A DNA stretch of 64,000 nucleotides from Actinokineospora sp. NBRC 105648. GTDB lineage: Bacteria; Actinomycetota; Actinomycetes; Mycobacteriales; Pseudonocardiaceae. The notes below the pieces were generated by a model. The model saw nothing but the letters and a program-made list of their open reading frames with translations, did not search any database and was not told the origin of the DNA. Position 1 is the stretch's first letter, and every line of letters starts with the position of its first letter. The DNA is taken from positions 1-64,000 of the forward strand of contig NZ_BSTR01000026.1 in NCBI RefSeq assembly GCF_030269645.1. The letters are read 5' to 3'. Shown here in pieces: positions 1-64,000 of the stretch. A program made the position numbers and the translations under genes.

Positions 1-2
1 CA

Positions 3-104
3 ACCCACTGGGTGAACTGGCGACGCACCCACCAAGCACGCTCACGCTGGTTCCACAAACGCACCAGACTCGCCCGCGACATCGAGAACACCCAGGTCAG
101 CTAA
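3..104 (+). CDS. Transposase C-terminal end (cut by window edge)
   Basis: The last 33 codons of a reading frame enter from the left edge and stop with TAA at 102-104. The translated tail is very basic and rich in Trp, Arg and His (HWVNWRRTHQARSRWFHK near its start), which resembles the extreme C-termini of actinomycete DDE transposases of IS701/IS4 type. No catalytic residue is inside the window, so the family is only a suggestion. The frame ends about 18 bp before a half copy of a palindromic repeat (123-160), so this insertion sequence or a deletion may have removed the other half of that repeat. Confidence 0.45.
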   Translation, partial: THWVNWRRTHQARSRWFHKRTRLARDIENTQVS

Positions 105-122
105 CAAATGGCGGCTGCCGTA

Positions 123-160
123 CTAGGGGCCCCGCGCGAAGTGAGTTCACTAGATCGAGC
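123..160 (+). repeat. Palindromic element, half copy A
   Basis: Only the right arm of the 139-nt palindromic element is present, from CTAGGGGCCCC to ATCGAGC. The missing left arm is replaced by the transposase tail and an 18-bp joint. Its right flank (CTCGGGCAG about 20 bp on) matches the flank of full copy C at 49213, so this was once a complete copy oriented like C and E. Confidence 0.8.
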
Positions 161-255
161 CCCCAATCTTTCCTCGGGCAGCCCATGTCTACGAGCCACC
201 CGTGGCGTCGACCCCAGGGCGGCACATCCCATGACCTGCCCAAGTAAAGACGGAG

Positions 256-395
256 GCTCGATTGGCTGGACTGCCTTCGCGCGGGGCCCCTAGGCGACCG
301 CGTGGGGACAAAGCGTGGGGAGAAGGGCATCCCCACCACTGAGGCAAGTTTAGCGGTCGCCTCCCCCCACACGAAGGCAGTCCACCCAATCGAGC
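256..395 (-). repeat. Palindromic element, copy B
   Basis: A 140-nt element begins and ends with GCTCGAT/ATCGAGC. Outer arms of 31 nt pair with three imperfections (two G-U and one G-G when read on the minus strand). The inner stem GGCGACCGC/GCGGTCGCC is perfect. On the minus strand the conserved interior reads CGCTAAACTTG and later GTGGTGGGGATGCCC. The minus-strand 5' flank contains GCTGGTACGCAA and CCCGTTACG, shared with copies C, D and E. It forms an inverted pair with half copy A, separated by 95 bp. It lies between the transposase tail and the convergent MHYT gene. No other gene is seen in 105-535. Confidence 0.85.
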
Positions 396-535
396 ACAAA
401 CGTAACGGGCATTGCGTACCAGCGGGCACGGCATTTAGAGATTGAAAGACTTAGGGAAAGTGCTCAAAGGGCAGATGGAAGATATGGGCTGGGCCGAGTT
501 GGGGCCGGTGCTGGTGCTGGAGGTGCTCCGGCTGC

Positions 536-1357
536 TTACGGCTTTGCTCGGTCGCCCAGCAGCTTCTCGAGCTGTTGTTCTGCCCAGAGGTCCTCTTCGA
601 TTTCCTTCTCGCTGGAGGAGATGCCGACCGTGAGCAGGGATACCGCTGTCAGCACTCCGAGTACCATCGCGAGCGGTCCGAAGAACGAGTATGCCTCGAT
701 GCCGGTCAGTTGCCCTGATCCGCCGCCGAAGACCTCTACCGCCATGGCCGCCATGCCGGTGTAGTGCATGCCGCTGACCGCGATGCCCATGATGAGGGCC
801 GCGCCGATGGTGGCGGCGATGCCTCGGACGTTGAGGGTGGCCCAGAGGGCCGCGGTGGCGGCGACGACGGCGATCACGATGGAGGCGACGACCAGCAGGG
901 TGTCGTAGCCGACCTGGGCGTTCATGTGCATCGCGGAGATGCCGAGGTAGTGCATGGCGGCGACGCCGATGCCGGTGATCGTTCCGGCGCCGATCAGGCG
1001 GGGCCAGGTGGCCTTGCCGTAGCCGACCGCGGAGAGGCCCAGGCCGACGATGCCGATGGCGACGACGAGGCTGAGGAGTGTGCGGAAGAGGTCGTAGCGG
1101 ATCTCGGTGCCGTCGACGGCGAAGCCGAGCATGCCGACGAAGTGCATGACCCAGATCCCGGTGCCGCCGATGGACACCGCGCCCAGGGCCAGCCACAGCC
1201 GCTTGGACCAGCCGTGCTGCGCGCGGGCGCGCTGCATGCTCAGCAGGCCCAGGGCGCAGCCCAGGGTCGACAGCAGGTAGGCCAGGACGGGCGTGATGGC
1301 TCCGACCGAGAAGTGGTGCACGTGGTTCATCGCCATCCGGAAGGGGTGCGCGGCCAT
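536..1357 (-). CDS. MHYT-domain integral membrane sensor protein
   Basis: This 273-aa membrane protein has about seven hydrophobic segments. MHYT-type motifs occur as MHFVG (near 70), MHYLG (near 134) and MHYTG (near 197), each at the edge of a membrane helix, with further conserved Met/His pairs. In the MHYT family these Met, His and Tyr residues are proposed to bind copper and to sense O2, CO or NO. Here the domain stands alone, with only a short charged C-terminal tail and no GGDEF, EAL or kinase domain, so no output is visible. The start at 1357 is the longest; in-frame Met codons at 1336 and 1330 are possible. It diverges from the next gene and shows no link to the polyketide cluster. 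Confidence 0.85.
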   Translation of the reverse strand: MAAHPFRMAMNHVHHFSVGAITPVLAYLLSTLGCALGLLSMQRARAQHGWSKRLWLALGAVSIGGTGIWVMHFVGMLGFAVDGTEIRYDLFRTLLSLVVAIGIVGLGLSAVGYGKATWPRLIGAGTITGIGVAAMHYLGISAMHMNAQVGYDTLLVVASIVIAVVAATAALWATLNVRGIAATIGAALIMGIAVSGMHYTGMAAMAVEVFGGGSGQLTGIEAYSFFGPLAMVLGVLTAVSLLTVGISSSEKEIEEDLWAEQQLEKLLGDRAKP

Positions 1358-1615
1358 GACCGAAAGGTCCTATCACTGGCAGCAGATCACGACCGGCGCA
1401 CGTGGACCAATTCCTGAACCTGAGACATGTTTCATACTCAACTACCCTTGCGCAGGGCGTTGACCTGGGCGTATGGCGACTCTCAAAAGGACGTCCGAAG
1501 TGGATCATGGTAGTCCGGTCGGGGTAGAGGTCTGCGGTCCGGTACTTGATCGGTAACGTGTGCCCCGGGGACGCGACTCACCGTGTCGACGGCATCGGTG
1601 GTGAGGGAGACCTTG

Positions 1616-2560
1616 GTGAGTGGCGCGCGGCGGGGCGGGGACGACCGGGGTGGCGCGTCGCTGCTGGGCAAGGTTCTCGCCCAGTGGGTGGCGGCGGGGT
1701 TCCTCGGCTGCCTCGGTGTGCTCTACCTGGTGCGGAACCAGGACCCGGCCGCCCTCGCCCGCGAGCAGGTCGTCTGGGTCACCGCCGCGTGCGCGCCGCC
1801 GGCGGCGCTGTGGGTCGTGCGCAGGCACCGGGTGCGGCCGATGGGGGTCCTCGCCACCCTGCTGCGCACCGTCGCGCTGCTCGCGGTGGCGACCGGGGTG
1901 TCGGTCGTCATCGGTCCGCTCGCCAAGGTGGACCTGACCATCGTCGATCCCCGGCGGATCACGGCGATGCTGGTGCTGGTCTGGACCTGGATCGTGGTCT
2001 CCCGGTTCGTCGACCGGCGCACCGGCCCGTCCCGGGGCGCCGATGGGCGTCGGACCGGGGTCGCCGGGAAGCGCGGTCCGGCGGACTCCCGGCGCGGTGG
2101 TCCGCAGCCCGGCCAGGTGTGGATGGCGTGGGTCCCGTTCGAGGAGGGCAGCTACGGACCGGGCGAGCCGTCCGGCAAGGACCGGACCTGCCTGGTGGTC
2201 AGCGCCTCCGCCCGGCACGCCTACGTCCTCAAGATCACCTCCAAGGACAAGACCGGTCAGCACGGCTACCTGCCGATGCCGCACGGCTGGCACCCCTGGC
2301 GGGACGAGGAGTCCTGGCTGCAGGTCGGGGTCCTGCACAAGGTGCCGAACCAGGACTTCCGCGACTTCGTGTGCCAGTGCCCGACCGGGACCTGGCGCCG
2401 GGCCCAGGCGCTCAGCCCGAGCGGGTCCGCCCCCGACCAACCGCGGTCGCGGCGGTCGGGGGCGCAGGACCGGTCCAAGGAACAGGCCACGCGCGGCTCG
2501 TCGAGCACGTCGCGCCCGCAGCGCCGCACGGCGGGGTCCCGCCCGCGCAAGCGAACCTAG
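1616..2560 (+). CDS. Membrane protein with C-terminal PemK/MazF-like domain
   Basis: A protein of about 314 aa. The first half carries four predicted membrane helices (roughly residues 18-40, 52-72, 77-101 and 115-131). The second half is soluble and begins with PGQVWMAWVPFEEG, followed by KDRTCLVVS, the beta-strand signature at the start of PemK/MazF-like toxins. A basic Ser/Arg-rich tail ends the protein. In that family the fold is usually a small free RNase toxin; fused to membrane helices it may instead be a binding module. No antitoxin-like gene lies beside it. The GTG at 1616 is preferred because AGGGAG lies 6 nt upstream; the frame is open to a GTG at 1583. It converges with the hydrolase gene, with 10 bp between the stops. 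Confidence 0.65.
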   Translation: MSGARRGGDDRGGASLLGKVLAQWVAAGFLGCLGVLYLVRNQDPAALAREQVVWVTAACAPPAALWVVRRHRVRPMGVLATLLRTVALLAVATGVSVVIGPLAKVDLTIVDPRRITAMLVLVWTWIVVSRFVDRRTGPSRGADGRRTGVAGKRGPADSRRGGPQPGQVWMAWVPFEEGSYGPGEPSGKDRTCLVVSASARHAYVLKITSKDKTGQHGYLPMPHGWHPWRDEESWLQVGVLHKVPNQDFRDFVCQCPTGTWRRAQALSPSGSAPDQPRSRRSGAQDRSKEQATRGSSSTSRPQRRTAGSRPRKRT

Positions 2561-2570
2561 CCGGGGCGGG

Positions 2571-3320
2571 TCAGGTCGTGCTGAGGGTGCGATCCAGCAG
2601 GGGGAGCAGTCGGTCCCAGTGGCGCTGGAGCGCGGCCGGGTCGAAGGCTTGCGTGTCGGACATGGTGAAGCCGTGCAGGGTTCCGGGGTAGACCTCGGAG
2701 GTGTGGCCGACACCAGTGGCGGTCAAGGCCTCGTCGAGCGTCCCGCGGGCCTGCGGCGTCATGTCCTTCTCGGCGTGGCCGAGGTGGACCTGGGCGGTGA
2801 TCCGGGGGACGAGGAGGTGCGGGCTGTCGGGTGCGTCGGTGACCAGGTTGCCGGGGTGGAACCCGGCGACGGCGGCCACCCGGTCGGGGTGCGCCGCCGC
2901 GGTGCGCATGGCCAGGACGGCGCCCATGCAGTAGCCGATCACGGCGACGGGTCCGGGGCTGACCTCGGGCTGGTCGGCCAGGAACCCGAGGTAGGCCTCG
3001 GCGTCGCGCAGCACGTGGTCGGTGGTGTGCGCCCTGACCAACGGCATCAGCTGGGCGACGAGCTTGGGCCGGGTCTCCTCGTCGATGTGCTCGGGGAGCG
3101 CGACCAGCGGTGCCGGGCCGTGCCGGTAGTACACGTTGGGGACGAGAACGTAGTACCCGTGCTCGGCCAGTTCACGGGCCCGGTCCTCCAGCACGGGCCG
3201 GATGCCGAAGACGTCGGTGTACAGCAGCACGCCGGGGTTCCGCCGGGCACCGTCGGGGAAGGCGGCGAAGGCGTCGGCCTGGCCGTCCGCGGTGGGGATC
3301 TGCAGCTTCTTGGTGGGCAT
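2571..3320 (-). CDS. Dienelactone hydrolase family protein
   Basis: A 249-aa alpha/beta hydrolase of the dienelactone hydrolase family. The nucleophile is cysteine in GYCMGA (about residue 127), as in classical dienelactone hydrolases; a late Asp (HAEKDMT) and His (LHGF) complete the Cys-Asp-His triad. The substrate is unknown; these enzymes open cyclic esters or act as general carboxyl-esterases in the cytoplasm. The ATG at 3320 is chosen because AGAGGA precedes it by a few nucleotides and the protein then starts like its family (MPTKKLQIPT); a longer frame to 3461 lacks such support. It lies outside the polyketide cluster. Confidence 0.85.
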   Translation of the reverse strand: MPTKKLQIPTADGQADAFAAFPDGARRNPGVLLYTDVFGIRPVLEDRARELAEHGYYVLVPNVYYRHGPAPLVALPEHIDEETRPKLVAQLMPLVRAHTTDHVLRDAEAYLGFLADQPEVSPGPVAVIGYCMGAVLAMRTAAAHPDRVAAVAGFHPGNLVTDAPDSPHLLVPRITAQVHLGHAEKDMTPQARGTLDEALTATGVGHTSEVYPGTLHGFTMSDTQAFDPAALQRHWDRLLPLLDRTLSTT

Positions 3321-4490
3321 GTGTCCTCTTGTCGTGGTTGACGTGTCGAGCCTGTGGTCAAGCACGACGGAGGAGGTGCCCGCGCGTGCGGGCCGAGTCC
3401 TCGGTCGAGGAGCGGGTCCGCGGCGGCCCGTGCGGCGCTCAGGAGAGCACCGGGTCGCCAATCTGTGTGTGGCGCGATGCCGTCCCGGTAGTCATCACCA
3501 CCAACCTATCCCACCCGCCCCACCCGGCGCAGGCAGCGGCGAACGAGTAGCTGCTGCTCGCGACTCCGAGCGCGAACCGGCCGGGTGGTCCTATGTGGAC
3601 CTGGTCGACACCGTCGAGCACGTGGTCGTCCGGTACCCGCCCGGGTGGACTGGCGCGCGAGGTGGCCACGACTGGGAATCCGGTGCCGCTCGAGCGGCCG
3701 GCGCGGAACCTGCTGGGGAACGGTGTCCGGCGCACCGTGGTGACCGGCGGCACCCGCGGCACCGGGGCGGGCGGCGCGCCTGGACCGTCCGTCCCCGGGG
3801 CCGCCTGCTGCGGCTTTTCGGGCTGGCTTAACTAGGTGCGCGGCTTCGAGCGCATGGATAGTCTCGTGTCAACAGTCACCGCGTGAACGCGAAGGCAACC
3901 GCGTGACGATCCGGCGTGGAGTTCCGCCGGGGCATGACGACCGCGCCATGGGGGTGCGGGCTTTGGGGGGATAGAAGATGAACAGGGATAGGGAGTGGCT
4001 CTTCGACACCGGTGTCTCGAGTCCCGACGGTGGTCTCATCGCCGTCGCGTTCGGGGGAGCGGTCGCGCGATAGCCGTCAGGTAGCCCGGTGGGCGGGTCG
4101 CGCGACCCGCCCACCCGGGCCACCCGGTCCGCGGGCGCGCCACGGGGGAGCGCCGGGGGACCGGTCCGGATAATCCACAATGGACCTTCGGGTCCGCGGC
4201 GCCGCCGGCCACGGGTGTGGGCGGCGGCGCTGTCCATTGCGCCCAGTCCGCCGCGCTCGATCCGCCGCACTCAGTCAGCTGCGCCCGCGCGGCGGTCGAG
4301 TCCACAGCGGCCGGGTCCACCGCGTCCCGTGCGGCGCTCTGTGTCCGGATGATCACCGCGTGGCACCGGCTCTCCTGAGCCGCCCGTCCACCACTCCGCG
4401 GGCCCGCGCGTCCACCGGAGAGTGTGGTTTAGAGCACGGAAAGTGCCTGCTCCTAGGGTTCGGCCGATTTCGTCCGATGAGGAGTCAGCC
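3321..4490. other. Long intergenic region without a convincing gene
   Basis: About 1.17 kb between the hydrolase and the acyltransferase. Open frames occur on both strands, but they overlap one another, have Arg/Pro/Gly-rich compositions typical of shadow frames in GC-rich DNA, and lack motifs. A 31-codon frame at 3978-4073 starts shortly after a G-rich stretch and may be a small peptide, but nothing else supports it. The right end holds the probable promoter of the acyltransferase. This gap probably marks the left edge of the cluster. Confidence 0.5.
4426..4459 (+). promoter_or_regulatory. Candidate promoter with SARP-like box before acyltransferase
   Basis: GGTTTAG at 4426-4432 is followed by a TANNNT-type -10 hexamer, TAGGGT, at 4454-4459, with the start codon at 4491. 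The same heptamer and the same 28-nt offset to a -10-like hexamer occur before the cyclase gene (51255 to 51227, minus strand). No clear second heptamer is visible here. Assignment to the cluster's SARP is inference. Confidence 0.35.
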
Positions 4491-5630
4491 ATGGTCACCA
4501 GTCCTGTCCCCGCGCGATTACCGACGCTCACCGGCGCGCGGTTCCTCGCCGCGTTCGCCGTCTTCTTCAGCCACGCCGTCGTCACCGGCTACCTCGGACC
4601 CGAGGCGGTCGCCGACCTGCTCCCGTTCGCCTTCTCGGCGGGCTGGGCCGGGGTCGAGTTCTTCTTCATCCTCAGCGGTTTCGTGCTCACCTGGTCCGCC
4701 CGGGCCGAGGACACCAAGGCTCGGTTCGTCCGGCGCAGGCTGGCCAAGGTCTTCCCGCTGCACGTGGTCACCTGGGCCGCCGCGGCCGGGCTGGCGCTGT
4801 GGGCGGGGCAGGCGCTGACCGCCAAGCAGTTGGTGCCCAGCCTGTTCCTGGTGCACACCTGGCAGCCCGACCTGGAGACCATCCGCGCGGTGAACGTGCC
4901 GAGCTGGTCGCTGGGCGTGGAGCTGCTGTTCTACCTGGCGTTCCCGTGGATCAAGCCGCTGGTCGACCGGATCCCGGCGCGGCGGCTGTGGGCGGTGGCG
5001 ACCGGGCTGGCCGCGGTGACCGTGGCGCTGCCCGCGATCGCCCTGGGCCTGGTGCCCGGCGAGCCCAAGATCCCGGGGCTGGAGATGTCGCTGGCCCAGA
5101 ACTGGTTCCTGGTCTCGCTCCCACCGGTGCGGCTGCTCGACTTCGTGCTAGGCATCGTGCTGGCCCGGATCGTGCTCTCCGGCCGGTGGATCCGGCTGGG
5201 CGTGCTGCCCATCCTCGGGCTGGTCGCGGCGGGCTTCGCGGCCGAGGTGCTGCTGTTCCCCACGGTGTGGGGGCTCACCGCCCCGCTGGTGGTGCCGCTG
5301 GCGCTGCTGATCGCGGCGAGCGCGGCGGCGGACGTGCGCGGTGCCGCCTCGCCGCTGCGGACCCGGCCGCTGGTGTGGCTGGGGGACATCTCCTTCGCGC
5401 TGTACCTGGTGCACTACCCGATCCTGGAGTTCAGCCGCGGGGTGCTGTTCCCGGAGGGCAACAACACCACCGTCGCGGCCGTGGTCACCCTCGGCGGCTT
5501 GCTGGCGGTGTCGATCGGGGTGGCCTGGCTGCTGCACGTCGCGGTGGAGAAACCGGGCATGCGGCTGCTCGCCGCACCGCGCGCGCGGACGCCCGTCGTC
5601 GAGTCGAAACCGGGGCTAGAGACGGTTTAG
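4491..5630 (+). CDS. Acyltransferase-3 family membrane O-acyltransferase
   Basis: A 379-aa integral membrane protein of the acyltransferase-3 family. It begins with RFLAAFAVFFSH, which carries the conserved early Arg and the catalytic-type His, and has about ten hydrophobic segments. Family members transfer acyl groups, often acetyl, from the cytoplasmic side to sugars, lipids or natural products. The ATG at 4491 follows AGGAG by 6 nt. Codon 10 is TTA (4518-4520), so translation may depend on the bldA leucyl-tRNA. The gene ends only 53 bp before A1 and runs the same way, so it could acylate the polyketide product; it has no counterpart among the aby genes I recall, so it may also be a flanking gene. 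Confidence 0.8.
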   Translation: MVTSPVPARLPTLTGARFLAAFAVFFSHAVVTGYLGPEAVADLLPFAFSAGWAGVEFFFILSGFVLTWSARAEDTKARFVRRRLAKVFPLHVVTWAAAAGLALWAGQALTAKQLVPSLFLVHTWQPDLETIRAVNVPSWSLGVELLFYLAFPWIKPLVDRIPARRLWAVATGLAAVTVALPAIALGLVPGEPKIPGLEMSLAQNWFLVSLPPVRLLDFVLGIVLARIVLSGRWIRLGVLPILGLVAAGFAAEVLLFPTVWGLTAPLVVPLALLIAASAAADVRGAASPLRTRPLVWLGDISFALYLVHYPILEFSRGVLFPEGNNTTVAAVVTLGGLLAVSIGVAWLLHVAVEKPGMRLLAAPRARTPVVESKPGLETV

Positions 5631-5646
5631 CGCGCGTCTTTAGCGT
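5624..5646 (+). promoter_or_regulatory. Candidate promoter of the tetronate/PKS operon
   Basis: Two TTTAG-containing heptamers (GGTTTAG at 5624, TCTTTAG at 5637) are spaced 13 bp apart, and the second overlaps a TAGCGT hexamer at 5641-5646. The first overlaps the acyltransferase stop codon. TAGCGT also occurs as a likely -10 before the P450, SARP and SDR genes. The 13-bp spacing departs from the usual 11-bp SARP repeat period, so only the promoter role is modestly supported. Confidence 0.3.
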
Positions 5647-5683
5647 TCCTCGCATCGACTGAGCGACTTGGGAAGGGTGGACT

Positions 5684-6715
5684 GTGGGGGCCAAACCGGT
5701 ACGCGTCCTGTCCGTCGGCACGGCTCTGCCGGGGCCCCCGGTGGACACCGCGGCGCTCGCCGCCCGGTTCGGCATGAACCGGCTGTGGGAGCAGTGGGTG
5801 GACACCTTCATCGGCACCCGCAGCAGGCACCTGGCGGTCGACCTGGAGACCGGGCGGCAGCGGCACACCCTCGCCGACCTCGGCGAGACCGCCGCCCGCG
5901 AGGCGATCGCGGACGCCCGCCTGTCCACTGAGGACATCGACGTGGTGGTGCTGGGCACCGCGACCCCCGACGAGCTGATGCCGACCACGGTCAATGTGGT
6001 CGCCGACCGGCTGCGGATCGACGGGGTGCCCACCTTCCAGCTGCAGTCCGGCTGCTCCGGGGCGGTGCAGACCTTCGACGTGGCGAGCGCGCTGCTGGGC
6101 ACCGGCGCCTACCGCACCGCCCTGGTGATCGGCGGGGACGTCATCGCCCGGCACTACGACGTCTCCGCCGACCTGCACGCCGTGCCGCCGGAGGAGCTGG
6201 TCAACTACGTGCTCTTCGGCGACGGCGCGGGCGCGGCCGTGCTCACCACCGAGGAGGACGCCGACGCGCCGGTCGTGCGCCGGGTGCTGACCCGGCTCAC
6301 CGGCCTCGATCGCGAGCCCGGGCAGGTGCTGCGCTGGTTCGGCCTGGTGGACCGGGCCAGCGCGCAGGCGCCCGCCCGGGAGGACTACAAGGCGATCGAG
6401 GAGTCGGTGCCGGTGATGGCCAGGGAGGTCGCCGACGAGCTGCTCGACGACCTGGGCTGGAAGCGCGAGGAGGTCGACTACCTGCTGCCCCCGCAGCTCT
6501 CCGTCGCGATGACCGCCAAGATCACCGCCGGGCTCGACTTCCCCGGCGCGCGCGAGGTCTCCTGCGTCGCCGACATCGGCAACAACGGCAACGCCCTGCT
6601 GTTCTTCCAGCTGCGGCGGCTGCTCGCCGAGATGCGCGGCCCGGCGCGGGCGATCGCGGTCGCCATCGAGTCCAGCAAGTGGATCAAGTCCGGGCTGGCC
6701 CTGGAAACCCTGTGA
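5684..6715 (+). CDS. abyA1: KASIII-like tetronate-forming synthase (AbyA1 type)
   Basis: A 343-aa thiolase-fold protein of the 3-oxoacyl-ACP synthase III family. The nucleophile Cys lies in GCSGAVQ (about residue 127). In the tetronate pathway this enzyme type is held to join the beta-ketoacyl chain from the last PKS module to glyceryl-ACP, forming the tetronate ring and releasing the chain in place of a thioesterase. The usual His of the Cys-His-Asn triad is replaced: where KASIII has PHQAN, this protein reads PPQLS; the later Asn in IGNNGN is kept. The GTG start at 5684 follows GGAAGGG. A3 follows after 20 bp, and A4 and A5 overlap in sequence, so A1-A3-A4-A5 form one operon leading into the PKS. 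Confidence 0.88.
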   Translation: MGAKPVRVLSVGTALPGPPVDTAALAARFGMNRLWEQWVDTFIGTRSRHLAVDLETGRQRHTLADLGETAAREAIADARLSTEDIDVVVLGTATPDELMPTTVNVVADRLRIDGVPTFQLQSGCSGAVQTFDVASALLGTGAYRTALVIGGDVIARHYDVSADLHAVPPEELVNYVLFGDGAGAAVLTTEEDADAPVVRRVLTRLTGLDREPGQVLRWFGLVDRASAQAPAREDYKAIEESVPVMAREVADELLDDLGWKREEVDYLLPPQLSVAMTAKITAGLDFPGAREVSCVADIGNNGNALLFFQLRRLLAEMRGPARAIAVAIESSKWIKSGLALETL

Positions 6716-6735
6716 GCACTCGGGAGGACACACCC

Positions 6736-6957
6736 ATGACCACGGCCGACTTCGTCCGGCTGGTGCGCGACGAGCTGGGCCTGGAGGTGGCCGAGGGCGA
6801 CCTCGACCGCGACCTCGACGAGCTCGGCGGCTGGGACTCGGTGCACCTGCTGGCGATCGCGGTGTCGCTGGAGCGGCACGCGGGCACCCAGGTGTCGCTG
6901 CCGGACCTGCTGACCGCGCGCACCCTCGGCGCGATCCACGGGCTGGTGGCCGCGTGA
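6736..6957 (+). CDS. abyA3: Discrete acyl carrier protein for the glyceryl unit (AbyA3 type)
   Basis: A 73-aa stand-alone ACP. The phosphopantetheine attachment Ser is S35 in GGWDSVHLL. In tetronate pathways the FkbH-like enzyme (here at 39273) loads 1,3-bisphosphoglycerate onto such an ACP as a glyceryl thioester, which A1 then joins to the polyketide. The ATG at 6736 follows GGGAGGA. The stop overlaps the GTG of A4 by four bases (GTGA), which suggests coupled translation. The separation of this ACP from its loading enzyme by more than 30 kb is made up for by the shared operon. Confidence 0.9.
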   Translation: MTTADFVRLVRDELGLEVAEGDLDRDLDELGGWDSVHLLAIAVSLERHAGTQVSLPDLLTARTLGAIHGLVAA

Positions 6958-7697
6958 GCCACCCCGTCCCCGTGCAGCGCAGGCACACGCTGCTCTTCCT
7001 CGACCAGGTCCGCGACTTCGCCCCGGTCTTCCTCGACACCGAGGTCGACGCCACCGCCATCGTCGCCGCCAGGGCGCGGGCCGCGGCGGCGGGCGAGCGC
7101 CGGTCCGTCGTCTCGTTCGTGGTGCACGCCGCCGCGGGCGTGCTGGCCAAGCACCCGGAGGCGAACTCCGCGATCCAGAGCGGCGAGCTGGCCACCTTCG
7201 ACACGGTGAGCGCGAAGGTGACGCTGGACAAGCGGCTCGGCGGTCAGCGCGTCGTGCTGGCCACCGTGCTGCCCGACCTGGCGGCGGCCTCCCTCGCCGA
7301 CATCCAGGCCCAGATCGACGACGCGATCGCCGCGGACCCGGACACCGACCCGCGGTTCGCGGGCATCCGCGCGCTCGCTGCGCTGCCCGCCGACGAGGCG
7401 CGCGCCCGCTTCGCCGAGTCCGCCGCCGACCTGGCGCTGCGGCCCAGGATCACCGGCACGTTCAGCGTCACCTCGCTCGGGCACCGCGCGGTCGACGGGT
7501 TCCACTCCGTCGGCGGCACGACCGTCACCCTGGGCGTCGGCCGGGTCGTCGACCGGCCGGTGGTCCGCGACGGCGCGGTGGTCGTGGCCCCGGTGCTGCG
7601 GCTGTCGCTGACCTTCGACCACCGGGTGATCGACGGCGCCGAGGCCGCCGACGTGCTCACCGAGATCAAGGACGCGCTGGAGGGGACCGAGGGATGA
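6954..7697 (+). CDS. abyA4: E2-like acyltransferase of tetronate maturation (AbyA4 type)
   Basis: A 247-aa protein that corresponds to the catalytic domain of 2-oxoacid dehydrogenase E2 acyltransferases without lipoyl or peripheral-subunit domains. The active-site motif HRVIDG, with its His and Asp, lies near residue 223. In the agglomerin and abyssomicin pathways the homologous enzyme acetylates the hydroxymethyl group of the tetronate, and the next gene product eliminates acetate to give an exocyclic methylene. The start is GTG, overlapping the A3 stop; the 3' end overlaps the ATG of A5 (ATGA). The stand-alone catalytic domain and this context set it apart from a metabolic E2 subunit. Confidence 0.87.
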   Translation: MSHPVPVQRRHTLLFLDQVRDFAPVFLDTEVDATAIVAARARAAAAGERRSVVSFVVHAAAGVLAKHPEANSAIQSGELATFDTVSAKVTLDKRLGGQRVVLATVLPDLAAASLADIQAQIDDAIAADPDTDPRFAGIRALAALPADEARARFAESAADLALRPRITGTFSVTSLGHRAVDGFHSVGGTTVTLGVGRVVDRPVVRDGAVVVAPVLRLSLTFDHRVIDGAEAADVLTEIKDALEGTEG

Positions 7698-8764
7698 ACG
7701 ACCTGCTGGAGCTCAAGCGGTTCGTGGTGGCGCACGCGGTCTCGCAGAACCTGCCCGCCGACCACTACACCGCGCTGCTCGACCGGATCGTCACCGACCG
7801 CGGCGACGGGCCCGGCTCGTGGGCGCGGGAGTGGGTGGACGCCGGGGAGGCGCTGGTGACCGCCGGTGAGCTGCTGGCGGCGAGCCAGTACTTCACCCTG
7901 GGCCGGTTCCCGTTCGTCGACGGCCCAGGCCGCGCGCACGCGCTGACCCGCGCGATCGAGACCTTCGACCAGTGGCGCGCGGGTGTCCCGGCGATCGAGC
8001 CGCGCACCGTGCGGGTCGACGGGCAGCCGGTGCGGCTGTGGACGATCGGGCTGTCCGCCGCCGCGCCCCGGCCGCTGCTGATCATGAGCGGTGGCATCGT
8101 GAGCCCGAAGGAGCAGTGGGCCGCTGTGCTGCCGCAGCTGGCCGCCTTCGGGTTCGCCGGGGTGGTGGTCGACTTCCCCGGCGTGGGGGAGAGCCCGCTG
8201 CGGCTGACCGCCGAGAGCTGGCGGCTGTTCCCGGCCATCGTGGACGGTCTCGGGTTCGAGGCCGACGTGGACCAGACCTACCTGCTGGCGCTGAGCTTCA
8301 GCGGGCACCTGGCGATCCGGGCCGCGCTGCACGACCCGCGGATCCGGGGGATCGTCGGCAACGGGCCGCCGGTGCACGACTTCTACACCGACCGCGTCTG
8401 GCAGGACAAGGTCCCGGCCATCACCCGCGACACCCTGGCCCAGCTCGCCCGGGTCACCCCGGCCGAGGTCTACGACCACATCCGGGACTGGGCCATCACC
8501 GACGACGAGCTCGCCGGGCTCTCGATCCCGCTGGCCGCCGTGGTGGCCCGGCAGGACGAGATCATCCCGCCCGCCGACGTCGACCGGCTGCGCCGCTCGG
8601 TGGCGGACCTGACCCTGGTCGAGCACGACGACGTGCACGGCGCCCCCACCCACCTGGCCGAGACCCGGGTGTGGAGCCTGCTCGCGGTGCTGCGGATGTG
8701 GCCGGACGCCCCCGACGCCGTGATCGGCCAACTGGAAGCCGCCGTCGCCGCGGCGCGCGGCTGA
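7694..8764 (+). CDS. abyA5: Alpha/beta hydrolase-fold acetate-eliminating enzyme (AbyA5 type)
   Basis: A 356-aa protein with an N-terminal helical region (about 1-105) and an alpha/beta hydrolase core. The nucleophile region reads LALSFSGHL (Ser near residue 200) and a late Asp occurs in ARQDEIIPP, with a His in DDVHGAP; the layout resembles FrsA/esterase-like proteins. In tetronate pathways this homologue removes acetic acid from the acetylated tetronate to make the exocyclic double bond, which then serves as dienophile. It overlaps A4 by four bases. A 55-bp gap leads to the first PKS gene, so translation of the PKS may start afresh at its own ribosome site. Confidence 0.86.
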   Translation: MNDLLELKRFVVAHAVSQNLPADHYTALLDRIVTDRGDGPGSWAREWVDAGEALVTAGELLAASQYFTLGRFPFVDGPGRAHALTRAIETFDQWRAGVPAIEPRTVRVDGQPVRLWTIGLSAAAPRPLLIMSGGIVSPKEQWAAVLPQLAAFGFAGVVVDFPGVGESPLRLTAESWRLFPAIVDGLGFEADVDQTYLLALSFSGHLAIRAALHDPRIRGIVGNGPPVHDFYTDRVWQDKVPAITRDTLAQLARVTPAEVYDHIRDWAITDDELAGLSIPLAAVVARQDEIIPPADVDRLRRSVADLTLVEHDDVHGAPTHLAETRVWSLLAVLRMWPDAPDAVIGQLEAAVAAARG

Positions 8765-8819
8765 GCACCCGCACCCCTCCCGGCAGAACCGCCGGTCGAC
8801 CGTTAGTGAGGCAACCACT

Positions 8820-26267
<17,448 letters not shown>

Positions 26268-26284
26268 CGGGAGCGGCGGCGGCG

Positions 26285-36175
<9,891 letters not shown>

Positions 36176-36202
36176 GATCGCCGACCGTGGGGGAGACGCC
36201 GC

Positions 36203-39190
36203 ATGGCTGACGAGGACAAGCTGGTCGAGTACCTGCAGTGGACCACCAGCGAGCTGACCAAGGCCCGGGCCGAGCTGGCCGCGCTGCGCGAGCCGGTGGC
36301 CATCGTGTCCACCGCGTGCCGCTACCCGGGCGCCGACTCGCCCGAGGGGCTGTGGCGGCTGGTGGCCGACGGCGTGGACGCGCTCGGCGAGTTCCCCGCC
36401 GACCGCGGCTGGCCGGACGTCCCGGTGCCCAGGGGCGGGTTCCTCGGCGACGCCGCCGGGTTCGACGCCGGGTTCTTCGGCATCGCCCCGCGCGAGGCGC
36501 TGGCGATGGACCCGCAGCACCGGCTGCTGCTGGAGCTGTCCTGGGCGGTGCTGGAACGTGCCGGGATCGTCCCCGGGACCCTGCACGGCAGCCGGACCGG
36601 GGTGTTCACCGGGGTGATCTACCAGGAGTACGCGCCGCCGCCGGGTGCCGCGCCCGAGGACCTCGACGGCTACCTGATGACCGGCAACGCGGCGAGCATC
36701 GCCTCCGGTCGGCTCGCGTTCTCCCTCGGGCTGCACGGCCCGGCGATCACCGTCGACACCGCTTGCTCGTCGTCGCTGGTCGCGCTGCACCTGGCGGCCG
36801 AGTCGCTGCGCCGCTCCGAGTGCGACCTGGCCATCGCGGGCGGTGTGACGGTCATGGCCACGCCGCGGGTGTTCGGGGACTTCGCCCGGCAGGGCGGTCT
36901 GGCCGCCGACGGCCGCTGCAAACCGTTCTCCGACAACGCCGACGGCACCGGTTTCGGCGAGGGCGGCGGGCTCGTGGTCCTCGAACGGCTCTCCGATGCC
37001 CGGCGCAACGGCCACCCGGTGCTCGCGGTGCTCAAGGGCAGCGCGATCAACCAGGACGGCGCCAGCAACGGCCTGACCGCGCCCAGCGGCCCGGCCCAGC
37101 AGCGCGTCATCACCGCCGCGCTGGCCGCCGCGGGCCTCACCGCCGCCGAGGTCGACGCGGTGGAGGCGCACGGCACCGGCACCGCCCTGGGTGACCCGAT
37201 CGAGGCGGGCGCGCTGCTGGCCACCTACGGCGCGCACCCCGATCGGCGCGCGCCGCTGTGGCTGGGCTCGGTGAAGTCCAACATCGGCCACACCCAGGCC
37301 GCCGCCGGTGTCGCCGGGGTGATCAAGGTCGTGGAGGCGCTGCGGCACGGCGTGCTCCCGCCCACCCTGCACGCCGAGCGGCCCAGCGACATCGTCGACT
37401 GGTCCGCGGGCCAGGTGCGGCTGCTCACCGAGGCCCGGCCGTGGCCCCGCGGCGACCGGCCCCGGCGGGCCGGGGTGTCCTCGTTCGGCATCAGCGGCAC
37501 GAACGCGCACCTGGTCATCGAGGAGGCCGAACCGGTCGCCGCCGCCACCCCCGAACCGCTCCCGGTCGTGCCGCTGGTGCTATCCGGCAAGACGCCTGAG
37601 GCCGTCCAAGACCTCGCCGTCCGACTGCGGGAGTCCTTACCCCACAACGATCCCGCCGCACTGGCCCGTGCCCTGGTGACCCACCGGACCGGTTTCGCGC
37701 ACCGCGCGGTCGCCGTGGGCGCGACCGCGGCCGAACTGGACAAGGCACTGGGCGCCCTGCGCCCCGGCCAGGTCGCCGCGGCGCCCAGGGTGGCGTTCGT
37801 GTTCAGCGGCCAGGGCACCCAGCGGGCCCGGATGGGCAAGCAGCTGGCCGACGCCTACCCGGTGTTCGACGAGGCGTTCGACGCCGCGTGCGCGGCGGTC
37901 GACCAGGCCCGCAAGGTCTTCGCCGACGGCCCGTCACTGCGCGAGGTCGTCTACGCCGAGGACGGCACCGAGGCCGCCGCCCTGCTCGACCGCACCGAGT
38001 TCACCCAGCCCGCGCTGTTCGCCTTCCAGGTGGCCCTGACCCGGTTGCTCGGCGCCTGGGGCGTCGAGCCGGACGCGGTGATCGGGCACTCGCTGGGCGA
38101 GCTCACCGCCGCGCACGTCGCGGGCGTGCTGCCGCTGACCGCCGCCGCCAAGCTCGTGGCCGTGCGCGCCGCGGCCATGCAGGGCGCGCCCGAGGGCGGT
38201 GCCATGCTGGCGATCCGCGCCGCCGAGGCCGAAGTGCGCTCCATTGTGGAGGGTCAAGCGGAGATCGCCGCGGTCAACGGCCCCCGGGCCACGGTGATCT
38301 CCGGCGAGGCCGACCAGATCCGGGTGCTCGCGTCCTGGTGGCGCGGCAAGGGATTCCGGGTCAAGGCCCTGACCGTCAGCCACGCGTTCCACTCCGCGCA
38401 CATGGACGCCGCCCTGCCCGGGCTGGCCGAGGTGGCGGCGGAGCTCACCCCGACGGCGCCGCGCGTCCCACTGGTGTCCAATGTGTCCGGTCGGGTGGTC
38501 GACCTGGCCGACCTGGCGGGCGGCGACTACTGGACCGAGCACGTGCGCAGGCCGGTGCGCTTCCACGACGGCGTCGGCGCGCTGCGCGAGCTGGGCGTGG
38601 ACACCTTCGTCGAGATCGGGCCGGACGCCACCATGACCGGCGTGGTCGCCGACTGCGTGGCCGACTCCCGCGACATCGCCGTCATCCCGGCCATCCGGCA
38701 CCCGGCCGCCGAGGCCACCTCGGTGCTGTCCGCCTTGGGCGCGGCACACGAGCGCGGTCTGGTCGTCGACTGGGCCGCCGTGCTCGGAGAGGGCCCGGGG
38801 GCCGAACCCGCCGCGGTGCCCACGTACCCGTTCCAGCACCGGGCGTACTGGCTCAAGCAGGAGCCGGTGGCGGCGCGGGGGAGTGACCCGGAGCCGGACG
38901 AGCCGGTGGTGTCGGTGCGCGACCTGCCCGCGTGGGAGCAGCACGAGGTGCTGTTGCCGATCGTGCGCGACTCGGTCGCCCACGTGCTCGGCCACGACCC
39001 GGCCGCGCTCGGCCCGGACGCCCAGTTCACCGACCTGGGGATCACCTCGTTCGGCGCGCTGGAGATCACCAACCGGCTCAACCACGCCACCGGCCTGGCC
39101 ATCCCGCCCAGCGCGCTGTTCGACCACCGCACCATCACCGCGCTGGTGGGCTCGCTGTGCGACCTCGCCGCCGAACCCGCGACCGCCTGA
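36203..39190 (+). CDS. abyB3: Type I PKS: final module 6, no thioesterase (AbyB3 type)
   Basis: A 995-aa single-module synthase. Docking helix ([15 protein letters not shown], 1-33), KS (Cys188 in DTACSSS), AT (about 530-816) with GHSLG and HAFH (malonyl type), and a C-terminal ACP (about 936-989). No KR, DH, ER or thioesterase is present. The product is therefore a 1,3-dicarbonyl thioester, the form needed for tetronate closure by A1. The ACP site reads GITSFGAL in place of the usual G-DSL: Ser949 is kept but the Asp is Thr and the Leu is Phe, unlike every other ACP here. Codon 479 is TTA (37637-37639). The ATG at 36203 follows GGGGGAG; the gap from the previous PKS is 27 bp. Confidence 0.92.
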
Positions 39191-39272
39191 GCCGCCGCAC
39201 CCCCAGCCGCCGCACCCCCGAGCCGCCCAGCCCGCAACCGAACCCGGTTGCCGTCCGAGCCGAGGACCAGCC

Positions 39273-41180
39273 ATGACGCAGACCCCACTCGACGAGGTGC
39301 GCGCCCTGCACCGCGCGGGCGCGTTGGCCGAGCACCACGACCGGCTGCCCGCCCTGCTCGCCGGACTGTCCGAACAGGACACCGCGGTCGCCGCCCGCCT
39401 GCTGGCCGGCGTCGACCCGGAGGCCGTCCGCGAGCGCCACCCGCGACTGCCCAGGATCGACGTGACCATCACCGGTCACGGCCTGGTCAACACGCTGGGC
39501 GCCGCCCTCACCGCCGAGCTCACCCGGCACGGCTACGCGCCCCGGGTGCGCGTGGCCGACTTCGGCGCGTACGCCCAAGACCTCGACGACCCCGGCAGCG
39601 GTCTCTACGCCGATCGGGCCGACCTCACCGTTGCCGTGCTCGACCACCGCGCGGTGTTCGACGAGGTCGGCACCTCGTTCACCGTCGCCGACGTCGAGCG
39701 CGTCCTCGCCGAGAAGCTCGCCCTGTGGCGGCGGCTGGCCGACCGCTTCCGCGCGCACGGCACCGGAACGCTGGTGTTCAACACCATCCCACTCCCGCGC
39801 GAGTGGTCCGCCCGCCTGCTCGACCACCCCGCCCGCGCCCGGCTCGGCATAGCCTGGCGCGCCGCCAACGCCGAGCTGCTCGCCCTGGGCGCCGAACCCG
39901 GTCCGGTCGCCGTGCTCGACCTCGACCCGCTGCTGGCCGAGGCCCGCCCGCTGTCCGACCCGCGCTTCGCCACCTACGTGCACGCGCACCTCTCCGACGC
40001 CCTCCAGTCCGCTTACGCGCGCGATCTCGCGCATCTCGCGCGCGCACGGACCGGCCGGGCGAAGAAGGTGCTCGCCCTTGATCTCGACAACACCCTGTGG
40101 GGTGGAGTGCTCGGTGACGACGGGGTGACAGGGATCGAGGTGGCGCACACCCCGCGAGGGGAGGCTTTCCAAGCGGTGCAACGCCTCGCGGTGCAACTGA
40201 AGGCGCAACGCATCTTGCTCGCGGTGGTCAGCAAGAACGACGCGGACACCGTGTTGGCGGCGTTCAAGGAACACCCGGACCTGCTGGTACGCGCCGAGGA
40301 CCTCGTCCGGGTGAGTGCGAACTGGGGGCCCAAGGCGCAAAGCCTGCGCGAACTGGCCACGGGGCTGAACCTCGGCTTGGACAGTGTCGTGTTCGCCGAT
40401 GACAGCGCGCACGAGTGCGCCGCCGTCCGCGCGGAACTGCCCGAGGTCACCGTGATCCACCTCGCGGGCGACCCGGCCGAGCACGTCGGCAGGCTGCTCG
40501 CCGACGACTGGTTCGCCAGCACCGAGGTCACCGCCGAGGACCGGGTCCGGACCACCCGCTACCACGAGGAGTCCGCCCGCGCGGAGTTCCTCTCCGCCGC
40601 CGACGGCGTCGGCGACTTCCTCGCCGGGCTGGGGATCACCGTCCGGCTGGCCCCGGCCACCGACGCCGAACTGGCCCGGGTCGCCCAGCTCACCTTGCGC
40701 ACCAACCAGTTCAACCTCACCACTCGCAGGCTCCAGCCGAACGAGATCGCCGCCTACGCCGAGGACCCCGCGAAACGGGTCCTCACCATCACCTCCGCCG
40801 ACCGGTTCGGCGCCAACGGCATCGTCGGCGCGCTGCTGCTGAGCACCGACGACGAGGACCTGCGCGTGGACAACTTCCTGCTCAGCTGCCGGGTCTTCGC
40901 CCGCGGCATCGAGCAGGCCGCCCTCTCGGCCGTGCTCACCGCGGCGAGACTGGCGGGTTTCCGCTCCGTGCTCGGCGAGTTCCGTCCTACCGCCAAGAAC
41001 GCCAAGGTCGCCGACCTCTACCCGCACTACGGTTTCGCCGCCACCACGCCGACCGACGGCGGTCAAGACCACCGGCACGAACTCGAAACAGTGATCGAGA
41101 TCCCCTCCCACCTGCGGCTCGACGCCGCCGACGGGCTGGTACCGGCGGTGCTGCGGCAGTCGGTTGACAACCGGAGGTGA
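39273..41180 (+). CDS. abyA2: FkbH-like glyceryl-ACP synthase (AbyA2 type)
   Basis: A 635-aa three-part protein: an N-terminal region of about 250 residues, a HAD-superfamily IIIC phosphatase domain and a C-terminal GNAT-like domain (about 470-620). The HAD nucleophile region reads LDLDNTLWGG (Asp270 and Asp272), with VVSKND and FADDSAHE as the later motifs. FkbH-type enzymes take 1,3-bisphosphoglycerate, dephosphorylate it and load the glyceryl unit onto a discrete ACP, here most likely A3. This supplies the three carbons of the tetronate ring. The ATG at 39273 is preceded by GAGGA about 7 nt upstream. The gene follows the last PKS module by 82 bp in the same direction. Confidence 0.9.
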   Translation: MTQTPLDEVRALHRAGALAEHHDRLPALLAGLSEQDTAVAARLLAGVDPEAVRERHPRLPRIDVTITGHGLVNTLGAALTAELTRHGYAPRVRVADFGAYAQDLDDPGSGLYADRADLTVAVLDHRAVFDEVGTSFTVADVERVLAEKLALWRRLADRFRAHGTGTLVFNTIPLPREWSARLLDHPARARLGIAWRAANAELLALGAEPGPVAVLDLDPLLAEARPLSDPRFATYVHAHLSDALQSAYARDLAHLARARTGRAKKVLALDLDNTLWGGVLGDDGVTGIEVAHTPRGEAFQAVQRLAVQLKAQRILLAVVSKNDADTVLAAFKEHPDLLVRAEDLVRVSANWGPKAQSLRELATGLNLGLDSVVFADDSAHECAAVRAELPEVTVIHLAGDPAEHVGRLLADDWFASTEVTAEDRVRTTRYHEESARAEFLSAADGVGDFLAGLGITVRLAPATDAELARVAQLTLRTNQFNLTTRRLQPNEIAAYAEDPAKRVLTITSADRFGANGIVGALLLSTDDEDLRVDNFLLSCRVFARGIEQAALSAVLTAARLAGFRSVLGEFRPTAKNAKVADLYPHYGFAATTPTDGGQDHRHELETVIEIPSHLRLDAADGLVPAVLRQSVDNRR

Positions 41181-41259
41181 CCTCAGCTTAACTGCGGGAC
41201 AGAAGGTGAGCCCGCCTCGGGATGCCCGGCGGGCCCCGGTCCCACGACAGGAGTAGTAG

Positions 41260-42255
41260 ATGACCGAGGCAGTTGCGGTGTCGGTGCACGACACCGTCCC
41301 CGTCTGGCGCGGCGACACCGCGGGCGACGCCCTGCGCCGGACCATCGACCTGGCCAAGGCCGTCGACGAGCTGGGCTACCGGCGCTACTGGGTCGCCGAG
41401 CACCACAGCACCCCGGCCCTGGCCACCTCCGCGCCCGCCGTGCTCGCCGGCCAGCTCCTGGCCGCCACCACCACGATCCGGGTCGGCTCCGGCGCGGTCC
41501 TGCTGCCCAACCACAGCCCGCTCGCGGTCGCCGAGCAGTTCGGCGTGCTCGCCTCGCTCTACCCGGGACGGGTCGACCTGGGCCTGGGCCGCGGCGCGGG
41601 CGGTTCGGCCGAGGCGGCGGCACGGCTCGGCGACCCGCGCGGGCGCGACTTCGCCGACCAGTACACCGAGCTGGTCGACTACCTGACCGCGCCGGGCACC
41701 GGCCACCGGGGCGTGCGCGCGGTGCCGGAACCGGTGACCCCGCCGGAGTTCTGGATGGTCGGCTCCAGTGTCGGCAGCGCCGCGTTCGCGGGCAGCCTGG
41801 GGCTGCCGTACGTGTACGCGCACGCCATCGTGCCCGGCCCGGCCGCCCAGGCGCTGGCCGCCTACCGGGGCGCGTTCCGCCCGTCGCGGTGGCTCGCCGA
41901 GCCGTACGCCGGGGTGGCGGCGATCATCGTGGCCGCCGACTCCGACGCGCGCGCCCAGCGGCTCGCCGACGCCTTCGTACTCGGTCAGATCCGGATGCGC
42001 ACCGTGGACCCGGCGACCCTGCTGCCCACCGAGGAGGAGGCCGCCGCGCACCGGTTCACCCCGCAGGAGGACCAGTTCCGCCGCGGCCGGATCGACCCGC
42101 AGTTCGTCGGCAGCCCGGCCACCATCGGCCCGCGGCTGCGCGACCTGCTGCGCGACACCCGCGCCGATGAGCTGTTCGCGCTCACCCAGGTGCCCGACCA
42201 CGACGCCCGGGTGCGCTCCTACGAGCTGCTCGCCAAGGTCACCGCGTCCCTCTGA
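41260..42255 (+). CDS. abyE: LLM-class flavin-dependent monooxygenase (AbyE type)
   Basis: A 331-aa luciferase-like monooxygenase with a TIM-barrel fold of the MsnO8/LLM subfamily. Recognisable are RYWVAEHHS, the flavin-site strand IRVGSGAVLLPNH, and LGLGRGAGG. Such enzymes use reduced FMN and O2 for hydroxylation or Baeyer-Villiger-type oxidation; no flavin reductase gene lies in the window, so FMNH2 must come from elsewhere. The abyssomicin cluster has a homologue (AbyE), and its relatives act as tailoring oxidases in neoabyssomicin-type pathways, but the step here cannot be assigned from sequence. The ATG at 41260 follows AGGAG by 7 nt. It is the last gene of the long operon before a 154-bp gap. 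Confidence 0.85.
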   Translation: MTEAVAVSVHDTVPVWRGDTAGDALRRTIDLAKAVDELGYRRYWVAEHHSTPALATSAPAVLAGQLLAATTTIRVGSGAVLLPNHSPLAVAEQFGVLASLYPGRVDLGLGRGAGGSAEAAARLGDPRGRDFADQYTELVDYLTAPGTGHRGVRAVPEPVTPPEFWMVGSSVGSAAFAGSLGLPYVYAHAIVPGPAAQALAAYRGAFRPSRWLAEPYAGVAAIIVAADSDARAQRLADAFVLGQIRMRTVDPATLLPTEEEAAAHRFTPQEDQFRRGRIDPQFVGSPATIGPRLRDLLRDTRADELFALTQVPDHDARVRSYELLAKVTASL

Positions 42256-42320
42256 GTGCCACAGCGGCCCTCGTGAGCGCAACGCGCCCCGCCGCTCGTG
42301 GGGTCCCGAGCCGCTCCAGG

Positions 42321-42338
42321 GGTTCAGGGTCGCTTTAG
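42321..42338 (+). promoter_or_regulatory. Paired heptamers upstream of the transporter operon
   Basis: GGTTCAG (42321) and GCTTTAG (42332) form an imperfect direct repeat with an 11-bp period, as expected for a SARP dimer site. No clear -10 hexamer follows at the expected distance. A short GC hairpin (CCCCGG/CCGGGG, 42361-42378) lies between this site and the gene start. The 154-bp gap 42256-42409 holds nothing else recognisable. Confidence 0.35.
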
Positions 42339-42409
42339 ACCGTTCGGGGAGGGTGTGGGCCCCCGGTCACTTCCGGGGTCAGCACTTCGTGAGGACGGGT
42401 TTGTCGGTT

Positions 42410-44062
42410 ATGAGGTTCCGCAACACCAGGAACGCGGCGACCACCGCGGTCTCGACGGCCGCGGTGGCGGTCCTGTCGATCACCCTGTCGGGCTGTGGGC
42501 CCGACTCCGGGGCCCAGGCCGACCCGGCGGGGCTGCCCGTCTCGGGCGGCACGCTCCGGCTGAGCATCGAGAACGAGCCGGAGTGCCTGGACCCGCACCA
42601 GAGCCCCACCGAGGCGGCCAGGGCGCTCACCCGGCCGCTGGTGGACTCGCTGGTGCGCCAGGACGACGGCGGCCGGATCCGGCCCTGGCTGGCCACCAGC
42701 TGGACCATCTCGACGGACCAGCTCGTCTACGACTTCAAGCTCAGGGAGGGCGTCAAGTTCACCGACGGCGCGCCGCTGGACGCCGCCGCCGTGGTGGCCA
42801 ACCTGGAGCACGTCGTGGCCCCGGAGACCAAGTCGCTGCTGGCCTCGAGCCTGCTCTCGGCGTTCGAGTCGGCCAAGGCGGTCGACCCGAGCACCGTCGA
42901 GATCCGGCTCAAGCGGCCGGACTCGACGCTGCTGATCTCGCTGGCGACGCCCAACCTGGGCATCGAGTCGCCCGCCACGCTCAAGCAGGACCCGGCGGCG
43001 CTGTGCGCGAAGATCGTCGGCAGCGGGCCGTTCAGCAGCCCGGGCGGGTTCGTGGCCCAGCAGGGCATCGACTACGTCCGCAACCCCGACTACAAGTGGT
43101 CGCCGGAGGGCGCCGGGCACACCGGGCCCGCCTGGCTCGAGGCGATCAAGGTCCAGGTCGCCCCGGACAAGACCGCCCGCTTCGGCGCGCTCACCAGCGG
43201 CCAGGTCGACGCGATCACCTCCGTCTCGCCGACCAACGCCAAGGAGTTCGGCGCGCTGCCCGGGTTCACCCTGCACGCCAAGCCGTTCCCCGGGATCAAC
43301 TTCAGCTACTGGCCCAACACCGCGAGCGGCCCGCTGGCCGACGTCCGGGTGCGCAAGGCGCTTCGGGCGGGCATCGACTGGGACCGGATCGTCAAGAACG
43401 TCTACTTCGGCGTCTTCGAGGTCGCCAAGGGCGTGATCTCGCCGACCACCCCGGCGTTCAACACCGCCCTGCAGGGCGAGTACGCCACGGACAAGGACAA
43501 GGCGAACAAGCTGCTCGACCAGGCGGGCTGGACCGCCCGCGACGGCGAGGGCTACCGCACCAAGGACGGCAAGCGGCTCAAGCTGCGGCACATGTGGTCC
43601 GACGCCTCGATCACCGACCTCGCCACCCAGATCCAGGCGGGCGCCAAGGAGCTGGGCATCGAGACCGTGGAGGAGAACCTCGACGGCGGCACCTACGTCG
43701 AGCGGCTGCTCTCCGGTGACTACGACCTGCTCGACACCAGCTTCTCGGCGTCGGGCCCGGACGTGCTGCGGGTGCTCTTCGCCGCGGAGAACATCCCCAC
43801 CGCCGAGCGCGGCATCGCCAACAACATCTCCCGCTACACCGGCGCGCAGAGCCAGGACCTGCTCAAGCGCGCGCTGTCCACTGTGGAGCAGTCCGAGCAG
43901 TTCAAGCTCTACGGCGAGGTGCAGAAGCAGATCACCGAGGACGCCGCGGTGTTCCCGGTCTACTCCGACCGGGTCACCTTCGGCGCCCGCAGCGGCGTCA
44001 AGCAGGTCCAGTTCGACGCCGATGGCAGCCCCAACTTCTACGAGATCTGGTTGACCGCGTGA
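42410..44062 (+). CDS. ABC transporter substrate-binding lipoprotein (peptide/nickel type)
   Basis: A 550-aa extracytoplasmic binding protein of the SBP_bac_5 (DppA/OppA) family. The N-terminus has a basic start, a hydrophobic core and the lipobox LSGC (Cys about residue 29), so it should be a lipoprotein on the outer face of the membrane. The mature part starts with GGTLRLSIENEPECLDPH, a family signature. Its permeases and ATPase follow with four-base overlaps. A binding protein implies uptake rather than export, which is odd in an antibiotic cluster; the aby cluster carries a similar transporter. The ATG at 42410 gives a normal signal peptide; an in-frame GTG at 42389 is possible. Confidence 0.87.
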   Translation: MRFRNTRNAATTAVSTAAVAVLSITLSGCGPDSGAQADPAGLPVSGGTLRLSIENEPECLDPHQSPTEAARALTRPLVDSLVRQDDGGRIRPWLATSWTISTDQLVYDFKLREGVKFTDGAPLDAAAVVANLEHVVAPETKSLLASSLLSAFESAKAVDPSTVEIRLKRPDSTLLISLATPNLGIESPATLKQDPAALCAKIVGSGPFSSPGGFVAQQGIDYVRNPDYKWSPEGAGHTGPAWLEAIKVQVAPDKTARFGALTSGQVDAITSVSPTNAKEFGALPGFTLHAKPFPGINFSYWPNTASGPLADVRVRKALRAGIDWDRIVKNVYFGVFEVAKGVISPTTPAFNTALQGEYATDKDKANKLLDQAGWTARDGEGYRTKDGKRLKLRHMWSDASITDLATQIQAGAKELGIETVEENLDGGTYVERLLSGDYDLLDTSFSASGPDVLRVLFAAENIPTAERGIANNISRYTGAQSQDLLKRALSTVEQSEQFKLYGEVQKQITEDAAVFPVYSDRVTFGARSGVKQVQFDADGSPNFYEIWLTA

Positions 44063-45051
44063 CGATAGGACTACAACAGCCCGAAACCGTCCCCGCTGCG
44101 GCCCCCCGGCCGCGGCGGGGCGGTGCTTTCGCCAGGGTGGTGGCCGTCCGGCTGGCCGGCTCGGTGGGCGTGCTCTGGGGGGCGGTCACCGCGACCTTCT
44201 TCCTCGTGCACGCCATGCCGGGCAAGACCGTCGACGTACTGCTGGCCCGTTCGCAGGCCACCCCGGCCGTGCGGGACCGGATCATCGCCGAGTACGGCCT
44301 CGACGGTTCCCTGCTCGACCAGTACCTGACCTACCTGGGCAGGCTGCTCACCGGCGACCTCGGCGACAGCTTCGTGCTGCGCAGGCCGGTGTGGGACGCC
44401 ATCGGCGGGCAGCTGCCCGCGACGCTGGCGCTGGTGGCGGCCACCCTCGTGCTCACCGTGGTCGCCTCGGTGGTGCTGGCGGTGATCGGCGCGCAGCGGC
44501 GGCCGTGGGTGCGCTCGCTGTTCTCCTCGGTGGAGGCGCTGGTCGTCGCGGTGCCGCCGTTCTGGCTGGGCCTGCTGCTGCTCTCGGTGTTCTCCTTCTC
44601 CCTGCACTGGTTCCCGGCGATCGGCACCTCGAGCCTCGACGGGTTGGTGCTGCCCGCGATCGCGTTGGCCGCGCACCCGATCGCGGTGGTCACCCGCGTC
44701 CTGCGGGACGGGTTGCTCCGCGTGCTCGACGAGCCGTTCGTGCTCAGCGCCCGGGCGCGCGGGGTCGGCGAGACCGACCTGCGGGCCCGGCACGTGCTGC
44801 GGCACGCCGTGCTCCCGGTGACCGCGCTGCTGGGCTGGATCACCGGCTCGCTCATCGGCGGCGCGGTGATCATCGAGATCGTCTTCTCCCGCCCGGGCAT
44901 CGGCAGGCTGGTGCTCTCGGCGGTGCAGAACAAGGACATGCCGCTGGTGATCGGCGTCGTGCTGCTGGCCGCGGCGGTGTTCGTGGTGGTCAACATCGCG
45001 GTGGACGCCCTCGCCTGGCTCGCCGACCCGCGGACGAGGGGGCAGGCATGA
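44059..45051 (+). CDS. ABC transporter permease (DppB type)
   Basis: A 330-aa integral membrane permease with about six helices. A DppB-like N-terminal segment (LVHAMPGKTVDVLLA) precedes the transport core, and the cytoplasmic coupling loop lies near RARGVGETDLRARHVLRHAVLP, where the permease docks on the ATPase. The GTG start overlaps the binding-protein stop by four bases, and the stop overlaps the next ATG, so subunits are likely made in step. It should pair with the second permease to form the channel. Confidence 0.87.
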   Translation: MTIGLQQPETVPAAAPRPRRGGAFARVVAVRLAGSVGVLWGAVTATFFLVHAMPGKTVDVLLARSQATPAVRDRIIAEYGLDGSLLDQYLTYLGRLLTGDLGDSFVLRRPVWDAIGGQLPATLALVAATLVLTVVASVVLAVIGAQRRPWVRSLFSSVEALVVAVPPFWLGLLLLSVFSFSLHWFPAIGTSSLDGLVLPAIALAAHPIAVVTRVLRDGLLRVLDEPFVLSARARGVGETDLRARHVLRHAVLPVTALLGWITGSLIGGAVIIEIVFSRPGIGRLVLSAVQNKDMPLVIGVVLLAAAVFVVVNIAVDALAWLADPRTRGQA

Positions 45052-45908
45052 CCCCGCCGAACGTGGCCCTGCCACTGCCCGAGGCCGTCGTCGCCCCCGC
45101 CCGGCCGCGCAGGCTCGGTTTCGCCATCGCCCTGGGGGTGCTGGTCTTGCTCGCGCTGGCCGCCGCCTTCCCGCAGCTGTTCACCGGCACCGACCCGGAC
45201 GCCGCCGACCTGGGCGCCACGCTGGCGCCACCGGGTGCCGACCACTGGTTCGGCACCGACCAGAACGGCCGCGACCTGTACGCCCGGGTGGTCCACGGTG
45301 TCCGGCCGTCCCTGCTGATCGGCCTGGGCGCCACCGCGCTCGCCCTGGTGGGCGGGATCCTGCTCGGCACCCTCGCCGCGCAGTCCGGCAAGGTCGTCGA
45401 CCAGCTGGTGAGCAGGCTGCTCGACGTGCTGCTCGCGGTCCCCGGCCTGCTGCTGGTGTTCCTGGTCGCCGCGGTCATGGGCGCGAGCGGCTTCACCGCC
45501 GTGATCGGCCTCGCGGTCGGCGCGCTGCCCGGGTTCGCCCGCGTCGCGCGCGCGGAAGTGCTGCGGCTGCGCGGTTCGGCGTTCGTCGAGGCCGCGCACG
45601 GGCTGGGCTGGAGCCGCGCCCGGGTGGTCTTCGGGCACATCGTGCCCAACGCGCTGCCACCGGTGTTCGCGCTCGGCACGGTCAGCCTGGGCGCCATGGT
45701 GGTGGCCAGCTCGTCGCTGAGCTTCGTCGGCCTGGGCCCGAAGCCACCGACCGCGGAGTGGGGCGCGATGCTCGCCGCGGGCCGGGACTTCCTCTCGATC
45801 GCCTGGTGGCCCGCGGTGTTCCCCGGGCTGGCGATCACCGCCGCGGTGCTGGCCATCACGGTGGTCGGCGGCCGGGTCCAAAGTGGAATCGAACGGAGGG
45901 GCCGATGA
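45048..45908 (+). CDS. ABC transporter permease (DppC type)
   Basis: A 286-aa permease of the DppC type. One N-terminal helix is followed by the extracytoplasmic signature HWFGTDQNGRDLYARV, five further helices and the coupling loop (FVEAAHGLGWSRARVVFGHI). It forms the second half of the channel. The ATG at 45048 overlaps the preceding stop and the stop overlaps the ATPase ATG (ATGA at both ends). Confidence 0.87.
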   Translation: MTPPNVALPLPEAVVAPARPRRLGFAIALGVLVLLALAAAFPQLFTGTDPDAADLGATLAPPGADHWFGTDQNGRDLYARVVHGVRPSLLIGLGATALALVGGILLGTLAAQSGKVVDQLVSRLLDVLLAVPGLLLVFLVAAVMGASGFTAVIGLAVGALPGFARVARAEVLRLRGSAFVEAAHGLGWSRARVVFGHIVPNALPPVFALGTVSLGAMVVASSSLSFVGLGPKPPTAEWGAMLAAGRDFLSIAWWPAVFPGLAITAAVLAITVVGGRVQSGIERRGR

Positions 45909-47497
45909 GCGGGCCGCTGGTGCGGGTGCGCGGGCTCGCGGTCGACTTCGGCGCTCCCGCGGTGCGCGGGGTGTCCTTCGACGTCGAGCGCGGCCAGGTG
46001 GTCGCGATCGTGGGGGAGTCCGGTTCGGGCAAGAGCGTCACCGCGCGGACGCTCGTCGGGTTGGCGGGGGAGACCGCGCGGATCCGGGCCGACGAGCTGA
46101 CCTTCGACGGCATCGACCTGACCGGCCTCGGCCGCCGCTGGCGCGAGCTGCGCGGTCGGCGGATCGGGCTGGTGGTCCAGGACGCCCTGGGCTCGCTGGA
46201 CCCACTGCGACGAGTCGGCGCCGAGGTGGCCGAGGCGCTGCGCGAGCACCGGATCGTGCCGCGCGCGGCGGTCGGGGAGACCGTGCTGGACCTGTTGGCG
46301 CAGGCGGGGATCCCGGAACCGGCGGTGCGGGCGCGGCAGTACCCGCACCAGCTCTCCGGTGGGCTCCGACAGCGGGCGCTCATCGCGGCCGCGCTGGCCG
46401 CCGGGCCGGACCTGCTCATCGCCGACGAGCCCACCACCGCGCTGGACGCCACTGTCCAGCGGCAGGTGCTGGCCCTGCTGCGCGAACGCGCGGCGGCGGG
46501 CACCGCCGTGCTGCTGATCAGCCACGACCTGGCTGCCGTCGCCGAACTGGCCGACCACGTGCACGTCATGCGCGACGGCGTGTTCGTGGAGGAGGGCCCA
46601 CCCAGCCAGGTGCTGGCGGCCCCGCGCCACCCGTACACCCGGGCCCTGCTGGCCGCCATCCCGACGGCGGCCACCCGCGGCCGGAGCCTGTCCGGCACCA
46701 TCCCGTCGCTGGACGAGCCGGGTGGACGCCCCGAACCGGGCCGCGAGGTGGTCGCGGTTCGCGGCGTGGCGAAGGCCTTCCGGATCCGCGGCCGCGCGCC
46801 GATCACCGCGGCCCGCGACGTCTCGTTCACGGTGCGGGCCGGGGAGACCCTCGGCATCGTCGGCGAGTCGGGCTCGGGCAAGACCACGGTCGGCCGAATG
46901 CTCCTCGGCTTGGTCGCACCGGACACGGGCACGGTGGCCTTCGACGGGCAAGACTGGGCCGCGCTGCGCGGCAAGGAGCGCCGCGCGGCGAGACGGCGGG
47001 TCCAGATGATCTACCAGGACCCGCTGTCCTCGTTCGACCCTCGCTACACCGCCCGCCAGGTGGTCGCCGAACCGGCGGGCCACGCCCGGGTGCCGGAGCT
47101 GCTCGGCCTGGTCGGCCTGGACGAGGCCACTGTGGACAGACCGGCCCGCGAGCTCTCCGGCGGCCAGCGCCAGCGGCTCGCCATCGCCCGGGCGCTGGCG
47201 GCGGAGCCGGAGGTGATCGTCTGCGACGAGCCCGTCTCGGCGCTCGACGTCTCCATCCAGGCGCAGGTGCTCGACGTGCTGGTGGACGTGCAGCGCAGGC
47301 TCGGGGTGGCGTACGTGTTCATCTCACACGACCTGGGCGTCGTCCACCACGTGGCAGACCGCGTCCTGGTCATGCGCGACGGCGAGGTGGTCGAGTCCGG
47401 GGACGTGACGGAGGTCTTCGCCCGTCCCCGGCACTGGTACACCAGGGAGCTGATCGCCGCCGCCCCCGGCCGCGCGGTGGCCGGGGCAGCGGGCTAA
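45905..47497 (+). CDS. Fused double ATPase of peptide-type ABC transporter (DppDF type)
   Basis: A 530-aa cytoplasmic ATPase in which the two subunits normally encoded separately (DppD and DppF) are joined. The first domain has Walker A GESGSGKSV, signature LSGGLRQR and Walker B LLIADEP; the second has GESGSGKTT, LSGGQRQR and VIVCDEP. Each domain has the oligopeptide-type C-terminal extension (HPYTRALLAAIP in the first). All ATP-site motifs look intact. The ATG at 45905 follows GGAGG. This gene closes the transporter operon; a long hairpin starts 12 bp after its stop. Confidence 0.88.
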   Translation: MSGPLVRVRGLAVDFGAPAVRGVSFDVERGQVVAIVGESGSGKSVTARTLVGLAGETARIRADELTFDGIDLTGLGRRWRELRGRRIGLVVQDALGSLDPLRRVGAEVAEALREHRIVPRAAVGETVLDLLAQAGIPEPAVRARQYPHQLSGGLRQRALIAAALAAGPDLLIADEPTTALDATVQRQVLALLRERAAAGTAVLLISHDLAAVAELADHVHVMRDGVFVEEGPPSQVLAAPRHPYTRALLAAIPTAATRGRSLSGTIPSLDEPGGRPEPGREVVAVRGVAKAFRIRGRAPITAARDVSFTVRAGETLGIVGESGSGKTTVGRMLLGLVAPDTGTVAFDGQDWAALRGKERRAARRRVQMIYQDPLSSFDPRYTARQVVAEPAGHARVPELLGLVGLDEATVDRPARELSGGQRQRLAIARALAAEPEVIVCDEPVSALDVSIQAQVLDVLVDVQRRLGVAYVFISHDLGVVHHVADRVLVMRDGEVVESGDVTEVFARPRHWYTRELIAAAPGRAVAGAAG

Positions 47498-47508
47498 CCC
47501 GCCGCTGA

Positions 47509-47556
47509 AGCGGCGCTGAACCACCGTTGCCGCAACGGGTTCAGCGCCGCTAGCGT
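47509..47556 (+). promoter_or_regulatory. Long hairpin and candidate P450 promoter
   Basis: A 13-14-bp inverted repeat (AGCGGCGCTGAACC at 47509-47522, its complement at 47538-47551) encloses a second 6-bp stem, CCGTTG/CAACGG. No T tract follows, so it would be a weak terminator for the transporter operon. The right arm contains GGTTCAG (47538) and overlaps TAGCGT (47551-47556), a likely -10 for the P450 gene 55 bp downstream. Terminator and operator roles could both apply. Confidence 0.4.
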
Positions 47557-47610
47557 CGCGAGCGACCTGCCAGCAGAGCACGTCGTCGTCTCGCCGAAGG
47601 AACCCAGCCC

Positions 47611-48798
47611 ATGAGCGCAGCCCCGCCGTATCCGCAGAAGCGCACCTGCCCGTACGAGCCGCCGGAGGGCTACCGCGCCATCGGCGAGCAGGGCCCGGTG
47701 CTCAAGGTGACCCTGTACGACGGTCGGGAGTCGTGGATCGTGACCGGGTACAAGGAGTCCCGGGAGATCCTCACCCACCCGAACCTCTCGTCCCAGCGCA
47801 CCCACCCGGGTTTCCCCATCGTCGCACCCCGCTTCAAGTCCGGCATCGCGCGCAGCCTGGCGCTGATCGCGATGGACCCCCCGGTGCACGACACCTATCG
47901 CCGGTACCTCAACCCGCACTTCAGCCTCCGCCAGGTCCGCAAGATGCGCCCGGAGATCGAACAGGTCGTCGACGGCTTCGTCGACAAGATCGTCGAGACC
48001 GGCCCCCCGGCCGACCTGATCAGCCTCCTGGCGATCCCGCTGCCCTCCCTGGTGATCTGCAGGCACCTCGGCGTCCCGTTCTCCGACCACGAGTTCTTCC
48101 AGGACGCCAGCGGCAAGGTCATGCTCGGCACCGGCGAGGAGTCGGCCACCGCCGCGCAGTCCCTTGTGGACTACCTGGAGGCCCTGACCGCCGACCAGAT
48201 CGCCAACCCCACCGACGGCCTCCTCGGCACCCTCGTCCGCGAACGCGTCCAGACCGGCGACATGGGCCACGACGAGCTGGTGTCGATCGCCCTGGTGCTC
48301 CTGATCGCCGCGCACGAGACGACCTCGTCGTCCCTGGCCCTGGGCATCATCACGCTCCTCGAACACCCGGACCAGCTCGCCCTGCTCCTCGACGACATCG
48401 ACCGGCTCCCGGCGGCCATCGAGGAGATCCTCCGCTTCGTCGCCACCACGGACCTGGTAGCCACGCGGGTCGCCAAAGGCGACATAGAGATCGCAGGACA
48501 CCACATCCGCGAGGGCGACGCTGTACTGGTGTCGGGAACCCTCGCCAACCGCGACACCGCCGTCCACAACGAGGCCGACACTTTCGACATCCTCCGCGAA
48601 GACCCCCACCACGTGACGTTCGGCTTCGGCATCCACCAGTGCCTCGGCCAGAACCTGGCCAGACTGGAACTGGAGGTGGCCATGAAGGCCCTCTTCACCC
48701 GCCTCCCCAAACTCCGCTTGGCCAAGCCGGTCTCCGAACTCCCCATCCTCGGCTCCGGCACCGTCCAGCGAGTCCTAGAGCTGCCGGTGGAGTGGTGA
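47611..48798 (+). CDS. abyV: Cytochrome P450 (AbyV type)
   Basis: A 395-aa class I bacterial P450. The I-helix motif is AAHETTS, the K-helix ExxR reads EEILR, and the haem-binding loop is FGFGIHQCLGQNLARLE with the axial Cys near residue 345. The protein is soluble and needs the ferredoxin made from the overlapping downstream gene. In abyssomicin biosynthesis the P450 AbyV epoxidises the alkene left by the Diels-Alder reaction, after which the tetronate oxygen attacks to form the ether bridge. Here that alkene would be trisubstituted because of the predicted extra methyl, so the regiochemistry may differ. The ATG at 47611 follows GAAGGA. Confidence 0.88.
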   Translation: MSAAPPYPQKRTCPYEPPEGYRAIGEQGPVLKVTLYDGRESWIVTGYKESREILTHPNLSSQRTHPGFPIVAPRFKSGIARSLALIAMDPPVHDTYRRYLNPHFSLRQVRKMRPEIEQVVDGFVDKIVETGPPADLISLLAIPLPSLVICRHLGVPFSDHEFFQDASGKVMLGTGEESATAAQSLVDYLEALTADQIANPTDGLLGTLVRERVQTGDMGHDELVSIALVLLIAAHETTSSSLALGIITLLEHPDQLALLLDDIDRLPAAIEEILRFVATTDLVATRVAKGDIEIAGHHIREGDAVLVSGTLANRDTAVHNEADTFDILREDPHHVTFGFGIHQCLGQNLARLELEVAMKALFTRLPKLRLAKPVSELPILGSGTVQRVLELPVEW

Positions 48799-48992
48799 CG
48801 TTGCACGTGGCAGTGGACCGGGACGTGTGCATCAGCGCGGGCAGATGCCTGGCCACAGCCCCGGACGTCTTCGACCAGGACGACGAGGAAGGCCTGGCCC
48901 TGGTGGTCCGCCAGCCGACCGGTGACGAGGAAAAGCTGGTCCGCAAGGCCGAATACCTGTGCCCGGCAGCAGCAATCCATCTGTCCAACTAG
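48795..48992 (+). CDS. abyW: [3Fe-4S] ferredoxin (AbyW type)
   Basis: A 65-aa ferredoxin of the type that serves actinomycete P450s. The cluster ligands are Cys12 and Cys18 in CISAGRC and the Cys in LCPAAAI near the C-terminus; only three cysteines are placed for cluster binding, hence [3Fe-4S]. Its GTG start overlaps the P450 stop by four bases (GTGA), so the pair is almost certainly translated together. No ferredoxin reductase is in the window. Confidence 0.9.
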   Translation: MTLHVAVDRDVCISAGRCLATAPDVFDQDDEEGLALVVRQPTGDEEKLVRKAEYLCPAAAIHLSN

Positions 48993-49021
48993 GACAGTAA
49001 GAAGCTAGAGCACGCACGCAA

Positions 49022-49055
49022 GAGGAGGGGCGGACCACCCGGTCCGCCCCTCCTC
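49022..49055 (+). terminator. Strong hairpin terminator after the ferredoxin gene
   Basis: A perfect 15-bp inverted repeat (GAGGAGGGGCGGACC and its complement) with a 4-nt loop lies 29 bp after the ferredoxin stop. No T run follows, as is usual in high-GC actinomycetes. The rest of 48993-49212 contains no gene. Confidence 0.85.
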
Positions 49056-49212
49056 ACGCCACCACCACCCAACCGCAGCGGACAAGTCAACCCCGCTGGC
49101 ACACAACAAGATCCCGTCCCCGAGCTGGCACCGCAGCGGAAGGGCGCCCCCGCCGCCCATCAAACCGTAGCGGTTAGGCCGACCCCGCTGGTACGCAAGT
49201 CCCGTTACGGAT

Positions 49213-49351
49213 GCTCGATCTGGTGGACTTGCTTCGTGTGGGGGGAGAGTGCCGCTAAACTTGCCGTGGGTGGGGATGCCCTTACCCTGCCCTTTTCTCT
49301 CCACCGCGGTGCTCTAGGGGCCCCACACGAAGCGAGTTCACTAGATCGAGC
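49213..49351 (+). repeat. Palindromic element, copy C
   Basis: A 139-nt element with 31-nt outer arms. On the plus strand all three non-Watson-Crick positions of the outer stem are G-U type, and both in the inner stem (GAGTGCCGC with GCGGTGCTC) are also G-U. The interior reads CGCTAAACTTG, then GTGGGGATGCCCTT. The left flank holds CCGCTGGTACGCAA and CCCGTTACG; the right flank holds CTCGGGCAG. Together with copy D, 92 bp away and inverted, it forms a unit of nearly 400 bp that is closely matched at 123-430. Confidence 0.88.
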
Positions 49352-49443
49352 CCCCATCTTTTCCTCGGGCAGCCCCAACGATGAGCGGCCCGTGGCGTCG
49401 ACCCCACGACGCCACCCGAAACGACGAGCCCAAGTAAGAGCAG

Positions 49444-49581
49444 GCTCGATTGGCTGGACTGCCTTCGCGTGGGGCCCCTAGGCGACCGCGTGGGGAAAAG
49501 CGTGGGGAGAAGGGCATCCCCACCACAGGTCAAGTTTAGCGGTCGCCTCCCCCCACACGAAGGCAGTCCACCCAATCGAGC
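49444..49581 (-). repeat. Palindromic element, copy D
   Basis: A 138-nt element almost identical to copy B. Read on the minus strand its outer stem has one G-U and one G-G position; the inner stem GGCGACCGC/GCGGTCGCC is perfect. Its minus-strand 5' flank again has GCTGGTACGCAA and CCCGTTACG. It lies 115 bp from the stop of the convergent aldo/keto reductase gene. Confidence 0.88.
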
Positions 49582-49696
49582 ACAAACGTAACGGGTCTTG
49601 CGTACCAGCGGGCTCGGCTTCTAAAGACTGAAGAACCGAGAACTGAGAGAGATGAAGAACTGAGAGCCAGGAGCCAGGAGTCAGAGGTCCGGTTCC

Positions 49697-50695
49697 CTAC
49701 AGCCCGATGAAGCTCATGCTGTGCTCGTTCCACCGTTCCCCGGCCACGTCCCCCGCAGGCACCGCCGCCTCGATCGCCGCCAGCTCCGGTGCCGACAACC
49801 CCAGGAAAGCGGCGTCGACGTTCTCCTCCAGGTTCCCCCTTCGCCTGGTCCCCGGGATGGGCACGACGTCCGGCCCCCGGTGGTGCAGCCAAGCCAACGC
49901 CCACTGTGCCGCCGTCAACCCGCGTGCCCCGGCCAGGGCCGCGACCCGGTCGACCAGCGCGAGGTTCGTCGCCAGGTTGTCCGGGAGGAATCGAGGCTGT
50001 GCGATTCGTCGGAAGTCGTTTTCCCCCAGCACGTCCACCGTTCGGATGGACCCGCTCAGAAAGCCGCGCCCCAACGGCGCGTACGGCACGATCGCGATCC
50101 CCAGTTCCCGGCACACCGGGGCGATGGACTGCTCGATGTCGCGTGACCACAGGGACCACTCGGTCTGCAGCGCCGCCACCGGGTGGACCGCGTGTGCCCG
50201 TCGGATCGTGGTGACGCCCGCCTCCGACAGGCCGTACTCGCGGATCTTGCCCGCGTGCACGAGGTCGGCCAGTGCGCCCACCGTCTCCTCGATCTCCACC
50301 GAGGTGTCGACCCGGGTCAAGTAGAAGAGATCGATGTGGTCGACCCCGAGTCGGCGCAGCGATGCCTCGCAGGAGGATCGCACGTACTCGGCGTCGCCCC
50401 GGATCCCCACGCCCACACCGGGTCCCGGTCGCTGCACGCCGAACTTGGTGGCCACCACGGCCGTGTCGCGCCGGTCGGCGATCGCCTTGCCGATCAGTTC
50501 CTCGTTGGCCCCGAAGGCGTAGACGTCGGCCGTGTCGAGCAGGGTCACGCCCAGTTCGAGGGCGCGGTGGATGGTCCGCAGTGACTCGGCCTCGTCGGTC
50601 GGGCCGTAGAACTCGGTCATGCCGAGGCAGCCCAGGCCCTGGGCGCCGACGGTGAGCGAGCCGATCTGCCTGCTGGGCAGCTTCGTCAGGGTCAT
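49697..50695 (-). CDS. Aldo/keto reductase family oxidoreductase
   Basis: A 332-aa aldo/keto reductase (AKR13/YajO-like). The tetrad residues Asp and Tyr are in DTADVYAFG (about 55-60) and Lys in VATKFG. The fourth, normally His in a QHRVD motif, is Thr here: FYLTRVD. The C-terminal NADPH-binding strand (IPGTRRRGNLEEN) looks normal. The ATG at 50695 overlaps the stop of the cyclase gene (ATGA), so both are made together and the enzyme is probably a tailoring reductase or a redox-inactive relative. I do not recall this gene in the aby cluster, so its step is open; a ketone of the polyketide is a plausible target. Confidence 0.85.
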   Translation of the reverse strand: MTLTKLPSRQIGSLTVGAQGLGCLGMTEFYGPTDEAESLRTIHRALELGVTLLDTADVYAFGANEELIGKAIADRRDTAVVATKFGVQRPGPGVGVGIRGDAEYVRSSCEASLRRLGVDHIDLFYLTRVDTSVEIEETVGALADLVHAGKIREYGLSEAGVTTIRRAHAVHPVAALQTEWSLWSRDIEQSIAPVCRELGIAIVPYAPLGRGFLSGSIRTVDVLGENDFRRIAQPRFLPDNLATNLALVDRVAALAGARGLTAAQWALAWLHHRGPDVVPIPGTRRRGNLEENVDAAFLGLSAPELAAIEAAVPAGDVAGERWNEHSMSFIGL

Positions 50696-51195
50696 GGCAG
50701 CGAGGGCCGGTACAGGACGATGGCGGACTCGTAGGTGTCGTGCGTCTCCTTCTGCAGCGGTCGGAAGGTCCGGTAGCCGATGGCGCCGCGCAGCGGTCCG
50801 TCGACCACGACGGCCGGGAACGACGCCCACTCGCCCGCGGTGAGCCTGCTGTCGTCCACCAGGCCGCCCGCGCGGATGACGTTGCCGTCGTCCAGGGTGA
50901 TCTCTTCGCCGAAGTAGGCGAGGAAACTCCCGTTGTCCTGCTTGTAGAGCATCCGTCCGGCGCCGTTGGTGACGCCCAGCCGGACGCCGTCCGGGCCGGA
51001 GATCTCCAGGCGGACCTTGGCGAAGTCCTGCTCGGTCGGGGTGGTGCCGGTCGGGTCCGGGTTGGTGGACTCGTAGTCGACGACCTTCTCGGTCAGGTCC
51101 CGCAGGATGAGCGCGGTCGCCGGGTCGGCGAGGCCGCCCGCGTGGTCGGACTCGGTGCGCGGTGGTACGGCGAAGCCGTCGAGCAGCACTGTCAT
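50692..51195 (-). CDS. abyU: AbyU-like spirotetronate cyclase (Diels-Alderase)
   Basis: A 167-aa small beta-barrel protein. The segment from GSFLAYFGEEITLDDGNVI to FPAVVVDGPLRGAIGYRTF lines up from memory with the AbyU family, where TYYQEDITLSDGVI and a similar FYPATGVSGRYLGLTGF occur; the fold is that of allene-oxide-cyclase-like barrels. AbyU catalyses the intramolecular [4+2] cycloaddition between the triene and the exocyclic methylene of the tetronate, forming the spiro centre. This protein has about 25-30 extra N-terminal residues. The ATG at 51195 follows GGAGG by about 5 nt. It is read first in an operon with the reductase. Confidence 0.82.
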   Translation of the reverse strand: MTVLLDGFAVPPRTESDHAGGLADPATALILRDLTEKVVDYESTNPDPTGTTPTEQDFAKVRLEISGPDGVRLGVTNGAGRMLYKQDNGSFLAYFGEEITLDDGNVIRAGGLVDDSRLTAGEWASFPAVVVDGPLRGAIGYRTFRPLQKETHDTYESAIVLYRPSLP

Positions 51196-51221
51196 GTCGC
51201 CTCCAGGGACTCGGTGGCCCG

Positions 51222-51255
51222 AAGCTAGGGCGCGCCGCTCACGCGCTTCTAAACA
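51222..51255 (-). promoter_or_regulatory. Candidate promoter of the cyclase-reductase operon
   Basis: On the minus strand TGTTTAG (51255-51249) lies exactly 28 nt, start to start, before TAGCTT (51227-51222), the same arrangement as GGTTTAG and TAGGGT before the acyltransferase at 4426-4459. The cyclase start is 26 nt after the putative -10. The site fits in the 68 bp between the LAL regulator stop and the cyclase start. Confidence 0.38.
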
Positions 51256-51263
51256 GCGACCAC

Positions 51264-53981
51264 CTACCCGCCGCTCTGCGTCAGCGCGAGCGCGAGCTCC
51301 ACCTGCGAGCGCACCCCGGTCTTGCGGTAGATCCGGGTGAGGTGCACGTCGACCGTGCGCGTGCTGATGTCGAGCCGGTCGGCGATCTCCTTGCGCTTCA
51401 TGCCCGCCCGGATCAGCAGCGCGATCTCCCGCTCCCGACGCGTGAGGTCGACCAGCACGGCCACCTCCGGCTCCGCCGCGCCCTCCGGCTGCACCCGGCT
51501 CTCGAACCAGTCGGCCAGGGTCAGCGCGCCGTGCCTGCGGGCGATCTCGTGCGCGAGCGCCGCGTGGTCGCGGGCGTGCGCGTGCCTGCCCAACGGCTCC
51601 AGCACGGCGGCCGCGTGGCCGAGCGCGTACGCCTGCTCGATCGCCATGCTCGCCCCCGCGTACGCGCCCGCGGCTCGCTCGTAGCACTCCGCCGCCTCGC
51701 TGGTCCGCCCCTGCGCGCGCGCCGCGTGCCCATCCGCCAGTTCGGCGCAGGCGAGGTTGTAGGGCAACGGGTTCGCCAACGCCTGCGCCCGGCTGCGGGC
51801 GGCCCACTCGGGCACCCGGGGGTCCTCGGCGTCGGCGCCCGCCGCGCACAGCAGCTCCCAGAAGGAGCCGCGGTGGTTGGCCGGTATCCCCAGCAGGTCG
51901 GCGCCCTTGCCCTCGTTGAGCACCAGGGTGACGCAGTGCGCGGCGTCGCCGTCGAGCCAGGTGCACCGGGCCAGCGCCAGTGCCGCGATCGCCGCGCTGC
52001 CGTTGACGCTGGACTCGGCCACCGGCTGCTGCGCCATCGCCTGCTGGGCCAGCACCTTCGCCCGACCGCTGCCGGGCGGCTGCAACCACACCTCGGCGAG
52101 CGACTTGAGCGCGGTCGCCTGCGCGTGCCGGTGGGAGTTGCCGGTGCCCGACTCGACGATCGCCGAGTCGGCCGAGTGGCAGGCCTGCTGGAGCAACCCC
52201 AGGTGCCGCTCGGACTCGCTGAGCAGCACTAGCAGCGTGGGCAGCAGGAAGGTCTGACCGCGCTGGTGCACGACGTTGACCCCGCGCGCCAGGTGCCTGC
52301 GGGCGTCGACGTAGCGGCCGAGGTACACATCCGCCAGGCCCACGATCATCAGCGCCGCCGGGCTCGCCGCCACGGTGTGCTCGGGGGAGCGGTCCAGCAG
52401 CCTGCCCGCGGCGGTCGCGTCCGCGACCGCGCCCAGCACGTCGCCCCCCGCTACCGTGTCGAGCGACCGCGCGCCCAGCAGCCCGGCCGCGGTCACCAGG
52501 TCGCCGTGCTCGTAGGCCAGGCGCAGCGCGGTGTCGGTGCGCTCGCGGTCGCCGACCCGGCCCAGCATGCTCGTGCGGATGTGCTGGGCCAGCACGAGCC
52601 GCGGCCAGATCGCCGGGTCGCGCGGGCGCCCGGCGCGCAGCTGCTCGGTGAGCAGGTCGACGGTCTGCACGTCGTGCCCCAGCATGGTCTCCACCACCGA
52701 GACGAACGCGATCTGCTCGGCCAGCTCGCGCGGGTCGGCGCGGCCGGACTCGTGCACCACGAACAGCAGCTCGCGGCTCTCCGCCAGCCTGCCCACCTGC
52801 CCGAGCGCCCCGCTCAGCGCCGTGCGCGCGCGCAACCCGACGTCGGTGGTGGCGGGCGCCTCGGCGATCACCGTGGTCAGCCACGAGATCGCCACCGCCA
52901 CGTCACTGGCGATGATCTCCGCCGCGGCCGCCAGGATCCGCTCCAGCTCGCTCTCCCTGGCCCGGGAGAGGGAGTGCACGAGGTGGAAGCCCAGCTCCCG
53001 CTCGCCGGCGCCGCGCGAGGTGAGCCGGTTGATCGCGCGCTGGTGCGCCTTCACCGCCCAGCACGGGTCGATGCTGCGGTGCAGCAGCGTGCCGAACACC
53101 TCGTCGCGGATGCACAGCTGGTCCCCGCCGGGGTCGCTGCGCACCAGGTCGCGCCGCCCCAGCGAGCCCACGGCCGCGGTGGCGACCCGCAGGTCCACCT
53201 CGGCGACCTCGGCGAGCAGCTCGGCGTCGAACCGGGCGCGCAGCACGGCGGCGGCGTGCAGGACGTACCGCTCGTTGATCGTCAGGTCTCGGGTCTCGCG
53301 CAGCACGGCGAGCTCGAACGGCGCGGCGGGCGCGTCGGTGCCTAATCGGGCGCACTCGTGCAACGCCTGCAACGCCTGGAGGTGGAACGGGTTCCCCCGG
53401 CTGCGCCCGCGCACGGCGCGCGTGGCCGAGGACGCCGACACGGCCAACAGCTGCTCGTCGGTCATCGGGCCCAGCTCGACCCGGACGCAGTGCCCGTACG
53501 CCGACCCCACCGCGATCGCCTCGGCCAGCTCGACCGGGGTCTGCCTGCCGCGCAACGAGATCACCACGTCGGCCAGCGGGGGAGTGTGCCCCAGCGCCAT
53601 CTCGCGCAGCTCGGCCAGGGTGCGCTCGTCGGCCAGGTGCACGTCGTCGAGCACGACCAGCTCGCGCGGGGGGCGGCGGGCCCGCAGCCGGGACACCTGG
53701 TTGCCCTGCTCGCCCGCCCGGTGCCGGGCCCGGCGCACCATCGTGCGCACGGCGTCGATCGCGCACTCCTGCCTGCGCCGCGAGCACTGGTAGACCGTGG
53801 CCGGGTTCGCGCTCCACCGCCGGTCCTTGGCCACCGCGGAGAGCAGGTGCGTCTTGCCCGCGCCGGGGTCGCCGACCACGGCGATCACCCGGCCCGGCGC
53901 GAGCGGGTCGTGGACCGCGTCCAGCAGCAGCCGCAGCTCGGCCGCGCGCGCCACGTCGGTGTCGTCCTCGTGCTGGTTCAT
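51264..53981 (-). CDS. LAL-family LuxR transcriptional regulator
   Basis: A 905-aa large ATP-binding LuxR regulator. Walker A is GDPGAGKTHLL (about residue 33), Walker B is LVVLDDVH, the middle is a long helical TPR-like region, and the last 60 residues are a LuxR helix-turn-helix (LTRREREIALLIRAGM to TVDVHLTRIYRKTG). Such proteins are usually pathway activators; the aby cluster has a counterpart (AbyH). A TTA codon occurs at 53345-53343 in ARLGTDA, so its translation may need bldA tRNA and thereby tie the cluster to development. The ATG at 53981 follows AAGGGGG at a rather long spacing. A TTGACA hexamer on the minus strand (54121-54116) may belong to its promoter. Confidence 0.88.
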   Translation of the reverse strand: MNQHEDDTDVARAAELRLLLDAVHDPLAPGRVIAVVGDPGAGKTHLLSAVAKDRRWSANPATVYQCSRRRQECAIDAVRTMVRRARHRAGEQGNQVSRLRARRPPRELVVLDDVHLADERTLAELREMALGHTPPLADVVISLRGRQTPVELAEAIAVGSAYGHCVRVELGPMTDEQLLAVSASSATRAVRGRSRGNPFHLQALQALHECARLGTDAPAAPFELAVLRETRDLTINERYVLHAAAVLRARFDAELLAEVAEVDLRVATAAVGSLGRRDLVRSDPGGDQLCIRDEVFGTLLHRSIDPCWAVKAHQRAINRLTSRGAGERELGFHLVHSLSRARESELERILAAAAEIIASDVAVAISWLTTVIAEAPATTDVGLRARTALSGALGQVGRLAESRELLFVVHESGRADPRELAEQIAFVSVVETMLGHDVQTVDLLTEQLRAGRPRDPAIWPRLVLAQHIRTSMLGRVGDRERTDTALRLAYEHGDLVTAAGLLGARSLDTVAGGDVLGAVADATAAGRLLDRSPEHTVAASPAALMIVGLADVYLGRYVDARRHLARGVNVVHQRGQTFLLPTLLVLLSESERHLGLLQQACHSADSAIVESGTGNSHRHAQATALKSLAEVWLQPPGSGRAKVLAQQAMAQQPVAESSVNGSAAIAALALARCTWLDGDAAHCVTLVLNEGKGADLLGIPANHRGSFWELLCAAGADAEDPRVPEWAARSRAQALANPLPYNLACAELADGHAARAQGRTSEAAECYERAAGAYAGASMAIEQAYALGHAAAVLEPLGRHAHARDHAALAHEIARRHGALTLADWFESRVQPEGAAEPEVAVLVDLTRREREIALLIRAGMKRKEIADRLDISTRTVDVHLTRIYRKTGVRSQVELALALTQSGG

Positions 53982-54165
53982 GCCGTGCCCGATCCCCCTT
54001 GGAGCGTGCGGACAAGGCGGCGCTGCCATGCCGGTACCGCAGGGTCGAGCGCCCGGCCGTGTTCGGATCGGACGTCTCGACTGGACACCCCAACTCCACT
54101 TGGCGGCCCCGGGGTTGTCAATCGGCGTCCGCATGCCGATACGTGCCCTGACCGGTGGTTGCGCC

Positions 54166-54765
54166 TCAGGGCCCCGCCGTGCGGACCGCGATGCCCTCGA
54201 TCACCAGCTCGATGAACCGCTCGGTCTCGTCCTTGCCCGCGCGGGTCGTCTCGCGGACCCACGCGGCGCCGCTGAGCAGCCCGAACAGCTCGTCGGCGGT
54301 CAGGTCGGCGCGCACCTCGCCCGCGCGCTGGGCGGCGCGCAGCAGGTCGGCGCCGCTGGTGTGCATGGCCGCGCACATGGCGTGCGACGGCGTCCCCTCG
54401 TCGTACATGCTCTGGGCCAGGATGCCGACCAGGCCGCGGAACGTGCTGAAGTGCACTACGGCGTGCCGCATCCAGTCGGTCAGCGCGGTCAGCGGCGCCA
54501 GCCGGTCGGCGACGTCGCGGGCGTGGCTCACCAGCACCTCGAGCCCGTCGCGGGTGGCCGCCTCGACCAGCGTGGCCCGGGTGGGGAAGTGCCGGTAAAG
54601 GGTGCCGATGGCCACGCCCGCCTCGTGCGCGATGTCCTCCAGCGAGGCGTCGGACCCGTGCTCGGCGAACGCCGTGCGCGCCGCGACCAGCAGCGCGTCG
54701 TAGTTGCGCCGCCCGTCCGCGCGCTTGGGCCGCTGGGCGATCTGCGGCACCGGTGTCTCAGCCAT
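54166..54765 (-). CDS. TetR-family repressor, probably of the adjacent exporter
   Basis: A 199-aa TetR-family protein with the N-terminal helix-turn-helix at about 23-68 (LEDIAHEAGVAIGTLYRHF) and a ligand-binding C-terminal domain of the SbtR-like group. It is transcribed away from the MFS exporter, the standard layout for a repressor that senses the exported compound; the aby cluster has AbyC next to AbyD. The ATG at 54765 follows AGGAGG. The intergenic region carries a clear inverted repeat suited to TetR binding. Confidence 0.9.
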   Translation of the reverse strand: MAETPVPQIAQRPKRADGRRNYDALLVAARTAFAEHGSDASLEDIAHEAGVAIGTLYRHFPTRATLVEAATRDGLEVLVSHARDVADRLAPLTALTDWMRHAVVHFSTFRGLVGILAQSMYDEGTPSHAMCAAMHTSGADLLRAAQRAGEVRADLTADELFGLLSGAAWVRETTRAGKDETERFIELVIEGIAVRTAGP

Positions 54766-54791
54766 GGGACCTCCTTGACTAATCGAGGCAG

Positions 54792-54822
54792 CCTCAGGTT
54801 AACTGGCCGCGCCAACCTGAGG
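54792..54822. promoter_or_regulatory. Inverted-repeat operator between TetR and MFS genes
   Basis: A perfect 9-bp inverted repeat, CCTCAGGTT and AACCTGAGG, separated by 13 bp, sits in the 124-bp divergent region. The overall palindrome of 31 bp is long for one TetR dimer and may bind two. It lies 27 bp from the tetR start and 68 bp from the MFS start, so it could control both. Confidence 0.7.
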
Positions 54823-54889
54823 TGGTCTCACCCTAGCAGGGCGGCGTGGTCGACCGGTCTGGCCGATCTTCTGGCGATGGAGGAGACGA

Positions 54890-56380
54890 ATGAGCACCGA
54901 GACCAACCCGGGAGCGCCTGACCAGGCGGATCCGGCGGTGGAGACCACGGCAGCCGCCGAGGTCACCGAGGTCACCGAGGCGGCCGAGCCGGGCACCGAG
55001 CCCGCCGCCGACGCGGGCGGCAGGTGGGGGCTCGCGCTGGCCGCGATCGTCGGCGCGGAGTTCATGCTGCAGCTCGACGGCACCGTGGTGAACGTGGCGC
55101 TGCCGACGCTGCAGACCGACCTCGGCCTGGACGTGCCGACCGCCTCCTGGGTGCCCAACGGGTTCCTGCTCGCCTTCGGCGCGCTGCTGCTGTTCAGCGG
55201 CAGGCTCGGCGACTCGATCGGGCACCGCCGGGTGTTCGCCGGCGGCATCGCGCTGGTGACGCTGGCCTCGCTGGTCGCGGGCCTGGCGCAGAACGTGCCG
55301 ACCCTGCTGGTCGGCCGGGTGCTGCAGGGCGCGGGCGCGGCCCTGGCCGGACCGGCGGGCCTGGCGCTGCTGGCCACCGCGTTCTCCGGTGAGCGCCAGC
55401 AGCGGGCCTTCGGCCTGTACTCCACGGTCACCGGCCTGGGCGCCGCCGCGGGCATGGTGCTCGGCGGCGTCCTCACCTCGGTGGGCGACTGGCGCTGGAG
55501 CCTGCTGGTCAACGTCCCGATCGGACTGGTCATCCTGGCGGTCGCCGCCCGCACGCTCGGCCTGCGCGGCGACAGCACCAACTCCCGCTCGCTCGGCCTG
55601 CCCAGCGCGGCGCTGGCCACCGGATCGCTGGTGCTGCTGGTGTTCGGCCTGGTCGGCGCGGCCAAGACCGGCTGGACCTCGACCTCGGCGCTGCTCCCGC
55701 TGGCCGCGGGCGTGGTGTTGGCCGTGGTGCTGGTCCTCGTCGACCGACGCGCCGCCGACCCGCTGCTGCCCGGCCGGATCTTCGCCGACCGCGCCCGTGC
55801 CGCGTCGTTCGTGAGCCTGGTGCTGCTGGCCGCCGTGCTCACCGGTTTCCTGCTGTACCTGGTGCAGTACCTGCAGAACTCGCTGCACCTGTCCCCGCTC
55901 AAGGCCGGTCTGGCGATCCTGCCGTTCGGCCTGGCCCTGCTGGCGATCATCCAGTTCGTCACGCCCCGGCTGGCCAAGGTCGACCTGAAGGTGCGCGGCG
56001 TCGCGGGCCTGGTGCTGGTGCTCGCCGGGGTCGCCTGGCTCAGCGCGCTGGACGCCTCGAGCACCTACGCGACCGGCGTGCTGCCGCAGATCGTCCTGCT
56101 CGGCTTCGGCGTCGGCCTGGCCATCGTGCCGATCAACATGATCATCCTGACCACCAGCGCGCCCGAGGACACCGGTATCACCGCGGGCCTGCTGCAGACC
56201 AGCCTCACCATCGGCGGCGTTCTCGGCGTCGCGGTGCTGCTGATCCCGTTCACCAGTGGCACCGGCGTGCCCGCCGACACCATCGGCGGCCTGTTCGGGT
56301 GGACCGTGGTGATCACCGCGGCGGCCCTGCTGGTGGTCGTCGCGGGCTGGTTCGCGCCTAAGCGCGCCGAACAGGCCTGA
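54890..56380 (+). CDS. abyD: MFS drug exporter, DHA2 (14-helix) family (AbyD type)
   Basis: A 496-aa proton-driven efflux protein with an Ala/Glu-rich N-terminal tail of about 42 residues and 14 predicted helices. The DHA2 signatures are visible: LDGTVVNVALP in helix 1, GRLGDSIGHRRV in the first cytoplasmic loop, and GRVLQGAGAALAGPA in helix 4-5. It probably exports the polyketide and gives self-resistance. The ATG at 54890 follows GGAGGAG. Expression is probably repressed by the divergent TetR gene. A shared terminator lies after the stop. Confidence 0.9.
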   Translation: MSTETNPGAPDQADPAVETTAAAEVTEVTEAAEPGTEPAADAGGRWGLALAAIVGAEFMLQLDGTVVNVALPTLQTDLGLDVPTASWVPNGFLLAFGALLLFSGRLGDSIGHRRVFAGGIALVTLASLVAGLAQNVPTLLVGRVLQGAGAALAGPAGLALLATAFSGERQQRAFGLYSTVTGLGAAAGMVLGGVLTSVGDWRWSLLVNVPIGLVILAVAARTLGLRGDSTNSRSLGLPSAALATGSLVLLVFGLVGAAKTGWTSTSALLPLAAGVVLAVVLVLVDRRAADPLLPGRIFADRARAASFVSLVLLAAVLTGFLLYLVQYLQNSLHLSPLKAGLAILPFGLALLAIIQFVTPRLAKVDLKVRGVAGLVLVLAGVAWLSALDASSTYATGVLPQIVLLGFGVGLAIVPINMIILTTSAPEDTGITAGLLQTSLTIGGVLGVAVLLIPFTSGTGVPADTIGGLFGWTVVITAAALLVVVAGWFAPKRAEQA

Positions 56381-56392
56381 TCACCCACCGCG

Positions 56393-56424
56393 AAGGGCCC
56401 GGTAGCGGCGGCTACCGGGCCCTT
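56393..56424. terminator. Bidirectional terminator between MFS and SARP genes
   Basis: A perfect 14-bp inverted repeat, AAGGGCCCGGTAGC with its complement, and a 4-nt loop lies 12 bp after the MFS stop and 18 bp after the SARP stop on the other strand. The arms start with AA and end with TT, so it can serve both directions. Confidence 0.9.
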
Positions 56425-56442
56425 CTGCGTGTCTGGGCTCGC

Positions 56443-57201
56443 TCAGCCCGCGAGCGAGTACCCCCGGTCGGCGTTGAGGATCGCCGACTGCAACCGCCGC
56501 ATGGTCTCCCGGGGCTCGAGCCCGAGCTCCTCCCGCAACACCCGCCGCGCGGTGTGGAACACCGCGAGCGCCTCGGCCCGCCTGCCACTGCGGTGCAGCG
56601 CCAACATGAGCTGCTCGCGGAACGCCTCGTGCAGCGGGTACTCGTCGACCCACTGCGCCAGGTCCTCGATCACCTCGCGGTGCCTGCCGGTCTCCAGCGA
56701 GCACCAGGCGATCGACTCCAGGCAGCGCAACCGAACCTCCTCGGCCCACCGCGCGAACCCACCGACGATGAGCCCGTTGCGGATCCCGGCCAGCACCGGG
56801 CCCCGGAAGAGCCCGGCCGCCCGGCTCAGCGCCCCCAACGCCGCCAACGGGTCGGCGTCGAGCAGCACCCGCCCCTCGGCGTGCGCGGCCTGCAGCGCGG
56901 CAACGTCCACTTGCGACGGTTCAACCGCCATCACGTACCCCTGCCCGTGCGTGCGCAGCACGGCCGGGTCCACCCCGATCCCGTCGAACCGCTTGCGCAG
57001 CCGGGAAACATAGACGTGCAACGCCGCCCGCACCCGACGTGGCGGGTGCTCACCCCAGAGCTCGGTGATCAGCTCGTCGGCGGGCACCACCTGGTTGGCC
57101 CGAATCAGCAGCGTGGCCAGCAGCGCCTCGATCTTCGGTGCCGTGATCGTCATCGTGGTGTCACCCACCACCTGCAACGGGCCCAGCAACTGATACCTCA
57201 C
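56443..57201 (-). CDS. SARP-family pathway activator
   Basis: A 252-aa Streptomyces antibiotic regulatory protein of the short type. Residues 1-95 form the OmpR-like winged helix (TAPKIEALLATLLIRANQVV and ALHVYVSRLRKRF), and about 100-245 form the bacterial transcriptional activation domain (EEVRLRCLESIAWCSLETGRH, GRRAEALAVFHTARRVLREELGLEP). Such proteins bind paired heptamers just before the -10 of target promoters. The GTG at 57201 (VRYQLLGPLQV) follows GGAGG and gives the canonical family start. Its own upstream region carries an 11-bp heptamer repeat, so autoregulation is possible. It is probably the last gene of the cluster. Confidence 0.9.
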   Translation of the reverse strand: MRYQLLGPLQVVGDTTMTITAPKIEALLATLLIRANQVVPADELITELWGEHPPRRVRAALHVYVSRLRKRFDGIGVDPAVLRTHGQGYVMAVEPSQVDVAALQAAHAEGRVLLDADPLAALGALSRAAGLFRGPVLAGIRNGLIVGGFARWAEEVRLRCLESIAWCSLETGRHREVIEDLAQWVDEYPLHEAFREQLMLALHRSGRRAEALAVFHTARRVLREELGLEPRETMRRLQSAILNADRGYSLAG

Positions 57202-57338
57202 GGGTAGCCTCCGGCAGTCCGATGTGCGCCTAGCGGAACTTGATCCGCGACGATTCTGGCCGGCCCGCCCCGGGCGGCACATCAGCGGAAACACCTACGT
57301 CCACGATGTGGGTACGTACTCCCCGTGCGCCCACGATG

Positions 57339-57377
57339 ACGCTAGGTTCCCGAGCCCCGCTAAACCATCCCCTAACC
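57339..57377 (-). promoter_or_regulatory. Candidate SARP-box promoter upstream of the SARP gene
   Basis: On the minus strand GGTTAGG (57377-57371) and GGTTTAG (57366-57360) are spaced 11 bp, and TAGCGT (57344-57339) lies 22 bp after the second heptamer. This is the best heptamer pair plus -10 in the window. The start codon is about 138 nt further on, giving a long leader. Confidence 0.42.
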
Positions 57378-57575
57378 GACTGACACCCCCCTGACCACCC
57401 AGTGGAACACCCACCGCCCCCGGTTGACCACCGCCCACTCCCCGCCCCGGCCTTTGGCCCCTGCTTCCTGCTCCTCGGTTTCCTGCCCCCACCACACAAC
57501 AGCCCCCGGCTCCGCCCCCACGCAGTCTCTTCCCGGTTGAACCCAGCCACCCACCCCCGCCCCCCACCCCAGCCA

Positions 57576-57602
57576 CCCGCCCACCCGCCCACCCACCCAC
57601 CC
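57576..57602 (-). other. G-quadruplex-type tract, seven GGG runs with 1-nt loops
   Basis: The plus strand has seven CCC runs each separated by one base (57576-57602), so the minus strand reads GGGN seven times. One-nucleotide loops favour a very stable quadruplex. It lies within a C/A-rich region with no credible gene, 375 bp upstream of the SARP start and 71 bp from palindromic element F. The interval 57202-57672 holds nothing else beyond the SARP promoter. Confidence 0.7.
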
Positions 57603-57672
57603 AGCCAGTCAGCCCCCCAACCCAGGCCCCCCAACCGCACCACCCCCACAACCGCACGCGGGCAACCGTCCT

Positions 57673-57815
57673 GCTCGATGGGGTGGTGTGGCTTTGTTTG
57701 GGGAGAAAAGAGGCGCTAGCCTGGCCCAGGCGGTGGGTATCCCTTTCCCACCCGCTCTACCCACTGCGCCTCTTTTCTTAGGGGCCCCAAACAAAGCCAC
57801 ACCACCCCATCGAGC
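57673..57815 (+). repeat. Palindromic element, copy F
   Basis: A 143-nt element with perfect 31-bp outer arms (57673-57703 with 57785-57815) and a perfect 13-bp inner stem, AGAAAAGAGGCGC with GCGCCTCTTTTCT. The arm sequences differ widely from copies B-E, yet the layout, the ends GCTCGAT/ATCGAGC, the asymmetric TTAGGGG before CCCC and the interior CGCTAGCCTGG plus GGTGGGTATCCC are kept. Confidence 0.88.
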
Positions 57816-57841
57816 CCACCGCACAAGCCCCCGCGCCCGCG

Positions 57842-57913
57842 GGCCGCGGGAAACCCCGCGGTCGCGGAAACCCCTCGGGTCGCGGGAACCCCGGGCGTCG
57901 CGGCAACCCCGGG
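57842..57913 (+). repeat. Four 18-bp imperfect tandem repeats
   Basis: Four consecutive 18-bp units of the form GGTCGCGGGAACCCCGGG with a few changes each fill most of the spacer between palindromic copies F and G. No frame across them looks coding. Confidence 0.75.
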
Positions 57914-57937
57914 CGGGGCGAGCGGCTGGGCAGGTGT

Positions 57938-58080
57938 GCTCGATGCGGTGGATTGGCTTTGTTCGGGGCCCCTAAGAAAAGAGGCGCCGTGGGTAGAGCG
58001 GGTGGGAAAGGGATCACCCACGCCGGAACCAGGCTAGCGCCTCTTTTCTCCCCGAACAAAGCCAATCCACCGCATCGAGC
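57938..58080 (-). repeat. Palindromic element, copy G
   Basis: A 143-nt element, inverted relative to F, with perfect 31-bp outer arms (57938-57968 with 58050-58080) and a perfect AAGAAAAGAGGCGC-type inner stem. Against F, several arm positions changed on both sides so that pairing is preserved. On the minus strand the interior reads CGCTAGCCTGG and GTGGGTGATCCC. It lies between the divergent SARP and methyltransferase genes. Confidence 0.88.
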
Positions 58081-58375
58081 AGTTGGCACCTCGCCCCCAG
58101 TTGGATGGCACTCACCACAACCCAGCCCAGCCGGGGCCGGCCCCATCCCAGCCCACTCGGCCCAGTTCAGCCCGCTCCCATCTCAGCCAAACCTGGCCCG
58201 CCCCAGCCGAACGCTCCGCGCCGCCCGCCCACCCGCCCCGGCGCCACCCAGTCCTCCCGCACCACCCCCATCCCAGCCAGCGCGCAGGTGATGGCTTCGC
58301 GGCGATCTCGTTGCCTGTCGGTGAAAGATCAGTTGCCCGGTCCGCGTGCCGTTGTCGGCCTGGGACACTGGTTCC

Positions 58376-59008
58376 ATGTCCGAACTCGTCGACGACATCA
58401 CGCTGGGCACGCTGTCCGTGGTGGCCAACAACGCCATGAACCGGACCCGCGACCTGGCCGCCTACCGCCGTGCGCTGCGGATCGACCCCGTGGCCGAGCT
58501 CGGTCCGGCGGGTTGGTTGGACCTGTGTTGCGGCAGCGGGCGCGCGCTCGTCGAGGCCGCCCGGCCCGGTCGCAGGTTGGTCGGTGTGGACCTGGTCGAC
58601 TTCTTCGCGCCGCGTCCGCCGGAGGTGGAGTTCCACGTCGCGGGGCTCGCCGACTGGGCTCCGGAGGCGCCGTTCGACCTGATCACCTGCGTGCACGGGT
58701 TGCACTACATCGGCGACAAGCTCGGTGTCCTGGCCCGGATCGCCCAGTGGCTCACCCCGGACGGCGTGTTCGTCGCCGACTTCGACGCCGCCGGTGTCCG
58801 GGGGCCGGACGGCCGGTCGCTGGGCAGGCACCTCACCTCCGCCCTGCTCGCGGCGGGCTTCACCTACGACGCGGGCACGAAGCGGATCTCCCGGCGCGGG
58901 TACGCCGAGGTCGAGTTCCCGTTCACCTACCTCGGCGCGGACCCGGACGCCGGCCGGAACTACACCGGCCAGGAGGCCGTGGCCGCGCACTACGCCATCA
59001 ACGGCTGA
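58376..59008 (+). CDS. Class I SAM-dependent methyltransferase
   Basis: A 210-aa Rossmann-fold methyltransferase. The SAM-binding motif I is LDLCCGSGRALVEA (about residue 53), the acidic loop is GVDLVDF, and the motif IV region reads FDLITCVHGLHYI. The substrate is unknown. The ATG at 58376 lacks a clear ribosome site, so the mRNA may be leaderless. The gene is separated from the cluster by the F/G repeat pair and its 3' end overlaps the convergent phosphatase-like gene by 11 bp, so I place it outside the pathway. Confidence 0.82.
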   Translation: MSELVDDITLGTLSVVANNAMNRTRDLAAYRRALRIDPVAELGPAGWLDLCCGSGRALVEAARPGRRLVGVDLVDFFAPRPPEVEFHVAGLADWAPEAPFDLITCVHGLHYIGDKLGVLARIAQWLTPDGVFVADFDAAGVRGPDGRSLGRHLTSALLAAGFTYDAGTKRISRRGYAEVEFPFTYLGADPDAGRNYTGQEAVAAHYAING

Positions 59009-59717
59009 GCACCCGCACCACCTCCGCGTGCACCCCAGGCGCCGCCGCCAGGAAGCTGTCCTCGGTCGCGCTCCACGGTCCACCGGACACCGTCGACACC
59101 CGCGCGCCCGCCTCCCGGGCCACCAGCGCGGCGCCCGCCAGGTTCTCCGCGTCCCGGCCGAACTCCCAGAACACGTCGACCCGCCCGGCCGCGACCTCCG
59201 CCACCTGCCACGAGGTCGGGGCCAGGCCGCGCACGGCGCCCGCCGCCGCGAGCATCCCGGGCAGCGCGTGCCCGGCCGCCGCGAACGCCTCTGGTTGCTG
59301 GTCCGGCGGGAACGCCGTCGTCGCCAACGCCGCTGCCAGGGACGTCTTCGCCGACGGTGTGATCACCCGCCCGTCCCGCCGAGCGCCCTGCCCGCGCGCG
59401 GCCGAGTAGGTCTCGCCGAGCAAGGGGGAGTGCAGGACCGCCAGTTCAGGTTCCCCGTCGCGCACGAGCGCGACCGTCACGCACCACTGTGGAAGGCCGT
59501 GCAGGTATTGCACGGCGCCGTCCATCGGGTCGACCGTCCACTCGTCCGCCGACGGTCCCAGCGCGGTCAGTTCGTCCCGCAGGCGCGCCGAGAGCGGTTC
59601 GTCCAGTTCGGTGAACGCCGCCCACAGCCCCTCCAGGGTCACCGGCGGCGTCTCGGGTCCGCGACGCGGGATGTCGGCGGCGACCCGTTCCACGATCTCG
59701 ATCACTGAGTTCAGCAT
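58998..59717 (-). CDS. Inositol monophosphatase family protein, degenerate metal site
   Basis: A 239-aa protein of the inositol monophosphatase superfamily, which dephosphorylates inositol phosphates and related sugar phosphates with Mg2+. The central motif is present as TVDPMDGAVQYLHG, where the family has DPxDGTxNFxHG, so Thr and Asn are replaced by Ala and Gln. The usual upstream GEE metal-binding pair is not visible. The late Asp region reads RDAENLAGAALVAREAGARV. Activity may be altered or lost. It is divergent from the Lrp-type gene with a 72-bp gap. Confidence 0.75.
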   Translation of the reverse strand: MLNSVIEIVERVAADIPRRGPETPPVTLEGLWAAFTELDEPLSARLRDELTALGPSADEWTVDPMDGAVQYLHGLPQWCVTVALVRDGEPELAVLHSPLLGETYSAARGQGARRDGRVITPSAKTSLAAALATTAFPPDQQPEAFAAAGHALPGMLAAAGAVRGLAPTSWQVAEVAAGRVDVFWEFGRDAENLAGAALVAREAGARVSTVSGGPWSATEDSFLAAAPGVHAEVVRVLSR

Positions 59718-59789
59718 GCCGATAAGCCTGCCGAGCCCACCGGCGTCCTATGCTCACCATCACGCCAGGATGAGCGGAACAGGACACCC

Positions 59790-60698
59790 ATGACCGCGAT
59801 GTTGTCGGAACTGGACCAGCGCGTCGCATCGGCGCTCCAGGTCGACGGCCGTGCGGGCCCGGGCCGGATCGCCGACGCGCTCGGGGTGTCCGCCCGGACC
59901 GTGGCCCGCAGCCTGACCCGTCTCGCCGGGACGGTGCGCGTCGTCCGCGTCCCGGACGCCCGACACGGCCTGCGCGGCGCCACGCTGCTGCGTGTGCGGG
60001 TCTTGCGCGGCCGGGTCGAGGTGCTGGCCGACGCCCTCGCCAAGCGGCCGGAGGTCCTCTTCGTCGACGTGCTCGCCGGTGGCGAGGAGATCAGCGCGGT
60101 CGCCCTGGGCGGCACCCCGCCACTGCCCACCGGCCAGGCCGTCACCGCTGTCCAGGCCCTCGCGGTCATGCACGTGTTCTCCGACGCCGCCGACTGGCGC
60201 ACCGGCCTGCTCACCGCCGACGAGGTCGGCGCCCTCACCCCGCCACCGGCCACCGCCGAGCACACCCCGGACCGGTTGGACCTGCTGATCCTCGACGCCC
60301 TCACCGACGACGCCCGCACTGGCCCAGCCGAGCTCGCCGCGGCGGTCGGGGCACCCGAGTCCACCACCCGCCGCCGCGTCGACCGCCTCGCCGCCGCGGG
60401 CCTGGTGCGCACGTGCGTCGTGGCCGACCCGCGCGCGTTCGGGTTCCACGTGGACGCCAACGTCTGGCTGACAGTCCCACCCGGACGCCTCGACGAACTG
60501 GGCAAAGCGCTGGCGCGCAACACATCCGTGCACGGCGTCCTCGCCACGACCGGCGCGACGAACCTGATGGCCGCCGTCTTCTGCCGCGACCTGCCCGACC
60601 TCTACCGGTTCGTCACCGGCCTCACCGACGTGCCCGCCGCGGAGGTCACCGTGGTCGGCAGCGCCGTCAAACGAGCGGGAAAGCGGCACTCCCCGTGA
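59790..60698 (+). CDS. Lrp/AsnC-family regulator with two DNA-binding domains
   Basis: A 302-aa regulator with two AsnC-type helix-turn-helix units, at about 8-50 (RIADALGVSARTVARSLTRL) and 145-190 (ELAAAVGAPESTTRRRVDRL), each followed by a RAM-like segment. Duplicated Lrp proteins of this size are common in actinomycetes and usually respond to amino acids or small effectors. A TATGCT hexamer about 40 bp upstream is a likely -10. The targets may include the divergent phosphatase-like gene. Confidence 0.85.
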   Translation: MTAMLSELDQRVASALQVDGRAGPGRIADALGVSARTVARSLTRLAGTVRVVRVPDARHGLRGATLLRVRVLRGRVEVLADALAKRPEVLFVDVLAGGEEISAVALGGTPPLPTGQAVTAVQALAVMHVFSDAADWRTGLLTADEVGALTPPPATAEHTPDRLDLLILDALTDDARTGPAELAAAVGAPESTTRRRVDRLAAAGLVRTCVVADPRAFGFHVDANVWLTVPPGRLDELGKALARNTSVHGVLATTGATNLMAAVFCRDLPDLYRFVTGLTDVPAAEVTVVGSAVKRAGKRHSP

Positions 60699-60764
60699 GC
60701 CGCGCGACGCCAATCACGTACGATCCGTCGTCCGCCATGCCAATCAGCAGAATGAGTAACCGCC

Positions 60765-61355
60765 ATGCAGGACAGCCTTGAGTCCCTCCGCGCGGACCTG
60801 ACCGCGCCCGATGCCGCGTGGACGAGGCTCCCGCACGCCTACGGCACCGCGGTGGACACCCCGGCACACCTGCTGGCCCTGCTCGGCGACGACCTCGCCG
60901 CCCAGGCCGCCGCGGTGGACCACTTCGGCTCCGCGATCGTGCACCAGTCCACCATCTGGCCCTCCAGCGCCGACGCCTTCGGTTTCCTGATCAGGGTCCT
61001 GACCCTGGTCCCCCTCCCCGAACAGACCATGGTCGGCTGCCTGCACGCCCTGGCCGAGGCGGGCGAACAGGCGGGCGAGGTCGACGACACCGAACCGGTC
61101 CCCGACCTGTCCACCGAGGCCCAAGCCTGGCTGAACAGCTTCGGCTCGGCAGACGAGGCCGAACAGGAGGAACTGTGGGAGGACTTCCTCGGCTCCGACC
61201 TCGACGACGAGGTCTACCGCTGGCAACTCATCCGCTGCGCCCGCCTGCGCCCAGCCCTCACCGACGCACTCTCCACCGTCCGCCAGGCCACCCGCTCCCC
61301 AGAAATGGCCGAGGCCGTCGGCGCCGTCCGCTCCACCTGGGCCATCGACGGCTGA
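60765..61355 (+). CDS. Uncharacterised protein, HEAT-repeat-like
   Basis: A 196-aa soluble acidic protein. The first half (HAYGTAVDTPAHLLALLGDD, then DHFGSAIVHQSTIWPSSADAF) resembles a family of HEAT/armadillo-type actinobacterial proteins often seen near polymorphic-toxin immunity genes; that recollection is approximate. A Glu/Asp-rich middle (EAEQEELWEDF) precedes a helical C-terminus. The role is unknown. Element E follows about 100 bp after the stop. A TACGAT hexamer lies about 45 bp upstream of the start. Confidence 0.7.
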   Translation: MQDSLESLRADLTAPDAAWTRLPHAYGTAVDTPAHLLALLGDDLAAQAAAVDHFGSAIVHQSTIWPSSADAFGFLIRVLTLVPLPEQTMVGCLHALAEAGEQAGEVDDTEPVPDLSTEAQAWLNSFGSADEAEQEELWEDFLGSDLDDEVYRWQLIRCARLRPALTDALSTVRQATRSPEMAEAVGAVRSTWAIDG

Positions 61356-61458
61356 CCACCGACAGCCACGCCTTTAGTCCCTAATCTCTTTCAATTCTCT
61401 AGAATCTCTTAGATTTCTAAAGCCGCGCCCGCTGGTACGCAACGCCCGTTACGCCAGT

Positions 61459-61598
61459 GCTCGATTGGGTGGACTGCCTTCGTGTGGGGGGAGAGCACCG
61501 CTAAACTTGACCGGTGGTGGGGATGCCCTTCACCCGCCCTTTTTTCACCACCGCGGTGCTCTAGGGGCCCCACGCGAAGGCAGTCCGGCCAATCGAGC
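61459..61598 (+). repeat. Palindromic element, copy E (single copy)
   Basis: A 140-nt element with 31-nt arms showing two U-G and one G-G position, a perfect inner stem GAGCACCGC/GCGGTGCTC and a third stem GGTGGTG/CACCACC. The left flank carries GCTGGTACGCAA and CCCGTTACG. Before that lies an AT-rich stretch (61372-61421) with two short palindromes, ATTCTCTAGAAT and AATCTCTTAGATT. A TTTCAAT...CTCTA string there is also found in the corresponding flank of copy B and could be promoter-like. The gap 61356-61657 holds no gene. Confidence 0.88.
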
Positions 61599-61657
61599 CC
61601 CGCTCTTACTCGGGCAGCTCATACGGACGGGCGAGCACGCCGGGCGAGCACGCCGGG

Positions 61658-62605
61658 CTAAACGGAGAACGCATCCACCCCAGTCAGCTCACCCGACAGC
61701 GCCCACAACCGCCGAGCCTCCTCCACATCCACCGCGTACTCCTTGACCCCCACCCGTTCCCCCTCAGGCGCCAGCTCCGCGACCTCACAATCCTCGCAAT
61801 AAACCCCACCCACCCCGTCCAACAGCCCGGAAGTGGCCGCCCAAACCTGGGTCGCGGCCCCCTGCTCCGGCGTCTTGAACGTCATCAACGGCGTCCCGTC
61901 GGCGTCGAACCACCCGGCGTCCAACTGCTCCTGCCGCGGGATGTGCCGGGCGAGGTTCGTCCAGATCACCCCGGGGTGCACCGAGAACGCCCGCACCCCG
62001 CGGTCCGCCAGCCGGTCCAGCCACAGTGCGAACAAGATGTTCGCCGTCTTGGACTGCCCGTAGGCCTCCCACTTCTCATACCCGGTCGCGAAGTGCGGGT
62101 CGTCCCACCGGATCGCCGACGCGTGGTGCCCCCGCGAGGAGACCGCCACGATCCGCGCCCCCGGCGCGACCGCGGGCCACAACCGGTTCACCAGGGCGAA
62201 GTGGCCCAGGTGGTTGGTGGCGAACTGCAACTCCCACCCCGGCCCCACCCGCGTCTCCGGGCACGCCATCACCCCCGCGCTGGCGATCACCAGGTCGATG
62301 CCGCGCCCGCTTGCCAGGAACCGCTCGGCGAACCCCCGAACGCTCTCCAGGTCGGCCAGGTCCAACTCGTCGACCTCGACGCCGTCGATGCCCGCCAACG
62401 CCTCCTCGGCCTCCGCGCGCCTGCGCGCGGGCACGACGACCCGGGCCCCGGCCGCCGTCAGCGCCCTCGTCGTCTCGAGCCCGATCCCCGAGTAGCCCCC
62501 GGTCACGATCGCGAGCTTCCCGCTCAGGTCGATCCCGTCGAGGACCTCGGTCGCCGTGCTCGTCGCCCCGAACCCGGAGCCGATCTTCCGCTGTGCTGTG
62601 GTCAC
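61658..62605 (-). CDS. Short-chain dehydrogenase/reductase
   Basis: A 315-aa SDR related to retinol/protochlorophyllide-type oxidoreductases. The cofactor motif is TGGYSGIG (about 35-42), NAG is replaced by ASAG, and the catalytic residues are Ser in VAVSSRG and YxxxK in YGQSK. The substrate is unknown. The start is GTG at 62605. A TAGCGT -10 lies only 6 nt before it, so the mRNA is probably leaderless, and a perfect 20-bp palindrome lies just upstream of that -10. Confidence 0.87.
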   Translation of the reverse strand: MTTAQRKIGSGFGATSTATEVLDGIDLSGKLAIVTGGYSGIGLETTRALTAAGARVVVPARRRAEAEEALAGIDGVEVDELDLADLESVRGFAERFLASGRGIDLVIASAGVMACPETRVGPGWELQFATNHLGHFALVNRLWPAVAPGARIVAVSSRGHHASAIRWDDPHFATGYEKWEAYGQSKTANILFALWLDRLADRGVRAFSVHPGVIWTNLARHIPRQEQLDAGWFDADGTPLMTFKTPEQGAATQVWAATSGLLDGVGGVYCEDCEVAELAPEGERVGVKEYAVDVEEARRLWALSGELTGVDAFSV

Positions 62606-62619
62606 ACCCCGACGCTATG

Positions 62620-62639
62620 CCCTGGAGCGCGCTCCAGGG
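62620..62639 (-). promoter_or_regulatory. 20-bp palindromic operator in a leaderless SDR promoter
   Basis: CCCTGGAGCGCGCTCCAGGG is a perfect palindrome of the kind bound by TetR-family repressors. It lies immediately upstream of the TAGCGT hexamer (62617-62612, minus strand), where it would cover the -35 region. No cognate regulator is visible within the window. Confidence 0.6.
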
Positions 62640-62647
62640 CAAGCCCG

Positions 62648-63412
62648 TCAGCCCGGACGCCTGCCCCACGCCGAGATGGTCACCTGTGGGATGTCGACGA
62701 ACCCCGGATCGGCCAGCAGCCGGTGGAACTCCTCGAGGTCCGCCCGCGTCACCGCGCCCGTGGCCAGCAGGCCCGGCGCGACCTGGTCGATCAGCGGTCG
62801 CCACCGGTCGGCGCCCAGGTTGCCCATGCAGGCGAGCTTCCCGGCGAACCCGACCGACGTCAGCCCGGCCCCGGACAGCAGCGACGGCACGCTTCGCGAC
62901 CAGGTCAGGTCCGCGCCGTGGCCGGCGTAGACCTGCTTGTACACAGCCAAGATCTTCGCCACGACCGGGAACGGCGAGGTCTCTTCCGCCAACTGGAAGG
63001 GATCGGTCACCACCAGCCACCCACCCGGCTTGAGCCACCGCGCCGCGCGGGCGACCAGCGCGTCCCGGGACGGCAGGTGGCACAGCACGAACCGCGCGTG
63101 CACCAGGTCGAACGAGCCCGGTTCGAACCCGGGGTCGGTGATGTCGGCCTCGACCACCTCGACCCGGTCGGCGTCCAGGTGCCGCGGGTCGAGGTCGACG
63201 GCCACCACCCGACCGGCCGGGCACCGCTCGGCCAGCCAGTACGCGATCGATCCCGCCCCGGCCCCCAGCTCGAGGCACGACCAGTCCGCCCGCGGCCCCA
63301 ACCCCTGGAGGATCCCCGTGCTGAAGTCGTCCACAGAGGACTGGATGGAGTCGAGCCGGGCGCGCTCGCCCGGGGTGCCGCCGCCGAGCAGGCTCTCGGC
63401 GTAGGCGCTCAC
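62648..63412 (-). CDS. Class I SAM-dependent methyltransferase
   Basis: A 254-aa methyltransferase. SAM motif I is LELGAGAGSIAYWLAE (about residue 48), the acidic end of strand 2 is VAVDLDPRHL, and the later segments are FDLVHARFVLCHL and LKPGGWLVVTDPF. The substrate is unknown. Its ATG overlaps the stop of the upstream membrane-protein gene (ATGA), so both are one transcription unit, which may read on toward the SDR. Confidence 0.85.
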   Translation of the reverse strand: MSAYAESLLGGGTPGERARLDSIQSSVDDFSTGILQGLGPRADWSCLELGAGAGSIAYWLAERCPAGRVVAVDLDPRHLDADRVEVVEADITDPGFEPGSFDLVHARFVLCHLPSRDALVARAARWLKPGGWLVVTDPFQLAEETSPFPVVAKILAVYKQVYAGHGADLTWSRSVPSLLSGAGLTSVGFAGKLACMGNLGADRWRPLIDQVAPGLLATGAVTRADLEEFHRLLADPGFVDIPQVTISAWGRRPG

Positions 63413-64000
63413 GCGTCCGCCCCCGCCGTGACCGCCGCCACCAGCGGTGACTGCCGGGCCGCGGCCAGCTTCTCCAGGAACGCCAGCTCACCGGACCACT
63501 GGTCCTCGGCGCCGTCGGAGGGCGGCGCCGCCGTCGCGGCCACCGGTTCGACCCCGCGCGCCTTGGCCGCCTCGGCGATCGGCAGCCAGCAGGCCGTCGT
63601 GTACGCCTCCACCCACGCCGGGTCCGGCTCGGCCGCCAGGACCTGCGCCCTGGCCCGTGCCACGGTCTCGTCGTCGACGTAGTCGCGCAGGATCAGCAGC
63701 GCGTCGCGGATCTCGATCACCCGCCGGTAGAGCCGCAGGTCCACCGAGGCGAACCGGGTGCCCGGCGTGGCCAGCCGCACGTGCGGCACGACCCCGACCA
63801 GGCTCGTCCACAACGGCCCGAGGCCGCGCAGCGCCCGCAGCGCCTTCGCCTGCCGCGCGCCCTGGGCGAGCACCGAGGCCATCATCGCCGCCACCATCAG
63901 CCACGCGGTGATCCCGATGCACAGCGGGAAGGCCGCGCCCAGCCACGGCGAGTGCGTCAGCAGGTAGCCCAGGACCACGACCGACCAGAAGATCGTCGAG
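63409..64000 (-). CDS. MAB_1171c-type (DUF6545) membrane protein, C-terminal part
   Basis: The reading frame is open to the window edge, so the N-terminus is missing. About 197 residues are visible: one or two membrane helices, then a cytoplasmic domain with LRGLGPLWTSLVGVVPHV and RLYRRVIEIRDALLILRDYV, the signature of the DUF6545/MAB_1171c putative-transporter family of actinobacteria. Function is unknown. The stop overlaps the methyltransferase ATG. Confidence 0.75.
   Translation of the reverse strand, partial: STIFWSVVVLGYLLTHSPWLGAAFPLCIGITAWLMVAAMMASVLAQGARQAKALRALRGLGPLWTSLVGVVPHVRLATPGTRFASVDLRLYRRVIEIRDALLILRDYVDDETVARARAQVLAAEPDPAWVEAYTTACWLPIAEAAKARGVEPVAATAAPPSDGAEDQWSGELAFLEKLAAARQSPLVAAVTAGADA

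Follow-up and report, generated by a model that had tools for sequence, protein, structure and literature searches.

The gene family DUF222 (PF02720) is known from the REP13E12 (13E12) family of mycobacteria, which the cited portions of two sources present as a dispersed repeat without defined function (PMC13061034, PMC10589994). The same gene family sits between hairpins in five of the genera analysed here, whereas the hairpin copies of the window (the whole stretch of 64,000 nucleotides under analysis) are without DUF222. Among the titles and opening abstracts surveyed in the open-licence literature, none described terminal hairpins for REP13E12, and none on DUF222, HNH or palindromic repeats described the present hairpins or tied DUF222 to them. 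The hairpins share with REP and BIME sequences a high copy number, a palindromic form, a place outside genes and a frequent arrangement in inverted pairs; they differ in size, being 137–146 nt long where REPs are mostly 20–50 nt, as given in the cited portion of PMC12306157. A REP/RAYT system (REPtron) was rejected because the palindrome is too long and the own genome, that of Actinokineospora sp. NBRC 105648 (8.43 Mb, 149 contigs), gave no match to the Y1 (HUH) transposase RAYT (PF01797); of the 16 Actinokineospora genomes, two had such a match.

MITEs are likewise short, non-coding inverted-repeat elements of many copies, and terminal inverted repeats are present in the copies studied here; the hairpins differ from MITEs in their covarying inner structure and in a wobble bias on one strand, and no parent IS with the same ends was found in the flanks collected. 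The omegaRNA (HEARO) of IscB offers a further likeness, a mobile HNH nuclease gene beside a structured element, but DUF222-HNH proteins resemble IscB in the HNH part only, and their units have inverted hairpins on both sides. Three scanned DUF222 proteins gave no Pfam match to RuvC, and the IscB model scored far below its cut-off. The preliminary description had thought of an undescribed non-coding RNA family or a mobile hairpin element. In Rfam no match reached the gathering cut-off and six fell far below theirs, so that a known Rfam family was rejected; close relatives in plasmids or phages were rejected as well, there being no match to the hairpins in the plasmid and phage collections.

Hairpin copies of the window and their fold

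The six full copies first read from the letters of the window lie where they had been placed, and model R1 found no further full copy within it. The strand of each copy was defined by the TAGGGG in its 3' arm; a weaker R1 match occurs on the opposite strand at each copy because each is a palindrome. Copy C (49213..49351, + strand; R1 145 bits; MFE -91.5 kcal/mol, z -9.0) has an outer stem of 49213-49243 paired with 49321-49351, a GG at 49244-49245, an inner stem of 49246-49255 paired with 49306-49315, an AGGGG bulge at 49316-49320, and conserved apical parts CGCTAAACTTG and GGTGGGGATGCCCTT. Its inverted partner, copy E (49444..49581, - strand; R1 148.4 bits; z -12.4), is separated from it by a 92-bp spacer (49352..49443) that was aligned across 36 such composites. 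The left outer flank (49187..49212, + strand), which reads GCTGGTACGCAAG-TCCCGTTACGGAT and is conserved among composites, is an inverted relative of the right outer flank (49582..49609, - strand), whose reverse complement reads GCTGGTACGCAAG..CCCGTTACGTTTGT and which is followed by an AT/purine-rich low-complexity tail. Beyond E-type hairpins this tail (here 49610-49690) differs from copy to copy; upstream of C-type hairpins (here 48980-49212) small palindromic units (CCGCAGCGG..CCCCGCTGG) are strung together in a degenerate array.

Copy B, of E type (256..395, - strand; R1 145.9 bits; z -9.5), shares the composite plan with a half copy at 123..160 (+ strand), which on inspection of its letters is, as had been proposed, half of a hairpin, namely the right half of a C-type hairpin without the left half. 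The open frame before the half copy is a possible candidate transposase tail or IS remnant, judged from the letters alone; a 33-aa stretch of it gave no match in plasmids. Copies F (57673..57815, + strand; R1 139.1 bits; z -12.3) and G (57938..58080, - strand; R1 141.5 bits; z -12.7) are of FG type, F having a TAGGGG bulge and a 13-bp inner stem, and converge across a 122-bp spacer. Copy D (61459..61598, + strand; R1 153.2 bits; z -10.1) is solo, with convergent genes on either side. Elsewhere in the window very large open frames lie in 8820-36175; a domain scan of the 3303-aa frame at 26264-36175 showed a modular polyketide synthase (KS, AT, KR, DH, zinc-dehydrogenase and carrier domains).

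The plan of the element held as originally drawn: GCTCGAT/ATCGAGC ends, a 31-bp outer stem, a TAGGGG on one side only, and an inner stem, measured here at 10–13 bp. The outer stem terminates in GGGG/CCCC, and the asymmetry consists of GG or nothing on the 5' side against AGGGG or TAGGGG on the 3' side. Past the inner stem stands a conserved stretch (CGCTAAACTTG or CGCTAGCCTGG), then an apical hairpin and last a pyrimidine run. In other Actinokineospora species the stem measured 30–32 bp in 53 of 54 elements (running 6 bp longer in two of these), and the remaining element is degraded, pairing over only 10 bp by a simple pairing rule. Elements of other genera often have a shorter outer stem, and their side bulge is mostly 4–6 nt.

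The predicted strand of the six window copies folded at energies 9.0 to 12.7 SD below shuffled sequence, none of 200 shuffles being as stable for any copy; a chance hairpin was therefore rejected. The opposite strand was also stable (5.5 to 12.2 SD below shuffles), and for copies F and G slightly more so than the predicted strand.

Covariation and wobble pairing

We examined the pairing of the outer stem in 120 own-genome copies (91 of B-E type and 29 of F-G type) chosen by exact GCTCGAT..ATCGAGC ends, for which reason the outermost 7 pairs are fixed in this set. The claim, made from a few copies, that the non-Watson-Crick pairs of one strand are G-U and not A-C held at this scale, with 191 G-T cells against 2 A-C, besides 3486 Watson-Crick, 40 G-G and 1 T-C. 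As the copies are related, these cells are not independent; tallied by position, 17 positions in the own genome carried G-T and 2 carried A-C. The 54 elements of other species gave 1542 Watson-Crick, 93 G-T, 3 A-C and 10 other cells.

Covariation, the check that had been proposed, was found: over 65 distinct sequences of the genus, 34 of 40 pairs showed two-sided change and 98.6% of cells were paired, with a covariation score of 0.613 as compared with 0.186 for shuffled and 0.05–0.08 for slid controls, in an alignment fitted to the structure, which favours the score. Sequences of other genera gave 96.5% of cells paired, two-sided change at 39 of 40 pairs and a score of 0.603; 23 of 43 were mismatched nine pairs away from the bulge, and wobble was rarer than in Actinokineospora. 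Covariation and wobble bias together support selection on a single-stranded fold of one strand. The folded molecule may be RNA or single-stranded DNA; we tentatively infer RNA, against which stand the stability of the opposite strand and the rarer wobble of other genera.

The preliminary description had itself named strand-biased C-to-T mutation as a rival source of the G-U bias, and this rival survived only in part. The flanks showed no consistent per-site excess of C>T over G>A on the predicted strand, and a further source of G-T pairs in the outer stem is A/G change in the 3' arm, which C-to-T mutation on that strand would not give; strand-biased C-to-T is therefore insufficient, and as sole cause of the wobble bias it was rejected. 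The excess that stayed is in the apical parts, with C/T changes in 102 cells and G/A changes in 18 (summed over three groups). This may represent mutation bias, or it may represent tolerance of G-U by the apical stems.

Copy number and genomic sites

The description of a six-copy family was right as to the reality of the family and far too small as to its extent, which is genome-wide: R1 found at least 150 places in the own genome (best of 5317 candidates). DNA searches with three of the copies scored 40 candidates each out of 367, 361 and 187 first-look candidates, and the collected set numbers 135 distinct full copies, each with exact ends and with its flanks. R1 matches occurred in 16 of 16 Actinokineospora genomes, at 1 to at least 150 per genome, the lowest being one weak match (E 5e-4) in G006, where R2 found none. 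A sequence pattern drawn from the copies matched A. diospyrosa, A. terrae, A. globicatena and A. auranticolor, among the matches listed. Hairpin sequences are species-specific across the genus. The proposed spread as repeated hairpins is supported.

Convergent composites of B-E type, absent from the first reading of the window, numbered 36 among the loci collected; each consists of two hairpins with their 3' sides facing across an 87–102 bp spacer, with matching inverted outer flanks and low-complexity tails. Among the F-G copies collected we saw four pairs that converge and one that is mixed. Six contigs of the own assembly (C28, C35, C36, C39, C51, C83) start or end inside a hairpin, and in C48 other DNA interrupts a copy, which hints that the assembly broke at hairpins or that they received insertions.

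Predicted genes were overlapped by none of 175 hairpin copies, and 97 of the 148 copies with both neighbours called lay between convergent genes (the F/G pair of the window is an exception, with divergent genes on either side). Across 93 Actinokineospora loci, for the most part 8 kb long, 42 of the gaps with a hairpin were convergent, 24 were same-direction and 2 were divergent, as compared with 15, 99 and 80 of the other gaps; convergent gaps thus made up 42 of 68 hairpin-bearing and 15 of 194 other gaps (Fisher p 1.8e-18), with genes called by a simple codon-composition rule and hairpins found by pattern, such that some "other" gaps may contain missed ones. At three intergenic sites among the loci sampled (L071/L176, L111/L206 and L187/L213) both flanks matched between two species, each with a hairpin, and the hairpin orientation was opposite in two of these three pairs, a sample too small to generalise from.

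This strong bias towards convergent gaps is what would be expected of a structured RNA or 3'-end element that benefits the host and is kept by selection, perhaps as a transcript end, a stabiliser or a barrier between convergent genes, with DUF222 units as mere carriers. Sequence variation agrees with such a role in that the hairpins vary less (pi 0.01–0.11) than their own spacer (0.19) and than most of the outer flanks (0.25–0.66 beyond 30 bp, 0.16 and 0.10 in the nearest 30 bp), while the stems persist under heavy sequence change; in C-type copies, moreover, TCTTTT stands a few bases past the stem. However, in the copies read there is no T run directly at the stem, the feature of an intrinsic terminator, and the wobble is one-sided, yet a bidirectional terminator needs no strand preference. 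Both hairpin orientations were about equal in same-direction contexts (23 "--" and 21 "++"), and the matches range from one weak one to at least 150 within a single genus. On this balance we regard a host element as unlikely.

Hairpin-DUF222-HNH units and the possible origin of the window copies

Across the family, 41 of 297 Pseudonocardiaceae genomes searched with model R2 contained the fold; they fall in 11 of the 46 genera sampled, Actinokineospora included. The best 10 candidates per genome were scored in this family search and the best 8, with strict filters, in a search of the phylum; since so few were scored per genome, absence in either search is weak, and one genome outside the matching set (G022) carries hairpins. 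Model R3 matched long palindromes in a distant actinobacterium outside Pseudonocardiaceae (G395; L332, L333, L335). These were rejected as family members; both strands score about equally and the two examined adjoin ordinary genes, so that they are probably an unrelated repeat.

In three genomes of other genera (G071, G157, G045) some hairpins are paired about 1–2 kb apart with their 3' sides outward, and the gene between them encodes DUF222 (PF02720, E 2e-20 to 2e-36). Pfam called an HNH domain in one of three scanned DUF222 proteins, and the HNH cysteines and histidines are kept in at least 90% of 24 aligned proteins. In a profile comparison with solved structures, DUF222-HNH came closest to IscB, within its HNH part (about 55 residues, E 9e-6); NCBIfam and PADLOC gave weak HNH matches or none. 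Hairpins stand on both sides of a DUF222-HNH gene at 24 loci in five other genera (g8, g20, g28, g31, g35), and 15 of these loci belong to G071. With six further loci that have a hairpin upstream only, all 54 hairpins at these 30 loci point outward, most of the loci having been chosen for looking like hairpin pairs; at the nine not so chosen (L241, L249, L258, L267, L298, L303, L305, L308, L322) 12 of 12 point outward. A DUF222 frame was present in 27 of 27 other-genus stretches, in two pieces at L285; these stretches represent 22 distinct loci, the majority of them selected for being hairpin pairs.

Starting from hairpins, a DUF222 gene was found at 8 of 35 other-genus loci, three of the eight from G071 and two from G034. 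Starting from DUF222, a hairpin was found at 4 of the 22 best Pseudonocardiaceae loci and at none of 29 loci of other families; DUF222-HNH itself is present in 90 of the 118 genomes that were sampled from the class. Among the matches listed for G045, DUF222 genes lay beside 7 of 19 hairpins, six of which are on the strand of the gene and 256–277 bp past the domain match, while one is upstream and inverted relative to the gene.

In an alignment of about 1.69 kb, fourteen units of G071 are alike inside and unlike in their outer flanks, with no target duplication evident by eye. The 15 DUF222 genes from this genome (L262-L283) are all intact and open over 380 codons, at mean dS 0.32, dN 0.026 and dN/dS 0.08. 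The dS between copies indicates that there was no recent burst; either purifying selection or gene conversion maintains each protein.

Within Actinokineospora the gene is nearly missing. DUF222 occurs in only 2 of 16 genomes, with a hairpin at none of the three genes; the single DUF222 gene of the own genome has no hairpin in the 7.5 kb of sequence examined. No DUF222 frame was found in the 211 Actinokineospora hairpin loci, nor in the window, and no recurrent mobility gene or transposase in the flanks of the copies. The window composites are, moreover, convergent (+ then -), the opposite of DUF222 units (- gene +). From this gap it follows that the hairpins outlived their enzyme, or that another factor moves them, or that they have a host function.

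The explanation that we favour, with only moderate confidence as to mechanism because of the DUF222 gap, is that the window copies may well be solo, non-autonomous members of a mobile hairpin family whose gene-bearing form carries DUF222-HNH. The family would spread as mobile DNA across several Pseudonocardiaceae genera, its gene-bearing form having a DUF222-HNH gene with one hairpin on each side, 3' arm outward. The HNH protein, or a successor, would recognise the strand of one orientation in folded, single-stranded form, as RNA or as single-stranded DNA at a nick; putative contacts are the AGGGG/TAGGGG bulge, the unpaired stretch TAARCTYG and the length of the stem, which hardly varies within Actinokineospora. 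Copies would preferentially insert or survive downstream of genes, and most of all where two genes converge. The lower variation of the hairpins than of their own spacer also speaks for this reading. Movement or processing of the hairpins by DUF222-HNH, and descent of the Actinokineospora copies from DUF222-HNH units, are presumed from the association in other genera.

An ordinary DDE-type IS could in principle have left a family of MITEs or IS ends, the stems being terminal inverted repeats and one transposase reading both ends. The inverted-repeat architecture, the dispersed copies and the species-specific ends accord with this. The inner stem covaries too, though, the one-sided bulge is conserved, and the one-strand bias of G-T over A-C is unexpected for recognition of duplex ends; in addition, no transposase recurs near the copies, and no target duplication was evident by eye in the flanks of the 120 own copies, the ends of which are not sharply defined. 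We consider such an origin improbable. A homing-type element, in which DUF222-HNH cuts hairpin sites and the gene is copied by repair between hairpins of an older, separate family, draws on the HNH residues, on the bracketing of the gene by hairpins and on the abundance of hairpins without the gene, but two random hairpins fail to explain the outward orientation at both ends, which makes it a still less probable account. Arm-to-arm correction is known to act on long near-perfect palindromes, and template switching in replication could thereby keep arms complementary without selection and yield the many two-sided changes seen inside one genome, but it would erase the G-T pairs that persist in such excess over A-C and would leave the conservation across genera of the one-sided AGGGG bulge and the unpaired apical letters unaccounted for, and is thus very improbable.

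With the mobile hairpin family preferred, the evidence points to undescribed mobile elements that combine a copy number of REP type, a long covarying fold and a link to DUF222-HNH. A bolder and rather doubtful extension is that DUF222-HNH proteins are the nucleases of a new class of mobile element, recognising or guided by their own terminal hairpin RNA, with the Actinokineospora hairpins as genome-wide satellite RNAs. The DUF222 repeat regions of M. tuberculosis are said, in the part of the source cited, to lack a defined function (PMC13061034). If DUF222-HNH recognises the hairpins, an orphan family would gain a testable substrate.
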